64,000 nt of DNA, from assembly GCF_029873255.1 (NCBI RefSeq), contig NZ_CP123622.1:868501-932500 (forward strand). Reading direction: 5' to 3'. Below the pieces are notes generated by a model. That model ran no database searches. It was given only the letters and a program-made list of their open reading frames with translations, and had not been told where the DNA came from. Each line of letters starts with the position of its first letter. Within the stretch, counting starts at the first letter, position 1. The stretch is from Pigmentibacter sp. JX0631 (GTDB lineage: Bacteria; Bdellovibrionota_B; Oligoflexia; Silvanigrellales; Silvanigrellaceae). The translations under genes were made by a program, and so were the position numbers. Shown here in pieces: positions 1-64,000 of this stretch.

Positions 1-2
1 GT

Positions 3-3000
3 TTCTTACAAAATAATGGAACAAATATGAAAGAAGCCGAGTGGCAAACATTAGAATCAAATAATTTTATTATTTATTTTCCTAAAGAAGCAAAAGACAT
101 TGCAAGTTACTCTATTCAATCTTTAGAAAAAAGTTATCCTTATTTGTCTTTTTTAATGGGAACAAAATTAGATAATAATTCTCTTATAAATTTAAATAGA
201 AATAAAGACAATACCTTATTCTCTAAATTTTCAAAAATACCTTTTATAATTGGAAACCAATATGATGGAGCAGGTTTTGCAAATCCCGTTACTTTAAATA
301 TAGAAGCACAAATTTTACATAATCGAACTTCTTCTTTTTTTCAGCATGAATTAGTTCATAGACTTATGTACGAACACAACGATTTATCTGTAGGCCCAAT
401 TGGCAGGCTTTTCAGTTTAGCAATGATGCCTACATGGTGGATTGAAGGATTAGCAGAATATTTAACAAATAGTGTTGGAGAACATAATGCTATTAACGTT
501 CTTAAAACTATGGCATTACAACAGCATTGGCCTTCATGGGAGAGACTACATTCACTTTATAAAGCAGATGATGATACTAATTTAAGAGGATATGTTATTT
601 CTGGATATTTTTTAGGATATATTTTCTCAAAAGTAAAAAATAAAGATCTCTATCAAATACATCAAGAAATATCCCATCAAACTGTAATACCGCCATTTTA
701 TAATGCAGTTGATAGTTGGTTAAAAGAAAATTTAGGAAAAACTGCTGAAGAATTATATGTTGATTTTAAAGGAGAACAAGAAAAATATTGGAAAAATAAA
801 ACTACAAATTTACCAAACTTTGTGTCTCAAGAAAATCTAAAAAATAAAATTGGACAAAAATATATTTTTCCTTTAATTAATATCGATAACAAAACTTACT
901 TTTCTAAACTTACATCCAATAAATCTCCTTATAGTAGCGCTTTATTTTCTCAAGAGCATGATGGAAAAGAGAAAAGAATTCCAGTCAATTTTTTTGGTTC
1001 CAGCATATTTGCTACTAATAATTCTAACCCTTTAGAATTAGTTACTTCAACAATAGATTATTATTCTAATGGAAAGATTGGACATAACATTCAAGTAGTA
1101 TCTAACATAGAAAATATATCGAACACTAGTAAAAGTAATTACACAGCTAAAACCGTTAGTTTATCAACAGAACAAAGTGCATTTTTTATAGATTCAATAA
1201 CAGCAATTGAAAACAAAAAATACATAATATCTGGAGTATCTAATGGCAATACGGAACTTAAAATACTTAATTTAGAAAAAGATCAAATTGATTTTATAGA
1301 AAAATTTAATTTTCCCAAAAATATAAAAGTTTTATATAGTGTAAATAATACAGAATGCTTTTACTATATTTTAGATTCTGATGAAAATTTAACTTCCTTA
1401 AAGAAACAATGCATCAGCAACAATAAAATATTACCAGCAACAGAAATTATTCCTGAAAAAAAATTCATTATAAAAGATGCTTATGTCAGAAATTCAAATT
1501 CAATAATTTTAAAAGTTGTATGGAATGACATTTTTGCTATTATTGATTTTAATCCTGTAAATAAAAGTTATTCTTTTTTATTTGCATTCTCCGAATGGAT
1601 AGAAAATATTTCACCCGCAGCAAGTGATCCAGAAAATAGTATGACATTTTGGTACTATAATAAAGGAGAATATTTTTTACTAAGTAAAAATTTAAATGAA
1701 ATAAAAGAAAATTATTTTCATCACTTTAAGAAAAATGAAATTGTAGAAAATGATAAAAACTTTTATTCAGAATATATTCCTCCATATAAAAAAATATTTA
1801 AAAACAATATAAAATTATTTTCTCCAGAAGATATCAAAACTATTTCCCAAACAGAAAATGAACAAAATAATCATGATCATCAGCTAAAAGAAAAAGAAGC
1901 TTTTTATGATTCAAGATTTTTGTTCGCTTATCCATATGGATTACCTGATTTTTTAGGAGGCCCTAGTATAGGTTTATTTTCTATTCCATTAATGGATCAA
2001 ATAGAAAGATATAGAATTATTTTATTTGGTGGATATAATTTTTATTTAGATGCACCTTCAGGATCTATTGCATATTTGAACAATCGAATATTTGATAGTT
2101 TTTCTATAAGTATTTTTTCAAATCCTTATTTCAATGGCTATTACGACTCACTTCAAAATGATGGTAGTAAATTAAGATACTATAACTATTTGCAACAAAG
2201 CGGAATATCAATTAATGCTGCATGGAAATATCAATTTTTGAACTCCATTTTTTCTAATCAATTATCTATTTATAACTTACAACCATATGGAAACTTAACA
2301 ACAGCACCAAAACGAATTGGGCCCCAATATGCAAATATTTTAAGTTTGTCTGGAATATTAAGCTTTGATCTCATCAATACAGCTTTCTATTTAGCAGAAA
2401 ATGAGCAGGTTGATGGAGAATGGTTAAAATATTTAATGCAACCTTCAATTGGTGCTACAAAATATTTTGGACTTGGAAATGGAGAAGATTCGAGCAAGAC
2501 AAACACTGGAAATCTTGATTACTATAATGTAAATGCTTCTTTGATTAATAAGTTTAGTTTCTTTAAAACAGCACTATCTCTATCAGGTAAAATATCAACA
2601 ACCCAAGGAAGTAATAATTTAAATAATAAAGAAATATATTCACCATATCAATCATATATTTTAGGGAGTACAACTTCACTTAATTTCATTAGCTATCCTA
2701 TAATAGGAAATGGGTCTCTTTTTGAATTACAAGCCGGTAATTGGAGTTATGCAGGTACAATTGCTTACGATTTTCCATTATATCCCTCATTTGAAAAAAA
2801 GTTTCTCTTTTCATACTTAAATAATTGGCGAGGCATAACTTCACTTACCAGAGGGGGTGTCAGCTCGAATGAAAAAATATCTAACTTTACAGGACTGACA
2901 AGCGCAAGTATTGGAAGTTCTGTTGATGTTGATATAAAAGGATTTCAACTCTTTCCATCTATTTACTATAGTTGGATTGTTGGAAGTGAAGAAAATTGGT

Positions 3001-3038
3001 ATGTTCTTTTTCAATTAAAATTTATGGATTTTTTATAG
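3..3038 (+). CDS. Outer-membrane metalloprotease with beta-propeller and barrel-like C-terminus (5' partial)
   Basis: The frame is open to the left edge of the window and the first ATG (27) gives no signal peptide, so the true start probably lies upstream. Numbered from that ATG, HELVH at residues 107-111 and WWIEGLAEY around 137-145 form a gluzincin-type zinc site, two His plus a downstream Glu, as in the peptidase MA clan. Roughly residues 270-600 are repetitive short strands resembling a TolB-like propeller. The last ~360 residues are rich in alternating aromatic/polar strands with Gly/Asn/Ser turns and end in Phe-Leu, consistent with an outer-membrane barrel. I infer a surface-anchored protease or peptidase-like protein. 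The substrate is unknown. The domain order is inferred from sequence texture, except for the clear zinc motif. Confidence 0.7.
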   Translation, partial: FLQNNGTNMKEAEWQTLESNNFIIYFPKEAKDIASYSIQSLEKSYPYLSFLMGTKLDNNSLINLNRNKDNTLFSKFSKIPFIIGNQYDGAGFANPVTLNIEAQILHNRTSSFFQHELVHRLMYEHNDLSVGPIGRLFSLAMMPTWWIEGLAEYLTNSVGEHNAINVLKTMALQQHWPSWERLHSLYKADDDTNLRGYVISGYFLGYIFSKVKNKDLYQIHQEISHQTVIPPFYNAVDSWLKENLGKTAEELYVDFKGEQEKYWKNKTTNLPNFVSQENLKNKIGQKYIFPLINIDNKTYFSKLTSNKSPYSSALFSQEHDGKEKRIPVNFFGSSIFATNNSNPLELVTSTIDYYSNGKIGHNIQVVSNIENISNTSKSNYTAKTVSLSTEQSAFFIDSITAIENKKYIISGVSNGNTELKILNLEKDQIDFIEKFNFPKNIKVLYSVNNTECFYYILDSDENLTSLKKQCISNNKILPATEIIPEKKFIIKDAYVRNSNSIILKVVWNDIFAIIDFNPVNKSYSFLFAFSEWIENISPAASDPENSMTFWYYNKGEYFLLSKNLNEIKENYFHHFKKNEIVENDKNFYSEYIPPYKKIFKNNIKLFSPEDIKTISQTENEQNNHDHQLKEKEAFYDSRFLFAYPYGLPDFLGGPSIGLFSIPLMDQIERYRIILFGGYNFYLDAPSGSIAYLNNRIFDSFSISIFSNPYFNGYYDSLQNDGSKLRYYNYLQQSGISINAAWKYQFLNSIFSNQLSIYNLQPYGNLTTAPKRIGPQYANILSLSGILSFDLINTAFYLAENEQVDGEWLKYLMQPSIGATKYFGLGNGEDSSKTNTGNLDYYNVNASLINKFSFFKTALSLSGKISTTQGSNNLNNKEIYSPYQSYILGSTTSLNFISYPIIGNGSLFELQAGNWSYAGTIAYDFPLYPSFEKKFLFSYLNNWRGITSLTRGGVSSNEKISNFTGLTSASIGSSVDVDIKGFQLFPSIYYSWIVGSEENWYVLFQLKFMDFL

Positions 3039-3265
3039 TCCTCCAAATACTTATATTCAAAAATTTGAAAATATTTTAAAAAATTGACTAAACATTCAAC
3101 TTAATTTGTATCCTAACTATTGAGAGGAGTATTAAAAAGATGTAAGGTTGTACCCGATAAACTATGTCTTATTCTTTTAAACATTTGTTAACTTGGAATA
3201 CTTAAATCTTAATCACTAAAAGATTATTTTTTCTGCAATAATTAAGTTTAAAAAAGAGAGATAAA

Positions 3266-4861
3266 ATGTTGAGTAATATAAATTCAATTTTTCAATCCTG
3301 CGAAAAACAACATGTACATATTTGTAACACAATTCAAGAATGCGGCATACTACTTGGCGTCATTCCTAGTAGTATGCAAGTAGTTTTACAATCAAGTAAT
3401 TTTAAAAACATTTTTAACTTTGACATTATATATCAACCAATAAATATTTTATTTTCAGAAAATTCTATGTTAAATTTTATTGATTTAAGCGATAAATTAT
3501 TGACAAAAAAAATAAAAGACAGAGTTCTAACCGTACTTGAAATAGTCTGTAACTATAAAACTTATGAATTGTCATGTTTTATTTTTTATTCAAGCAACTA
3601 CATAATTATAGAGTTTCAAAGTGACATTAATTTAGATAAAATATACTTTGATAAAAAATATTTTGAACAGGTTTATTTATACATCAAAGAGGCTGAAATA
3701 AATGAACATGAAATGACTAAATATATTTGTAAATTTATTAAAAATACAACAAGCTTCGATCGAGTTTATTATTGCGAATTTCAGGAGGATGAAACAGGAT
3801 TTATAAAAAGTTGCATAAGTAATTCAAATTTAGATACTCTTATAAATCATCATTTTCCAGCCTCAGATTTACCCAAATCTATAAAGCAATTATACGAAGT
3901 AAATAAATATAGATTGATTTCAGATATTTATAATAAAAATATTAAAATTATTGGCTTAAATAAACCACTAGATTTAACTCATTCATTTTATAGAAAAATT
4001 GGGGATACCCATATTCAATATTTAAATAATATGCAAGTAAGGTCGTCTGCTTCATTTTCTATCGTCGTAAATAATAAACTTTATGCTTTATTTGGTTGTC
4101 ACTCTATTCTTCCTAATTATACAGAGAAAGTAATTTTGGCAAAAATACATTTACTTATTCAATTATTTTCAAAAAGGCTAGAAGATAATTTAAACGAAAA
4201 ATTTAAACTCACTATTTACAAAAAGAATATTTACATCCAAAAATTCATTTCAATTTATCAAGAAAAAAAGAAAAATTTAAACATTATACCAAAAGAAAAT
4301 TTTGATCTTCTCAAAAACACTTTCCAAGCAAACTTCTTTTTTTATCGATATAATAAAAAATGGGGCAATGATCAACAAATACCTAATGAATTTAAAACTT
4401 TAATCTTAGATTATTTAAAGAATAAAAAGATTAATGAAAATATTATTCTAATTAATAGCTTAGTCTCAATTAATGAAGAATTTCGAAAATTTACTAAAGA
4501 ACTAGCAGCAGGAATGCTTCTTTTAAAATTTGAAAAAAATTTTTCTAATTTAATAATTTTTCTACGACCAGAACTTCTTCAACAGATAAGATGGTGTGGT
4601 AATCCTAATGAATTTGATTTGCAAACAGATGGTTTACTCAATCCAAGGAACTCTTTTCAAACATGGTATGAATCAGTAGAAAATAGTTGTAAAACATGGA
4701 ATAGCATCGATTTAAAATTAGCTCAAAATCTGTATAACGAACTTCTACCGCGATTTTACTGGTATGAAAGAAATCTGAAAAATAGGTTTTCATTTAGTAA
4801 CTTGAATTTTTTAAAAAAAAATAATTACTTTAAAAATGTCTTATCAAAACTAAAAAAATAA
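3266..4861 (+). CDS. Bacteriophytochrome photosensory module (PAS-GAF-PHY) without output domain
   Basis: This 531-residue protein covers only the chromophore-binding core of a bacterial phytochrome. Cys12 in SCEKQHVHI matches the biliverdin-linking Cys of the N-terminal PAS domain. The GAF domain has PASDLP at 198-203 (canonical PASDIP) with Asp201, His249 in THIQYL, and His279 in FGCHS, the chromophore-pocket histidines. The PHY tongue is visible as RPELLQ, RWCGNP and PRNSF (460-464). The protein stops about 70 residues later, with no HisKA, HATPase, GGDEF or other output domain. A weak GAGAG precedes the ATG. It lies tail-to-tail with a heme oxygenase that would supply biliverdin. Family knowledge predicts red/far-red sensing; the signalling partner is unknown. 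Confidence 0.88.
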   Translation: MLSNINSIFQSCEKQHVHICNTIQECGILLGVIPSSMQVVLQSSNFKNIFNFDIIYQPINILFSENSMLNFIDLSDKLLTKKIKDRVLTVLEIVCNYKTYELSCFIFYSSNYIIIEFQSDINLDKIYFDKKYFEQVYLYIKEAEINEHEMTKYICKFIKNTTSFDRVYYCEFQEDETGFIKSCISNSNLDTLINHHFPASDLPKSIKQLYEVNKYRLISDIYNKNIKIIGLNKPLDLTHSFYRKIGDTHIQYLNNMQVRSSASFSIVVNNKLYALFGCHSILPNYTEKVILAKIHLLIQLFSKRLEDNLNEKFKLTIYKKNIYIQKFISIYQEKKKNLNIIPKENFDLLKNTFQANFFFYRYNKKWGNDQQIPNEFKTLILDYLKNKKINENIILINSLVSINEEFRKFTKELAAGMLLLKFEKNFSNLIIFLRPELLQQIRWCGNPNEFDLQTDGLLNPRNSFQTWYESVENSCKTWNSIDLKLAQNLYNELLPRFYWYERNLKNRFSFSNLNFLKKNNYFKNVLSKLKK

Positions 4862-4863
4862 AT

Positions 4864-5463
4864 TTATGAAACCCGAAATTCATTTGCAAAACAATTAAAC
4901 ATATTTTTTGCTGCCTCTATAAGCTCTAGTTTAGAACTATCATCTATTATTTTAAATTCATCTAAGAATTTAAGGAACTGTTTCCATTTCACAAAATTAT
5001 CTTTCCCATATCCATACAAGTAATTTAATTTATCTCTAAATTCTTCTCCAAAAAGTGCAATTAATTTATTATAAAGCATTGCAGAACCTAAGACGGATCC
5101 TTCTAATACATATAAAACCCCTACCATCTCATATTTTGACTCAATTTTAGGTAAAAATTCTGTTTTTTTAATTTGTTTTAAATCTACAGCTAAATTTTTT
5201 AAATCGGATAAAATTAAATCAGTTTTAAAACTTGGCTGAAAGTAGTTATCTATCTCTGATTTAAATTTTATAATATATAATTGTTCGATAGGATCAATTA
5301 CTCTATAAAAAATCTTTAAAAAATTAATATAATCAATTTTCGAAATAGAATCTTTACTAAGATAATTTAAATTTTCAACAGAATTGTGATAATCTTTAGT
5401 TTGTTCTTTTAATAACTCTCTAATACTTTTTTCATTTAAAACGCTATAGATTTTTTTATCCAT
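4864..5463 (-). CDS. Heme oxygenase, BphO/HemO type
   Basis: This roughly 199-residue protein should open heme to biliverdin, CO and iron. KDYHNSVE near the N-terminus carries the expected proximal heme His, and GVLYVLEGSVLGSAM matches the distal-helix Gly-rich motif of bacterial BphO/HemO enzymes. The length is normal for the family. I place the start at the second ATG, 5463: GGAGGG lies directly against the first ATG (5472) but about 9 nt before this one. The gene converges on the phytochrome gene with only 2 bp between the stop codons, so biliverdin supply and photoreceptor form one locus, though on opposite strands. An iron-acquisition role is the alternative, but no heme-uptake genes are nearby. 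Confidence 0.85.
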   Translation of the reverse strand: MDKKIYSVLNEKSIRELLKEQTKDYHNSVENLNYLSKDSISKIDYINFLKIFYRVIDPIEQLYIIKFKSEIDNYFQPSFKTDLILSDLKNLAVDLKQIKKTEFLPKIESKYEMVGVLYVLEGSVLGSAMLYNKLIALFGEEFRDKLNYLYGYGKDNFVKWKQFLKFLDEFKIIDDSSKLELIEAAKNMFNCFANEFRVS

Positions 5464-5864
5464 AAAAATCATCCCTCCTTTACTTATATTACTTTATGTG
5501 GATATATTTTTCATTAATACAAAAGCAAATAATTATTTTTATATTTTTTATTAAATATTATAATTTAACAAAATAAACTATTTTTAATATATTATTCCTA
5601 TATGAATTTTATTTATTATTTTATATAAATATCTAAAATTAATACATTCTATAATTGATGCTTTATTTTTGAGTTGTTTCAACATAAATATTTATTTTAT
5701 CTTAAAATAATAATTGTTTATTATTATTTCTAGAAGATAATTGACATATAATTATAATGTAATATAAAAATTTCATACTTAAAGTTATTGGTATCCTTTA
5801 ACATTTGAAGAAACTTATTAATAACTAAGATAACAAGAATTGAGCTGATTTGTTGGAGAATTTT
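5464..5864. other. AT-rich intergenic region with one promoter
   Basis: About 400 bp of very AT-rich DNA separate the divergent heme oxygenase and Ppx-like genes. No convincing ORF or RNA gene is seen. The right end holds the promoter listed next; the left end should hold the heme oxygenase promoter, but many A/T hexamers make it impossible to choose one. Confidence 0.5.
5741..5768 (+). promoter_or_regulatory. Sigma70-like promoter for the Ppx-like gene
   Basis: A perfect TTGACA at 5741-5746 and TATAAA at 5763-5768 are separated by 16 bp. The start site would be near 5775, giving a leader of about 90 nt before GTG 5865. The surrounding DNA is AT-rich, so chance matches are a risk, but the intact -35 is informative. 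Confidence 0.5.
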
Positions 5865-7121
5865 GTGAAATTTAAAAATCAATTATTACTATTGATGACT
5901 GTTTTATTACTATGTTTTACGGCATATTTATTCTATTCAAATAACAATATAAATCATAATAATAACAGTTATTTATGCAAAACGGAAAATAGAGGAGCAT
6001 TTGACATCGGCTCAGGCGCAACAAAAATTCAAATTGCGAAAGTTAAAATTTGTAACGATGAACAGATAAAAATTGAGCAAGTATACTTCAAAAAAAATGT
6101 TGCTGTGAAATACTCCCAAGATTTAGCTGAGAGTGATCAAAATATTTTCTCAGATAAGATTATTCAAGCAGGCGTTGATGCTCTATTAGAATTAAGAAAT
6201 CAGGGGTTAGAGCAGCTAAAATACAAATGCGGTGATCACTGCCAGGTTGATGTTTGGCGTGGCATCACAACAGAAGCTTTTAGAAGAGCTCAAAATTGGA
6301 AAGAAGCACAAAAAAATTTGGCCTCAACTACTGAAGGGCTTTTACTGAAGCGTTTAAACCAATCAGAAGAAGCGTTATATGGATTTTATCCTATTACCAA
6401 GCTAAAAGACTTTAATAAGTATCAACATGTTATATGGGATATGGGAGGAGGATCTACCCAAATTACAGCCTTTCAACCCACATTCGTTGAAGCTAATTTT
6501 AGTAATAAAGGCGCAAAAAGTATAGAAACAGATTTAGGTTCAAGTTCTTTTAGTCATTTTCTGAAAAAAATACTTTTTGTCACTGAAAAAAAAGATTTAT
6601 CGACTTTAAACCCAATTAATGATTATAATTTCTTAGAAAAATATGCATTTAAGTATGTGCAAAATAAAATAGATTTATCTTTTCAAAGTAAACAAGAAAA
6701 AACGGAAAATTTTTCTGAACTATATAGCAATAAAGACTATATAGCTGTGGGTGGTTTACTCTCTATTTCTCTACCTGAAGTCATGCCACTAATAGATCCA
6801 AATTTTAAAAAACATGAGTATGCTAACATCCAAAAAATATCAGAGGTACCTTCTATTAAAAAAGAAGACTTAAAATTGATATATCAAAAATTAAAAAAGA
6901 TGAGTGACTCTGAACTCGAAGAATTTTCTGATAAAATGGGGATGAATAAAAATTACTCTAAAGTCTTAAGTACAAATTTGTTACTTGTATTAAATTACAT
7001 GGATAGCTCTTTAAATATTAATAAAATTACTCCTATTTCTACCGATGGAACAGACTCTATTTTATTAAGTAAAGAAATTTATAATAAAAACTACTGGGAA
7101 CAAGATACCGTTCTAAATTAA
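5865..7121 (+). CDS. Membrane-anchored Ppx/GppA-family phosphatase-like protein
   Basis: The protein belongs to the exopolyphosphatase/pppGpp phosphatase family of the ASKHA fold. DIGSGATK (47-54) is phosphate loop 1, TTEAFR (135-140) and the QSEEA segment follow, and DMGGGSTQ (192-199) is phosphate loop 2. Unlike cytoplasmic Ppx or GppA, it begins with a single hydrophobic segment (about residues 6-24) that acts as a signal anchor or uncleaved signal, so the domain is probably periplasmic. I choose GTG 5865 because GGAG sits 6 nt upstream; TTG at 5850 or 5853 would add 4-5 residues. A periplasmic location makes ppGpp or cytoplasmic polyphosphate unlikely substrates, so the true substrate is open. 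Its stop codon overlaps that of the convergent phospholipase D gene. Confidence 0.75.
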   Translation: MKFKNQLLLLMTVLLLCFTAYLFYSNNNINHNNNSYLCKTENRGAFDIGSGATKIQIAKVKICNDEQIKIEQVYFKKNVAVKYSQDLAESDQNIFSDKIIQAGVDALLELRNQGLEQLKYKCGDHCQVDVWRGITTEAFRRAQNWKEAQKNLASTTEGLLLKRLNQSEEALYGFYPITKLKDFNKYQHVIWDMGGGSTQITAFQPTFVEANFSNKGAKSIETDLGSSSFSHFLKKILFVTEKKDLSTLNPINDYNFLEKYAFKYVQNKIDLSFQSKQEKTENFSELYSNKDYIAVGGLLSISLPEVMPLIDPNFKKHEYANIQKISEVPSIKKEDLKLIYQKLKKMSDSELEEFSDKMGMNKNYSKVLSTNLLLVLNYMDSSLNINKITPISTDGTDSILLSKEIYNKNYWEQDTVLN

Positions 7122-8602
7122 TTACTGCTATATGAAGAATAAGCCCTAGCATAAGAAGGGTCCCAATATTCTTTTCTTACTTTTGAGACAAGTAAATCTG
7201 AATGAATAAATATTCCAAATTCAGCATGATTATTGTAATATAAATTTTCAGAACCAATATATGCCATTTTATTATCTGCCATAATTAATTTTACATGATT
7301 CCTTGCACTACCATATTTATAGCCATTGAAATTAAACCATCTAGCAATTCTTAAAATACTTAATCTTTCTAGAGCTCCTGTAGGATCAATGCTGTATGTA
7401 TCGATTGTATTTTTTATTATACATTTTATCGTTGCTTTATCGCTGAAAGAACTTTCAGTATAACCCAATAATGGTCCTTGTCCTGAAAAAGATGACAAAA
7501 GAATATTTACTTTAACTCCTCGAGAAAGAGCTTTCCCTATAACAGCACATGTAGAATTTTGAATTTCAGTACTATTTGGTGTGATATTTCTTATGCTTTG
7601 TTGCGAAATATTGATTTCATACTGCGCATTATCCATCATACTTAGTAAAGCATTAGTGGAAAATTCTGCATCATTATAATCCTTAGCACTCATCATTTTT
7701 CCGGCACCTAATATATATTCTTTGTTATAGTTTTGAAGAATTACAGGTATATTAAAAATATTTAAATTTGGATCAGTTGGTTCATACCAACGATTGGATA
7801 CAGTGCATTCAGATTTTTCAGTATTTGTACAGGCAATGCTATTTAAACTAAATTCATCTCCTAATTTACTCTCTAATGCAATTTTACTTAAATATACTCT
7901 TCCTAGTTCTGCTACATAAGGAAGATTCAATTCTATGGTTAAATCATTAACTGGATCTTCAAGATCATCATAATCTCTATCTGGAAAATTCGCTCCTCCA
8001 GTAAAGAGCTGATCTCTATCTATTGCGATTATTTTTGAATGATTAAAAGCAACAGGATTTCTATAATTTATAACACTTAAATCTAAATAAGGAGAAATAC
8101 CTTCAGGTAGCAAATATTCAATTACTTTTTCTGTAGCGTTTTTTGTTGGTAAAGGAGACGCTTTATACATACTAAACATGATTCTTATTCTAATAAATTT
8201 TTGTTGCTCAAATGATTTTTGATTTAAATAAGAAATAGCTCTTTTTAAGGCTTCTTCCATAGAATTCCCTGGAGTAAACCACAGTGTTGAAATATGGACT
8301 ACGTTTTCCGTTCTTGCTACTGAATATTCCACATAATCTACAAATTGTTTAGTTGGGTATTCTTTACTAATTGGTGTTCTCCACAAATTAATAGAAAAAT
8401 CATTTATGTTATGACTCCAATTATTTAAAGGCAGGAGACCCACTAAACCACCCCAGTTAGGCTGGTTTTCTTGATATTTAAGATATAAATTCTTCATAAA
8501 ATTATAAGACAAATAAAGATCAGAACTATTGTATTGAGCGTTTGCATAATATTTTACAAAAAATAAACAGACTAGAATGAATAATTTTATTTTAAAAAGC
8601 AT
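7118..8602 (-). CDS. Secreted phospholipase D-family protein
   Basis: The protein has an N-terminal signal peptide (hydrophobic to about residue 20, ANAQ cleavage region) and two PLD catalytic motifs. One is H188-S-K190 with a following D and TGGANF; the other is H436-V-K438 with D443 and GSEN at 450-453. Two HKD motifs in one chain form a single phosphatidyltransferase or nuclease-type active site in this superfamily. At 494 residues with a signal peptide it looks exported to the periplasm or outside, unlike membrane-embedded cardiolipin synthase. AAGGA lies 6 nt before the ATG. Family knowledge allows lipid hydrolysis, transphosphatidylation or nuclease activity. A role against host or prey membranes is possible but only inferred. 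Confidence 0.85.
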   Translation of the reverse strand: MLFKIKLFILVCLFFVKYYANAQYNSSDLYLSYNFMKNLYLKYQENQPNWGGLVGLLPLNNWSHNINDFSINLWRTPISKEYPTKQFVDYVEYSVARTENVVHISTLWFTPGNSMEEALKRAISYLNQKSFEQQKFIRIRIMFSMYKASPLPTKNATEKVIEYLLPEGISPYLDLSVINYRNPVAFNHSKIIAIDRDQLFTGGANFPDRDYDDLEDPVNDLTIELNLPYVAELGRVYLSKIALESKLGDEFSLNSIACTNTEKSECTVSNRWYEPTDPNLNIFNIPVILQNYNKEYILGAGKMMSAKDYNDAEFSTNALLSMMDNAQYEINISQQSIRNITPNSTEIQNSTCAVIGKALSRGVKVNILLSSFSGQGPLLGYTESSFSDKATIKCIIKNTIDTYSIDPTGALERLSILRIARWFNFNGYKYGSARNHVKLIMADNKMAYIGSENLYYNNHAEFGIFIHSDLLVSKVRKEYWDPSYARAYSSYSSN

Positions 8603-8699
8603 AATATTTCCTTATTTATAAGAATTAATTAACTTGTTATATTTGATTATTGTTTTAAACTTGAAGATAGGGTATAGTACAATAGTTTTAGAAAAAAAT

Positions 8700-8739
8700 A
8701 AAGGAAAGTAATTGGAATTTATTTAAACTACTTTCCTTT
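8700..8739 (-). terminator. Rho-independent terminator (distal of a tandem pair)
   Basis: A perfect 11-bp stem, A+AAGGAAAGTA at 8700-8710 with TACTTTCCTT+T at 8729-8739, is followed on the minus strand by a T-run (plus-strand gaaaaaaa). It lies downstream of a second hairpin serving the same lipoprotein gene. Confidence 0.65.
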
Positions 8740-8755
8740 GTCAGAAATAGAAAAA

Positions 8756-8784
8756 ACCTTAGTTCTCATCATAAGAACTAAGGT
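8756..8784 (-). terminator. Rho-independent terminator (proximal of a tandem pair)
   Basis: A perfect 11-bp stem, ACCTTAGTTCT at 8756-8766 with AGAACTAAGGT at 8774-8784, has a 7-nt loop and is followed on the minus strand by TTTTTT. It sits 22 bp after the stop of the lipoprotein gene. Confidence 0.85.
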
Positions 8785-8806
8785 CCTTTCGTATTAAGAT
8801 ACTAAA

Positions 8807-10675
8807 CTATTTTTTAAATACTGCTAAAGTAAATCCATGTAACTTAGAGCCAGCACCCATTGGTGGAGTGTCTTTTAACACTTCATTACATTCACTGAGT
8901 AATCCAGTTGCAGAGTTAATACTACAAGCTGAAATTTTACCACTTGAACGGCTTAATACATACAATTTATCATTGAAGTATTTTACTGAATAAGGGCCTG
9001 AAATACCAGATTCAGCATCTTTACAGTCGCTAAGTTCTCCTGCTGGAGAAATTATACAACGAGCTAAATAACCAGCTTCATTTGGTATGTAAATGTAAGA
9101 GAATGTTCCTTTAGCTGATGTAGTAGTAATTATATCAATTAGAGTAGGTGATTTTCCAACTCCAAAAGAACCTGATGGATCGCATTTAGTTATAGCCCCT
9201 GTAGCAGCATCAAAGTCACAAATAAATGTTTTGTGTGCACCATCACCTGATGTAATGTATGCTTTTTTATCTTTGAATTCTATAGAATCTGGATGGTTAA
9301 TATCAAGTGCTTTTACACATTTTTCAATATTCCCAGCAGCTTCGTTAAATACACATCTACCTATTTTGTTATCAAAGTAACTTGTAAAATACAAATACTT
9401 GTTAACAATTTTAAGGTCATGCACATCTGAAAATGTGTTTATTGGTATTAAATTACAGTTAGTTAATGAGTTATCAGTACCAATTATACATTTAGTAATA
9501 GAAGCTCCGTTTTTATTACCTACATATAAATTACTACCATTAACTATTGAAGCAGTTGGACCGTTAAATGCAGTTCCTGTTTCTTTACAATTTTTCAAAG
9601 AGTTATTTGATAGGTCAATAGTACAAGCATACACTTTATTAGGAGTGTTTGCAGATAAATAAGCCGTAGCTGAGGCAATAGTTGGTGCAGTTGTATAAAC
9701 GTAGTATGCAGTACCTTCTTGGAAACTTGCAAAAGTATTTTTATCAGTGAAACGTTTACAATTTTCTAAATTAGAACTAGTTGCATTTACTGCACAAATT
9801 GTAATTTCTCCTGAAGAAATACTTGTTACGTAAGCAAAACCATTAATAATATTTATTGAACGTGGTGAATAATAATTGTCAGCACCAGTTGCAGAGCAAT
9901 TTTCAAATGTACCATCAGCTTTGATGCCGCATTTGTAAACCTTACTATCACCCTCTGCTGCGACATAAGCTAATCCATTGTAGATAGCAATACCGTTTGG
10001 CTTAACAAATGTGAAGTTTGTTGAAGAACAAACACCTATGGATTCATCATTATTTATTACGCATTTTTCAACAATATTTTTTTCATAATTTGTTAAATAG
10101 AAATATTTATTCGCTAAAATAATTCCAATTGATTTAACACTAGTTGGAGTAAAATTACATCCACTTAATGTACCAGTTTTACTATTTATAGCACACTTAG
10201 TTAAACCACCATTGTAGTTTGTGACATAAATATAACCATTTCTATTTGTGATGGCTGCTATATTGTTAAATACAACACCATCTGGAGTTTCTTTACAATT
10301 ACTTAATACACCAGTAGTTTTTTCTATTTGGCACATAGTAATAGTACCTGAAGTACTCCATTTTTTATTATTGGTAACATAAGCATAGTCACCATTAATA
10401 GTAATACCTATTGGATCAGAAAAACTTCCTCCTGTAGCAATACAATCTTTTAACGAACCATTATCTTGATTAATGGTACATTTAGAAACTGTACTTTTGT
10501 CCCTATTAACCACATAAAAGTAATAAGTTTTCTCAACTTTTAATGGGTTTGGTTGTGATGGAGAAACCGTAATATCCCCACTTGAGGAGCCTCCTCCTCC
10601 CCCTCCGCCACCGCCTTTACTACAGGCAACAGCCAAAAGGGAAACTAACATAGCGGTTCGCAATTTTGTAAACAT
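8807..10675 (-). CDS. Propeller-repeat lipoprotein with paired cysteines and poly-Gly linker
   Basis: I start at ATG 10675, which has AGGAG 7 nt upstream; an ATG at 10717 would add 14 residues before the signal sequence. The 622-residue protein has a lipoprotein signal with lipobox LAVAC (Cys18), then a run of nine glycines and a Ser/Gly linker. The rest is about a dozen copies of a ~45-residue unit of the form YVTN-x-K/C-x-I-x(4)-G-x-L-x-x-C, in which two Cys about 12 residues apart recur, suggesting one disulfide per blade. The repeats resemble YncE/lactonase-type beta-propellers. I infer an outer-membrane-anchored, periplasmic or surface binding protein; no catalytic motif is visible. It is monocistronic, with two stacked terminators downstream. 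Confidence 0.75.
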   Translation of the reverse strand: MFTKLRTAMLVSLLAVACSKGGGGGGGGGSSSGDITVSPSQPNPLKVEKTYYFYVVNRDKSTVSKCTINQDNGSLKDCIATGGSFSDPIGITINGDYAYVTNNKKWSTSGTITMCQIEKTTGVLSNCKETPDGVVFNNIAAITNRNGYIYVTNYNGGLTKCAINSKTGTLSGCNFTPTSVKSIGIILANKYFYLTNYEKNIVEKCVINNDESIGVCSSTNFTFVKPNGIAIYNGLAYVAAEGDSKVYKCGIKADGTFENCSATGADNYYSPRSINIINGFAYVTSISSGEITICAVNATSSNLENCKRFTDKNTFASFQEGTAYYVYTTAPTIASATAYLSANTPNKVYACTIDLSNNSLKNCKETGTAFNGPTASIVNGSNLYVGNKNGASITKCIIGTDNSLTNCNLIPINTFSDVHDLKIVNKYLYFTSYFDNKIGRCVFNEAAGNIEKCVKALDINHPDSIEFKDKKAYITSGDGAHKTFICDFDAATGAITKCDPSGSFGVGKSPTLIDIITTTSAKGTFSYIYIPNEAGYLARCIISPAGELSDCKDAESGISGPYSVKYFNDKLYVLSRSSGKISACSINSATGLLSECNEVLKDTPPMGAGSKLHGFTLAVFKK

Positions 10676-10905
10676 AACTTCTCTCCTTTGCTGAAAAGAG
10701 TATTTGCAAACAACCAATACTTTATCGGGTTCTTTTCTAATCAGTTGAGTTTCTCTTAAGAAAGAAGATAATATCCTTAATATTCAAATATTTAAGCTAA
10801 CAATTCTTGATACTAGTTTATTTATTGTGACAAGGATTTATATGTGTGGATTGACGAATATTTTTTCCTAATGTAGTTTCAATTACTTATCTAACAGGTT
10901 GATTT

Positions 10906-11565
10906 ATGCTAGAAATAAATAAAACAAAGTCAGTTATATTTGATATGGATGGAGTTATTGTAGATTCAGAACCCTTATGGTTGGAAGCTGAATTACAAAT
11001 ATTTAAATCCTTTGGACTTATATTAACACCAAAAGATTGTGAACTTACAAAAGGAATGCGACTAGCTAATATTGTTGATTTTTGGTATAAAAAACGCAAT
11101 TGGAACAATGTTACACAAGAAGAAATTGGCAAAAAACTTGAGGCCAAACTAATAGAACTTATTGCAGAAAAAGCAACTGCAAAAGAGGGTCTTTTTGAAG
11201 TACTAATTAAATTAAAACAAAATAATATTTCATTAGCGATTTGTTCTTCTTCTCCTTTATCATTAATAAAAGCTGTTTGTAACAAGTTAAATTTATTTTC
11301 TTATTTTGATATTTTGCAATCAGCTGAAAACTGCGAATTTGGAAAACCACATCCTGAACCATATATTTCTACAATGTTAAAATTAAATACGACTTTTAAT
11401 AAATGTTTTGTTATTGAGGATACAGTAACAGGAGCCATATCTGCTAAAGCTGCACGTATGAAAGTAATTGCTATTCCGGAAGGTGAAAATTATTTTTCCT
11501 CGAAATATGACTTTTGTGACTATAAATTTAAAACTCTATCTGAAATTATTCCATACATAAGTTAA
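10906..11565 (+). CDS. HAD-family sugar-phosphate phosphatase, HxpB/YniC-like
   Basis: The 219-residue protein has all HAD motifs. Nucleophile and acid are Asp13 and Asp15 in FDMDGVIVDSEP, the motif II serine is in CSSSP, the motif III lysine is in FGKPHPEPY, and motif IV acids are in VIEDTVTG. The segment after motif I (PLWLEAEL, then GMR and VDFWY) resembles E. coli HxpB (YniC), which dephosphorylates 2-deoxyglucose-6-phosphate and hexitol phosphates. The beta-phosphoglucomutase branch is the other possibility. The upstream Shine-Dalgarno is weak (AACAGG). The gene stands alone, closed by the bidirectional terminator it shares with rpsO. Confidence 0.75.
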   Translation: MLEINKTKSVIFDMDGVIVDSEPLWLEAELQIFKSFGLILTPKDCELTKGMRLANIVDFWYKKRNWNNVTQEEIGKKLEAKLIELIAEKATAKEGLFEVLIKLKQNNISLAICSSSPLSLIKAVCNKLNLFSYFDILQSAENCEFGKPHPEPYISTMLKLNTTFNKCFVIEDTVTGAISAKAARMKVIAIPEGENYFSSKYDFCDYKFKTLSEIIPYIS

Positions 11566-11617
11566 CAGATATTTTATTTTTGCAAAATCGAAGATTCCAT
11601 AAAAATTTATTAAAAAT

Positions 11618-11653
11618 AAAAAAACCCTCTTTCCTAAAAAAGAGGGTTTTTTT
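11618..11653. terminator. Bidirectional terminator between HAD gene and rpsO
   Basis: CCCTCTTT (11625-11632) pairs with AAAGAGGG (11639-11646). A-run on the left and T-run on the right flank the stem, so it works in both directions for two convergent genes. Confidence 0.9.
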
Positions 11654-11677
11654 ATTGCCAAAGCTTAATTAACGTAA

Positions 11678-11947
11678 TTAACGACGGATATTTAATTCGC
11701 CAATAATTTTTTGATAACTAGCAACATTTTTGCGCTTTAAATAGTCTAATAAACTACGACGTTGGCTTACTAAAGATAATAAACCACGGCGGCCAGCATA
11801 GTCTTTAGAGTGTACGCGAAAGTGATCAGTTAACTGATTAATACGAGCTGTAAGTAAAGCAATTTGTACTTCAGGTGAACCAGTATCAGACTCATGAGTA
11901 CGGTATTTAGAAATAATTTCTGCACGTTGTTCAGTAGTAATTTGCAT
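11678..11947 (-). CDS. rpsO: 30S ribosomal protein S15
   Basis: The 89-residue protein is a full-length S15. [19 protein letters not shown] and [21 protein letters not shown] are the family's 16S rRNA-binding segments at the h20-h22 junction. S15 is a primary binder in assembly of the 30S platform. The gene is transcribed alone here; its usual partner pnp is not adjacent (the downstream convergent gene is a HAD phosphatase). Autoregulation through its 5' leader is common in the family, and a small hairpin is present upstream. Confidence 0.97.
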
Positions 11948-11973
11948 GGTAATTCCTTTCTTTAAGAGGGAAT

Positions 11974-11987
11974 ATCCCCTTCGGGAT
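11974..11987 (-). promoter_or_regulatory. Small hairpin in rpsO 5' leader
   Basis: ATCCC and GGGAT flank a 4-nt loop (on the mRNA GAAG), 26 nt before the rpsO ATG. It could be part of an S15 autoregulatory leader, but I cannot match it to a known S15 site. Confidence 0.3.
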
Positions 11988-12115
11988 TATTTTGATACAG
12001 GAAAACAACAAGTAATAGCCCCATGCTTGTGTGCTAAAAACCGATTGTTCCTAGGGCAGCCCTATGAGCTGTGCCGTTTTTACTACCACTTCATTTATAG
12101 GAAGGCAATCTAAAA

Positions 12116-13408
12116 ATGACTTTTCGCCTAAAAGCAGGATTCTCATTTGGTGGATGGGTTGAGCAAATAATCAATCAAAATAAGGCACATGAGCAACTCC
12201 CAGATGGTATTTTACCTTTTAGTGATGAATATTTCTTATTTAAAGCTTTCTTAAGTAGTATGGAAAATGCTTGTATAGCAAATCCCAATCCCTCTGTTGG
12301 CTGCCTAATAGTAAATAATAATCAAATAATATCATATGGTTGCACTGAGAGGTGGGGGGCTAGACATGCCGAAAGAGTTGCTTTTGCAAAATTGACTCCT
12401 GATTTATTGGAAAACTCAAGCATATACGTAACACTTGAGCCTTGTACCCATACAGGAAGACAACCACCTTGCGTAGAGCTTTTTAAAGATAAGAATATCA
12501 AAAAAGTAGTGATTGGTTGTACAGACCCGAATCCTATTGTAGCTGGTCAGGGTATTAAAATATTAAAATCTCTTGGTCTGGCGCAGGTAAATTTATCTTT
12601 TGCAAATGAAATTAAAGCTTTTAACTACCCTTTTTTTATTCAACAACAGAAAAAAAGGCCTTTTTACGCATTAAAATGGGCTCAAACACTTGATGGCTGC
12701 TTGGCAGATGACTTTAACGGCTGGAAATGGATTTCAGGTGAAACGTCTAGAAAATATACTCATTGGCTTCGCCAGAAATACGATGCCATATTGGTAGGTG
12801 CTGGTACTGTATTAAATGATTTTCCATCGCTTGATGTTAGAGAATTAAACTTCGAGAATTGCCGAGATCCTATTAAGATGATTTTTGACCCTAGCGGCAA
12901 AATACTTAATTGTTCTTCAAATCAGCAAAAAAAGTTAAAAGAAAAAACACTTAAAAGTAACCAAAAAATTATCCTCTTTATTTGTGAAAAAATTCTGCAA
13001 AAGTTTAAAAATAATAATGACAATAAATGGCTTAAATTTCTTTTTGAAAACGAAGCATTTACAATAATTCAAATAAATACAAATCTAGCAGTCACAGAAA
13101 GTATTCAAGTTGCCATCGAAAATATTGACTTCCTGCAACATTTTGGAAGACCGTTGCAAAGTATCTTAGTAGAAGGAGGACCTCGTTTACTTAGTGCATT
13201 CATCGATGAAAATAACTTTGACCTAATTCATTTATTTATTGCACCATTTTTTTTAGGTGGAGAGAAAAATAGGTTGTTTTCAAAAATTACTCAATCTCTC
13301 ACAAAAAATGAAATAAAAGAAATCGACAAAGAAAAACGTTACTATATTGCTAATAAAATATTTTTAAATAATGACATCTTATTAGAAATTGTCCAAAACG
13401 ACTCTTAA
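12116..13408 (+). CDS. ribD: Riboflavin biosynthesis protein RibD (deaminase/reductase)
   Basis: This bifunctional enzyme deaminates then reduces the pyrimidine intermediate of riboflavin synthesis. The N-terminal deaminase has the zinc site His84-Ala-Glu86 plus Cys110 and Cys119 (EPCTHTGRQPPC). The C-terminal reductase starts near residue 180 with LKWAQTLDG, ISGE and DAILVGAGTVLNDFP, and later has LVEGGPRLL. An extra ~45 residues precede the first conserved motif (NPNPSVG); the ATG is supported by AGGAAGG upstream. Other rib genes are not adjacent, and I see no FMN-riboswitch sequence in the 168 bp upstream. Its stop codon overlaps the convergent regulator gene by 4 bp. Confidence 0.93.
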   Translation: MTFRLKAGFSFGGWVEQIINQNKAHEQLPDGILPFSDEYFLFKAFLSSMENACIANPNPSVGCLIVNNNQIISYGCTERWGARHAERVAFAKLTPDLLENSSIYVTLEPCTHTGRQPPCVELFKDKNIKKVVIGCTDPNPIVAGQGIKILKSLGLAQVNLSFANEIKAFNYPFFIQQQKKRPFYALKWAQTLDGCLADDFNGWKWISGETSRKYTHWLRQKYDAILVGAGTVLNDFPSLDVRELNFENCRDPIKMIFDPSGKILNCSSNQQKKLKEKTLKSNQKIILFICEKILQKFKNNNDNKWLKFLFENEAFTIIQINTNLAVTESIQVAIENIDFLQHFGRPLQSILVEGGPRLLSAFIDENNFDLIHLFIAPFFLGGEKNRLFSKITQSLTKNEIKEIDKEKRYYIANKIFLNNDILLEIVQNDS

Positions 13409-14055
13409 AAATAAGACTGCCCTGTGTTTAATAGGCGATAGTATTTAGCCGGTCTATGAAAGATAATTGGCGCAATTTGATTTGTAATAACAACTCTATT
13501 TAATAATTTATTCCCTTCAATTCTTACTTTACTATTTGAAACTTTCGAACAAATACGAACGTAAATACCTTCATTCAATTTAATAGCACAAACAACTTTG
13601 TTTAAATTATCTATTTGTGATAGTTTTCTCCAAATAAATCCTACATAGTCTCCATAATTATAATAAGGACTATTCATATCATCTTCAATCGTAATAATTT
13701 CTGAATCTTTATATCTAGATTTAAATAATAAAATATCAGTACAAGCTTTTGATTCTTGATCATCAAATTCATAGAATATTTTAGAACATATTTCTTCACT
13801 AATATAAAAATCACCTATTCCATTAAAAAACCATGCTTCAGGGATATCAATACCTTCAGATAAAAAAGCTTCATAAATTCGTTTTCCTGTTACTTTCGAT
13901 TTTATAATAGGACTTTCTTCATATTTTTTTATAGAATTAGAAAGAATATTATATTTTTGTGAAAAGTATTTTTTTGTTTTATTTAAAATCCCTACTCTAA
14001 TAGAATAAGCCCTTAAACCAGCTGACTGTGTTAATAACCTTTTAATATCGGACAT
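13405..14055 (-). CDS. XRE-type HTH regulator with S24/LexA-like C-terminal domain
   Basis: Residues ~10-75 read as a lambda-repressor-like HTH (LRAYSIRVGILNKTKKYFSQKY, then a recognition-helix-like segment and KYEES). They end in EGIDIPEAWFFNGIG, a form common to small XRE regulators that end in GI/V-x-x-x-W-x-x-x-G-x-G. From about residue 115, DDMNSPYYNYGDYVGFIW resembles the M-x-P-x-x-x-GD-x-V core of S24/LexA-like sensor domains, but the catalytic Ser-Lys pair is not evident, so self-cleavage is unlikely. The start overlaps the upstream gene by 25 bp, with GAGG before the ATG, suggesting translational coupling. I infer a ligand- or partner-controlled repressor or activator; the target is unknown. 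Confidence 0.55.
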   Translation of the reverse strand: MSDIKRLLTQSAGLRAYSIRVGILNKTKKYFSQKYNILSNSIKKYEESPIIKSKVTGKRIYEAFLSEGIDIPEAWFFNGIGDFYISEEICSKIFYEFDDQESKACTDILLFKSRYKDSEIITIEDDMNSPYYNYGDYVGFIWRKLSQIDNLNKVVCAIKLNEGIYVRICSKVSNSKVRIEGNKLLNRVVITNQIAPIIFHRPAKYYRLLNTGQSYF

Positions 14056-14615
14056 TTTTCATTTCCTCTGTTATTAGCAATATCAATTAGATAGTTTTTT
14101 ACTACATCAAGAAGAGCAAACTCAAATGCTCGGAACCATTGACCCTGTTTATTTGCAGGATCAAAATCAACATCAAAAATAAAATCTTTTTTTTCTAAAC
14201 CGTAAACACAAACAAAGCAATATTTTTTATTTATTTGAATAGTTCGGTACATACCATTATGTACGTAAAAATACTTGCTTCGTTCTTCATTAAGAACAAC
14301 TCCTACACGTACGTTACTATTATTCATTTTAACTTGACTTAATTCTATTTCTTTAAAATGAAATGTTTGTTTTCTTGTATATTTAAATTGATTTATAAAA
14401 GGATCAATTGCATAAATATTTAAAAATTGATAGTGTTTAGTTAAACCAGAAATATCTATATCTAAATTAATACATTCAGTTGTTTGCAAATTAATAACAT
14501 TAGCGTCAATGTAATTAAAAAACTTATCAGCTTTATACATTTGTAACACATTATTTATATCATTTTTTAGAATTTCATTTCTAAGGCTTGTATATACTCT
14601 ACTTGTCCTGTCCAT
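14031..14615 (-). CDS. Uncharacterised protein with faint LuxR autoinducer-domain resemblance
   Basis: I do not recognise this 194-residue protein with confidence. The stretch HYQFLNIYAIDPFINQFKYT followed by TFHFKEIE resembles the Y-x(n)-DP-x(n)-W region of LuxR-type autoinducer-binding domains. The predicted alternation of helices and strands is compatible, but there is no C-terminal GerE HTH. It is soluble, has no signal peptide, and has GAGGT 6 nt before the ATG. It overlaps a downstream XRE/S24-like regulator gene and follows a thioesterase gene, so it may be a ligand-sensing partner that uses the neighbour's DNA-binding domain. That role is inference. Confidence 0.35.
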   Translation of the reverse strand: MDRTSRVYTSLRNEILKNDINNVLQMYKADKFFNYIDANVINLQTTECINLDIDISGLTKHYQFLNIYAIDPFINQFKYTRKQTFHFKEIELSQVKMNNSNVRVGVVLNEERSKYFYVHNGMYRTIQINKKYCFVCVYGLEKKDFIFDVDFDPANKQGQWFRAFEFALLDVVKNYLIDIANNRGNEKCPILKGY

Positions 14616-14642
14616 TGCAACCTCGAAAAAAAACTAAAAAAC

Positions 14643-15080
14643 TTATTTTGTAAGAACGGACATAATAGAAGGGGGTAGATGATCCAGCCGCCTTTTAGAA
14701 TTATTGTAGCAAACCAAAGTTGTTAAGCATAGTGCAATTAAAGAATTATCTCGCATTACTGAATATTTTAAATCAAAACTAAATTTACTTATTTCTCCAA
14801 CATATACTTTTATATCAATATTTTCGTGTAAATAACCTTGATTTATATAATCTATAGTTAAAGATTTCATCATAAAAGTAAAAAGATTTTCATGATTTAC
14901 TTCCGCTACATTGTTTTCGCAAAAATAACTGAGTCTTGCATCATGAATTAGCGATATTAAATTATCATGCCCTAAATGATTACCATAATTTAAATCACTT
15001 GCCCTAATTTTTGTATTGTATTTAAATTTCTCTACTTCGTTTTCTAAAATTTTTATTTTATTCATAAATACATCTTTCAA
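14643..15080 (-). CDS. Hotdog-fold acyl-CoA thioesterase-like protein (4HBT)
   Basis: The 145-residue protein matches the 4HBT/YbgC-FadM type. NYGNHLGHDNLISLIHDAR contains the D/N-x-x-GH-N/H-x-x-Y-type helix motif, followed by the beta-sheet segments IDIKVYVGEISKFSFDLKY and ALCLTTLVCYN. The usual catalytic Asp is replaced by Asn in NYGNH, which occurs in some members but may alter activity. The start is ATG 15080 or 15065 and neither has a strong ribosome site. It is the first gene of a minus-strand trio with two small regulator-like proteins. It may hydrolyse an acyl-thioester that feeds a signal or lipid pathway; this is speculative. Confidence 0.65.
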   Translation of the reverse strand: MKDVFMNKIKILENEVEKFKYNTKIRASDLNYGNHLGHDNLISLIHDARLSYFCENNVAEVNHENLFTFMMKSLTIDYINQGYLHENIDIKVYVGEISKFSFDLKYSVMRDNSLIALCLTTLVCYNNSKRRLDHLPPSIMSVLTK

Positions 15081-15385
15081 TTTTGTTTCATTACCAAAAA
15101 ATAAAATGGTCTATACCTATAATACAAAATAGTGATGGACACCATTGCCTGCCAATCTAAAAAATATGTAGCCAAAGGGCATCTTACGTTTTCTTAAGTA
15201 TTTGTAAATATAGATTTTTTTAGTTTTAAAATTATTTAATACATTGTAATTACTAAATTATTTTTTCTAGTACAATACTCATTGAGAGAGTGATTGAAAA
15301 GGAATAGCTTGGTTTCAACGAATTTAAAGCTCTCTCCACATAGATGCTTTCATTCAATAAAAATGGTTATTTTGAGGAGATTTTC
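15081..15385. other. Intergenic region with leader stem-loop before the Xer-like gene
   Basis: About 305 bp separate the divergent thioesterase and Xer-like genes. No ORF is supported. GAGAGAG (15284-15290) can pair with CTCTCTC (15330-15336), and inside it TTGAAA (15294-15299) with TTTCAA (15313-15318), giving a leader hairpin about 50 nt before the start codon. TACAAT at 15271 is a possible -10 element but lacks a well-spaced -35. Confidence 0.4.
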
Positions 15386-16417
15386 ATGGACGGAAATTTT
15401 GTCAACCATCAGTCTGTCGTGTCTGAAATTATAAATAAGGATTTTTTCTATCCGGAAACGTTTGCATTTTCCAAACTTTCACCTTTGCTTATTAGATTTT
15501 TAAATCAATTAAAAAAATCAGGTAAATCAGTAAATACCATCAGCGCTTACCGAAATGACCTTTCGCTCTTTTGTGAATTTTTAATAGAAAAACAAATTAG
15601 CCCTGATAACTATTCTTACCCAGCGCAAGAAAACTGGCTACACTTTTTAAAAGAAAATGGAAGACATTCTCAATCAAGTATGCGCCGAGCACAAATGAGC
15701 GTAAGAACTTTTATCCATTTTTTAGTGTCAGAAAAGATAATAGCAAGTTCACCTTTTTTAGATATAAAATCACCGAAACAACCAGCACCAGCGTTGCTAA
15801 CTGTTACGCATGAAAAATATTTAAGCTTATGCAGAACTTTAAAACAGTTAGCATTAAATAAGGATGAAAAAGCAATACGAGATTGGACATTAGTTTTAAT
15901 TTTAGGCGACTGTGGTTTAAAAGCATCAGAGGCATCGAATTTAACTTGGGGTGATGTTTGGCCTGAGCTAGAAGAACCAACAACTGAGGATTCCATAGCT
16001 GGGTGCTTAAAAGTAACTGGCAATAATGAACGTTTGGTACCTTATAACTTAGAGGTTTCTAGAGCATTAAACATGTTACGAGAAACCAGAGATCAAATGA
16101 ATTTACCAACATCTCTCGAATCAAAACTCTTCTTCGGCTACTTAAATGTGAGTAGAAAAACAAGAACAAATTTTCTTCACAGACATGGGATAAAATTTGT
16201 GATTTATGAAGTATGCACAGAAATATTGGGCATACCTTACAATTCAGAAAGTTTACGTAACCATGCTATTTTAAGATGGCTTGCAAAAGGAATGGACAAT
16301 GAAAAAGTAGCTAGTTTAGCTGGCTATTCTTCTTTAAATTCACTTGAACGCTTTTTAAATAGTAAGGAAAGAAAAAAGACAAGTACTCGAAAAATAAAAA
16401 CAAAACAAAAGGATTAA
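15386..16417 (+). CDS. XerC/D-like tyrosine-recombinase fold, catalytically degenerate
   Basis: I start at ATG 15386, which has GAGGAG 6 nt upstream; ATG 15344 would add 14 residues. The 343-residue protein has the SAM-like N-terminal core-binding domain (SVNTISAYRNDLSLF) and the C-terminal catalytic fold. Catalytic positions are changed: Arg-I is Lys179 (GLKASE for GLRVSE), the first His is Glu288, the His/Trp is Tyr314 (AGYSS for LGHSS), and the nucleophile Tyr is Phe323 (LERFLN). The second Arg, Arg291, remains. Spacings between these positions match XerD exactly (3, 23 and 9 residues), so the alignment is secure. The fold appears intact, suggesting a DNA-binding or regulatory protein rather than a recombinase. 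The same reading frame continues past one TAA into the next gene. Confidence 0.8.
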   Translation: MDGNFVNHQSVVSEIINKDFFYPETFAFSKLSPLLIRFLNQLKKSGKSVNTISAYRNDLSLFCEFLIEKQISPDNYSYPAQENWLHFLKENGRHSQSSMRRAQMSVRTFIHFLVSEKIIASSPFLDIKSPKQPAPALLTVTHEKYLSLCRTLKQLALNKDEKAIRDWTLVLILGDCGLKASEASNLTWGDVWPELEEPTTEDSIAGCLKVTGNNERLVPYNLEVSRALNMLRETRDQMNLPTSLESKLFFGYLNVSRKTRTNFLHRHGIKFVIYEVCTEILGIPYNSESLRNHAILRWLAKGMDNEKVASLAGYSSLNSLERFLNSKERKKTSTRKIKTKQKD

Positions 16418-16420
16418 GTT

Positions 16421-17236
16421 CTGCTACAATCTTTTAGAATAATTTCTCTTGTCCCAAGCCTAACAGAAACTTTATGTGACTTGGGGCTCCAAACTAGTAT
16501 CATTGGATGCACAAACTTTTGTATTTCTCCCAAAAATATAACCAAAACGGCTAAACTTATTGGAGGAACCAAAAATCCAAACATAGAACTTATCCTCTCA
16601 CTTCAACCAACGCATGTAATTGTGAATGAAGAAGAAAATACAGCAGAACACATTCAAATACTCCAAAGTTTTGCTGATAAAAATTCATTTTTTCTTTTAA
16701 TAACTTTTCCAAAAACTGTTCTTGATAGTGTAAAAATTATTGAAGACTTTGGAAAAGTTTTTTTTGTAGAAAAAAGTGCAAAGATTTGGATTCAAAAAAT
16801 TAAAAATGAATATAAAAAATTAAAGGAACATGAAAAATTAGCACTGAATTACATTTATTTTATTTGGCGAAATCCTTGGATGGTAGCAGGAGATCAATCA
16901 TATATTGCTCACTTGCTATCCATAATTGGGTTAAGTAATCAAGTAAAAACATCAGAAAAGTTATCTGAAAGATACCCAACACTAAATACAAGTATTGATG
17001 GAGAGTTTTATAAGAAGATTGATCTTTTTCTCTTCAGCTCTGAACCTTTTCCTTTTAAAGTAAGGCATATTTCTGAATTTTTTCAAACTCATCAATTGCC
17101 AATGGAAAGTTTTTTACTAGTAAATGGTCAGAATCTAAGTTGGTATGGAACTAGAACATTAAAAGCATTACAATACCTTGCTCGTTTAAAAACACAGATT
17201 TTAGAAATTAAGCGGAGGTCTCATGTCAATCTTTAA
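16421..17236 (+). CDS. BtuF-like helical-backbone metal-receptor protein, no signal peptide
   Basis: The fold is that of PF01497-type periplasmic binding proteins. RIISLVPSLTETLCDLG near the N-terminus is the family's first strand and helix, followed by IIGCTNFC, LIGGTKNPN, and PTHVIVNEEEN. The first standard start codon, TTG 16481, would delete that conserved N-terminus. The open frame begins immediately after the stop codon of the Xer-like gene in the same frame. I therefore place the start at CTG 16421, which has AGGA about 7 nt upstream; readthrough of the TAA is the alternative. No signal peptide is present, as in the cytoplasmic cobalamin-binding-like branch of this family. It overlaps the next gene by 14 bp. 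The ligand is unknown. Confidence 0.65.
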   Translation: MLQSFRIISLVPSLTETLCDLGLQTSIIGCTNFCISPKNITKTAKLIGGTKNPNIELILSLQPTHVIVNEEENTAEHIQILQSFADKNSFFLLITFPKTVLDSVKIIEDFGKVFFVEKSAKIWIQKIKNEYKKLKEHEKLALNYIYFIWRNPWMVAGDQSYIAHLLSIIGLSNQVKTSEKLSERYPTLNTSIDGEFYKKIDLFLFSSEPFPFKVRHISEFFQTHQLPMESFLLVNGQNLSWYGTRTLKALQYLARLKTQILEIKRRSHVNL

Positions 17237-17735
17237 ATATTCGATACCATTATTGCTCTCACTAGGATTACAAAATACTAGTTTTGCTGAGAAAGAAATT
17301 AATTATTCAGTTCTAAATTGTCACGATGGCGATACATGTCAATTGAAAAGTCCTGACAATTTAAAACTCAAAATTCGTCTGATAGGTATCGATGCTCCTG
17401 AGGTAGCAAATAGAAAAAACAAAAACTCTCAACCAATGGGAGAAGAAAGTAAAATCTTTATAAATCAACTTATTAAAGGAAAAACAGTCACTTTAAAAAA
17501 CTATGCAACCGATCCTTTTGGCAGAGCTCTTGCTGAAATATATTTTAGTAAAGAAAATGTGAATATAAAAATGGTAGAATCTGGAATGGCAGAAGTTTAT
17601 CACGGAAAAATGGTAAAGGAGTTTGATGTATCACCATATCTAACTGCAGAAAAAACTGCAAAAGATAAAAAAATTGGGATCTGGTCTTTAAAAAATTATC
17701 AATCTCCAAAAGAATTTAGAAGTACTAAAAAATAA
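17223..17735 (+). CDS. Secreted thermonuclease (SNase-like)
   Basis: The 170-residue protein begins with a signal peptide ending near NTSFA. The SNase OB-fold follows: CHDGDT, RLIGIDAPE (catalytic Arg and calcium-site Asp), GEESK, and DPFGRALAEIY with the second Arg. GIWS closes the domain. The family cleaves DNA and RNA with calcium. It has its own GGAGG 5 nt before ATG while overlapping the upstream gene by 14 bp, so translation is probably coupled. Export suggests use on extracellular or periplasmic nucleic acid, such as DNA from lysed cells. Confidence 0.9.
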   Translation: MSIFKYSIPLLLSLGLQNTSFAEKEINYSVLNCHDGDTCQLKSPDNLKLKIRLIGIDAPEVANRKNKNSQPMGEESKIFINQLIKGKTVTLKNYATDPFGRALAEIYFSKENVNIKMVESGMAEVYHGKMVKEFDVSPYLTAEKTAKDKKIGIWSLKNYQSPKEFRSTKK

Positions 17736-17831
17736 TTTTTTCTTTCTTTATAATAAGAATACTAGTCAATTATTTTTCGCTTAAATTTTGTAGTTCTAAA
17801 GTAATACATTATAATAAATTTATTTGAACAA

Positions 17832-18623
17832 ATGCGAGACTATGCTGTGAAAAATTTTATATTATCTCTTTTAATTTTGATACTGTTTCCTTTAAAAACT
17901 TATTCAAGTGAAGATAATTTTATAAAAATTGCATACTATGAAAATTTTTTTCCTTTCTCAATTAAACAAGATGGAGTTTTAAAAGGGATATTTGTTGAAT
18001 ATATTGAATATTTATTTTCTTTATCAAATGACTATAAAATAATTTCTGATGGATTTCCTTGGGAAAGAGCTCAAGATTATGTCCGTAAAAATATGTATGA
18101 TGCACATATTACGCTAAAAAATCCTGCGAGAGAAGAATTTTTGCTAAGTAGTAACAGCATAATTTTTGAGGATTCATTAGTTCTCATTTATTCAATTAAT
18201 AATAAAAATTTTAAAGATATAGAAAAAATTAGCAAATTAGATACTCTGAAAAGTTATAGTATAAATGACTACTTAGGTAACAGTAGAATAAATATGTATC
18301 CTGAAGAAAAAGGCTTCAAACTCAAACTTTCATCTAATATTGAAGATTGTTTTTTAAAACTTTTTAAAGGCGATGGAGATGTAATTATTACAAGCAAAGT
18401 TATTGCTGATCTTGAAATTAGAAAAAAATATAAAAATATATTAAAAATAAAAAATATTAATTTCCTAAATGAGACAAAAGTAAAGTATTTTTTTATGATT
18501 CGAAAAACCAGAAAAGACGCTGATAATATTTTAAAAATATTTGAAAAAAACATTAAAAAAGATAAAAATAAAGAAAAATTTAACGCAATTTATAATAAGT
18601 ATATTAATAATTATGATCTTTAA
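17832..18623 (+). CDS. Periplasmic solute-binding protein, SBP_bac_3-like
   Basis: The protein has a signal peptide (hydrophobic run to about residue 25, TYSSE). A type-II periplasmic binding fold follows: IKIAYYENFFPFS, GVLKGIFVEYIEYL, and DGFPWERAQDYVRKN, typical of the amino-acid/TransportSub type. At 263 residues it is complete. No permease or ATPase gene is adjacent, so it may act as an orphan receptor or work with a transporter encoded elsewhere. No clear Shine-Dalgarno precedes ATG 17832; GTG 17847 is an alternative start. The gene ends in a 4-bp stop-codon overlap with the convergent kinase-like gene. Confidence 0.7.
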   Translation: MRDYAVKNFILSLLILILFPLKTYSSEDNFIKIAYYENFFPFSIKQDGVLKGIFVEYIEYLFSLSNDYKIISDGFPWERAQDYVRKNMYDAHITLKNPAREEFLLSSNSIIFEDSLVLIYSINNKNFKDIEKISKLDTLKSYSINDYLGNSRINMYPEEKGFKLKLSSNIEDCFLKLFKGDGDVIITSKVIADLEIRKKYKNILKIKNINFLNETKVKYFFMIRKTRKDADNILKIFEKNIKKDKNKEKFNAIYNKYINNYDL

Positions 18624-19678
18624 AAAATTATTGAGACAAGTTCATTTGCAGCTATTTCAAAATTTTCAATTTGCTCTGCAGAACCTTTATGCATTTTAAG
18701 CTGTGTTAGTAAATTATTTGAAATATCTGTTATAAAAGAATTTAATAAAGACAAGTCGTTCGTTCTGTTATTATTGATAAATAAATTCAAAAATTTATGC
18801 AATGGATAATGTTTTTGTTGCTCAGATGAATCTTCTTTTCTTATCGTATTCCTTTTAAAAGTTTCAAGTCTTCCACTAACCGCTAATCTCTCTAATAAGT
18901 ATTTTAAATCTTTAAAATCAAAATCTTGTCCAGAAATAATTTTCGTTTTGCCAAAATCAAATGCTTTAAGAATGGGAAATCCGTTATTATCAATAATTAG
19001 TTTAATGTTTCCCATATGCATATCACCATGTTGAACTTTAGCTACATAAAGACAATAATGGATATAAAATAATTGATGAATAATGTTAATGGTAAATATT
19101 TTTAATTTCTCAATATTATTTTCAATTAAATTTAATTGAGGGGCAGATTTTTTTAATAATAAGTAGTAACTAAACAATGAAGAATCTTTATCATTTTGTG
19201 TTGGCAATTCACTAAAAAAACTTCTTGTTTCATAAATAGATACTCTTCTATGTCTAGAATAATCAAAATTATCGTTACTAATTACTTCATTTTGAAAAGA
19301 AAAAAATAGATCTCTAATTTTCAAGTGATCTTTAGTCTCTAAAACATTTAATGCTTCTTTGATCAATTTTTCTTTTGAAAAATCTTGCATTGCAGATGGT
19401 GTTTTTGCATATACTAAGGCTCTATCGGCATCAAAACTTTTATGTTTTCCACCTATCTGCATAACTTCAGTTGAAACACCTGGTAAAAAAGCTTTACTTC
19501 TACCTGCCAACGAGTTTGCACTGGTTAATATTCTTTGCTGGATCACTTTTCTAAACCCAAATGATCCTAATTTTTCAATTAATTCAACCTTATTTAAACT
19601 GTGTTTCAATTTTTTTTTATGCTCAACCAATTCAAGCAAAGAAGCAAATACTGCAGAACACAATATACAACTAAACAT
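18620..19678 (-). CDS. Kinase-fold protein with HGDxHxxN and DFG motifs
   Basis: The C-terminal lobe has H217-G-D219-M-H221-M-G-N224-I and, 16 residues on, D241-F-G243. This is the catalytic loop and metal-binding motif of the protein-kinase-like/aminoglycoside phosphotransferase superfamily. The N-lobe is hard to recognise: ALVYAK (87-92) may carry the ATP-binding Lys, and no Gly-rich loop is obvious. The first ~18 residues (FSCILCSAVFASLLEL) are hydrophobic with two Cys and could be a weak membrane or signal segment. AGGA precedes the ATG. The substrate may be a small molecule, lipid or protein. Genes of this style also occur among exported effectors of intracellular bacteria, but nothing here proves export. 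Confidence 0.6.
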   Translation of the reverse strand: MFSCILCSAVFASLLELVEHKKKLKHSLNKVELIEKLGSFGFRKVIQQRILTSANSLAGRSKAFLPGVSTEVMQIGGKHKSFDADRALVYAKTPSAMQDFSKEKLIKEALNVLETKDHLKIRDLFFSFQNEVISNDNFDYSRHRRVSIYETRSFFSELPTQNDKDSSLFSYYLLLKKSAPQLNLIENNIEKLKIFTINIIHQLFYIHYCLYVAKVQHGDMHMGNIKLIIDNNGFPILKAFDFGKTKIISGQDFDFKDLKYLLERLAVSGRLETFKRNTIRKEDSSEQQKHYPLHKFLNLFINNNRTNDLSLLNSFITDISNNLLTQLKMHKGSAEQIENFEIAANELVSIIF

Positions 19679-19904
19679 ATTTTTTCCTATATTTAATTTT
19701 AATTTATTACTATAAGTAATAAAAACTAAAAATAAAATAAATCAAATATTTATTAAAAGCAAAAAGAATTTATTTAAATAATATAAATTTATAAAAATTT
19801 TCAGTTTTACTTCTAAATTTTTAAAATAAATTTATTTCTTTATATTGATAAATTTAATCAATTTATATTAGGATTTTAGGCTTTCAGTTATTCATTTGTT
19901 ACAT

Positions 19905-21935
19905 TTAAGATTTGAGTTTTTCAACTATCTGCTGAATGACATTTAACGGAATTTTAGTTGTATCTGAAATTTCCTTTAAATTTAAATGGATTATATCTTT
20001 CAAATTTGGATAGGTTTCTAATAACTTTTTCTTTCTTTTTGCTCCTAATCCTTTTATTTCATACAAGATTGACTTCAATGAGTTTTTATCCCGTCTTTGC
20101 CGATGGAAAGTAATCGCAAAGCGATGAGCTTCATCTCTTATTTGCGTGAGCAATTTAAATTCTGCGGAGCCTTGTTGAAGAATTCTTGTTTCTGGAGGAA
20201 CATCAGGTAGTAATTCACCATTAACTCCTCTTGCAGGTATTACAATTCTTTCCTCTGATGCTGTAACTATCGCTGATTTAAAATTTTTTTCATTTCTCGA
20301 TTTAGCAAGACCAAGAAAATTAATATGTTCCAAACCTAATCCTTTCAACATCCAGCCAACTTCTCTAATCTGTGGGGTACCTCCATCAATTAATAAAACA
20401 TTAGGAATTTGTATATTATTTCTATCTTTAAAACGCCTTCTTATAACTTCTCTAAGACTTGCAAAATCATCTTGTCCTATAACACTTTTTATAATGTATT
20501 TCCTATAGGAGCTTTTGCTAGGTTTGCCGTTTTTAAATACAACCTGTGAGGCTACAGTTTCACTTCCTTGAAAAGTTGAAATATCAAAACATTCTATAAT
20601 TAGAGGGATAGTACTTAATTTTAAAAACTCTTTTAATGCCATTAATAAATTATTACTTACTTCTTCCATTTTTATATGTTCACTATATTTATTCTCAGCG
20701 TTTTTATTTGCATGAAGGACTAAATTTTCTATTTTTTTTGGTAATATTTTATCTTTAGATTTTAAAGATTTAGTGAAAATGTTTTTATTTAAGTGCAATA
20801 TTTTTTTACTATTATTCTCATTTTTTCCGAATTTTTCATTTAAATATTTTTCTATCATTAAAAAGTTTTCGCTATTTATTACATTTTCTGCATTTGAAAA
20901 TATAATATTTTCAGGAACATTTTTTTGCGAGTAATACTGGCAAACAAATGCTGAATATATTCTTTGCATTTCATCCTGAGTATTATCATATTTCCCATCT
21001 TCACTGGGTTCTTCTGTAATATGTCTTATAATATAAGAATCACCACCTATAACTTTCCCAGATCGAATTTGTGCAACATAAAACGCAGCGATATCTTTAC
21101 TCCAATAAGATCCCAAAATATCAATATCAATTTCTTCTGATAAAGTTACAGATTGATTTTCAGTTAATTGACTTACTGCTTTTAATTGATCTCTTAGCAT
21201 AGCAGCTTTTTCAAAATTTAACGCATCAGCTGATAATAACATTTCTTTTTTAATTTTAGTTAGTATATCTTTTGATTTTCCATTTAAAATAGCTATCACA
21301 TTATTTAAATGACTTTCGTATTCTTTTTTATCAACTGTTAATTTACAAGGACCTAAACATTTTTTTATATCATAGTAATTGCATGGTCTTGTAACAGTTT
21401 TAAAAACTGTAGGAGTACACTTTACTAACGGAAAAAATCTGTTAATCAAATTCATTAATTGAATAACTTGCCCAGTTAATGTATAAGGACCAAAATATAA
21501 ACTTCCATCTTTTTTTCTTTTTCTTACTACAGTTACTTTAGGCCACTCTTCTTGAATGTCTATTTTGATATACGGATACGTTTTATCATCACGTAACAGT
21601 ATATTGTAGTTAGGTTTATTATGTTTTATTAAATTATTTTCCAATAACAACGATTCATATTCATTTTCTGTAATAATAATTTCAAAATCATAAATTTTAA
21701 GAACTAAAGCTTTTGTTTTTGGGGAATGATTTTCAATTCCATAAAAATAGGATTTCAAACGATTGACAAGATCTTTAGCTTTCCCAACATATAAAATTTC
21801 ACCAAACTCATTTTTATGCAGATAGACGCCAGGCTTATGTGGTATTTGGCTTAATTTCTCTCTTAGGTACTTTAATCGGCTAGACATACCTGTTTTTTGT
21901 TGACTGTCCAAATTCATTAGTGACTTTTCTTTCAT
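19905..21935 (-). CDS. uvrC: Excinuclease ABC subunit C
   Basis: UvrC makes the two incisions of nucleotide excision repair after UvrAB loads on damage. The protein has the N-terminal GIY-YIG nuclease (PGVYLHK, LYVGKAKDL), and conserved cysteines in RPCNYYDIKKCLGPC. The UvrB-interacting UVR motif is around residue 235-265 (FEKAAMLRDQL). The RNase H-like C-terminal nuclease includes ECFDIS and LLIDGG, and the final helix-hairpin-helix (IKGLGAKRKKKLL) is present. At 676 residues it is slightly longer than the usual ~610, partly from a lysine/asparagine-rich insertion around residues 360-420. The start is uncertain among ATGs at 21935, 21917 and 21887. It is transcribed alone. Confidence 0.95.
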   Translation of the reverse strand: MKEKSLMNLDSQQKTGMSSRLKYLREKLSQIPHKPGVYLHKNEFGEILYVGKAKDLVNRLKSYFYGIENHSPKTKALVLKIYDFEIIITENEYESLLLENNLIKHNKPNYNILLRDDKTYPYIKIDIQEEWPKVTVVRKRKKDGSLYFGPYTLTGQVIQLMNLINRFFPLVKCTPTVFKTVTRPCNYYDIKKCLGPCKLTVDKKEYESHLNNVIAILNGKSKDILTKIKKEMLLSADALNFEKAAMLRDQLKAVSQLTENQSVTLSEEIDIDILGSYWSKDIAAFYVAQIRSGKVIGGDSYIIRHITEEPSEDGKYDNTQDEMQRIYSAFVCQYYSQKNVPENIIFSNAENVINSENFLMIEKYLNEKFGKNENNSKKILHLNKNIFTKSLKSKDKILPKKIENLVLHANKNAENKYSEHIKMEEVSNNLLMALKEFLKLSTIPLIIECFDISTFQGSETVASQVVFKNGKPSKSSYRKYIIKSVIGQDDFASLREVIRRRFKDRNNIQIPNVLLIDGGTPQIREVGWMLKGLGLEHINFLGLAKSRNEKNFKSAIVTASEERIVIPARGVNGELLPDVPPETRILQQGSAEFKLLTQIRDEAHRFAITFHRQRRDKNSLKSILYEIKGLGAKRKKKLLETYPNLKDIIHLNLKEISDTTKIPLNVIQQIVEKLKS

Positions 21936-22036
21936 TAAGGTTTATCCCATAAGCACTTAGGTTGTAGTCCTAATTTTATAAGACTGCTATACTATTCAAA
22001 ACAAAAGGCAAACAACCGCCTTTAGCTGAACTTTAT

Positions 22037-23257
22037 ATGGGACATTCTACAGTGACAGAACTATCTAAATTTTCTATTAATCCTGATACCTTTATATTTG
22101 CTGTTAATCAGGCATTTGAAGCGCGTTTGAAAAATAACGGAGATTTCAACTCACATTTACGTTTCGATCCGTTTTTGACAAAATCTTGGACAGCTCCAAA
22201 AAATCCTGACTTCAATACCTTTAAAAATTTATTAAATGAAATTATCAGCCATCATTTTCATATTTTGCCAAATTTTCACCGGAATGAAAACGTTGATATA
22301 GAGAATATTTCTTGGTTTTCTCATTCTGTTGCCACCTTATTTGCAGATTTAAATTACTTAATTCTTCAATTTACTGGACAAACTCTCCCTAATTTTTCAG
22401 GCCAATCTATCCCGAAAGCCGTTTCCAGCAAAAATATTGCTTTAGCTATGGCAAAGTATTCTCAATTTTTAGCTTTAGAACAAAGTGAAGAACCCTATAG
22501 TCTTTTTCCTTTGGTAAATGAAAATAATGAAAATGTAGATCAACTTTATACCCAAGAAGTCTGGAGCCTCATTTCTTCTTTTTCTAAGAAAACTTTTGGA
22601 AACTACTTTCCTTTGTTACAAGCCTATATTCTTTGGAAATATACAAAAAAAGAATATATTCCAGAAGTGATTGATTGGAATGTTCGCCCTCCTTGTGGAG
22701 CAGCCTATGAACTTCAATTCAAAGAACTCTTCGAGAGAGAGCATGAAGAACGGAAGGCAAGAAGAATTGAACGTCAAAAAGCTAAGCATGAAAAAGACAA
22801 TTCCAGTGATAGAAAGAAACATTCAAGAGAACCATCTCAGCAGGAAAAATCTCATTTTTCAGAAAAAACAAATCAGCATGAACAGCAACAATCACGTCCA
22901 AAATCTTTTGAACCAAAACAAAAATTTGAATTAAAAAATTTCCAAGAAGCGAAAGAGAACAGACAGCAGTTTGATAAATCGTCAAAAGAGAACAAACATT
23001 CTTCTTTTAACGGAGGATTTAAAAACTCCTTTCAAACCGATTCCAAGCAAAATATAAATCTCGATGATGCTCTGGCAGAAGCAAAGCAGGCCATTCAAAA
23101 TCTTATAAAAAATAAAAATATCAATGAGGTAAGCCTTGCACCTCAAAATTCTTTTGTCCGCAGAGAACAACATTCTTTAATTACAGAAGCTGGTTTTGAA
23201 ACTGAGAGTAGAGGCGAAGCAAAAAATCGTCATGTCTGCATAAAAAGAAAATCTTAA
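22037..23257 (+). CDS. R3H-domain nucleic-acid-binding protein with charged linker
   Basis: The final ~50 residues (LAPQNSFVRREQHSLI, ESRGEAKNRHVCI) fit an R3H domain: the R-x-x-x-H core appears as RREQH and the S-x-G-x-x-x-R turn as SRGEAKNR. R3H domains bind single-stranded nucleic acid. Residues 1-215 form a probably helical globular domain that I do not recognise. Residues ~220-330 are a Lys/Glu/Gln/Ser-rich low-complexity linker. No signal peptide is present. The gene is monocistronic with a strong terminator downstream. An RNA-binding role, comparable to the Jag/KhpB R3H proteins, is an inference. Confidence 0.6.
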   Translation: MGHSTVTELSKFSINPDTFIFAVNQAFEARLKNNGDFNSHLRFDPFLTKSWTAPKNPDFNTFKNLLNEIISHHFHILPNFHRNENVDIENISWFSHSVATLFADLNYLILQFTGQTLPNFSGQSIPKAVSSKNIALAMAKYSQFLALEQSEEPYSLFPLVNENNENVDQLYTQEVWSLISSFSKKTFGNYFPLLQAYILWKYTKKEYIPEVIDWNVRPPCGAAYELQFKELFEREHEERKARRIERQKAKHEKDNSSDRKKHSREPSQQEKSHFSEKTNQHEQQQSRPKSFEPKQKFELKNFQEAKENRQQFDKSSKENKHSSFNGGFKNSFQTDSKQNINLDDALAEAKQAIQNLIKNKNINEVSLAPQNSFVRREQHSLITEAGFETESRGEAKNRHVCIKRKS

Positions 23258-23308
23258 TAATATCTTCTATAGCTATTTTATTTTGTCATTAGAACATTTG
23301 CCCCATTT

Positions 23309-23360
23309 GACACCCTAACTGGAATTAGTAATCTCATTCTGACTTAGTGGTGTCTTTTTT
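23309..23360 (+). terminator. Rho-independent terminator after the R3H gene
   Basis: GACACC (23309-23314) pairs with GGTGTC (23349-23354), with further pairing of TAA/TTA and GAAT/ATTC inside, followed by TTTTTT (23355-23360). It separates the R3H gene from etfB. Confidence 0.8.
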
Positions 23361-23397
23361 ATGTGTTAAACAATCAATCCTTCTCTGGGGGAATAAA

Positions 23398-24177
23398 GTG
23401 AAAATTCTTGTTCTAGCTAAACATGTTCCTGATACAGAAACAGTGATTAAAATCGCCTCTGGTGGCAAAGCGATAGATGAAGCTGATTTTAAATATATGG
23501 TTAATCCATGCGATGAATATGCAATGGAAGAAGCAATACGAACACAAGAAAAATTTAAAGGGGAAAGCATTGTTGTAAGCGTAGGCCCTTCCCGCGCACA
23601 AGAAACTATCCGCAAGGCTCTTGCGATGGGGATCGATAGAGGAGTCTGGATTAATACCGAAGGTTTCTCTAATTATTTAGATTCTTTTACAATAGCTTCA
23701 GCAATTGCAAAAGTTGTTGTGGAAGAAAAACCAGACCTCATTTTTGCCGGTTTAAACACAACTGATGAAGGCGCTGGGAATGTAGGGCCTATGGTTGCTG
23801 AATTTGCAGGAATGCCTAGTTTAGTTAACATCTCAAAAATTGAATGGCAAAATGAAGGAAAATCTTTAAAGTGCGAAAGAGACGTAGAGGGTGGTATTGT
23901 TGAAGTTTATGAAGCTCAGCTTCCACTTTTAATTGCGCCGCATCAAAACCTTAATGATCCGCGTTTTCCTTCCCTACCAGGAATAATGAAAGCAAAGAAA
24001 AAACCGATTGCCGAGAAAAAAGCCTCGGAACTTATTACAGAGAAAGCTAGAATAGAAGTAAAAAATTATAAATTACCTCCTGAAAAAGCTCCTGGAAAAA
24101 TATTTAAAGGCAAACCCGTGGAAGAAATGGTTGTTGAAGTGGCAAAACTTCTTCGCTCTGAAGCAAAAGTGATTTAA
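23398..24177 (+). CDS. etfB: Electron transfer flavoprotein subunit beta
   Basis: EtfB pairs with EtfA to carry electrons from acyl-CoA and other dehydrogenases to the quinone pool via ETF-QO. I choose GTG 23398, preceded by GGGGGAA, because it begins directly with KILVLAKHVPDTE, the family N-terminus; a start at 23347 would add 17 unrelated residues. VNPCDEYAMEEAIR, VGPSRAQETIRKALAMG and AGLNTTDEGAGNVGPMVAE are the AMP-binding and dimer segments, and PLLIAPHQNLNDPRFPSLP the recognition-loop region. It lies 14 bp before etfA in an operon. Confidence 0.95.
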   Translation: MKILVLAKHVPDTETVIKIASGGKAIDEADFKYMVNPCDEYAMEEAIRTQEKFKGESIVVSVGPSRAQETIRKALAMGIDRGVWINTEGFSNYLDSFTIASAIAKVVVEEKPDLIFAGLNTTDEGAGNVGPMVAEFAGMPSLVNISKIEWQNEGKSLKCERDVEGGIVEVYEAQLPLLIAPHQNLNDPRFPSLPGIMKAKKKPIAEKKASELITEKARIEVKNYKLPPEKAPGKIFKGKPVEEMVVEVAKLLRSEAKVI

Positions 24178-24191
24178 ATAAGGAAAAACCC

Positions 24192-25175
24192 ATGTCTCAT
24201 AAAGTTCTTATCTATGCTGAAGTTAGAAATGGAAAATTAAAATCTACTACTGGTGAAACAATAGCTGAAGCCAGAAATATGCTTGGTGGTAAAACAGAAA
24301 ATATTCATGCTGTATTACTTGGCGAGAGCTGCGAACAACATGCAAAAACTGTAGCAACCTTTGGTGCAACAAAAGTTTATATTATCGATTCTCCAGAAAC
24401 AAATACATATCAAGGTGAGCCTACAATCCAAGCAATTACTCAAATCATTAAAAAAAATAACTACACAATTATTGTGGGACCAGCTTCACCAACAGGGAGG
24501 GATTTTTTCCCGCGCCTCGCCATTCGCAATCAGGGAGCTATGCTTACCGATGTCATTTCTTTTCAGCTCGATGGCGAAACCGTTACAGCTGATATGCCAA
24601 TGTACCTAGGAAAATGCTCCAAGATAGCTGTTTCTCAAGCTCCAACAACTTTTATAACTTTACGTCCCAATGTACGTCCAAGTGAAATTGCCGATGCAAA
24701 CGCACAAGCAAATATTGAGAAATTTGCTTGTGCATTTGACAATGCAAAGATTACGGCCAAAGTTGTTGAAGTAAGAAAAGGAAACAGCGAACGTCCTGAT
24801 TTAACCGAAGCAAGTATTATTGTTTCAGGTGGGCGCGCCATGGCAAATAAAGATAATTTCAAACTTCTGTTTGAGTGCGCTGATACTGTCCACGGTTCCG
24901 TAGGAGCTTCGCGGGCAGCAGTTGATTCAGGTTATGCGCCCTATGATTTACAGGTGGGTCAGACTGGAAAAACAGTAAATCCTAATTTATACGTTGCATG
25001 TGGAATCTCTGGTTCCATTCAACACCTTTCTGGAATGCGCACTTCAAAATGCATTGTTGCTATCAACACCGATGCCGATGCGCCCATTTTCCAAAAAGCA
25101 GATTATGGAATTGTAGCCGATCTTTTCCAAGCGGTTCCTATTCTCACGCGGGAATTTAAGAAGATGACAGAGTAA
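24192..25175 (+). CDS. etfA: Electron transfer flavoprotein subunit alpha
   Basis: The FAD-binding partner of EtfB. The C-terminal domain carries the FAD signature: [46 protein letters not shown] and [10 protein letters not shown]. The 327-residue length is usual. AAGGA precedes the ATG. etfBA sits where secE-nusG normally precede rplK; 121 bp follow before rplK, and I see no clear terminator there, so some readthrough into the ribosomal cluster is possible. Confidence 0.96.
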
Positions 25176-25243
25176 GCACAGACTCCCTAAATCTCTTCCT
25201 TTTTCCTTGCATCAATTAAAATTATGTATTATCGGTTTGCATT

Positions 25244-25272
25244 CACGCCCAAAATGCACCTTTTTGGGTGAG
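25244..25272 (+). promoter_or_regulatory. Hairpin in the rplK leader
   Basis: CCCAAAA (25248-25254) pairs with TTTTGGG (25262-25268), extended by a G-T and C-G pair, 25 nt before the rplK start. In many bacteria L1 represses rplKA by binding such a leader; I cannot confirm that this is an L1 site. Confidence 0.4.
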
Positions 25273-25296
25273 TGTTTATTATATGAGGAAATTACA

Positions 25297-25722
25297 ATGG
25301 CTAAAAAAATCGTCGGGCTCATTAAGCTCCAGATCAAAGGCGCTCAAGCTACTGCTGCGCCACCTGTAGGTCCAGCACTTGGACAACGTGGTGTAAACAT
25401 TGCAATGTTTGTTAAAGAATTCAATGCTAGAACTCAAAAACAACCTGGCGTTGTACTTCCAACAATCATTACTGTCTATTCTGACAAGTCCTTTACTTTT
25501 ATTACAAAAACTCCTCCAGCGAGTATTTTGCTAAAACAAGCAGCAAAGCTTGAATCTGCAAGTAAAACTCCTGGTAAAGCAATTGCTGGTTCCGTAACTG
25601 AAAAGCAAGTTGAAGAAATTGCTAAAACTAAGCTACCTGACCTCAACTGCTACGACATTGAAGCGGCTAAAAAGCTTATCAAAGGCTCAGCTCGTTCTAT
25701 GGGTATTGAAGTTAAAGCATAA
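25297..25722 (+). CDS. rplK: 50S ribosomal protein L11
   Basis: This 141-residue L11 of the GTPase-associated centre starts at ATG 25297 ([12 protein letters not shown]) with GAGGAA upstream; an in-frame ATG 90 bp earlier lies in the leader. The proline-rich [17 protein letters not shown] segment and the C-terminal 23S rRNA-binding domain ([23 protein letters not shown]) are intact. It opens the rplKAJL-rpoBC cluster. Confidence 0.98.
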
Positions 25723-25774
25723 TTTAAACCGAGGGAGGCTCTTACCAGCCGCTTAACCTCATAAGGAATTCTAT

Positions 25775-26473
25775 ATGGCTAGAAAAATTAGTAAAAAATT
25801 GAAGGCTGCAAGAGCAAAAATAAACTCTACAAAAGCCTATAATATCAATGAAGCAAGCCAACTTCTAAAAGAAGTTTCCTATGCAAAATTTGATGAAACT
25901 GTTGAAGTTGCAATGAACCTCGGTGTAGATCCTCGCCACGCTGATCAAAATGTTCGCGGAGCGGTAGTTCTTCCTCATGGCCTTGGCAAAAAGGTGCGCG
26001 TTTTAGTATTTGCTAAGGGCGAAAAAATCCGTGAAGCTGAAGAAGCTGGTGCTGACTACGTTGGTGGTGATGACCTTGCACAAAAAATTCAAGGCGGATG
26101 GCTTGATTTCGAAGCAGCTATCGCTACTCCTGACATGATGGGTGTTGTGGGTCGTCTAGGTCGTATACTTGCTCCTCGCGGACTCATGCCTAACCCAAAA
26201 GTGGGTACAGTAACTCAAGATCTTAAAAATGCGGTAAAAGAAGCGAAAGCTGGCCGTGTGGAATTTAAAGTAAATAAGGCAGGTATTATTCAAGCTCCAG
26301 TAGGAAAAGTATCCTTTGAAGCTAAGAAAATAGAAGAAAATACAAAAGCATTTATCGATGCTATTGTTAAGGCTAAACCTGCTGCAGCAAAAGGAACTTA
26401 CATTAAATCCGTTTATGTAAGCGCAACAATGACTCCTTCTGTTTGCATTGAACCTACTGAATACAAAGTTTAA
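25775..26473 (+). CDS. rplA: 50S ribosomal protein L1
   Basis: The 232-residue L1 forms the L1 stalk that helps release deacylated tRNA. Diagnostic segments are [26 protein letters not shown], and [20 protein letters not shown]. It lies 52 bp after rplK with AAGGA before ATG and is probably the translational regulator of the rplKA pair, as in other bacteria. Confidence 0.98.
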
Positions 26474-26622
26474 TTTTGTTTCGTAAGGGTCTCAGACTGC
26501 TGGTTGTGTTTGCAAATAATGCACTCATATAATCCCCGCATAGACTTTGACCCCTGCGGTTTATTAACCTCGTAATTCCATTTTGCCTGTGGAGCTGCGA
26601 ATAACTTAGGGGAGGCATTCTC
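26474..26622 (+). promoter_or_regulatory. rplJ leader, candidate L10(L12)4 autoregulatory region
   Basis: A 149-nt untranslated stretch lies between rplA and rplJ. CCGCA (26536-26540) pairs with TGCGG (26555-26559). Leaders here often bind the L10-L12 complex. The position and structure are suggestive, but I could not match the K-turn consensus. Confidence 0.35.
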
Positions 26623-27141
26623 TTGGATCGTAACGCTAAAGTCCAGTGGCGCGACAGTGTTGTAGAAGCACTCGACAAATCTGGTGCTGTGTTCCTAGCT
26701 AATTACTCAGGAATGACAGTGGAAGAGCTTACGGCAATGCGTCGTGAACTCAAAGCAGTCCAAGCTGATTTCCACGTAGTTAAAAATACTATTGCTCAAA
26801 AAGCAGTTGAAGGCAGAGATGAAAATGTTATCTCTGATCTCTTCAAAGGCCAAATGGGTATTGTTTTTGCTTACGGTGATTCAGCAGCAGCTGCAAAAGT
26901 ATTTTCTGAATCCGCAAAGAAATGTGAGAAGCTTAAAATTGTTGGTGGATATATGGAGAAATCCTTATTAACACCTAAAGCAGTTGAACAACTCGCTTCT
27001 TTACCTTCACGCGAAGTACTTCTTGGCCAACTTATCGGTACTATGGTTGCACCACATCGTGGGCTTCTTGGTGTACTCAATGGTGTTCCTAGAAACTTGG
27101 TACAAGTTCTTAACGCCATCAAAGATAAAAAAGCCGGTTAA
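26623..27141 (+). CDS. rplJ: 50S ribosomal protein L10
   Basis: The 172-residue L10 is the base of the L7/L12 stalk. It uses a TTG start (26623) backed by GGGGAGG. The N-terminal RNA-binding half contains AVFLANYSGMTVEEL and DFHVVKNTIAQKAV. The C-terminal helix that holds L12 dimers includes VLNGVPRNLVQVLNAI. The rare start codon and the long leader suggest tight translational control. Confidence 0.97.
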   Translation: MDRNAKVQWRDSVVEALDKSGAVFLANYSGMTVEELTAMRRELKAVQADFHVVKNTIAQKAVEGRDENVISDLFKGQMGIVFAYGDSAAAAKVFSESAKKCEKLKIVGGYMEKSLLTPKAVEQLASLPSREVLLGQLIGTMVAPHRGLLGVLNGVPRNLVQVLNAIKDKKAG

Positions 27142-27221
27142 CAAGCTTTGCCCGTTTGTGAATTTATTTTGTGTTTAATCTAATCGTTTCGCTATGAAAC
27201 TTAATTTTTAAAGGACTCGCA

Positions 27222-27596
27222 ATGTCTATTACTAAAGAACAATTCATTTCTTACATCGAAAACTTAACTCTTATTCAAGCTGCTGAGCTTGTAAAAGAAT
27301 TAGAAGACAAATTTGGCGTATCTGCTGCTGCTCCAGTTGCTATGATGGCTGCTCCTGCTGCAGGCGCTGCTGCTGCTGCTGAACAAACTGAATTTGAAGT
27401 TGTGTTAAAAGCTTCTGGCGACAAAAAACTTGACGTTATTAAAGAAGTTCGTGCTATCACTGGTCTTGGTCTTAAAGAAGCTAAAGATCTTGTTGAAGGC
27501 GCGCCAAAATCTCTTAAAGCTGGCGTTACTAAAGCTGAAGCTGAAGACATCAAGAAAAAACTTACAGCTGTTGGCGCAACAATCGAAGTTAAGTAA
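27222..27596 (+). CDS. rplL: 50S ribosomal protein L7/L12
   Basis: The 124-residue stalk protein has an N-terminal dimerisation domain ([18 protein letters not shown]), an Ala/Pro/Gly-rich hinge, and the factor-binding C-terminal domain ([31 protein letters not shown]). AAAGGA precedes the ATG. It recruits and activates translation GTPases. A large hairpin separates it from rpoB. Confidence 0.98.
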
Positions 27597-27631
27597 TATT
27601 AATTATATTGCTTCTTCAGTTTTGTTTGCTT

Positions 27632-27674
27632 AAGAGTCAAGCTATTGAACAACTTGTTCTATGGCTTGACTTTT
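27632..27674 (+). terminator. Long hairpin/attenuator between rplL and rpoB
   Basis: AGTCAAGC (27635-27642) pairs with GCTTGACT (27664-27671). Pairing continues inward through GAACA/TGTTC to a 3-nt loop, giving about 16 bp, followed by a short T-run. In E. coli an attenuator and an RNase III site lie at this same place; either role fits. Confidence 0.6.
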
Positions 27675-27797
27675 GCTGTTGTGCTAATATTGTGAGCTTT
27701 GTTCTGTTCACGTATGGTATCCCATGTGAATAAAGCCGCAAGTCATTTAGCAATTTTATATTAGCATCCTTTCTTTTTTTTACGCAGAGGACTCAAT

Positions 27798-30700
27798 ATG
27801 GCCAATCTGGCATCTAGCTTCGTCCGTCACCGTCGTTCTTTTGCTAAAGTAAAACCTATCATAGGAATGCCAAATCTAATTGACATTCAAAAGAAGTCGT
27901 ACGCTGAATTCCTTCAAGGAACAGATTCCGCTGACTCTCGCATTGAAGCGGGTCTACAGGGAGTGTTCAAAAGTGTATTTCCCGTTCAAGATTTTGATGC
28001 AACAGCTTCTGTTGAATTTGTCAGTTATTCCTTAGATGAACCTAAATACACTGTCGAAGAGTGTCGTTCAAAAGGCATGACTTATGCAGCTCCTGTTAAA
28101 GTTCTTATCCGCCTCATTATTTGGGACGTAGATCATGAAACAGGTGTGAAATCCATTCGTGGTTTCAAAGAGCAAGAGGTCTACTTTGGTGAAATTCCTC
28201 TTATGACCCAAAATGGTACATTTATCATCAATGGAACTGAACGTGTGGTTGTATCCCAGTTACATCGTTCACCAGGTGTATTCTTTGACCATGACAAAGG
28301 CAAAACTCTATCATCCGGAAAATTCTTATATAATGCGCGTATCATTCCATACCGTGGATCATGGTTAGATTTTGAATTCGACACTAAAGATATTCTTTAT
28401 TGTCGAATAGATCGCCGTAGAAAAATGCCTGCTACAGTTCTCTTAAAAGCGCTTGGCTATACAACTGAAGAATTGCTTGGCACTTTTTATGAATGCGAAA
28501 CAATTATCAACCGTGATGGACAATTCTATCGTAAAGTAGATTTAGATCGTTTACGTGGACAACGTGCTTCAAGTGATATTATGGATCCTAAAAATCCTAA
28601 TAATACTCTTGTAAAACGGAACCGTAAAATCACTGCTTTACATATTAAGCAATTAAAAGCAGCTGGAGTAGAAGAACTTCATTTCCCACAAGAAGAACTT
28701 GTTGGAAAAATCATTGGTCAAGATATTATTGACGAAGATACAGGTGAAGTTTTATTCCCTATTAACACAGATATCTCAGAAAAAATTCTTGACGCTATCA
28801 TGTTAAAAGGTATTTCTAAATTTCAAATCTTGTTTATTGATGATTTAAACGTTGATTCTTCTTTCCGCGATACTTTAATGGTTGATAAAACTGTTAATAC
28901 AGAAGAGGCATTGTTAGAAATTTATCGCAGAATGCGTCCAGGAGATCCTCCGACATTAGAAAACGCAAGTAATCTTTTCCAAAATTTATTTTTTGAAAAA
29001 GACAGATACGATCTTTCTCGTGTTGGTCGTTTAAAATTAAATGAAAAACTCGATTTAAATAATATTGATATCGACTACCGTACTTTAACTCGCGAAGACA
29101 TTATTGGCACAGTTAAACGCTTACTAGATGTTCGTAGTGGCAAAATTAAAGTTGACGATATCGACCATCTTGGCAATCGTCGTGTACGTGCTGTTGGTGA
29201 ATTATTAGAAAATCAATATCGTATTGGTTTAACAAGAATTGAACGTGCAATTAAAGAAAGACTTCAATTACAAGATTTAGACAGCCTTATGCCGCACGAT
29301 CTTGTGAATGCAAAACCAGTAACTGCTGTGGTGAAAGAATTTTTCGGTTCATCACAATTAAGTCAGTTTATGGATCAAACTAATCCACTTGCTGAAGTTT
29401 ATCACAAACGTCGTTTGTCTGCCCTTGGGCCTGGTGGTCTTTCCCGTGAAAGAGCAGGTTTTGAGGTTCGTGACGTTCACCCAACTCATTATGGTCGTAT
29501 TTGTCCTATTGAAACTCCCGAAGGTCCAAACATTGGTCTGATTGTTTCTTTAGCTTCATTTGCGCAAGTAAACAAATATGGATTCATTGAAACTCCATAT
29601 CGTACCGTGGTTGATCGCTCACCAACTGATGAAGTTCGCTATTATTCTTCAACAGATGAATGGCGCGATCACGTTATTGCCCAAGCACGCATCAAAGCTG
29701 ATGCTGAAAATAAAATAAACTCAAATGAGTTGCTGAACGCACGTAGCTCAGGTGAAACAAATATCTATACGGCTGAAGAAGTTGACTTAATGGATGTGGC
29801 GACAAACCAAGCGGTTTCTGTTGCGGCTTCCTTAATTCCTTTCCTTCAAAATGACGATGCGCACCGTGCCCTCATGGGTGCAAACATGCAACGCCAAGGT
29901 CTTCCTTTATTGCGTACAAAAGCGCCTTTAGTTGGTACTGGAATGGAAAGAACCGTTGCCGCTGACTCAGGTGTAACAGTTGTTGCAAAACGTGCTGGTA
30001 CAGTTATCTCTGTGGATGCTGAACGTGTTGTTATTAAAGCGAATGAAGTTTCCTCAGACGTTACTGAAGTGGCTTCAGAAGTTGATATTTATACTTTGGT
30101 TAAATTTACGCGTTCTAACGTTGATACCTGTGTAAACCAAAAACCTATTGTTAAAGTAGGAGATAAAGTTGAAAAGGGTGATATTATTGCAGATGGTTTC
30201 GCTACAGAAATGGGTGAACTTGCACTTGGACAAAACGTTGTTGTCGCATTCCTTCCTTGGAATGGTTACAATTACGAAGATGGTATTGTTGTTTCTGAAC
30301 GTGTTGTGCGTGAAGATCTATACACTTCTGTTTACATCCAAGAGTTTGAATGCATTAGCCGCGATACTAAATTAGGAAAAGAAGAAATTACATCTGATAT
30401 TCCAAATGTCAGTGACGAATCGTTAAAAGATTTAGACGATGCAGGTGTTGTTCGTATTGGTGCAGAAGTGAAACCAGGCGATATACTTGTAGGAAAATTA
30501 ACTCCAAAAGCCGAAACTCAATTGACACCAGAAGAAAAACTTCTACGTGCCATCTTTGGCGAAAAAGCTGCTGACGTCCGTGATACTTCCTTGCGAGTTC
30601 CACCAGGAGTGCAAGGTACAGTTATTGGAGCGAAAGTATTCTCACGTGAGGGTGCTGAACTCGATAGTCGTATGATCCAAGTTCAAGAACAAGAAATTGC

Positions 30701-31973
30701 TAAATTGAAAAAGGATGAACGCGATCGTATTCAAATTATCCGCAAGTCAACTGTTGAAAAGTTAGAATCTCTTTTTGTCCTTGAAGTTGCAGCTGTTAGT
30801 TTTGAAACAAAACAAGATGGCCACACTTTCAAGGTTTCTTCTGGAGAAAAAATTCCAAAAGAAGCTTTCGCAGGAATGTCTATTGAACAAATTAAATCCT
30901 TAGAATTAGTAAGTTCAGACAAAAGCGCGCAACTTGCAAAAATTAAAAAATCCATGAATGAGAAAATCGCCCTCGTGCGCGAAATGACAGAAGCGCAAAT
31001 TGCCCGTGCGAAACGTGGTGATGAATTGCCTCCTGGCGTTATCAAAATGGTAAAAGTCTATGTGGCTATTAAACGTCGTTTACAAGTGGGTGATAAACTT
31101 GCAGGTCGTCACGGTAATAAAGGGGTAATTTCCAAAATTGTTCCTGTTGAAGACATGCCATATCTTGAAAACGGACAACCCGTAGACATCGTATTAAGCC
31201 CTCTTGGGGTTCCTTCTCGTATGAACATCGGCCAAATTATGGAAACACATTTTGGCTGGGCAGCGCGTGGAATCGGTTTAAAAATAAATGATATGCTTGA
31301 TAAAGCAGCGCCTCGTGCAGAGCTTGAAGACTATATCTGCAAAGTCTGGGATGATCCCTCCGTGCATGAATTTGTGAAATCATGTTCTAATGAAGAATTA
31401 CGCCAATTTGTGCGCAAATACAAAGAAGGTGTTACACTTTCAAATCCAGTATTTGACGGTGCAGAAGAAGAAGAAATCTTTAAATATCTTGAACTAGCTG
31501 ATCTCGATCGCTCAGGACAAGTTACACTTTATGATGGACGTACTGGTGAAAAATTCAACCGCCAAGTAACAGTTGGTGTTATGTACGTTCTTCGCCTCCA
31601 TCACCTTGTTGACGAGAAAATTCACGCTCGTTCTATTGGGCCATACAGTCTTGTTACTCAACAGCCTCTTGGTGGTAAAGCGCAATTTGGTGGTCAAAGA
31701 CTCGGGGAAATGGAAGTTTGGGCAATGGAAGCGTATGGAGCTGCCTATACTCTTCAAGAGTTCCTAACTGTGAAATCAGATGATATCGCAGGTCGTACAA
31801 AGATGTACGAAGCAGTTGTAAAAGGCGAGAACATGATGCTTCCTGGATTACCAGAATCGTTCAACGTTCTTGTCAAAGAAATGCAATCGCTTGCATTGGA
31901 TGTAAGCCTTATTCGCGATGAAAATGAAATCAGTTTGGATGATCTTCAACGCGATGTCCGTGAAATCCAATAA
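27798..31973 (+). CDS. rpoB: RNA polymerase subunit beta
   Basis: The 1391-residue beta subunit forms much of the RNA polymerase active centre. The rifampicin pocket around residues 514-580 reads [24 protein letters not shown] and [16 protein letters not shown]. The His-Lys-Arg-Arg and other common resistance positions look wild type. [12 protein letters not shown] and [18 protein letters not shown] near the C-terminus are also canonical. GAGGA precedes the ATG. It is slightly longer than E. coli RpoB (1342), with a Lys/Glu-rich insertion around residues 960-1075. Confidence 0.99.
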
Positions 31974-31991
31974 CACCGAAGGAGTTTAAGC

Positions 31992-34900
31992 ATGAATATG
32001 AATGAAGGTTCCAAAGATGTTTACAGTTTCTTCGAAAAACCTGTAGATCCTTTGAGTTTTAGTGCAGTTAAAATTGGTTTAGCTTCTCCAGAGCGCATCA
32101 GAAGTTGGTCATATGGTGAAGTTAAAAAACCTGAAACAATCAACTACAGAACATTTAAACCAGAGCGTGACGGATTATTTTGTGGAAAAATATTCGGCCC
32201 AGTTCGTGACTTTGAATGTATTTGTGGAAAATATAAAAGAAAAAAACACCGTGGTACTGTGTGTGAAAAATGCGGTGTCGAAGTTATTGAAAGTAAAGTA
32301 AGACGTGAACGCTTGGGGCACATTAACCTTGCTAGCCCAGTAGCTCACATCTGGTTCTTAAAAAGCTTGCCATCTCGTATTGGTTGCGTAGTAGACATTT
32401 CTTTAAAAGACCTTGAAAAAGTTCTTTATTGTGAATCCTACATCGTTCTTGATCCAGGTTCATCTGATCTTAAAAAACATGAACTTATTTCAGAAGAACG
32501 CTTTGCAGCCAAAATTCGTGAATTAGGTAACAACGCATTTCGAGTTGGTATTGGTGCTGACGCATTATTAGAAATGCTTCAATCAGTAGATGTATTTGAA
32601 TTATCAGAACAACTTAAAGAGTCTTTGTTAAATACAACGTCTGATGCGCAAAGTAAAAAACTTATCAAGCGCTTAAAAGTTGTTGGCGCCTTCACTATGA
32701 GTGATAACCGTCCTGAATGGATGATGTTATCAGTTATCCCAGTGTTGCCTCCAGATCTTCGTCCTTTGGTTCCATTGGATGGCGGTCGTTTTGCGACTTC
32801 TGACTTAAACGATTTATACCGTCGTGTAATCAACCGTAACAATCGTTTATTACGTCTTATTGAATTAAATGCCCCTGAAATTATCGTGCGCAATGAAAAA
32901 AGAATGCTGCAAGAAGCTATCGATGCGCTTTTTGACAATGGCCGCCGTGGAAAAGTTTTCACAGGCCCGAATAAACGTCCTCTGCGCTCTTTATCAGATA
33001 TGCTTAAAGGAAAAAGCGGTCGTTTCCGTCAAAACCTTCTTGGAAAACGTGTGGACTATTCCGGCCGTTCCGTAATTGTTGCTGGTCCAGAACTACGCTT
33101 GCACCAATGTGGATTGCCTAAATTAATGGCTCTTGAAATGTTCAAACCATTTCTATTCAATAAACTTGAAGAAAGAGGTTATGTTTCAACCATTAAAAGT
33201 GCGAAAAAAATGGTGGAAAAAGAACGTCCAGAAGTTTGGGACTTGCTAGAAGAATGCACAAAAGAACATCCTGTTCTTTTAAACCGAGCTCCTACTCTTC
33301 ACCGTTTAGGTATTCAGGCTTTTGAACCTGTTTTAATTGAAGGAAAAGCAATCCAATTGCACCCTCTCGTTTGTCAGGCATTTAATGCTGACTTCGACGG
33401 GGATACTATGTGTGTACACGTTCCTCTTAGCTTAGAAGCTCAAATTGAAGCTCGTGTTCTTATGATGTCGACTAATAATATTTTGTCACCTCAGCACGGT
33501 ACACCGATTATCGAGCCGCGGAAGGATATTGTTCTTGGTCTTTATTATTTAACTCGCGAAAACATCACATTACGTGGTGATAGTATGAAATTTTCAAGCC
33601 TAGATGAAGTCCGTGCGGCTTTCGATCATGGTTTTGTTGAACTGCATACACGTATTTTTGTGCGTTTAAATCATGGCGACAAAGAACTTATTCAAACTAC
33701 TGTTGGACGCTGTATATTGAAAGAAGTAATTCCTGAAAGAGTTCCTTTCTTCAAAAAGTTTAATAAAGCATTAGATCAAAAGGCTTTAGCTGTTTTAGTG
33801 AACGATACATATCGTCTATGCGGCGCTAAAGAAACAGTTCTACTAGCAGATGCATTACGTGAATTAGGATATCGTTATGCAACAGAATCAGGCATTTCTA
33901 TTGCAATTAAAGATATGATGATTCCTAAAGAAAAATCTAAGTTACTAGATGAAGCTTACAATGAAGTAAAAGAAGTTCGCGAACAATATGCGGAAGGTCT
34001 TATTACAGAAGGTGAACGTCATAATAAAGTAATTGATATTTGGTCACGAGTTCAAGATGAAATCACAGTAAAAATGTTGAAACAGCTTGAAACTCAAAAA
34101 GCAATTAACCAAAAAGGTGAAGCTGTTCAAATTCAATCATTCAACTCTTTGTATATGATGGCAGACTCTGGAGCCCGTGGTTCTAAACAACAGATGCGTC
34201 AGCTTGCTGGTATGAAGGGCCTTGTGGCAAAAGCTACTGGTGAGATTATTGAAACTCCTGTGACATCTAACTTACGTGAAGGTTTCACAATTCTTCAATA
34301 CTTCATCAACACTCACGGTGCGCGTAAGGGTCTTGCAGATACAGCTCTTAAAACAGCTTCTTCTGGTTACCTTACTCGTCAGTTGGTTGATGTTGCCCAA
34401 GATACAATCATTTCAGAAACAGACTGCGGTACCTTAGATGGTGTTGAAGTTACTTCTGTTGTTGAAGGTGGTGAAGTTATTCAAAGAGTTGGCGCTAGGA
34501 CACTAGGTAGAACTTCTCTTTATGATATTAAAAATCGTGCCACTGGTGAAGTCATTGTAAAAGCGAATGAAGAAATTAATGAAGAGGCTGTAACTCGCTT
34601 AGATGTTGCTAAAATTGACCGTGTCTATGTTCGTTCCGTTTTAACTTGCCGCACTCGTCGTGGAGTTTGTGCAAAATGTTATGGTCGAGACTTGGCCACA
34701 GGTAATTTAGTAAACGTTGGTGAAGCAGTTGGTGTTATTGCTGCTCAATCCATTGGTGAGCCTGGAACACAGTTGACAATGCGTACATTCCACTCTGGTG
34801 GTACAGCTACAACTCAATCTCAAGCTTCTTCATACGAGGCTAAAGTTGAGGGTACTGTTCAACTATTAAATGTAAGCTTGGTTAAAGGCCGCAATGAATG

Positions 34901-36185
34901 GGATACTGCCATGGGAAGAAACGGTGAAGTTATCGTTTATGACCTTGATGGTATTGAACGCGATCGCCACTCTATTCCATATGGCTCAAAAGTCTTTATT
35001 AAAGACGGTGCTAACGTTAAAGTTGGTACAATGCTAATAGAATGGGACCCGCACTCAGTTGTTATTGTTTCTGAGGTTTCAGGTAAGGTTAAATTCCAAG
35101 ACCTTTTTGAAGGTATCTCAGTTGAAGAACGTACTGATGAAGTTACTGGTTTAACTCGTCGTGTGGTGATTGAAAACAAAGATACAAAAATTAAACCAGC
35201 TATAGTTGTTACAGATGGTTCAGGAACTGCTATTCGTATTACTGAAACTCGTGATGCTCGCTATCCTTTACCAAGTGGTGCGACTATCATGTTCGCTGAT
35301 AATGACAATGTGTATCCTGGTGATGTTCTTGCGAAAATTCCGCGTGAACAAGCTAAAACAAAAGATATTACAGGTGGTTTACCGAGAGTTGCTGAGTTGT
35401 TCCTAGCTCAAAAACGTAGAACATTTGCTATTATTTCTGAAATTGATGGATTCGTATCTTTTGGTGCAGATATCAAAGGTAAAAGAAGAGTCGTTGTTAC
35501 TCCAGAAATGGGCGGCGGTGATAGCCGTGAATATCTTATTCCAAAAGGTCGCCACGTTGTGGTAACTGAAGGTGATTTCATTCGTGCTGGTGAGCCTCTT
35601 GTTGACGGTCCACTAAACCCACACGATATTTTGAAAGTTCTAGGTGAAAAAGCCCTAGCTAGTTACCTTGTTTCTGAAATACAGGCTGTGTATAAGCTAC
35701 AAGGTGTGAATATCGACGATAAGCACATTGAAATTATTGTGAAACAAATGCTTCGCCGCGTAAGAATTAAAGACCCTGGGGATACTGAGTTCTTACCTGC
35801 TGCACAGGTAGAAAAATGGACTTTTGAAGAGCAAAATGAATTAGCAATTCAAAGAGGTGCTCGTCCTGCAACTGCAGAACCTTTATTGCTTGGTATTGCA
35901 AGAGCAGCTTCTTCAACAGAATCCTTTATTTCTGCAGCTTCTTTCCAAGAAACCACAAGGGTTCTTACTGAAGCAGCACTTGCTGGTAGAAAAGACTTAT
36001 TACGTGGTCTTAAAGAAAACGTTATTATGGGTCGACTCATTCCGGCAGGAACAGGTGTTAACTTTTACAATAATCTTGAAATGTTTGTTGAAGGCCAAAG
36101 CCTTGATGCTGAAGCCATTATTGAAGCCTCAATTCCACAGGTTGTTGCTCGCCTAGGATCTGGTTCTCATCATCAAATGCGATAA
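31992..36185 (+). CDS. rpoC: RNA polymerase subunit beta'
   Basis: The 1397-residue beta' subunit carries the catalytic NADFDGD motif at about residues 465-471, whose three Asp bind the active-site magnesium. The N-terminal zinc site is CICGKYKRK with CEKCG. The second zinc site is [13 protein letters not shown], near residue 885. The bridge-helix and trigger-loop region contains [20 protein letters not shown] lies 7 nt before the ATG and 18 bp separate it from rpoB. It is followed directly by S10-operon genes rather than rpsL-rpsG-fusA-tuf. Confidence 0.99.
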
Positions 36186-36188
36186 TTT

Positions 36189-36215
36189 TTAGGGTAGGTA
36201 TTCTATCTACCCTAA
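36189..36215 (+). terminator. Hairpin after rpoC
   Basis: TTAGGGTAG (36189-36197) pairs with CTACCCTAA (36207-36215), with three more pairs inside, 12 bp in total. The following sequence (TACTTACTT) is only moderately T-rich, so it may be a weak terminator, an attenuator or a processing site between rpoBC and the S10 genes. Confidence 0.5.
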
Positions 36216-36249
36216 TACTTACTTATTGCTATAATTTTACAATTTTTGC

Positions 36250-36289
36250 TTGACAATGGGCGTTATTCTACGTTACGAATCGACGCCCA
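36250..36289 (+). promoter_or_regulatory. Candidate S10-operon promoter element and leader hairpin
   Basis: TTGACA at 36250 is a perfect -35, but the -10 at the right distance (TTACGA) is weak. TGGGCGT (36257-36263) pairs with ACGCCCA (36283-36289) and pairing continues with ATTC/GAAT, forming a stable hairpin that ends 7 nt before the rpsJ ribosome site. It could regulate rpsJ translation or S10 transcription. Confidence 0.4.
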
Positions 36290-36309
36290 ACGGTTTGGAG
36301 TGTAATTCA

Positions 36310-36621
36310 ATGGAAAGCCAAAAAATCCGTATTCGTCTTAAAGGCTATGATGTTTCTCTGGTTGATCAGAGCGTAGCGCAAATTATTAACAAGGCAAAAG
36401 GAACTGGAGCAAAAATTGCTGGACCAGTGCCAATGCCTACAATTATTAACCGTTATACTGTGTTGAGATCTCCTCACGTTGATAAAAAATCTCGTGAGCA
36501 GTTTGAAATCCGCACACACCGCCGTCTTATCGATCTTCTTGAGCCAAAACAACAAACTGTTGATGGCCTTATGAAACTCGATCTAGCAGCTGGTGTAGAT
36601 GTAGAAATCAATCTCTACTAA
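36310..36621 (+). CDS. rpsJ: 30S ribosomal protein S10
   Basis: The 103-residue S10 starts at ATG 36310 ([14 protein letters not shown]) with GGAG 9 nt upstream; a TTG 60 bp earlier lies in the leader. The NusE surface used in NusB binding and antitermination, and the [22 protein letters not shown] region, are intact. First gene of the S10 block. Confidence 0.98.
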
Positions 36622-36722
36622 AACCGGTTTTTTTATTTTTTAACAAACTTCTACTTTTGTGTAGAGGGATTAACAACAAGCTGGCGCTGTAATCTATTGC
36701 ATCCAGCAGGAGTTAAAGTCAT

Positions 36723-37274
36723 ATGGTACGTTATGCTTTTAGCAAAATTGGCATGACTAGCACGTTTACAACTAATGGCTCTGCCCAAGGTGTAACCGTT
36801 CTAAAAATGCAGCCAGCTAAAGTTCTAAGACACGAAACTTTGGAAAATGGCAAAGTTGTTGTTGTTGTTGAATACGACACAGGCCACAAAAACAAACTTG
36901 TACGTGGTTGGGTTGTCGAAAATCCTGCCGAATATCAAGTAGGCTCACCTCTTAAAGCACCTTCTCTCAATGCAGGACAAAAATTAAAAATTACTGGATT
37001 TTCAAAAGGTCGTGGTTTTCAAGACGCAATGACTCGTCACGGTTTTGGTGGCGGTCCAGCAAGTCATGGTAGCCGTTTCCACAGATCTCCTGGTTCTGTA
37101 GGTATGCGTGCTGAACCTGGTCGCGTTATGAAGGGCAAAAAAATGCCTGGTCAAGACGGTAATGTGCAAGTAACTCTCCGCAATGTTCAGGTTGCTTACT
37201 GGTCTACTGAGGAATCAGTTATGGCTATTGTAGGCGGTGTGCCTGGTGCTCGCGGCGGCATAGTATTTGTTTAA
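36723..37274 (+). CDS. rplC: 50S ribosomal protein L3 (short form)
   Basis: L3 nucleates 50S assembly and reaches the peptidyl-transferase centre with its central loop. GFSKGRGFQDAMTRHGFGGG, ASHGSRFHRSPGS and MKGKKMPGQDGN are the conserved loop segments. At 183 residues it is about 25 shorter than E. coli L3, lacking part of the N-terminal barrel insertion and the basic C-terminal tail. Its end at GGIVFV is followed by an in-frame TAA and a normal rplD start, so it is not a frameshift. Confidence 0.96.
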   Translation: MVRYAFSKIGMTSTFTTNGSAQGVTVLKMQPAKVLRHETLENGKVVVVVEYDTGHKNKLVRGWVVENPAEYQVGSPLKAPSLNAGQKLKITGFSKGRGFQDAMTRHGFGGGPASHGSRFHRSPGSVGMRAEPGRVMKGKKMPGQDGNVQVTLRNVQVAYWSTEESVMAIVGGVPGARGGIVFV

Positions 37275-37290
37275 GGGGAAGGGATAGCAA

Positions 37291-37887
37291 ATGTTGTCTA
37301 AAATTGAAGCCCTACCTGAGAGTTTGGTGAGCTATGCTGACCGTAATAAAGGCACTCTCTGGCAGGTAATTAAGGCTTATAGAGCCAACCAAAGACAAGG
37401 AACTGTTGGTGTGAAAACACGTGCAATGGTGAAGTCTACTGGTAAAAAGCCTTATAAACAAAAGAAAACAGGAAGCGCTCGTCGCGGTTCATTTGTTGCT
37501 CCACTCCATGTCGGTGGTGGTGTTGCTCATGGCCCTAAAGCGCGTGACTACCGTCAAGCAATCCCTACAAAAATGAGTAAGGTTGCTTTAGGTATCGCAC
37601 TTTCTGAGCGTGTAAAATCTGGCAAAATTTTTGTTGGCGCACTTGATTTTCCAAGTGGTAAAACAAAAGATGCAGCGTCTGCATTAAAGAATGTTGCTGA
37701 TTTGTCTGGAAATACTTTGGTTTGTTTAAGCAATCCAAATGAAAATACAATTCGTGCACTACGCAATATTCGCGGAGTTCACCTTGTAAGTCCAGACCAA
37801 GTGAATGCATTTACTGTTCTTCAAGCACGCAGTCTTATTGCAAGTCCAGAAGCGTTCAAAGTTCTTGAATCAAGACTAGCAGACTGA
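37291..37887 (+). CDS. rplD: 50S ribosomal protein L4
   Basis: The 198-residue L4 lines the exit tunnel with its extended loop (KPYKQKKTGSARRGS, GGGVAHGPKARDY). In gamma-proteobacteria it also represses the S10 operon. AAGGGG precedes the ATG and 16 bp separate it from rplC. Confidence 0.97.
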   Translation: MLSKIEALPESLVSYADRNKGTLWQVIKAYRANQRQGTVGVKTRAMVKSTGKKPYKQKKTGSARRGSFVAPLHVGGGVAHGPKARDYRQAIPTKMSKVALGIALSERVKSGKIFVGALDFPSGKTKDAASALKNVADLSGNTLVCLSNPNENTIRALRNIRGVHLVSPDQVNAFTVLQARSLIASPEAFKVLESRLAD

Positions 37888-37909
37888 TTTTTGAAGAAAG
37901 GAAATGAAC

Positions 37910-38236
37910 ATGCGTTCGGATTATGTTATCAAAGGTTCAGTTTTAAGCGAAAAATCTTATGCTCTCTTAGAAAATAAGGTATACACACTTAAAGTTGATC
38001 TCAAAGCTACTAAAGAAGATATCAAAACAGCTGTTAAAGATGTTTTTGGTGTTGATGTGATCAGTGTAAACACTTCTATTTTACGTGGAAGAGTTGTTCG
38101 TAAAGCGCGCTCAAAAAAAGGTGGCGCTGTTGAAGTTAAACTTCCTAATATCAAAAAAGCGTTTATTCGCTTAAAAGATGGGCAAGAACTTCCGGCTCCT
38201 GTTTTAAATGCGCCTGCTGAAGCAACGGCGGAATAA
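37910..38236 (+). CDS. rplW: 50S ribosomal protein L23
   Basis: L23 sits at the tunnel exit and docks trigger factor and SRP. Two ATGs are 6 nt apart; I choose 37910 because AAGG is 8 nt upstream of it and only 2 nt from 37904. Diagnostic segments are VLSEKSYALLE, VYTLKVDLKATKEDIKTAV and GVDVISVNT. A ~15-residue Ala/Pro tail extends beyond the usual end. Confidence 0.96.
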   Translation: MRSDYVIKGSVLSEKSYALLENKVYTLKVDLKATKEDIKTAVKDVFGVDVISVNTSILRGRVVRKARSKKGGAVEVKLPNIKKAFIRLKDGQELPAPVLNAPAEATAE

Positions 38237-38310
38237 TCATTCCGTTTTTTCGTATTTTTTAGTTTTATGCGCGGAAAAATCCTCGAATTATCGCGCAAGG
38301 ATGAGGAACA

Positions 38311-39138
38311 ATGGGAATCAGACAATTAAGGCCATACACGGCTACAACAAGAACACAAAGTTACATCAATTACAGAGAAGTTCTTACTACTGATACTCCT
38401 TACAAACCGCTCTTAGTGGCAAAACCAAGAAAAGCGGGTCGTAACAATACTGGTCGCATTACTGTTCGCCATCACGGTGGTGGAAATAAAGTTAAGTACC
38501 GTATTATCGACTGGAAGAGATCTCGTAAGGATGTTGAAGGTGTTGTAACTTCAGTTGAGTACGATCCAAATCGTACAGCTTTTATTTCACTTGTTAAATA
38601 TGTTGACGGAGATCGTCGTTACGTTCTTGCAACTGACGGCGTTAAAGTTGGTACTAAAATTATCGCTTCTTCAGAAGCTGATATCAAAGCAGGGAATAGC
38701 TTACCGCTAAAAAGAATTCCTGCAGGTACTACAATTCACAGTGTTGAAATGCGTCCAGGTTCTGGTGCGAAACTAGTTCGTAGTGCAGGAGCTTCAGCTA
38801 CTTTAGTGGGTCGTATTGAAAGATACGCTCAAATTCGTATGCCTTCTGGTGAGCTTCGCCTTATTCCAGAAGATTGCTATGCAACTATCGGAACTGTGTC
38901 CAATGCTGACCATATGAACGTTTCTATTGGTAAAGCTGGTCGTAATCGTTGGAAGGGTATCCGTCCAACCGTCCGTGGTGTCGCTATGAACCCTGTTGAC
39001 CATCCAATGGGTGGTGGTGAAGGTCGTACAAGTGGTGGCCGTCATCCATGTTCACCATGGGGTCAATTGGCTAAAGGTTATAAGACTCGCAAGGTTAAAC
39101 CTAGCGATAAGTTTATCGTAAGCCGTCGTAAGAAATAA
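38311..39138 (+). CDS. rplB: 50S ribosomal protein L2
   Basis: The 275-residue L2 is needed for subunit joining and peptidyl transfer. The universally conserved region [14 protein letters not shown], including the His implicated in catalysis, and [16 protein letters not shown] are present. AAGGATGAGG precedes the ATG. Confidence 0.98.
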
Positions 39139-39164
39139 TCGAATTGCTTAAGGGGTAAAAGCAC

Positions 39165-39440
39165 ATGTCACGTTCGTTGAAAAAGGGTCCTTTCGTAGAC
39201 ACCCATTTGCTAAAATTAGCAGATAAAAACAAGGGTGCTGGGAAGGTAATTAAAACTTGGAGCCGCCGTTCCACAATTATTCCAGATTTTGTTGGACTCA
39301 CATTCGCAGTTCACAATGGAAAAAAATTCGTTCCCGTTTATGTGAACGAAAATATGGTTGGACACAAGCTTGGTGAATTTTCGCCAACTCGTACTTTCCA
39401 TGGTCATGGTGCGGATAAAAAAGCCGCTAAGAAAAAGTAA
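39165..39440 (+). CDS. rpsS: 30S ribosomal protein S19
   Basis: The 91-residue head protein contacts the A-site tRNA finger region. [13 protein letters not shown] and [14 protein letters not shown] are typical, followed by [22 protein letters not shown] precedes ATG; 26 bp after rplB. Confidence 0.98.
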
Positions 39441-39450
39441 GAGGTAATTT

Positions 39451-39774
39451 ATGGACGCAAAAGCAACACACTATGCTGCAAAGTGTACCGCACGTAAAGC
39501 AAGATTGTTAAGACCGCTCATCATTGGCAAAACTGTTCCACAAGCAATAGCTGTTCTTTCTGTTGAAAGACGCGCTGGTTCTGTAGCGACAGTAAAGCTT
39601 ATTCGCTCTGCGCTTGCACAGCTTCCTGCTAACAGTGCTGTAAATACTGTAATAAGTGACTTTGTAGTGAATGAAGGCCCTCGCCGCCGCATGTTTATGC
39701 CGCGCGCTCAGGGACGTGCAACGCCTATTTTGAAAAAGACGTCGCACTTAACTATTCGTCTTAAACTTAATTAA
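39451..39774 (+). CDS. rplV: 50S ribosomal protein L22
   Basis: The 107-residue L22 has its tunnel-lining beta hairpin at [20 protein letters not shown], the site of macrolide-resistance changes in other bacteria. GAGGT precedes the ATG; 10 bp after rpsS. Confidence 0.97.
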
Positions 39775-39788
39775 CAGAGGGTACAACA

Positions 39789-40478
39789 GTGGGTCAGAAA
39801 GTACATCCAATTGGTTTGAGACTTGGGATTAACAAGACTTGGGATTCTCGTTGGTTTAGCAAACGTGAATTTGCAAAAAATCTTAATGAAGACTTGAATG
39901 TTCGCAAGTTCATATCAAAAAAATACGCAGAAGCTGGCGTTGCACGCGTTGAAATCGAACGCGCTGCAAAACAAGTTGTAGTAAAAGTTTATACAGCAAA
40001 ACCTGGAAAACTTATTGGAAAACAAGGTAAAGGAATTGAACTTCTTCGTGATGAAGTAAAGACAGTTCTAAAATCTAATGACAAATCCATCAAAGTTGAT
40101 GTATTTGAAGTGAAGAATCCTGATACAAATGCTCAATTGGCTGCTTTCAACGTTGCACAGCAACTTGAAAAACGTATTTCCTTCAGAAGAGCAATGAAGA
40201 AGGTTATGCAACAAGCTATGAAGGCTGGCGGAAAAGGAATTAAAATTCGCGTTTCCGGTCGTTTAAATGGGGCAGAAATGGCTCGTACTGAGTGGTATAT
40301 GGAAGGTCGCGTACCTCTTCACACTCTTCGTGCTGATATTGACTATGGTACATCTGAAGCTTTAACAACTTACGGACTCATTGGTGTTAAGGTTTGGTTA
40401 TTTAAGGGTGAAGTTTTTGGGAAACCAGCTGGAAGCATGGCTGTTTCTGCTGCAAAAACTGCACGCAATGAGGAGTAA
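39789..40478 (+). CDS. rpsC: 30S ribosomal protein S3
   Basis: The 229-residue S3 starts with GTG (39789) behind AGAGGGT. The KH domain [18 protein letters not shown] and the C-terminal [21 protein letters not shown] segment of the mRNA-entry helicase site are present. Confidence 0.97.
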
Positions 40479-40484
40479 TAAAAC

Positions 40485-40913
40485 ATGTTGGCTCCAAAGA
40501 AAGTTAAGTTTCGTAAATCTCACAAAGGTCGTATTAAAGGCGTTGCAGATCGTTGCAATAGCGTAGACTTTGGTGATTTTGCTCTTCAGGCAATTGAACC
40601 TGGAAAATTAGAAGCTCGTCAAATCGAAGCAAGTCGAATTGCCTTGACCCGTCACATAAAACGTGGTGGAAAAGTGTGGATTCGTGTGTTCCCAGACAAG
40701 CCTATTACTAAAAAGCCTGCTGAAACACGTATGGGTTCTGGTAAGGGTGGTTTGGATCGTTGGGTTTGTCCAATTCGTTCAGGCCGTGTGATTTTTGAAG
40801 TACAGGGTGTACCTGCTAATCTTGCAAAAGAAGCTTTTGAGCTAGCAGCAGCAAAACTCCCATTCAAAACACGCGTAATGAGCAGAAGTGATAAGGTTTG
40901 GGAAAATCAATGA
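40485..40913 (+). CDS. rplP: 50S ribosomal protein L16
   Basis: The 142-residue L16 organises the tRNA-binding A-site of the 50[30 protein letters not shown] and [16 protein letters not shown] are diagnostic. GAGGAG precedes the ATG. Its TGA stop overlaps the rpmC ATG (ATGA). Confidence 0.97.
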
Positions 40914-41104
40914 AAAAACAAAAAAAGTTTGCTGATTTAAACTCTAGTGATGCAGCTAAAAAACAAGAATCTTTAGTAAAAGAGCTTGTGAAGTTCAAAG
41001 TTTCCATGGACCCTGCTGTTATTAGCAACGCAGGTGGGATTGCTGGTTTGAGAAGAGATTTGAGAATCGTTTCTCGTAAAAAAACACAAGCATCTGCTAA
41101 ATAA
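40910..41104 (+). CDS. rpmC: 50S ribosomal protein L29
   Basis: The 64-residue two-helix protein begins at ATG 40910, coupled to rplP through an ATGA overlap; ATG 40898 would overlap rplP further. [17 protein letters not shown] and [11 protein letters not shown] are the family's helix segments. L29 sits near the tunnel exit beside L23. Confidence 0.92.
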
Positions 41105-41117
41105 TTGAGGTATAAAC

Positions 41118-41381
41118 ATGGAAAACAACAATAAAATTACAAAGAATCCAATTAGAGGTCGTGTAGTAGCGATTTCTAAAGATACAAAGACTGTTAAGGT
41201 AGAAGTGCCTCGTATTGTTCCAAACAAAACATATGGCAAACGCCTTCACCTCCATACATCTTTGTTCGCAGACACCTTTGGTGTTGCAAATATAGCAGTA
41301 GGAAAAGATGTAGATATTCTTCCTTGCCGCCGTATTTCAAAAAATAAGTCTTGGAAAGTAGTTTCTGTTGTTGCTCACTAA
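41118..41381 (+). CDS. rpsQ: 30S ribosomal protein S17
   Basis: The 87-residue OB-fold primary binder has NPIRGRVVAISKDTKTVKVEV and a closing ILPCRRISKNKSWKVV. GAGGT precedes the ATG; 13 bp after rpmC. Confidence 0.96.
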   Translation: MENNNKITKNPIRGRVVAISKDTKTVKVEVPRIVPNKTYGKRLHLHTSLFADTFGVANIAVGKDVDILPCRRISKNKSWKVVSVVAH

Positions 41382-41444
41382 TTCAAAAAGTAAGCAACGC
41401 AGTTAAATAGTTTCTTTTCTCTTTCTCATTTAATGGGGTGTATC

Positions 41445-41822
41445 GTGATTCAGCCAGAATCAATCCTGGTAGCAGCCGACAATAGCGGTGCGCGCACTCT
41501 TAACGTCATTCGAGTAATGGGCGGTTCTTTCCGTCGTTATGCTCGTGTAGGCGATTTGATTGTCGTTTCCGTAAGAGATGCTGTGCCTGGTGGGCGTGTT
41601 AAAAAAGGTGAAGTACATAAAGCAATTGTAGTTCGCTGTAAGAAAGAAGTTTCGAGAACAGACGGTTCTCGTATACGTTTTGATGAAAATGCTGCTGTTC
41701 TTGTAAAAATTGTCAAAAATGAAAAAGAGCCAGTTGGAACTCGTATCTTCGGACCAATTGCTCGTGAATTAAGACAACGTAATTGTGGCAAGATTATCAG
41801 CTTGGCTCCGGAGGTTCTATAA
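41445..41822 (+). CDS. rplN: 50S ribosomal protein L14
   Basis: The protein starts at GTG 41445 ([16 protein letters not shown]), matching family length; ATG 41433 has no ribosome site and would add [21 protein letters not shown]-type barrel segments and [12 protein letters not shown] at the L19/bridge surface are present. L14 is followed by rplE after 3 bp, with no rplX. Confidence 0.96.
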
Positions 41823-41825
41823 TCC

Positions 41826-42467
41826 ATGGCAAGCGAAAAAAATCAAGTAGGTAAAAAACCTACTGGTGGAAGAAAAGGCGCTGATTATGGCGCGGTAGTT
41901 GTTCGTGGGGAGCACACTAAAGGTGTGAAACCAAGATACATGGCAAAGTTCAGCGACAAAGTTTTACCTGAACTTAAAAAGCTTCATCCAACACAAAATG
42001 TTATGGAGCTTCCTAAGATCGTAAAAATCGTTGTTAATACTTGCCAAGGCGAAGCTACTCAAAATATCAAAGCACTTGAAGCTGCAGCTGCAGAGCTCGA
42101 AATTATTACTGGTCAAAAAGCCGTAATTACTCGCGCTAAAAAGTCAATTGCAACTTTCAAATTACGTGCAGGAATGCCTATTGGGGCTTCTGTAACGCTT
42201 CGTAAAGAACGTATGTTCGAATTCTACGATAAACTCGTTTCTGTTGCACTACCTCGCGTACGTGACTTCCGTGGAGTTTCTTCAAATAGTTTCGATGGAC
42301 GTGGCAACTACTCTCTTGGTATCCGCGAACAAATCATATTTCCTGAAATTGAAGCGGATAAAGTAGATAAAACTCGTGGTTTGAGTATCACTATTGTTAC
42401 ATCAGCTAAAACTGATGAAGCAGCGCGTGAACTTCTTACTCTCCTCGATATGCCGTTTAGAAAGTAA
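41826..42467 (+). CDS. rplE: 50S ribosomal protein L5 with N-terminal extension
   Basis: L5 binds 5S rRNA and the P-site tRNA. The core from about residue 39 ([15 protein letters not shown]) includes [39 protein letters not shown] and [19 protein letters not shown]. An additional ~38 residues ([19 protein letters not shown]) precede the normal start; they are Gly/Lys-rich and read in frame from ATG 41826 behind GGAGG. A start at the internal ATG 41940 would give the usual length, but no good ribosome site is seen there. The rplX gene that normally lies between rplN and rplE is absent. Confidence 0.95.
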
Positions 42468-42478
42468 AGGGGATAGAT

Positions 42479-42664
42479 GTGGCTCGTTTAGCAATGATTA
42501 ATAAAGCAAATAAAAAAGCCAAGTTTTCTACGCGTCAACACAACCGTTGCAACCAATGCGGTCGTCCACGCGGATACTACAGAGACTTCGGTGTTTGTCG
42601 TATTTGCTTACGTAAAAATGCCCTTTCAGGACAAATTCCTGGAATGGTCAAGGCTAGTTGGTGA
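42479..42664 (+). CDS. rpsN: 30S ribosomal protein S14, zinc-binding type
   Basis: The 61-residue S14 starts with GTG (42479) behind [26 protein letters not shown] gives the four-Cys zinc ribbon of the C+ (type Z) form. Confidence 0.96.
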
Positions 42665-42675
42665 GGTGAAAAAAT

Positions 42676-43074
42676 ATGTACACTACTGATCCAATCGCTG
42701 ATATGTTAACTCGTATCCGTAATGCTTCAACTGCAGGTTTAAAATATACTACAGTTCCAGCAAGCATTATTAAAATTGAAATTACAAAAATCTTAGAAGC
42801 AGAAGGTCTCATTCGTGGGTTCCGTCTCATCAAAGATAATGGTCAAGGCAAGATTAAAATTGCCATGAAATACACTGAAGTTGGACAACCTGTGATTCGT
42901 GGTTTAACCCGCGTTTCTAAACCTGGTTGCCGTGTTTATAAAGCCGTTTCGGATCTTCCAAAGATTCGTGGTGGTCTTGGTTTCGCTATACTTACAACTC
43001 CAAAAGGTGTTCTTACAAGCAGAACTGCTCGTAAAGAAAACGTTGGTGGAGAAGTATTAGCTTATGTTTGGTAA
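42676..43074 (+). CDS. rpsH: 30S ribosomal protein S8
   Basis: The 132-residue S8 contains DPIADMLTRIRNAS and the C-terminal RNA-binding segment GVLTSRTARKENVGGEVLAYVW. It is the usual spc-operon repressor. GAGGTG precedes the ATG. Confidence 0.98.
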   Translation: MYTTDPIADMLTRIRNASTAGLKYTTVPASIIKIEITKILEAEGLIRGFRLIKDNGQGKIKIAMKYTEVGQPVIRGLTRVSKPGCRVYKAVSDLPKIRGGLGFAILTTPKGVLTSRTARKENVGGEVLAYVW

Positions 43075-43099
43075 CTTTCGAGGACTTTAGGAGGCTTCT

Positions 43100-43639
43100 A
43101 TGTCAAGAGTTGGTAAGCAGCCAATTAAAATTCCTTCGGGAGTAACCGTCAAGCTAAACGGAAATATTCTCGAAGTGAATGGCTCTAAGGGCGTGTTAAA
43201 ACGTGATACTTTTGGACGCGTTTCAATTGCTCAACAAAATAATGAAGTTGTGGTATCTGCTAATAAAGGCGAACACAGCTCAGCATACTGGGGACTTTAC
43301 AGAACCCTACTTTCCAACATGATTCAAGGTGTTTCTGCTGGTTTCAGCAAATCTCTTGAAATTCAAGGTACTGGTTACCGCGCTAGCATGGCTGGCAAAG
43401 TACTCAACCTAACTGTTGGTTATTCACATCCTGTAAATATTGATCCACCTGTGGGAATCACTTTTGAAGTTGATAAAGCAGGCAAAGTCAACATTACTGG
43501 AGTTGATAAAGAATTAGTCGGTCAAGTGGCTGCAAAAGTTCGTTCCGTGCGTCCAGCTGAACCTTACCAAGGTAAAGGTATTCGCTACGCAGGCGAAGTT
43601 ATTGCAACTAAAGTTGGTAAATCAGCAGGTAAAAAATAA
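43100..43639 (+). CDS. rplF: 50S ribosomal protein L6
   Basis: The 179-residue L6 has SRVGKQPIKIPSGV at the start and the C-terminal RPAEPYQGKGIRYAGE signature. It lies near the sarcin-ricin loop. AGGAGG precedes the ATG. Confidence 0.97.
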   Translation: MSRVGKQPIKIPSGVTVKLNGNILEVNGSKGVLKRDTFGRVSIAQQNNEVVVSANKGEHSSAYWGLYRTLLSNMIQGVSAGFSKSLEIQGTGYRASMAGKVLNLTVGYSHPVNIDPPVGITFEVDKAGKVNITGVDKELVGQVAAKVRSVRPAEPYQGKGIRYAGEVIATKVGKSAGKK

Positions 43640-43699
43640 ATTTTATCTGCTCATTAAAAGTCGAGTTTTCTGTATGTTAGCAGGAAGCCAGGAGATATT

Positions 43700-44062
43700 A
43701 TGTATCGTATAATTAATCGTAGAAAGATCAGGCAATTGCGTAAAATGCGCTTTTGGCGCCGCCGTTCTTCTGATTTAACAAAACCACGCCTTTGTATTTT
43801 CAAAAGCAGCCGTCATATTCAAGCTCAACTTATTGATGACAATAAAGGTACTGTTATTGCTAGCGCGAGTTCCGTTGAAACTGAAATTAAATCAACAGGT
43901 CTTCGTGGCAAACCAATGGCTGTAAAAGTTGGTGGGCTTATTGCTGAAAGAGCAAAAAAGGCTGGGGTAAGTTCTGTTGTATTTGACAGAAACGGTTTCA
44001 CATACCATGGGCGTATTCAGGTTCTTGCTGATTCCGCTCGTGAAGCTGGTCTTCAGTTCTAA
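43700..44062 (+). CDS. rplR: 50S ribosomal protein L18
   Basis: The 120-residue 5S rRNA-binding protein has RPRLCIFKSSRHIQAQLIDD-type sequence (here KPRLCIFKSS), VVFDRNGFTYHGRIQVLADSAREAGL at the end. GGAG precedes the ATG; 60 bp after rplF. Confidence 0.97.
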   Translation: MYRIINRRKIRQLRKMRFWRRRSSDLTKPRLCIFKSSRHIQAQLIDDNKGTVIASASSVETEIKSTGLRGKPMAVKVGGLIAERAKKAGVSSVVFDRNGFTYHGRIQVLADSAREAGLQF

Positions 44063-44092
44063 GAACTTAACTTTATTAAGGAAAAGCAGAAA

Positions 44093-44575
44093 ATGCAAAT
44101 GAATAAAGAAGAACAGAAAAAAGATCGTTTTGAAGATCGTGTAGTCAGCGTTTCCCGTGTTTCTAAAACTGTAAAAGGTGGTAGACGCATGAGCTTCTCC
44201 GCACTTGTTGTTGTCGGAGATCGTCAAGGTACTGTTGGATACGGACTTGGCAAAGCTGCTGAAGTTCCTGAAGCAGTTAGAAAAGCTGTTGCACAAGCAA
44301 AAAAATCACTCATCACTGTTCCGATGGAAAAACAAACTATTCCATTTGTGGTGAATGCTAAATTTGGCGCAAGCCAGTTACTTCTAAGCCCAGCTTCAGA
44401 AGGTAGTGGTATTGTTGCTGGTAGCTCCGTGCGTGCAGTTGCAGAACTTGCAGGCATTCCAAACATCATGGCAAAAATTCAAGGTAGTAGAAATCCTCAT
44501 AACGTTGTGAAAGCAGCATTTAAAGGATTAAAACAACTCTCCACTACTGAAGAATATTTAAAAGCGCGTAAATAA
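44093..44575 (+). CDS. rpsE: 30S ribosomal protein S5
   Basis: The 160-residue S5 has the dsRBD-like VVSVSRVSKTVKGGRRMSF, GTVGYGLGKAAEVPEAVRKA and GSRNPHNVVKAAFKGL. It helps mRNA helicase and decoding accuracy. Two ATGs 6 nt apart are possible starts. Confidence 0.97.
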   Translation: MQMNKEEQKKDRFEDRVVSVSRVSKTVKGGRRMSFSALVVVGDRQGTVGYGLGKAAEVPEAVRKAVAQAKKSLITVPMEKQTIPFVVNAKFGASQLLLSPASEGSGIVAGSSVRAVAELAGIPNIMAKIQGSRNPHNVVKAAFKGLKQLSTTEEYLKARK

Positions 44576-44589
44576 AGGGGAAATATAAA

Positions 44590-44787
44590 ATGCAATCAAT
44601 TCATACCCCAAAAATTAAAGTGACATTACTACGTAGCTTTGCTGGTCGTAGTGAATCACAGCGTAGAACCCTAGTTTCACTTGGTCTTTCTAAAATAGGT
44701 TCTTCACGGGTATTACCCAATGTGAACCCAATTCTTGGCCAGGTCAATAAGGTAATTCAATTTATCAAAGTTGAACCAGCTGAGTAA
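44590..44787 (+). CDS. rpmD: 50S ribosomal protein L30
   Basis: The 65-residue protein shows the L30 pattern: IKVTLLRSFAGRSESQRRTL, LGLSKIGSSRVLPN and GQVNKVIQFIKVEP. AAGGGG precedes the ATG. It sits between rpsE and rplO as in the standard spc operon. Confidence 0.94.
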   Translation: MQSIHTPKIKVTLLRSFAGRSESQRRTLVSLGLSKIGSSRVLPNVNPILGQVNKVIQFIKVEPAE

Positions 44788-44798
44788 GGAGTATTAAA

Positions 44799-45218
44799 GT
44801 GAAAATTGAAGAACTTCGCCCTAATCCGGGTGCAAGAAAAGATAGACGTCGTCTTGGTAGAGGTCCTGGAAGTGGACTCGGTAAAACTGGTGGTCGTGGT
44901 GGAAAAGGCCAAACTGCTCGTTCTGGTTCTAGCATTCGCCCTGGTTTTGAAGGTGGACAAACTCCGCTTTATCGCCGTATCCCTAAACGTGGATTTAAAA
45001 ATGCATGTGCTATTCCAGTAGAAGCTTTAAACCTTAAAGATTCAACACCTTATATTGAAAATGGAATTTTAGATGGCTCTAGCTTCGTAGCTAAAGGCTT
45101 TGCTAAATTGCTATCAATGGGTGAAGTACCTGCAGAGCTTAAAACAGTGAAAAACTTTGTTATGTCTTCTGGGGCGCGTGAAAAGTTGCTCGCAAAAGGC
45201 GTAACCATCGAGGAGTAA
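44799..45218 (+). CDS. rplO: 50S ribosomal protein L15
   Basis: The 139-residue L15 uses GTG (44799) behind AAGGAG. LGRGPGSGLGKTGGRGGKGQ and GFEGGQTPLYRRIPKRGF are diagnostic. The C-terminal domain is slightly shorter than usual but ends normally (AKGVTIEE). Confidence 0.96.
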   Translation: MKIEELRPNPGARKDRRRLGRGPGSGLGKTGGRGGKGQTARSGSSIRPGFEGGQTPLYRRIPKRGFKNACAIPVEALNLKDSTPYIENGILDGSSFVAKGFAKLLSMGEVPAELKTVKNFVMSSGAREKLLAKGVTIEE

Positions 45219-45225
45219 TCAGAGA

Positions 45226-46548
45226 ATGCCTCAGGGAAGTGGCTGGACAGAAAATGTCCTTGTAAAGCGTTTGTTGTTTACATTGTTAGCACTTCTCGTT
45301 TTCCGCATTGGAGTGCATATCCCTATTCCTGGAATTGATGCAAAAGAGCTTGCTCTTTTTGCAAGTCAGCAGGGAGCTGGGCTTTTAAAGATATTTAATA
45401 TGTTTTCAGGCGGAGCGTTAAGTCACTTCTCCATTTTTAGTCTTGCTGTTATGCCTTACATATCTGCAAGTATTATCATTCAGCTGATGACTGTCGTTGT
45501 TCCTGCTTTGGAGCAAATGCAAAAAGAAGGTGGCGTTGGAAGACAAAAAATCACCCGCATTACAAGGAGTCTTTCTGTTCTTCTTGCTCTTGTGCAAGCT
45601 TATCTGCTTTCAGCAGGACTTGAGGCTTCCAGAGGACCTGATGGTGGAATGATTGTTTTGGATCCAGGGCTATCATTTAGAATTATGGCTTGTATTTTAA
45701 TGGCTGCCGGCAGTTGCTTCGTGATGTGGCTAGGTGAACAAATCACCGACAAAGGTATTGGAAACGGAATTAGTTTGCTTATCTTTGCTGGAATTGTTGC
45801 TTATTTACCTTCCTCTGCAAATACAATTGTAGAAATGGTTAAACAAAACAGCGGTGCTTTATTGGGAGCTATTGGAATTGTAGCTTTTGCTTTATTCCTT
45901 GTTTTTGCAGTTACGTTTTTTGAACAAAGTTATAGAAAAATTCCAATTCATTATGCAAAAAGACTCGTTGGAAAAAGAGTTATGTCAGCTCAGGCTACAC
46001 ACTTACCTTTAAAGGTAAATATGGCCGGAATCATGGCTGCTATTTTTGCTTCGACTATTCTTGCAGTTCCTGCAACATTTCTCAGTTTTGGAAATGCGGC
46101 TGGTAATGTATGGTTAGCAGATTTTTTACCAGGTCACTGGCTCTATAACGCTGTATTCGTTGTTCTTGGGATGTTCTTTTCCTTTTTCTATGCATCTATT
46201 GTCTTTAAATCAGATGATGTCGCAGAAAATTTGAAAAAACAAAATGCCTATATTCCTGGAATACGTCCAGGCAGTGAAACAGCGGAAGCGTTAGACACAG
46301 TTGTAACTCGTCTTACCTTTGCTGGTGCGATTTACATGAATCTCATTGTTGTAGTGCCTTCTTTAGTAGGCGGTACTTTTTCTCAGCAAATGACGTTTGG
46401 TGGAACATCACTTTTAATTGTAGTTGGCGTTGCTTTAGAAGCTATTAGGCAAGTTAGAGCACAATTAGCTACACAAAAATATGATCATCTTATATTTCCA
46501 TCCCAAACACATCCAAGAGAAACGACTAGCAATGATACAAGGCTATGA
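45226..46548 (+). CDS. secY: Protein translocase subunit SecY
   Basis: The 440-residue channel protein has ten hydrophobic helices. VFRIGVHIPIPGID in helix 1/plug region, FNMFSGGALSHFSIFSLAVMPYISASIIIQL and KRLVGKRVMSAQ loop segments are canonical. PGIRPG and the C-terminal EAIRQVRAQL face the ribosome and SecA. GAGGAG precedes ATG, only 8 bp after rplO. secE is not near. Confidence 0.98.
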   Translation: MPQGSGWTENVLVKRLLFTLLALLVFRIGVHIPIPGIDAKELALFASQQGAGLLKIFNMFSGGALSHFSIFSLAVMPYISASIIIQLMTVVVPALEQMQKEGGVGRQKITRITRSLSVLLALVQAYLLSAGLEASRGPDGGMIVLDPGLSFRIMACILMAAGSCFVMWLGEQITDKGIGNGISLLIFAGIVAYLPSSANTIVEMVKQNSGALLGAIGIVAFALFLVFAVTFFEQSYRKIPIHYAKRLVGKRVMSAQATHLPLKVNMAGIMAAIFASTILAVPATFLSFGNAAGNVWLADFLPGHWLYNAVFVVLGMFFSFFYASIVFKSDDVAENLKKQNAYIPGIRPGSETAEALDTVVTRLTFAGAIYMNLIVVVPSLVGGTFSQQMTFGGTSLLIVVGVALEAIRQVRAQLATQKYDHLIFPSQTHPRETTSNDTRL

Positions 46549-46561
46549 AGCAGGGTTATAA

Positions 46562-47224
46562 ATGAAGGTAATCATTTTTTTAGGCCCTCCGGGCGTTGGC
46601 AAAGGAACTCAATGTTCCTTACTCAGTTCGCGTCTTGGAGTTAAGCATATCTCGACTGGCGCAATTATTCGTCAGGAAATTGCTTCTGAATCATCTCTTG
46701 GCATCAAAGTTAAGGGCATAGTTGAGTCAGGACATTTGGTTGATGACAAATCAATTTTTGAATGTCTTGAAAGTGCTCTTCATCAGATGAACCTGAAACA
46801 AAATGATGTCATTTTGCTTGATGGTATTCCAAGAAATCTTTCACAGGCAAAAGAATTTGATGTTCTTATTGGTAAGTTTTCTAGCAAAGTCGATCTAGTT
46901 CTTTCTCTATCAGCAGATCTAGATCAATTAATAGAAAGATTTGAAAAGAGATGGACTTGTTCCTCTTGTGGAAAGATTGAGTCGCTTTCTCCGCAAACAG
47001 ATATTTCTAAATTTGTCTGTACCAGTTGTGAAAAAGTTGGCACAATGTTTCGCCGCAAAGATGATGAACCAGAAACTGTTAAAAAACGTTTTACAGTTTA
47101 TCAACAAGAAACGCAGCCTTTAATTTCTTTTTATGCTGATAGGAATAATTTATGCGTTGTTGATGGGTTACAACACCCCGAGATCGTTTATGCTGAAATT
47201 GTATCAATTTTATTAAGAAAGTAA
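46562..47224 (+). CDS. adk: Adenylate kinase
   Basis: Adk interconverts ATP+AMP and 2 ADP. The P-loop is GPPGVGKGT (residues 8-16), the NMP site follows (STGAIIRQEI), and DGIPRNLSQA replaces the usual DGFPR. The lid carries two Cys pairs, CSSCGK and CTSCEK, and so is the zinc-binding long form. The lid is followed by RRKDDEPETVKKR. The map gene that commonly follows adk is missing; infA comes next. Confidence 0.96.
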   Translation: MKVIIFLGPPGVGKGTQCSLLSSRLGVKHISTGAIIRQEIASESSLGIKVKGIVESGHLVDDKSIFECLESALHQMNLKQNDVILLDGIPRNLSQAKEFDVLIGKFSSKVDLVLSLSADLDQLIERFEKRWTCSSCGKIESLSPQTDISKFVCTSCEKVGTMFRRKDDEPETVKKRFTVYQQETQPLISFYADRNNLCVVDGLQHPEIVYAEIVSILLRK

Positions 47225-47298
47225 AGATTGAACTTGATTTAAGCAGCGGATTGGGATACCCAATAACACTCTTTGTTCTCATTGGAGTATGAACGTAA

Positions 47299-47610
47299 AT
47301 GGCTGAATATGATAATAAACCTAAAAAGGCGAAGTTTGACGAAGAAGACAATGCCAAAAGGGTTGAGTTGGATGATGATGACAAACCTAGAAAGGTTGAA
47401 TTGGAAGGTATCGTTGCTGAAAAGTTACCTAACAATTTGTTTATAGTAGAACTCGACAATAGTCTCAAGGTTTTAGCTCATGTATCAGGTCGCATGAAAA
47501 TGAATTGTATCAATATTTTACCTAGCGATAGAGTAAAAGTTGAACTAAATCCAAATGATAAGACGAAAGATGGTCGGTTTAGAGCTAAAATTGTTTTTAG
47601 ATCTAAATAA
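47299..47610 (+). CDS. infA: Translation initiation factor IF-1 with acidic repeat extension
   Basis: The OB-fold core from about residue 35 ([45 protein letters not shown]) ends in the family's KIVFRSK. Before it lie ~34 extra residues that repeat with an 11-residue period: 7-17, 18-28 and 29-39 each have a basic start followed by an acidic run ([33 protein letters not shown]). Normal IF-1 is ~72 residues. A TTG at 47401 with AAGG 5 nt upstream would give a 69-residue standard-length form, so two isoforms are possible. GGAG lies 11 nt before ATG 47299. Confidence 0.92.
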
Positions 47611-47644
47611 AAGTTTTGTGAGTTTTTACTAGGAGTTTTTACTA

Positions 47645-47758
47645 ATGAAGGTTAGAGCTAGTGTAAAGCCAATTTGCGACAAATGTAAAGTGATTCGTAG
47701 AGTTGGTGTAGTTAGAGTTATTTGTGAAAATAAAAAACACAAGCAGCGTCAAGGTTAA
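47645..47758 (+). CDS. rpmJ: 50S ribosomal protein L36
   Basis: A 37-residue protein ([15 protein letters not shown], then [13 protein letters not shown]) is the zinc-binding form with C-x-x-C, a third Cys and a His. It starts at ATG 47645 behind AGGAG and lies between infA and rpsM as in other bacteria. Confidence 0.97.
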
Positions 47759-47777
47759 TTAATTTCGGAGGTTAGTT

Positions 47778-48146
47778 GTGGCAAGAATTGCGGGCGTTGA
47801 CATTCCGCGTAACAAGCGTATCGAAATTTCGCTTACGTATATACATGGTCTTGGTCGTAAATCCTCTCAAAAGATTCTGGATCAATTGTCTATTAATAGA
47901 GACACTCGCACCCAAGATCTCAGCGACGATCAGATTAACGCCATAAGAAAACTTATTGATACAAACCACACAGTAGAAGGTGATTTGCGTCGTCTTGTTC
48001 AGTCCAACATTAAGCGTTTAATGGACTTAGGTTGTTATCGTGGTCTTCGTCACCGTAAGGGATTACCTGCTCGTGGGCAAAGAACAAAAACAAATGCGCG
48101 TACACGTAAGGGTCCTAAGAAGACAGTTGCGAACAAGAAGAAGTAA
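47778..48146 (+). CDS. rpsM: 30S ribosomal protein S13
   Basis: The 122-residue S13 starts with GTG (47778) behind [26 protein letters not shown] and [31 protein letters not shown] are diagnostic. It forms the head-to-50S bridge B1a/b. Confidence 0.98.
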
Positions 48147-48172
48147 CTTCTAAGGTGTGAGGTATTTTGATA

Positions 48173-48559
48173 ATGAATAAGGTAGTATCAAAGAAAAAGC
48201 GTGTAAAACGCAATGTTCCAACCGGTATAGCAACCATTTCAGCAAGTTTCAATAATACTATTGTTACTTTCGCTGATGCAAATGGTGATGTTATCACTTG
48301 GTCTAGTGCTGGTAGCAAGGGCTTCAAAGGCTCTCGTCGTAGCACTCCGTTTGCAGCACAGGTTGCTGCAGAAGACGCTGCTCGTAAAGCTATTGATTGT
48401 GGTATGAAAAGTTGTTCAGTAATAGTAACTGGTCCTGGTTCTGGAAGAGAATCAGCTGTACGTGCTATTTCTGCAACTGGAATCAAAGTTACGCTTATCA
48501 AAGACGCAACTCCAGTTCCACACAATGGATGCAGACCACCAAAACGTCGTAGAGTATAA
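48173..48559 (+). CDS. rpsK: 30S ribosomal protein S11
   Basis: The 128-residue platform protein starts at ATG 48173, 9 nt after GAGGT; TTG 48167 is too close. [37 protein letters not shown] and [12 protein letters not shown] are canonical. rpsD, which normally follows, is absent. Confidence 0.97.
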
Positions 48560-48607
48560 TAGGCTTTTTAAGTCTATGAATTTGACTCAAGAGTTGTTTA
48601 AAAAACG

Positions 48608-48633
48608 CTTAGAGATTATTTTTGATCTCTAAG
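48608..48633 (+). terminator. Terminator-like hairpin after rpsK
   Basis: CTTAGAGAT (48608-48616) pairs perfectly with ATCTCTAAG (48625-48633), loop 8 nt, followed by TCTTT. The U-tract is weak, so termination may be partial. Confidence 0.55.
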
Positions 48634-48714
48634 TCTTTAAATTCTTGATTCAATATTTTTGGCAGATTAGGGTGTCTCATTCTTACTGAACTTTTAAAAA
48701 GGTTCTAGTTTATT

Positions 48715-48743
48715 TTGACAGTACTTTTAAGCTAATGGATAAG
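48715..48743 (+). promoter_or_regulatory. Sigma70-like promoter for rpoA-rplQ
   Basis: TTGACA (48715-48720) and GATAAG (48738-48743) are spaced 17 bp. The start site near 48750 would give a ~240-nt leader before rpoA. The perfect -35 and ideal spacing support it; the -10 is 4/6. Confidence 0.5.
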
Positions 48744-48825
48744 GCAGTCAAACTTTTAACACAAGAGATAAATTGGTGTTATTAGTTTAATGCTTTATCG
48801 TTTTCTCTTGGTAAATGTTAAAAAT

Positions 48826-48851
48826 AGTGTTACAAGGCAGCTTGTAACACT
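48826..48851 (+). promoter_or_regulatory. Stem-loop in the rpoA leader
   Basis: AGTGTTACAAG (48826-48836) pairs with CTTGTAACACT (48841-48851), an 11-bp perfect stem with a GCAG loop. It is followed by a weakly T-rich stretch. It may be an attenuator or a protein-binding site controlling rpoA. Confidence 0.5.
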
Positions 48852-48992
48852 CATTCGTGTTTGTTTAATGTAACTTATTTAATAATTCCTAAGTCTTACG
48901 TTAAATACATGAATGTTGAGCCTTTATAAAAATAAAAGCTCATAAGGTACTTTGGGGCAAAATAAGAAACGGAAAAGTTGACGGAGTCAATA

Positions 48993-49982
48993 ATGCAGAG
49001 CAACTGGAAGGCGCTGTTAAAGCCGCAGTTTATTGAAAAAGAAGAAATTTCTTCTGCTTTTGGGAGATTTATAGCTAAGCCTCTTGAGCGTGGTTTTGGT
49101 ACTACGTTAGGTAACGCATTGCGTCGTGTTTTGCTTTCTTCTCTTCAAGGTGCTGCTGTTGTAGGTTTGCGCATTGAAGGAGTAGAGCATGAGTTTTCGA
49201 CAGTTCCTGACGTTTCAGAAGATGTTACAGAGATTGTTTTAAACTTAAAAGCTTTAGACGTTTGGCTCGATACAGAGGGTGAAAAAACCGCTGTTATCGA
49301 CGTTGTGGGTCCTAAAGTTGTCAGAGGTTCCGATATCATCTCAGACGGCTCTCTGCGTGTATTAAATCCAGATCACATTATATGCACTGTAGGTGCAGGC
49401 GGAAGATTTAAAGCAGAAATCACTGTTCGAACTGGTAAAGGTTATCTGACAAGTGACGCTGTAAAAGAAGGCCTACCACTCAGTGTTATACCAATTGACG
49501 CTGTCTTTTCACCTGTGAAAAGAGTTAGCTTCAGTGTATCTGATACTCGTATTGGTCAGCGCTCTGATTATAACAAACTTATCTTAGAAATCAGTACGAA
49601 TGGTGCTGTTACTTCTGAAGACGCTTTGGCTTATGCAGCTAAAATCCTTAAAGATCAGCTTTCTATCTTCATCAATTTCCAAGAGGCTGACGATGAAGTT
49701 CAAGTAGTTGATTCTATTCAAGTGGATGCGCGTTTGAATGAGAATCTTTATAAGTCGGTTGACGAACTTGAACTTTCTGTGAGAGCTGCTAATTGTCTTG
49801 AAAATGCAGGCATTCGTTATATAGGCGAGCTTGTTATTAGGACAGAAGCTGAAATGCTTAAAACTAAAAATTTTGGTCGTAAGACATTGAACGAAATTAA
49901 AGACCTCCTTGCTGAAATGGGACTCCATCTTGGCATGAAGATAGAGGGATTTGACCCTACTAAACTAAGGGATAGAATTTAG
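48993..49982 (+). CDS. rpoA: RNA polymerase subunit alpha
   Basis: The 329-residue alpha subunit starts at ATG 48993, 7 nt after GGAG; a TTG 15 bp earlier is less likely. The N-terminal dimerisation domain has [29 protein letters not shown]. The C-terminal domain that binds UP elements and activators has [21 protein letters not shown] and [27 protein letters not shown]. It is co-transcribed with rplQ. Confidence 0.99.
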
Positions 49983-50003
49983 TCTGATTAAGGATGGAAG
50001 AAA

Positions 50004-50402
50004 ATGAGACATCGTTTAGCACATAGAAAATTAAACAGAGATTCAGCTGCACGTAAGGCACTTCTTCGTGGATTGGCAACTCAATTAATTGAGCACGGCA
50101 CAGTTGTTACAACTCTTGAAAGAGCAAAAGAACTAAGAAAAGTTGTAGAACCTCTAGTTGCTTTAGCACGTATTGACAGCGTAAATACTCGTAGAGCAGC
50201 TGCTTCTACGCTTTATAGTAAAAAAAGCGTTGGAGACCTTTTTTCTCGTGTAGCTCCTGCTAATGCACAAAGAAATGGTGGATATACTCGTATTCTAAGA
50301 CTTGGTTTCCGCCCTGGAGATCATGCACGTAGAGCGATTATTGAATTTGTTGAACCAAATGCAGTAAAAGCAGCTGAAACAGCAGCTCCCGCAGCAAACT
50401 AA
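50004..50402 (+). CDS. rplQ: 50S ribosomal protein L17
   Basis: The 132-residue L17 begins RHRLAHRKLNRDSAARKALLR. GGYTRILRLGFRPGDHARRAIIEFV is the signature, followed by a short Ala-rich tail. AAGGA precedes the ATG, 21 bp after rpoA. Last gene of the ribosomal block. Confidence 0.98.
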   Translation: MRHRLAHRKLNRDSAARKALLRGLATQLIEHGTVVTTLERAKELRKVVEPLVALARIDSVNTRRAAASTLYSKKSVGDLFSRVAPANAQRNGGYTRILRLGFRPGDHARRAIIEFVEPNAVKAAETAAPAAN

Positions 50403-50429
50403 TTCACTTCTACAATAAACTTTGTAATC

Positions 50430-50466
50430 AAAAACGGTAGGGAACTATATTTCTCTACCGTTTTTT
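50430..50466 (+). terminator. Terminator of the ribosomal/rpoA block
   Basis: CGGTAGGGAA (50435-50444) pairs with TTCTCTACCG (50451-50460), flanked by an A-run and TTTTTT. A strong rho-independent terminator 28 bp after rplQ. Confidence 0.93.
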
Positions 50467-50482
50467 ATATTTAGGAAAAAAA

Positions 50483-50836
50483 ATGACCAATTTGCCACAA
50501 TGCCCTCAATGTAATTCTAATTACACATATGAAGATGGAGCTATATTAATCTGTCCAGAATGTGGAAATGAATGGCCAAAACTTTCAACCTTGAGCGAAA
50601 ATACAGAAGATACAAATATAATCCGTGATGCACATGGAAATATTCTTCAAGATGGTGATTTTGTCTCCGTTATAAAAGATTTAAAAGTAAAAGGTTCATC
50701 TTCTTCAGTTAAAGTTGGGACAAAAGTTAAAATTATAAGACTTGTTCATGAAGGAGACCATAATATTGATTGTAAAATTGATGGATTTGGTTCAATGCAG
50801 TTAAAATCTGAATTTGTGAAAAAAATTACAAATTAA
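50483..50836 (+). CDS. YjdM/PhnA-type zinc-ribbon protein
   Basis: The 117-residue protein has an N-terminal zinc ribbon with two CxxC pairs ([14 protein letters not shown]) and the C-terminal PhnA domain: [24 protein letters not shown], and later [20 protein letters not shown]-like sequence. The family was named for alkylphosphonate use but its function is not settled. No phn genes are adjacent. AGGA precedes ATG, right after the rplQ terminator. Confidence 0.85.
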
Positions 50837-51090
50837 AATTATTTTCTTTTATTGACATCTATCTCTCACCGCTTTTATTTGATGATTATAAAAAACAGTA
50901 ATCCCTCATCTCATTTATTTCATCATTCCAATAATTAATAAAGTAATAAATACATTTATTTTATAGGAAAATAGTTATTAAATCCTCTTTCAAAAACAGT
51001 TTTTAAATTTTTTACGCAATTAATATTTCAGATTTTTTTATTAAAAGTATTAAGTTTTATACTATCTATCCGATTCACAACTGTCTTAAC

Positions 51091-51140
51091 TTCTGAGAAA
51101 GATATGATACTTAAATTCTGAGAAAGATATGATACTTAAA
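51091..51140 (+). repeat. Perfect 25-bp tandem duplication over a start codon
   Basis: Positions 51091-51115 and 51116-51140 are identical (each begins TTCTGAGAAAG and ends ATACTTAAA). Each copy carries an ATG. In the first the frame stops after five codons (TGA at the repeat junction); in the second it opens the histidine kinase gene. The 255 bp to the left (from 50837) are AT-rich without features I can support. Confidence 0.95.
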
Positions 51141-52586
51141 AAGAGTTTAGTACTTAAATTTTTGTTTAAAACTCCTAGTCAAACTAACTCTATTTTAATT
51201 GCAATTTCTATTGTTGCTCTTGCATTTATCATCCAATGGTATTTTTATAATACATTTCGAACTACTATTTTTATTGCTTTTTATCCTGCAGTATTTTTTG
51301 CATCTTTGATAACAGGAGATTATTTAGCAGGACTGATTGCTACAATATTATCTATAGTTTTGGCTATATTTGGATTTGCTCCTGAACTTGTTTTCCCAAA
51401 ACCAAATGATATTCAGCATACAAGTTGGGCTTCTATTATTTTTTTCTTTGTAATGGGTAATATATTTAGCTATGTGCAATCTGATTGTAGAAAAATTGCT
51501 GCTAAAGCTCTACAACAAGAACGAGAAATAAGAACTATTCTTGATGAATCTGCCATAGTAACTGTCACAGACTGTGACGGAAAAATTACGTTTGTAAATG
51601 ACAAATATTGTGAACTTACAGGTTATAGTAAAGAAGAATTAATTGGCAATACTCATAAAATTGTAAGTTCATCATTCCATACTTCATCTTTCTATACTGA
51701 ATTATGGAAAACAATTAGTGAAGGAAAAGTTTGGCGGGGTGAAATTTGCAATAAGAAAAAAAATGGTGATATTTACTATGAATATAATACGATAACACCA
51801 ATTCAAGATGCAAAAGGGAATATTATTAAATTTATTGCTATGCGTCTTGATATAACTGAGAAAAAAATTCGTGAAAAAGAATTAATCGAAAAATCAAAAC
51901 TGACAGCTCTTTTAGACATGGCCAATGGAATGGCGCATGAAATAAAAAACCCTCTACAAATCATCATTGGCATAATTTCCTCAATACTATCTAGAAGTAA
52001 TGAATTAAATCTTTCTATTCACAGAAAAAGCTGTGAGGATATTATGAAATCAAGTCGAAGAATATCAGAAATAATAAGTACGCTAGAAGAATTTTCTAAT
52101 GAATCTGATATAAAAATCTTCAAAGATGTTGAATTAAAAGAAATAATACATTCCACATTAAACTTATGTTATGAAAATTTTAAAGCCAGTGAAATTAATC
52201 TTAATGTTATGTCAATTCCTCAAGTTTCATTAAGATGTCAGTATAATAGAATTATTCAAGCTTTATGGCAATTATTAAGCAATTCTAGAGACGCAATTTT
52301 ACCGTTACGAGAAAGATGGATTAACATTGATTTTTCATTAGGAGAAAATGATTTTAAGATTATTATTTCTGATTCAGGAAAAAATATTCCAAAAGAAATT
52401 TCAGATAAAATGAAAACTCCTTTTTTCACAACTAAATCAGAAAAAAAACATTTAGGGTTAGGTCTTTCTGTAGCAGATAGTATTTTAAGGAATCATGGAG
52501 GAAAGATTGAAATTGATACTTACTCTGACACAACTAAAATAATATTAGTTTTTCCTATTATTCTTATAACTTTTCAATTTGAATAA
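51129..52586 (+). CDS. Membrane PAS sensor histidine kinase (orphan)
   Basis: The 485-residue kinase has an N-terminal membrane domain of three to four helices (about residues 20-115) resembling DUF4118/KdpD-type sensors. A PAS domain follows (130-245, ILDESAIVTVTDCDGKITFVN, then DITEKK). HisKA has His270 in GMAHEIKNPL, and the ATPase has N-box WQLLSNSRDAI and G-box LGLGLSVADSILRNHGG. It is of the NtrB/hybrid-like class but has no receiver. No response regulator is adjacent, so the partner lies elsewhere. The start codon is in the second copy of a 25-bp duplication with only a weak ribosome site (GAGAAAG). Confidence 0.88.
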   Translation: MILKKSLVLKFLFKTPSQTNSILIAISIVALAFIIQWYFYNTFRTTIFIAFYPAVFFASLITGDYLAGLIATILSIVLAIFGFAPELVFPKPNDIQHTSWASIIFFFVMGNIFSYVQSDCRKIAAKALQQEREIRTILDESAIVTVTDCDGKITFVNDKYCELTGYSKEELIGNTHKIVSSSFHTSSFYTELWKTISEGKVWRGEICNKKKNGDIYYEYNTITPIQDAKGNIIKFIAMRLDITEKKIREKELIEKSKLTALLDMANGMAHEIKNPLQIIIGIISSILSRSNELNLSIHRKSCEDIMKSSRRISEIISTLEEFSNESDIKIFKDVELKEIIHSTLNLCYENFKASEINLNVMSIPQVSLRCQYNRIIQALWQLLSNSRDAILPLRERWINIDFSLGENDFKIIISDSGKNIPKEISDKMKTPFFTTKSEKKHLGLGLSVADSILRNHGGKIEIDTYSDTTKIILVFPIILITFQFE

Positions 52587-52731
52587 TTTACAAATAAATA
52601 AAAATTTTTTCTTTTATTTAAGTATTTTCAATCCTTAATTTTTATCAATATTTTCATTTTGTTATGTTATCACTCTTTCATCTAATTTATTCAGTATGTT
52701 TGCAGTTTGAGAAGATAAGAAAAATAATATT

Positions 52732-52751
52732 TATATCGCTTGCAATATAAT
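52732..52751 (+). promoter_or_regulatory. Candidate OhrR operator upstream of ohrR
   Basis: TATATCGCTTGCAATATAAT is an imperfect palindrome overlapping a TATAAT -10 (52746-52751). It shares 15 of 20 positions with a site before ohr, as expected for autoregulation by OhrR. Confidence 0.6.
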
Positions 52752-52786
52752 CTATAACGATGTATTATGAATCCAGGAGGTTTCTT

Positions 52787-53218
52787 GTGACCCTAGAATT
52801 AGACAAACAGCTTTGTTTTTTGGTGTATTCCACTTCTCTTGCTTTTAATAAAGTCTATTACAAGCTACTGAAAGAGTTAGGAATTACATATCCCCAATAT
52901 CTGGTCATGCTCTTGTTGTGGGAAAAGCAACCGCAAACTGTTTCCATGCTCTGTTCTAGTTTATTTTTAGAAACAAGCACAGTTACACCTCTTTTAAAAC
53001 GGTTAGAAGCTCTTAATTTAATTGAAAGGAGACGAGAAAAAACAGATGAAAGGCAAGTCAACATTTCATTAACTGAAGCTGGAAAAAAGCTTGAAAGCAA
53101 AGCAAAATTGATACCTCAATTGCTAGAAAACTCAAGCAATCTATCAAGCAGTGAAATGCAGCAAGTCATGAAAGGCTTGATAAAACTGAGAACAGCTTTG
53201 AATGTAAGTAATTTTTAA
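52787..53218 (+). CDS. ohrR: Organic-peroxide-sensing MarR-family repressor OhrR
   Basis: I start at GTG 52787, which has AGGAGG upstream; ATG 52760 would add nine residues. The 143-residue protein opens with LDKQLCFLVYSTSLAF, which carries the peroxide-sensing Cys in its family position, then YYKLLKELGITYPQYLVMLLLWE. The winged helix is SSLFLETSTVTPLLKRLEALNLIERRR with DERQVNISLT. Oxidation of that Cys by organic peroxides releases DNA in OhrR proteins. It precedes ohr by 67 bp with its own operator. Confidence 0.93.
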   Translation: MTLELDKQLCFLVYSTSLAFNKVYYKLLKELGITYPQYLVMLLLWEKQPQTVSMLCSSLFLETSTVTPLLKRLEALNLIERRREKTDERQVNISLTEAGKKLESKAKLIPQLLENSSNLSSSEMQQVMKGLIKLRTALNVSNF

Positions 53219-53238
53219 GATTCAATTTTTTTAATTTT

Positions 53239-53258
53239 TATATCGTTCAAGATATAAT
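53239..53258 (+). promoter_or_regulatory. Candidate OhrR operator upstream of ohr
   Basis: TATATCGTTCAAGATATAAT overlaps a TATAAT -10 (53253-53258) and matches the ohrR-upstream site at 15 of 20 positions. OhrR bound here would block the ohr promoter. Confidence 0.6.
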
Positions 53259-53285
53259 ATAACACGATTTAAAGGAGACATTTTT

Positions 53286-53708
53286 ATGTTAGATAAAGTA
53301 CTATATAGTGCAAGCGCTAAAGCAACTGGCGGAAGAGACGGAAAAGCCGAAACTCTAGACGGTAAAGTAAAGTTAAATCTTTCAGTTCCAAAAGAACTTG
53401 GTGGTGATGGCGGAGCAGGATCAAATCCAGAACAATTGTTTGCAATGGGATACAGCGCTTGCTTTTTAGGTGCAATGCGGCATGTGGCTGGAGCTGAAAA
53501 AGTTCAGCTCCCAGCAGACACCAGCATTGAAGGAAATGTGGGAATAGGTCCAATTCCTAATGGATTTGGAATTGAAGTTGAATTAAAAATTCATGTCCCA
53601 AATATGGATAAAAGCAAAGTAAAAGAAATTGTTGATAAAGCGCATATCGTTTGTCCCTATTCAAATGCTACGCGCAATAATATCCAAGTTAAATTAACAG
53701 TAATTTAA
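53286..53708 (+). CDS. ohr: Organic hydroperoxide resistance protein Ohr
   Basis: The 140-residue thiol peroxidase of the Ohr/OsmC family reduces organic and fatty-acid hydroperoxides using lipoyl or dithiol donors. The two active Cys are in GYSACF and HIVCPYSNATR. GGDGGAGSNPEQLFAMGYSACF is the signature. AAAGGAG precedes the ATG. It is regulated by the neighbouring OhrR through matched sites. Confidence 0.96.
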   Translation: MLDKVLYSASAKATGGRDGKAETLDGKVKLNLSVPKELGGDGGAGSNPEQLFAMGYSACFLGAMRHVAGAEKVQLPADTSIEGNVGIGPIPNGFGIEVELKIHVPNMDKSKVKEIVDKAHIVCPYSNATRNNIQVKLTVI

Positions 53709-53738
53709 TTCCTGTTAATTTAACTTTATCAAATGAAT

Positions 53739-55748
53739 TTATAAATTTTTTTGTTCTAAATTATTTAATAAGTTCAATAAACTTCCAGCAACTTCTTGTA
53801 CCGTTTCTTTACTGATCCAGTCAGGTAAATTCTCTTTTTCTGTTGGAGGCGAAATTTTAAACTCCAATAAATTAACAGATTCTGCTGGATCATGATTTAA
53901 ATGGTACATTTCCCATTCATCTTTTTCTACACCAGATGGATCAAAATATCTTACCAATTTGTATTCCTCAGTTCTAACGCAACGGACATGGTTCGGTTGT
54001 TTTACCGCTCCAGGTTCTAATTCACTTACGAATTTTCCGGGAAATGTCCCTTTCCGCACTGCTTCTACAGCCGCTTTATAAACGTTATAATCTTCCAATT
54101 TTAAGCTTTCATAGGCTTGCCATGAACTTGATAATGGAGCCGTAATTTCATCATCAGTGATAAAAAGAATTCCTCGTCTTTTAGATCCATCTTTCTCTTT
54201 TACAATGCCATCATGTTGATGATTTAAAATAATTGAAGAAAGATCAATTCCTGGTAGTGGTGGATTTGGACGATTTTTTAAAGCAGTCTGTGCAATTTCT
54301 TCTCTTTTTGCTTCTGAAATACCTGCCAATCCTAAAATAGTAGGTAAAATATCTATGTGGCTTGTTAATGAATGCACTTCTCGCATACCATTTTCACGCA
54401 AAGATGATGCTTGTATTGAAGGAGGAAGCTTTATTACTGCGGGAACATGAATTACTTCATCATAAGCAGAATGCCATTTTTCCATCATCATATGATGCGC
54501 TGCCCCATATTCACCATGATCAGTAACAAAAATAACAATTGTATTATCTGCCTGACCTGTTTCTTCCAATGTCTGTAAAACTTTATTGATTTGCACATCC
54601 ATTAAGCTATGCAAGTAAGCATAAAACTGAATAAATTTTGCTGAAACTTCTTCTTTATTTTCTGTCAAAGCAAATGGAATTGAACTTCTTAAAGCAACAT
54701 TAACGGCATAATTAAGAATATTTTCTTGAGAAATTGTCCCAGCGGCAGCAACACTTTTTGCTTCATTTAATCCCATTTTTGCACTTAAAGCTAAACCCAT
54801 TTTGTAAGCATAATCTTTCTGACAAGATGGTTTATCATCTAAGGATTCTAAAAGAGTAGGTACTAAATTTGAATTTGCCTGCGGAAATCCAAATTCATTA
54901 AGCTCTACTTGCATACTTCCAGCTAAAGGAACTAACGAACGTTGTCCTTGTTTTGGTACATCCAATGGCCCTAATGGCGACTGGGAACTATTTACATTTG
55001 GATTTGTACTTGGAAGAGCTCGTGCGGTTACTGCAGGATAAGTTGCAATATCATGCGGATTAACAAACGAAACAACCGCAAACCATGGAGCGGTTTTTGC
55101 AGGATTTGGCACTTCTCCTAAAGGATCATTCTCCTCTTGCATAGAAACAGAAATACCATATGGCGCGCCTAATGCTTCTCTTTGCAGAAAATTGCATGCG
55201 CTACTCGCAAAAATGGGGTCACGGTAAATTCCTAAATTATTCATTAAAGAACCATGTGGCTCTGGATACGAAAGTTCCCAATTACTGAAACCAAATTCTT
55301 TTAAAGAGGTAACAGAGGGATGAGAAATATGCCACTTACCAAAATAATGTGTTCTGTAACCTGCTGACTGCATCCAGTTACCTAAAGTAGGGATACCGTT
55401 TTTTGTTAACCACGGAAATTGAAATGCATCACCACTTTTAAAAATTCCATCAGTTTGAGTTAAACCTGTTCTCGTTCCATATTGTCCAGTAAACAGTGCA
55501 GAGCGGCTCGGGACACAAGCACTAGATGCAATCATGTGATTTTTTAAAACAACAGCATTTTTTCTTAAATTTAATAATCCTGGGAAAAATTGGAGATATG
55601 GATTATCCGACGTTATTTCATCTTGAAATCCTAGAATTGCTTTTAAATGATTATCAAACCCTTCTTGTTGGTTTGTTAATTTTCCTGGGTATCTATATTG
55701 ATCAGCAATAATTAAAAGAATATTCTTTTGTTTTTCAATAGAACTCAT
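53739..55748 (-). CDS. Sulfatase-family hydrolase (cytoplasmic)
   Basis: The 669-residue protein is an alkaline-phosphatase-superfamily sulfatase. Metal ligands open the chain (IIADQYR). The nucleophile motif is C78-V-P-S-R82 followed by SALFTGQYGTRTG, where Cys would be converted to formylglycine. YFGKWHISHP carries the conserved Lys/His, and VTDHGEYG the metal-binding Asp-His. No signal peptide is present, which suggests cytoplasmic action, as in choline-sulfatase-like enzymes. A formylglycine-generating enzyme is not encoded in this window. GGAG precedes the ATG. The substrate is unknown. Confidence 0.85.
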   Translation of the reverse strand: MSSIEKQKNILLIIADQYRYPGKLTNQQEGFDNHLKAILGFQDEITSDNPYLQFFPGLLNLRKNAVVLKNHMIASSACVPSRSALFTGQYGTRTGLTQTDGIFKSGDAFQFPWLTKNGIPTLGNWMQSAGYRTHYFGKWHISHPSVTSLKEFGFSNWELSYPEPHGSLMNNLGIYRDPIFASSACNFLQREALGAPYGISVSMQEENDPLGEVPNPAKTAPWFAVVSFVNPHDIATYPAVTARALPSTNPNVNSSQSPLGPLDVPKQGQRSLVPLAGSMQVELNEFGFPQANSNLVPTLLESLDDKPSCQKDYAYKMGLALSAKMGLNEAKSVAAAGTISQENILNYAVNVALRSSIPFALTENKEEVSAKFIQFYAYLHSLMDVQINKVLQTLEETGQADNTIVIFVTDHGEYGAAHHMMMEKWHSAYDEVIHVPAVIKLPPSIQASSLRENGMREVHSLTSHIDILPTILGLAGISEAKREEIAQTALKNRPNPPLPGIDLSSIILNHQHDGIVKEKDGSKRRGILFITDDEITAPLSSSWQAYESLKLEDYNVYKAAVEAVRKGTFPGKFVSELEPGAVKQPNHVRCVRTEEYKLVRYFDPSGVEKDEWEMYHLNHDPAESVNLLEFKISPPTEKENLPDWISKETVQEVAGSLLNLLNNLEQKNL

Positions 55749-56117
55749 ATTTTTTCTCCATTTAAAAATGAATTCAGTTAATAACTAGGTTGCAAATTCG
55801 TTCAGGAAAAATCAAAGAAAATTAACACTTAAGTAATAATTATTCAAGATAATTGAATTTATATTATCTATTAATTTATTTTTCATTTTTAAGAAAAAAT
55901 ACTTTTTAATTTTATTCTTTGTATAATTTGAATAATTTATTTATTAAAAATTAAGAAAATAATATAAATCATAAAATAAATTGATGTATTTATTTTTTTA
56001 AAGTATTTTAAAATTTTGTTGCTTATATTAATTAGTTTCTCCCTTGGAAGAAAAACTAATTAATATAAATTTTACTTCAAAAAGTTTTAAAATCTTTTTC
56101 AATAAAAGGATAAATTT
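55749..56117. other. AT-rich intergenic region with a long hairpin
   Basis: About 370 bp between the divergent sulfatase and DUF2165 genes. No ORF or RNA gene is supported. It contains the 16-bp perfect inverted repeat listed next. Confidence 0.5.
56023..56068. repeat. 16-bp perfect inverted repeat
   Basis: TTATATTAATTAGTTT (56023-56038) and AAACTAATTAATATAA (56053-56068) are exact complements around a 14-nt loop, 50 bp before the DUF2165 start. It lacks GC pairs and a U-tract placement typical of terminators; an operator or cruciform is possible. Confidence 0.7.
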
Positions 56118-56627
56118 ATGTTTCAAATGCAAAAATTAGAACGTGTTTGCAAAATAGTATTTGTGTCTATGTTTTCATTCTATATGAGCATTGTAGCATT
56201 AAACAATATTCTAGACTTCAACTCAAATTATGAATTTGTCAAACATGTATTGCTTATGGATACCACTTTTAAAAACAACCAACTTTTAGGCAGATCGATT
56301 TCATCACCTGAAATTCATTTAATTTTCTATGTTTCGTTAATCACCTATGAAATACTTACTGCTATTTTAGGTTGGATAGGAACTTATTTTATGCTTAAAA
56401 ACTTTAATAAAAGTATTAAACTATTTCACAATTCAAAAAAATTCGCACTAATAGGATTAATGTTAAATCTTATTATGTGCTTCTTTGCTTTTAACACCAT
56501 CGGCGGTGAATGGTTTTTAATGTGGCAATCTCCACAATGGAACGGAGTAACAGTAGCACGATCTATGTTCGTTGTTATTTTTATTATTTTTATATATATC
56601 TTCAAAAAAGAAGAAGAAATAAGCTAA
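56118..56627 (+). CDS. DUF2165-family small membrane protein
   Basis: The 169-residue protein has four hydrophobic helices. The segment DFNSNYEFVKHVLLMDTTF, the later SSPEIHLIFY and YEILTAILGWIGTYFML, and GGEWFLMWQSPQWNG match DUF2165. The function of the family is unknown. AAGGA precedes ATG. Neighbours do not suggest a role. Confidence 0.8.
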   Translation: MFQMQKLERVCKIVFVSMFSFYMSIVALNNILDFNSNYEFVKHVLLMDTTFKNNQLLGRSISSPEIHLIFYVSLITYEILTAILGWIGTYFMLKNFNKSIKLFHNSKKFALIGLMLNLIMCFFAFNTIGGEWFLMWQSPQWNGVTVARSMFVVIFIIFIYIFKKEEEIS

Positions 56628-56730
56628 TTTTTTAATCCATCTATAAATATTTTTCATACCTTCTAGTGTTACCTAATTTTTAAAAATTGTAATAGAATGG
56701 TTGGTATTCTTTTCATGAGAAGGTGTGGAA

Positions 56731-58917
56731 ATGAAAAAATTTAAATTGGGTTTCGTCATTTTAGTTACCACAGTATTAGTTTCTGTAGGTATTTCTTATA
56801 GCTGCAAAGAAAATAAAACTTATAATGCTGAAATATTATGGGATACATTTGGTGTTCCTCATATTTTTGCAAAAAATAATTCATCTGCTTTTTATGCTTT
56901 TGGTTATGCACAAATGCATAGTCATGGCAACCAACTGCTTAAACTTTTTGCCCAGCAGCGAGGGAAACTTACAGAATATTTTGGAGAAAATTACGAACAA
57001 AAAGATGTACTAACTCATCAGCTAGGAATCCCTGTTCTGGCTGAAAATTGGTATGCCGATCAAACACCTGAATTTAAAACCCTTTTAACAGCATTTGTAA
57101 CTGGCTTAAATGATTATGCACAAAAAAACAGCTCCGAATTATTCCCAGAAGCCAAAGATATTTTACCGATTAAAGAAAAAGATATTCTAGGATTAAGTAT
57201 TCAAACAATGAGTCATTTTTTACTTGCTAACACAAGTCAGTGCAGTAAAATTTTATTTGGCCAAACTGCACAAAAGCAAAAGAAACAAGGTTCAAATGCT
57301 TGGCTTATTTCTCCACAATTTACTTCAACTAAAAATACCATGCTCCTTGCTAATCCACATTTATCTTGGTTTTATGACAATAGTTTAGATTCTTCAGCTG
57401 CTGAACAGGTTTTTTATGAAGCACATATAAAAACTCCGGACATTGATAATTATGGTGTAACTTTAATGGGCTTTCCCATTTTAGCAATTGCATTTAACAA
57501 AAATCTTGCATGGACTCATACAGTTAATACAATTAAAGGCTGCGATGTTTTTCAATTAAAAAAAGATGCTTCGGACGAAAATTATGTAGTAGATAATGAA
57601 ATTAAAAAGTTTGACACTAAAACTGTAACTTTAAAAATCAAATCAACTAATGGACAATTTATACAAAAAAATATTTCAATTAAAAATTCAATATATGGTC
57701 CTACTTTTCAAATAAATGACCAGTTTTATGCTGTTCAATATGCAGCTTTTCAACTATTTCCCAGAAAATATTTTTTAACCCAATGGTGGGAAATGAATTT
57801 AGCAAAAAATTTAACCGAATTTTCAAGTTCTCTAAAGCAAATGGAATTGCCCATGTTCAATGTTTTTTATGCCGATAAAAATGAAAATATTTTATTTTTT
57901 GATGCAGGTATTGTTCCTAAAAAAGAAGCATATAGCACCGATTCCGACACTATTTTTCCTGGAGATACTACTAAAACAATTTGGCAAAACTTTTATTCTT
58001 ATACTGAGCGTCCAAAATTGTTAAATCCTGAAAATGGATGGATTCAAAATGCAAATAGTGATCCCTGGTTTACTGCTTTTACAGAAAACAAAAATGTTAT
58101 TCAAAAAAGTAACTATGCAATTGGAATTACTGTTGGAGAGCAAACAATGTCTTTGCGCGATCAAAGATCAGCAAAACTGCTTTCGCAGAAAAAAATTGCC
58201 AGTTTAAGTGACCTTATTGATCGGAAATACAATCCAGAAGTAGAATTAGCTTCGCGTGTTCTTTCTGATTTAATTGAATTAGCTGCAAAATCAAAAGATA
58301 GTGATGTCATAAAAGCAGGAGAAATATTAACGCAATGGGATAAAACTACAAATGAAAATAGTATTGGAGCAAATTTATTTCTTAAATGGTTCGACATATA
58401 TTCAAGTCGCAATGAATCTTTATTAAATGCGAAAATTTTTAAAAATATCTGGGATCCAAAATTGCCATTAACTACACCGAACGGCATAGCTTCACCTATT
58501 GAAGCCATCGCCGCATTAAAGGAAGCGACAAAACAAATTATAAATACAACTGGAAAAATAGATGTCCCATGGGGAAATTTAAATAGAATGTTAATTAAAA
58601 ACACAAATTATAATTTTCCAGCCAATGGCGGCCCTGGTGATCCTTATGGAATTTTCCGTGTTTTAACTCCTTGTCCTGATACTAAATCTTCACATAACGT
58701 TACCTGTCATGGAGATAGTTACATAGCAGCTGTTGAGTTTTCGGAACCAATGAAGGCAAAGGTTTTGTTAACTTATGGAAATTCTTCGCAACCAAATTCA
58801 AAGCACCGAGGAGATCAATTACCACTTACCAGCAAGAAACAATTACGAGATGCTCTACTAACAAGAGAAGAAATTGAAATGTCTATGGAAGGCTACGATA
58901 TTTTAGATCATAAATAA
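56731..58917 (+). CDS. Penicillin-acylase-family Ntn hydrolase
   Basis: I start at ATG 56731, 7 nt after AAGG; a GTG 6 bp earlier is less likely. The 728-residue precursor has a signal peptide (hydrophobic 5-24). A small-subunit part contains WDTFGVPHIFAKN and FGYAQMHSH. S188 in QGSNAWLIS is the autocatalytic N-terminal nucleophile of the large subunit. LLANPHLSW and the Asn/Arg-rich later segments are canonical. The family cleaves amide-linked acyl chains: beta-lactams, cyclic lipopeptides and acyl-homoserine lactones. It is probably periplasmic. The SYSC after the hydrophobic segment is a poor lipobox. Confidence 0.88.
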   Translation: MKKFKLGFVILVTTVLVSVGISYSCKENKTYNAEILWDTFGVPHIFAKNNSSAFYAFGYAQMHSHGNQLLKLFAQQRGKLTEYFGENYEQKDVLTHQLGIPVLAENWYADQTPEFKTLLTAFVTGLNDYAQKNSSELFPEAKDILPIKEKDILGLSIQTMSHFLLANTSQCSKILFGQTAQKQKKQGSNAWLISPQFTSTKNTMLLANPHLSWFYDNSLDSSAAEQVFYEAHIKTPDIDNYGVTLMGFPILAIAFNKNLAWTHTVNTIKGCDVFQLKKDASDENYVVDNEIKKFDTKTVTLKIKSTNGQFIQKNISIKNSIYGPTFQINDQFYAVQYAAFQLFPRKYFLTQWWEMNLAKNLTEFSSSLKQMELPMFNVFYADKNENILFFDAGIVPKKEAYSTDSDTIFPGDTTKTIWQNFYSYTERPKLLNPENGWIQNANSDPWFTAFTENKNVIQKSNYAIGITVGEQTMSLRDQRSAKLLSQKKIASLSDLIDRKYNPEVELASRVLSDLIELAAKSKDSDVIKAGEILTQWDKTTNENSIGANLFLKWFDIYSSRNESLLNAKIFKNIWDPKLPLTTPNGIASPIEAIAALKEATKQIINTTGKIDVPWGNLNRMLIKNTNYNFPANGGPGDPYGIFRVLTPCPDTKSSHNVTCHGDSYIAAVEFSEPMKAKVLLTYGNSSQPNSKHRGDQLPLTSKKQLRDALLTREEIEMSMEGYDILDHK

Positions 58918-58983
58918 AAAATGTTATTATTAATATTATTTAACTCATAAATATGAATATTATTATTTTATTTAGAGCATAAA

Positions 58984-59020
58984 AAAAGAGAATGCTGAGT
59001 TTCAACATTCTCTTTTGTTT
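58984..59020. terminator. Bidirectional terminator between acylase and rho
   Basis: AAAAGAGAATG (58984-58994) pairs with CATTCTCTTTT (59006-59016), flanked by an A-run and T-rich sequence, so it can serve both convergent genes. Confidence 0.85.
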
Positions 59021-59093
59021 TTTCAACCTATAAATTAGTTCTTTATGTAAGTTATTTTTAAAATCCAAACATAAATTACTCTGGTTACTTTAA

Positions 59094-60887
59094 TTAACCA
59101 TTCATACTATTTAGGAACTCATCATTAGTTTCACAGCGTTCGAGTCTTTGTAGTAAAAACTCCATCGATTCAATAGGCGACATTGGGTGCAATACTTTGC
59201 GAAGAACCCAAAGGCGATTAAGCGTTTCTCTGCCAAGAAGCAAGTCTTCACGGCGAGTTGCACTTTTATTGATGTCAATTGCAGGGAATACACGGCGTTC
59301 AGCAAGACGGCGATCAAGCACAAGCTCCATGTTACCAGTACCTTTAAATTCTTCAAAGATAACTTCGTCCATACGGCTGCCTGTATCAATTAAAGCAGTT
59401 GCAATAATAGTAAGGCTTCCACCTTCTTCCACATTTCGCGCTGCACCAAAAAAGCGTTTTGGTTTGTGTAACGCATTGGCATCCACACCACCTGTTAGAA
59501 TTTTACCGCTTGGTGGTACAACACTATTGTAAGCACGAGCGAGACGCGTAATGGAATCGAGTAAGATAACAACATCTTTTTTATGCTCAACAAGACGTTT
59601 TGCTTTTTCAATTACCATTTCTGCAACTTGCACATGGCGTTGAGCTGGTTCATCAAACGTTGAACTGACAACTTCTCCACGCACAGAACGTTCCATATCT
59701 GTTACTTCTTCCGGACGCTCATCTATAAGTAACACTATTAAAACAGCTTCAGGATGATTTTGCGCAATAGAATTTGCAATATTTTGGAGTAAAATAGTTT
59801 TCCCTGTTTTTGGAGGAGCAACAATGAGTGCACGTTGTCCTTTTCCAATTGGGGCAAATAAATCAATTAAGCGAGTGCTATAAATTTGTGGATCATTTTC
59901 AAGTTTAAAGCGAAAATCTGGGTGAATTGTTGTTAAGTTATCAAACAATATTTTTTCGCCAGTAAAATCTGGAGTTTCTCCATTAACTGATTCTACTTTT
60001 AATAAAGCAAAGTAACGCTCATTATCTTTTGGTGGACGAATTTGGCCAGAAACAGTATCACCTGTTCTGAGATTAAAACGTCTAATTTGCGACGGAGAAA
60101 CATAAATATCATCAGGCCCAGGCAGGTAATTATAGTCAGGGGCTCTTAAAAAACCAAAACCATCAGGTAAAGTTTCAAGAACACCTTCAGAATAAACAAC
60201 CCCATTGCGCACAGCTTGAGCTTCTAAGAGAGCAAAAACAAGATCTTGTTTTCGTAAGTTTGCAGCTCCATCAATACCCATATCTTTTGCCATATGCACA
60301 AGATCGCTAATATGTTTTTCTTTCAGTTCTTTTAAATTCATTACAGGAACTTCTGAATTAAATTCAGGTTCTTTTTCATCAGCACCACCAGTTTGCACAG
60401 GGCGTGGATTTTCAGGACGTCTACCCATGGAATTTGAACCTTGACGGTTAGGCATACCCATAGAAGGATTTGAATAAGGACGTCCAGAGTTTTGATGACC
60501 GCCTTGTTGTGATTGCGGCATTCCACTCGCAGTTCCAGAATTCATAGAGGCTTGCGGAGAACCCATTCTATTTGGCGGCGGTGCGCTCATTCCAAAAGGA
60601 GAAGATGGTCTTAAATTGGAATTACTGTTTGACATTGAGCTGTTGGAAGAATTTGAGGACATATTTGAAGGTTCTTTATTTCTTGTAAATACTCTTCTAG
60701 AAGGGGTGTAAGTCGAAATACCCTCATTATCACCTTCATTTTGCGTTGAAGATGAATTTTCATTAAATAGCGTACTTTCTTCTGGGGTACGGCGAATATA
60801 TCTTCTAGTTGAAGTGGAATTATTATTCCGTTTACGAGAGGAAGGAGACTCATTATCGAAGTCATCATTGTTTTTATCATCTACCAT
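59094..60887 (-). CDS. rho: Transcription termination factor Rho with long disordered N-terminus
   Basis: I start at ATG 60887. The promoter (60989-61017) puts transcription start near 60982, excluding the TTG at 60983; ATG 60956 remains possible. The 597-residue protein has residues ~1-182 of low complexity rich in Asn, Ser, Gly, Pro, Met and Gln. The Rho domain follows: [18 protein letters not shown], the RNA-binding cold-shock fold ([23 protein letters not shown]), Walker [10 protein letters not shown], Walker [17 protein letters not shown], the Q/R loops, and [25 protein letters not shown]. Motor residues look intact. The extension is an insertion relative to the ~419-residue E. coli Rho. 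Confidence 0.97.
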
Positions 60888-60980
60888 GCTGAATGATTCC
60901 AAAGAAAAAAGTTGAAGGAATAAATAAAAGAAGGGATTTTTGGCCGGTTGTGCCATATAAAAATCGGAAGCTTGTGAAAG

Positions 60981-61017
60981 CAACCCCTTTTATAACAGGG
61001 GTTGAATTTCTTGTCAA
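60981..61017 (-). promoter_or_regulatory. rho promoter overlapped by an inverted repeat
   Basis: On the minus strand, TTGACA (61012-61017) and TATAAA (60989-60994) are exactly 17 bp apart. CAACCCC (60981-60987) and GGGGTTG (60998-61004) form a 7-bp inverted repeat that brackets the -10 box and would lie in an operator position. Confidence 0.7.
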
Positions 61018-61043
61018 CAAATCGCAGCAAAAGAAAATTCTTT

Positions 61044-62282
61044 CTATTGCCATTCGCTTTGAGTTTTAGAAAAAACTTCTTTAATAACACTTATCGCAAA
61101 GTTTAAACTGTCCTCTTTCATTACTAACGGAGGGGCAAAACGAATAGTGACATCGTGGGTTTCCTTTGCAAGCAAACCTCTGGCCTGCAACAGTTCACTA
61201 AAAAATCGTCCATGACCTGCATTTGGGTGTATTTCAATTGCATTTAATAAGCCTTTTCCACGCACATCTTTTACTACATGCTTAGGCAAATCAGCTAAAC
61301 TTTCACGAAATTTCTTTCCTAGTTCAAAAGCCCGTTCTGATAACTTTTCTTCTTGAATTATTTTTAAAGCTGTCCTTGATAAGGCACAAGCCAAAGAATT
61401 TCCACCAAATGTCGAACCGTGATCCCCTGGTTTTAATAAGTCCATAACAGAATTATAACCAACTACTGCAGATATTGGATAATAAGAGCCGCCTAAAGCT
61501 TTCCCTAAAATAAGTAAATCTGGTTGGCAATTTTCATATAAATGAGCGAAAAGTTTTCCTGTTCTACCTAATCCGGTTTGTATTTCATCAGCTATACAAA
61601 GAATATTATGCTTTTTACAGATGGCGCTTATTTTTTCTAAATATCCTACCGGTGGCACAATAATGCCTGCCTCTCCCTGAATAGGTTCAAATAAAAAACC
61701 CACCGTATTAGGAGTTATCGCTTTTTCTAGCGCCTCAGCATCTCCATAAGGAATGGAACGAAACCCACCGCAGTAAGGACCAAAATCATCTTTATATTGA
61801 GGTTCGCTAGAAAAACTCACTATCGTAGTAGTTCGTCCATGAAAATTATGATCACAAACAATAATTTCAGCCTTGTGTCTCGGCACACCTTTGACCAAAT
61901 AGCCCCATTTTCTTGCTATTTTAATAGCTGTTTCCACGGCTTCAGCACCTGTATTCATAGGTAATGCTTTGTCCATTTTGCAAAGAGATGTTAACTGTTC
62001 TAGCCATGGTCCCATTTGATCATTATGAAAAGCCCGTGAACTTAAAGTTAATTTTTGGCCTTGCGCATGCAGTGTTTCTTGCATTTTTGGATGACAATGT
62101 CCTTGGTTTACAGCACTATAAGCACTGAGCATATCTAAATATTTTTTTCCATCAATGTCCCAAACCCATTCCGCTTCTCCTTTTGTAATAACAACTTGTA
62201 AGGGATGATAATTATGCGCTCCATATTTATCAGCCAAATCAATGTTTTTTTTTGCATCTGAAGTGAGATATTGGTTTGTCAT
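61044..62282 (-). CDS. rocD: Ornithine aminotransferase
   Basis: The 412-residue PLP enzyme converts ornithine and 2-oxoglutarate to glutamate semialdehyde and glutamate. ATG 62282 is preferred, about 6 nt after AAGGTGTG, over a GTG two codons upstream. YGAHNYHPLQVVITKGEAEWVWD and YSAVNQGHCHPK are the ornithine-transaminase N-terminus. The PLP-binding part has NTGAEAVETAIKIAR, FEPIQGEAG, DEIQTGLGRTGK and LGKALGGSYYP with the Schiff-base Lys. STFGGNSLACA follows. Acetylornithine transaminase is the nearest alternative but the N-terminus favours RocD. Confidence 0.88.
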   Translation of the reverse strand: MTNQYLTSDAKKNIDLADKYGAHNYHPLQVVITKGEAEWVWDIDGKKYLDMLSAYSAVNQGHCHPKMQETLHAQGQKLTLSSRAFHNDQMGPWLEQLTSLCKMDKALPMNTGAEAVETAIKIARKWGYLVKGVPRHKAEIIVCDHNFHGRTTTIVSFSSEPQYKDDFGPYCGGFRSIPYGDAEALEKAITPNTVGFLFEPIQGEAGIIVPPVGYLEKISAICKKHNILCIADEIQTGLGRTGKLFAHLYENCQPDLLILGKALGGSYYPISAVVGYNSVMDLLKPGDHGSTFGGNSLACALSRTALKIIQEEKLSERAFELGKKFRESLADLPKHVVKDVRGKGLLNAIEIHPNAGHGRFFSELLQARGLLAKETHDVTIRFAPPLVMKEDSLNFAISVIKEVFSKTQSEWQ

Positions 62283-62382
62283 TTGCACACCTTTAAATTA
62301 AGAAGGTTCTTAGAAGAATAAAAAATACTCTTTGATAGGTATAACTTTATTTTTACAGCTAGCCAACCATTAGGATTTAAAA

Positions 62383-62793
62383 ATGACTTCAGGAACTCTG
62401 CCAACACAACAAAATAATTTTTGTTGGATTCATCTAAATAATATAAAAACGTTTCTTTATTTAGGTGCAAATGAATTTGAAGAAAAAATTGGCCAAAATA
62501 TTACAATAAATCTTTCCTTAAAAATAAAGTATGAACATACTCAAGATAAACTAGAAAATACTGTTGACTACGGTTTAGTTTGTGAGTTTATTATTCAACA
62601 AATTGAAAAGTTAAACAAAGTTAAATTATTAGAATATTTATGTGAACAACTGTTAAATGGCATTGAAAATAACTTTCCTAATATTTTAGCTGCAAAAATT
62701 TCTATTGAAAAGGGTTATGTTCCTTTAAAAAATTTTACAGGTCATGTTATTATTGAAGCTGAAAAACAGTTTTCTATACAGAAATATTTGTAA
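62383..62793 (+). CDS. folB: Dihydroneopterin aldolase
   Basis: The 136-residue protein matches FolB of folate synthesis: YLGANEFEEKIGQNITINLSLKI carries the substrate Glu, VDYGLVCEFI, LEYLCEQLL, and ISIEKGYVPLKN contains the catalytic Lys region. AGGAT precedes ATG. Other fol genes are not adjacent. It is divergent from rocD. Confidence 0.88.
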   Translation: MTSGTLPTQQNNFCWIHLNNIKTFLYLGANEFEEKIGQNITINLSLKIKYEHTQDKLENTVDYGLVCEFIIQQIEKLNKVKLLEYLCEQLLNGIENNFPNILAAKISIEKGYVPLKNFTGHVIIEAEKQFSIQKYL

Positions 62794-62866
62794 TCAAAAA
62801 AATTATTTGATAAATTATACAATAATTAAATAGTATTTTAAGTTCAAATATTTTAAAGAGGACAAT

Positions 62867-63943
62867 ATGGATCTCGTTGGCGAAAGAAAACTAAGAGATT
62901 TTTGGTATCCTGTTGCTCCAAGTGATAAGATTTCAGCTACTCCGTTACCTTTTACTTTACTAAATCAAAAAATAGTTCTTTGGCGAAATTCTGAAAATAA
63001 TATTTGTGCAATTCAAGATAAATGTAGTCACAGAGGGGCTGAATTATCAAAAGGAACAGTTTGTAATGGCAATATTGTTTGTCCATACCATTCTTGGGAA
63101 TTTAATTTAGAAGGGCAGTGTGTAAATGTTCCTCAATCAAAACTAGCTCACATACCTAAATCATTTAAGGTTCCAAGCTATCATTGCGCAGAAAAATATG
63201 GCCATGTTTGGGTATGCCTTGGAAATCCAATAATTGATATACCAGATATTCCTGAGACTAATCAAACAGAATATAGAACCTTTCCCTGTTTTTGGGAAAC
63301 ATGGAATACATCTAGTATGCGGGTAGTTGAAAACGAACTAGATATGGCCCACTTTGCTTCTGTCCACAAAGGAACCTTTGGAAATCCTGCCGTTCCTTTA
63401 CCGCTAAGTTATGATTTAAAACAATTAAATGATTTTTCTTTACAACTTATTTCTGAACTTGCCGTCAAAGCACCTCCCCAACAAATGAAAAACACAAGAG
63501 CTTCAGAAGAATTAACAACAAGATTAATGAAAATAACATGGTATATGCCATTTATTATTCGGTTACATATATCATATCCTAGTGGTTTAGAGCACATAAT
63601 AATGAACTGTCCAACACCTATAAATAATGAGCAAATTAAAGTTGTTCAATTTTGCTTCCGGAATGATACTGAAAGTGAAGCTTCGATTGAAGATATTTTA
63701 AAATTTGAGCGTCTTATCTTAAATGAAGACCGATTTATTTTAGAAACGACCCCACCTTTTGTAAATTTAGACCCCCAATTTGAAAATCATATTCCTACAG
63801 ATAGAGCTGGTTTATTAATGCGCAAATTATTTCTTAAATATTTAAATAGTTCTCAAATAGAATTAAATGATAGTGATAATTTGGAATATTTACTCAAACC
63901 AGAGTCAACAAGTAATCAATCCGAAAAACATTCTACCTCATAA
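62867..63943 (+). CDS. Rieske-type mononuclear iron oxygenase
   Basis: The 358-residue protein has a Rieske 2Fe-2S site, C53-S-H55 and C72-P-Y-H75, and a catalytic domain with NELDMAHFASVHKG, where Asp159, His162 and His167 are the electron-relay and iron ligands. It starts after AAAGAGGA. The overall form resembles single-component-type alpha subunits such as VanA-like demethylases or pheophorbide/chlorophyllide-type oxygenases; a reductase gene is not seen in the window. The substrate is unknown. Positions 63944-64000 hold no feature. Confidence 0.88.
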   Translation: MDLVGERKLRDFWYPVAPSDKISATPLPFTLLNQKIVLWRNSENNICAIQDKCSHRGAELSKGTVCNGNIVCPYHSWEFNLEGQCVNVPQSKLAHIPKSFKVPSYHCAEKYGHVWVCLGNPIIDIPDIPETNQTEYRTFPCFWETWNTSSMRVVENELDMAHFASVHKGTFGNPAVPLPLSYDLKQLNDFSLQLISELAVKAPPQQMKNTRASEELTTRLMKITWYMPFIIRLHISYPSGLEHIIMNCPTPINNEQIKVVQFCFRNDTESEASIEDILKFERLILNEDRFILETTPPFVNLDPQFENHIPTDRAGLLMRKLFLKYLNSSQIELNDSDNLEYLLKPESTSNQSEKHSTS

Positions 63944-64000
63944 GAATAGGGAACTATTTTAAAATAATGTTTTCTAAATTAATAATTGTTACTTCATCGC

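Follow-up and report, generated by a model that had tools for sequence, protein, structure and literature searches.

The window, a 64,000-nucleotide stretch of the Pigmentibacter sp. JX0631 genome, carries at positions 15386 to 16417 of the plus strand a gene whose product is probably a core protein of its phylum that derives from Xer recombinases and binds DNA without cutting it. The product is almost certainly not a recombinase, and the role put forward in the sequence-only reading, that of a DNA-architecture or regulatory factor, is a natural inference. The open reading frame extends from 15386 to 16414 (343 amino acids) and reaches 16417 with its stop codon. A likely Shine-Dalgarno sequence, GAGGAG (15374 to 15379, plus strand), lies just 5' of the ATG at 15386, in agreement with the gene boundaries and strong ribosome site described previously. 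An upstream in-frame ATG at 15344 would add a 14-residue extension (15344 to 15385), which shows similarity throughout the genus. The Shine-Dalgarno sequence favors the start at 15386, and the similarity of the extension may partly reflect the ribosome site. The window genome is a single contig of 3.65 Mb, and among its relatives are Spirobacillus cienkowskii and Fluviispira multicolorata, the latter genus being placed by NCBI in the Silvanigrellales, Oligoflexia.

Pfam and NCBIfam searches of the translation identified the protein as Xer-like. Both domains of the Xer fold scored above their Pfam cut-offs: the core-binding (SAM-like) N-terminal domain at residues 36 to 117 (15491 to 15736, plus strand; Phage_int_SAM_1, 4e-11) and the former catalytic domain at residues 143 to 327 (15812 to 16366, plus strand; Phage_integrase, 1.2e-7). 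The scores against the equivalog models were below the cut-offs, at 87.6 bits for XerD (TIGR02225; cut-off, 329.6) and 74.1 bits for XerC (cut-off, 335.15); these cut-offs are strict, being passed by only 4 and 2 of 14 control genomes, respectively. An AlphaFold model based on three close sequences had a mean pLDDT of 45, which was too poor for use, and it was discarded.

The catalytic positions of the window protein were examined in a joint alignment that included XerC and XerD from Escherichia coli together with 22 further recombinases from the phylum, using E. coli XerD numbering. Where active enzymes have R-K-H-R-H-Y, the window protein has K-T-E-R-Y-F. Catalytic Arg-I (R148) is replaced by K179 (15920 to 15922), a Lys in 26 of 26 family rows, and the beta-hairpin Lys (K172), kept in 8% of family rows, is replaced by T211 (16016 to 16018). 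His-II (H244) is replaced by E288 (16247 to 16249), with Glu in 92% of family rows and His in none, and His-III (H270) by Y314 (16325 to 16327), a position at which family members carry Leu or Tyr but not once His. The nucleophile Tyr (Y279) has given way to F323 (16352 to 16354), and this column holds Phe, His, or another residue in the family, with Tyr in 1 of 26 rows. The only survivor is the second arginine, R291 (16256 to 16258; XerD R247), which is invariant; all of these codons are on the plus strand. The four substitutions first noticed from the letters (Lys179, Glu288, Tyr314, and Phe323) were therefore all recovered, but the count of four losses in five positions has to be corrected to five in six, as the hairpin Lys is also gone. 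The other phylum recombinases in the same alignment keep R-K-H-R-H-Y, apart from one row with His replaced by Tyr and one with Lys replaced by Arg, indicating that misalignment does not explain the substitutions. Nowhere toward the C terminus does the family alignment show an invariant Tyr, which argues against a shifted nucleophile, and a complete catalytic set at shifted positions was rejected on the same ground.

The loss of the active site is ancient and common to the family and is not a local decay. A family profile built from 24 members was searched against 46 genomes of the GTDB phylum (Oligoflexia), each at least 85% complete, and a single orthologue was found in 44 of them. The orthologues scored 228 to 398 bits, with no paralogue above 119 bits, and one orthologue (G021) was split over two contigs. 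The profile search gave no match in two draft genomes (G036 and G039), and the gene is present in three other genomes of the genus of G039. In the recombinase tree, the family forms one clade against all other recombinases (support, 100/98). Within the genus, where synonymous sites are unsaturated, dN/dS was 0.01 to 0.08, indicating strong purifying selection. The only disrupted orthologue seen (L017 on G004:C4) has a frameshift at a T run near residue 38, which may be real or may stem from a sequencing error. Conservation of the substitutions, suggested at the outset for sister genomes, thus holds far beyond them, and apart from this homopolymer frameshift there was no sign of the decay in close relatives that would have spoken against the sequence-only reading.

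The fold was retained as first proposed. Structural columns of the active enzymes (XerD T25, Y29, P103, G146, E151, G173, and F210) are kept in 88 to 100% of the family, and basic residues are also retained. Little or nothing remains of XerD R148, K172, H244, H270, T275, T276, and Y279, and every member has R247. The family has in addition a motif of its own, R-H-G-I-K-F in the window protein (residues 266 to 271; 16181 to 16198, plus strand), which aligns to XerD from R220-Q221 onward. Its family form is R266-H267-G-x-K270-F271, with R266, H267, and K270 invariant. An invariant His occupies the place of the XerD recognition-helix residue Q221, for which a contact with dif position 24 has been predicted (PMC2731167). 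The DNA-recognition surface appears to be retained in an altered form. As the invariant basic residues and the fixed R-H-G-x-K-F motif persist at the recognition helix, the two domains would still grip a specific DNA site, and the protein would act by occupying this site on the chromosome. Loss of recombination with retention of binding would be the simplest history, as active Xer recombination is undetectable in several lineages.

The position of the gene supports vertical descent. Outside the Silvanigrellales, judging from the sequences of its neighbors, the gene usually adjoins tadA and diverges from a gene for a small secreted protein and an NtrY/NtrX-like pair, and these loci lie near tuf, secE, nusG, rplKAJL, and rpoB. 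In the Silvanigrellaceae, the broader region is the same and the gene precedes uvrC; in the window genus, etfBA and rplKAJL-rpoB also lie downstream of it (gene names read from sequences in each case). With this common chromosomal region, the gene is most likely vertically inherited and derived from an Xer-type recombinase. A phage or plasmid origin was rejected: plasmids and phages had only remote recombinases, with less than 30% identity among the matches listed, and viral contigs had none.

As a specific role, we tentatively suggest the organization of the chromosome or its terminus, for example, by stopping or unloading SMC, as the sequence-specific SMC unloader XerD does in Bacillus subtilis (PMC12322038; PMC8242196). 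ScpB was found in 45 of 46 genomes, indicating that SMC-ScpAB is present in the host; being near-universal, it is weak evidence for such a role. Two observations count against it. The gene lies near rpl-rpoB and not near a recognized terminus site, and the FtsK gamma domain, one possible partner, was undetected in families f5 and f8 (G017, G018, G019, G022, G024, G025, G027, and G032) and hence would not be obligatory. The FtsK motor was present in these families where checked and in 13 of 13 genomes checked overall, in G022 weakly. A dif-pattern search gave no matches above the control; xerCD and dif have been reported for Bdellovibrio (PMC11318664).

The protein could instead be a transcriptional regulator with a recombinase fold that binds operators, and this is possible but unlikely. 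MrpR shows by experiment that a recombinase fold can become a repressor that binds DNA (PMC10516654), and the conserved DNA-binding positions of the family would suit such a function. However, no common motif was found upstream of the gene across the genomes, the neighboring genes differ between families with no functional partner common to all genomes, and the gene is a host core gene with no phage link. We lean slightly toward chromosome organization over transcriptional control, although the evidence does not decide, because the gene belongs to the host core, is related to chromosomal Xer proteins, and is not linked to phages.

The other recombinases of these genomes were also surveyed, as the sequence-only reading had asked whether true XerC and XerD exist elsewhere. 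The Silvanigrellaceae have intact tyrosine recombinases of a group found in this family alone, as a rule two in each genome, and these may be their functional Xer pair. In the window genome, they are L003 (G000:C1:2576505-2577347) and L004 (G000:C1:3274986-3275822), with the full R-K-H-R-H-Y set in frames of 380 and 340 amino acids. The same genome has an Xer-like recombinase split over adjacent frames of 151 and 121 amino acids (L007 and L008; G000:C1:1535123-1535694), and a 343-amino-acid frame in G006 (L098) has very similar catalytic motifs. In four genomes of the phylum (G019, G027, G030, and G032), the gene studied here is the only Phage_integrase-family match. Beyond this gene, nothing in G044, G050, and G054 matched the XerD model, and nothing in G057 matched the XerC model. 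The genomes without another tyrosine recombinase are drafts, and the pattern recurs in several families.

Most genomes outside the Silvanigrellaceae carry a serine recombinase of approximately 200 to 260 amino acids. The serine resolvases of 23 genomes form one clade with a support of 100/99 (L183, L195, L201, L202, L186, L196, L191, L182, and others), and about a dozen more genomes have likely members by score and length only. Six serine recombinases of the Silvanigrellaceae fall outside the clade in the same tree. Upstream of the resolvase in five genomes of three families (G021, G028, and G049; G037; G015) is a res-like site consisting of a 28-bp imperfect inverted repeat and a second element about 60 bp further. 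The 28-bp site was found neither elsewhere in the 1.17 Mb of sequence searched nor in shuffled sequence, and the remaining resolvase genes had no res-like site within 330 bp upstream. In family f10 (G034:C99, G045:C8, G053:C3, G054:C3 [L204], and G057:C208 [L206]), whose genomes are approximately 4.7 to 7.4 Mb, a single contig holds two clade-type resolvases separated by about 5 to 15 kb, and for G054 and G057 the tree places the two copies within the clade.

The resolvase and its res-like site look like a self-contained module for dimer resolution, a candidate for this function where active Xer is absent, and the clade may have taken over dimer resolution outside the Silvanigrellaceae. How proteobacteria deficient in dif/Xer resolve chromosome dimers is a question that has been posed before (PMC2731167), and the clade offers a candidate answer that can be tested. 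A fuller scenario is that a chromosomal serine resolvase with a res site of its own took over dimer resolution from Xer/dif, the successor in the Silvanigrellaceae being a separate active tyrosine-recombinase pair, and that the dead Xer protein was kept only for a task on the chromosome that involves no recombination, for instance, unloading SMC at the terminus. We regard this combination as rather improbable; if true, evolution has separated the two jobs of XerD.

That the protein is a noncatalytic subunit promoting the assembly of an active tyrosine recombinase at its site, in the way that one Xer subunit can support the other, is very unlikely. The intact Xer-like recombinases of the Silvanigrellaceae, including those of the window genome, would provide it with a partner. 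However, in several genomes the gene is the only detectable tyrosine-recombinase gene, and although these are drafts, its retention there largely speaks against the protein being merely an assistant of active Xer. Catalysis with a different set of residues is highly improbable: the invariant K179, R266, H267, K270, and R291 could in principle contact phosphate, but five of the six classical positions are lost and the C terminus offers no invariant Tyr. A decaying relic, for which one could cite the T-run frameshift in G004 and the missing matches in G036 and G039, has a negligible probability and was rejected in view of the purifying selection, the open frame in nearly all genomes, and the retention across the phylum.

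That a host core gene has given up Xer chemistry throughout a phylum and yet stays under very strong selection suggests an important function of Xer proteins for which DNA need not be cut. In these organisms, this function could be tested directly, with no recombination to confound the outcome. Proteins of this type score against recombinase models and are commonly labeled as recombinases. Dead recombinase folds are already known, but a nonexhaustive search of the open-licence literature returned no description of a host core Xer protein whose active-site loss is fixed across a phylum.

Among known systems, E. coli XerC and XerD share with the family both domains, the overall length, the structural core columns, and Arg-II. 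The family differs in having lost five of the six catalytic residues, in forming its own clade, and in the invariant His at Q221. A streptococcal XerD-like protein (PRK02436/NF002685) is likewise Xer-like without the catalytic residues and is encoded beside scpAB. The gene neighborhood of the family is different, and the window protein scored 21.7 bits over part of that model, far under the cut-off of 178, and so does not belong to it. B. subtilis XerD is similar as a chromosomal Xer protein with a role in chromosome organization, which for the family is proposed by analogy. Unlike the family, which has lost most of the catalytic set, B. subtilis XerD has recombinase activity as well. MrpR, the master repressor of the Bacillus prophage SP-beta, resembles the family in its tyrosine-recombinase fold, which for the family is judged by sequence, and in its lost catalytic residues, and it acts by binding DNA (PMC10516654). 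However, MrpR is phage encoded and keeps a Lys and a Tyr (K169 and Y304), whereas the family is encoded by a host core gene and has lost both.
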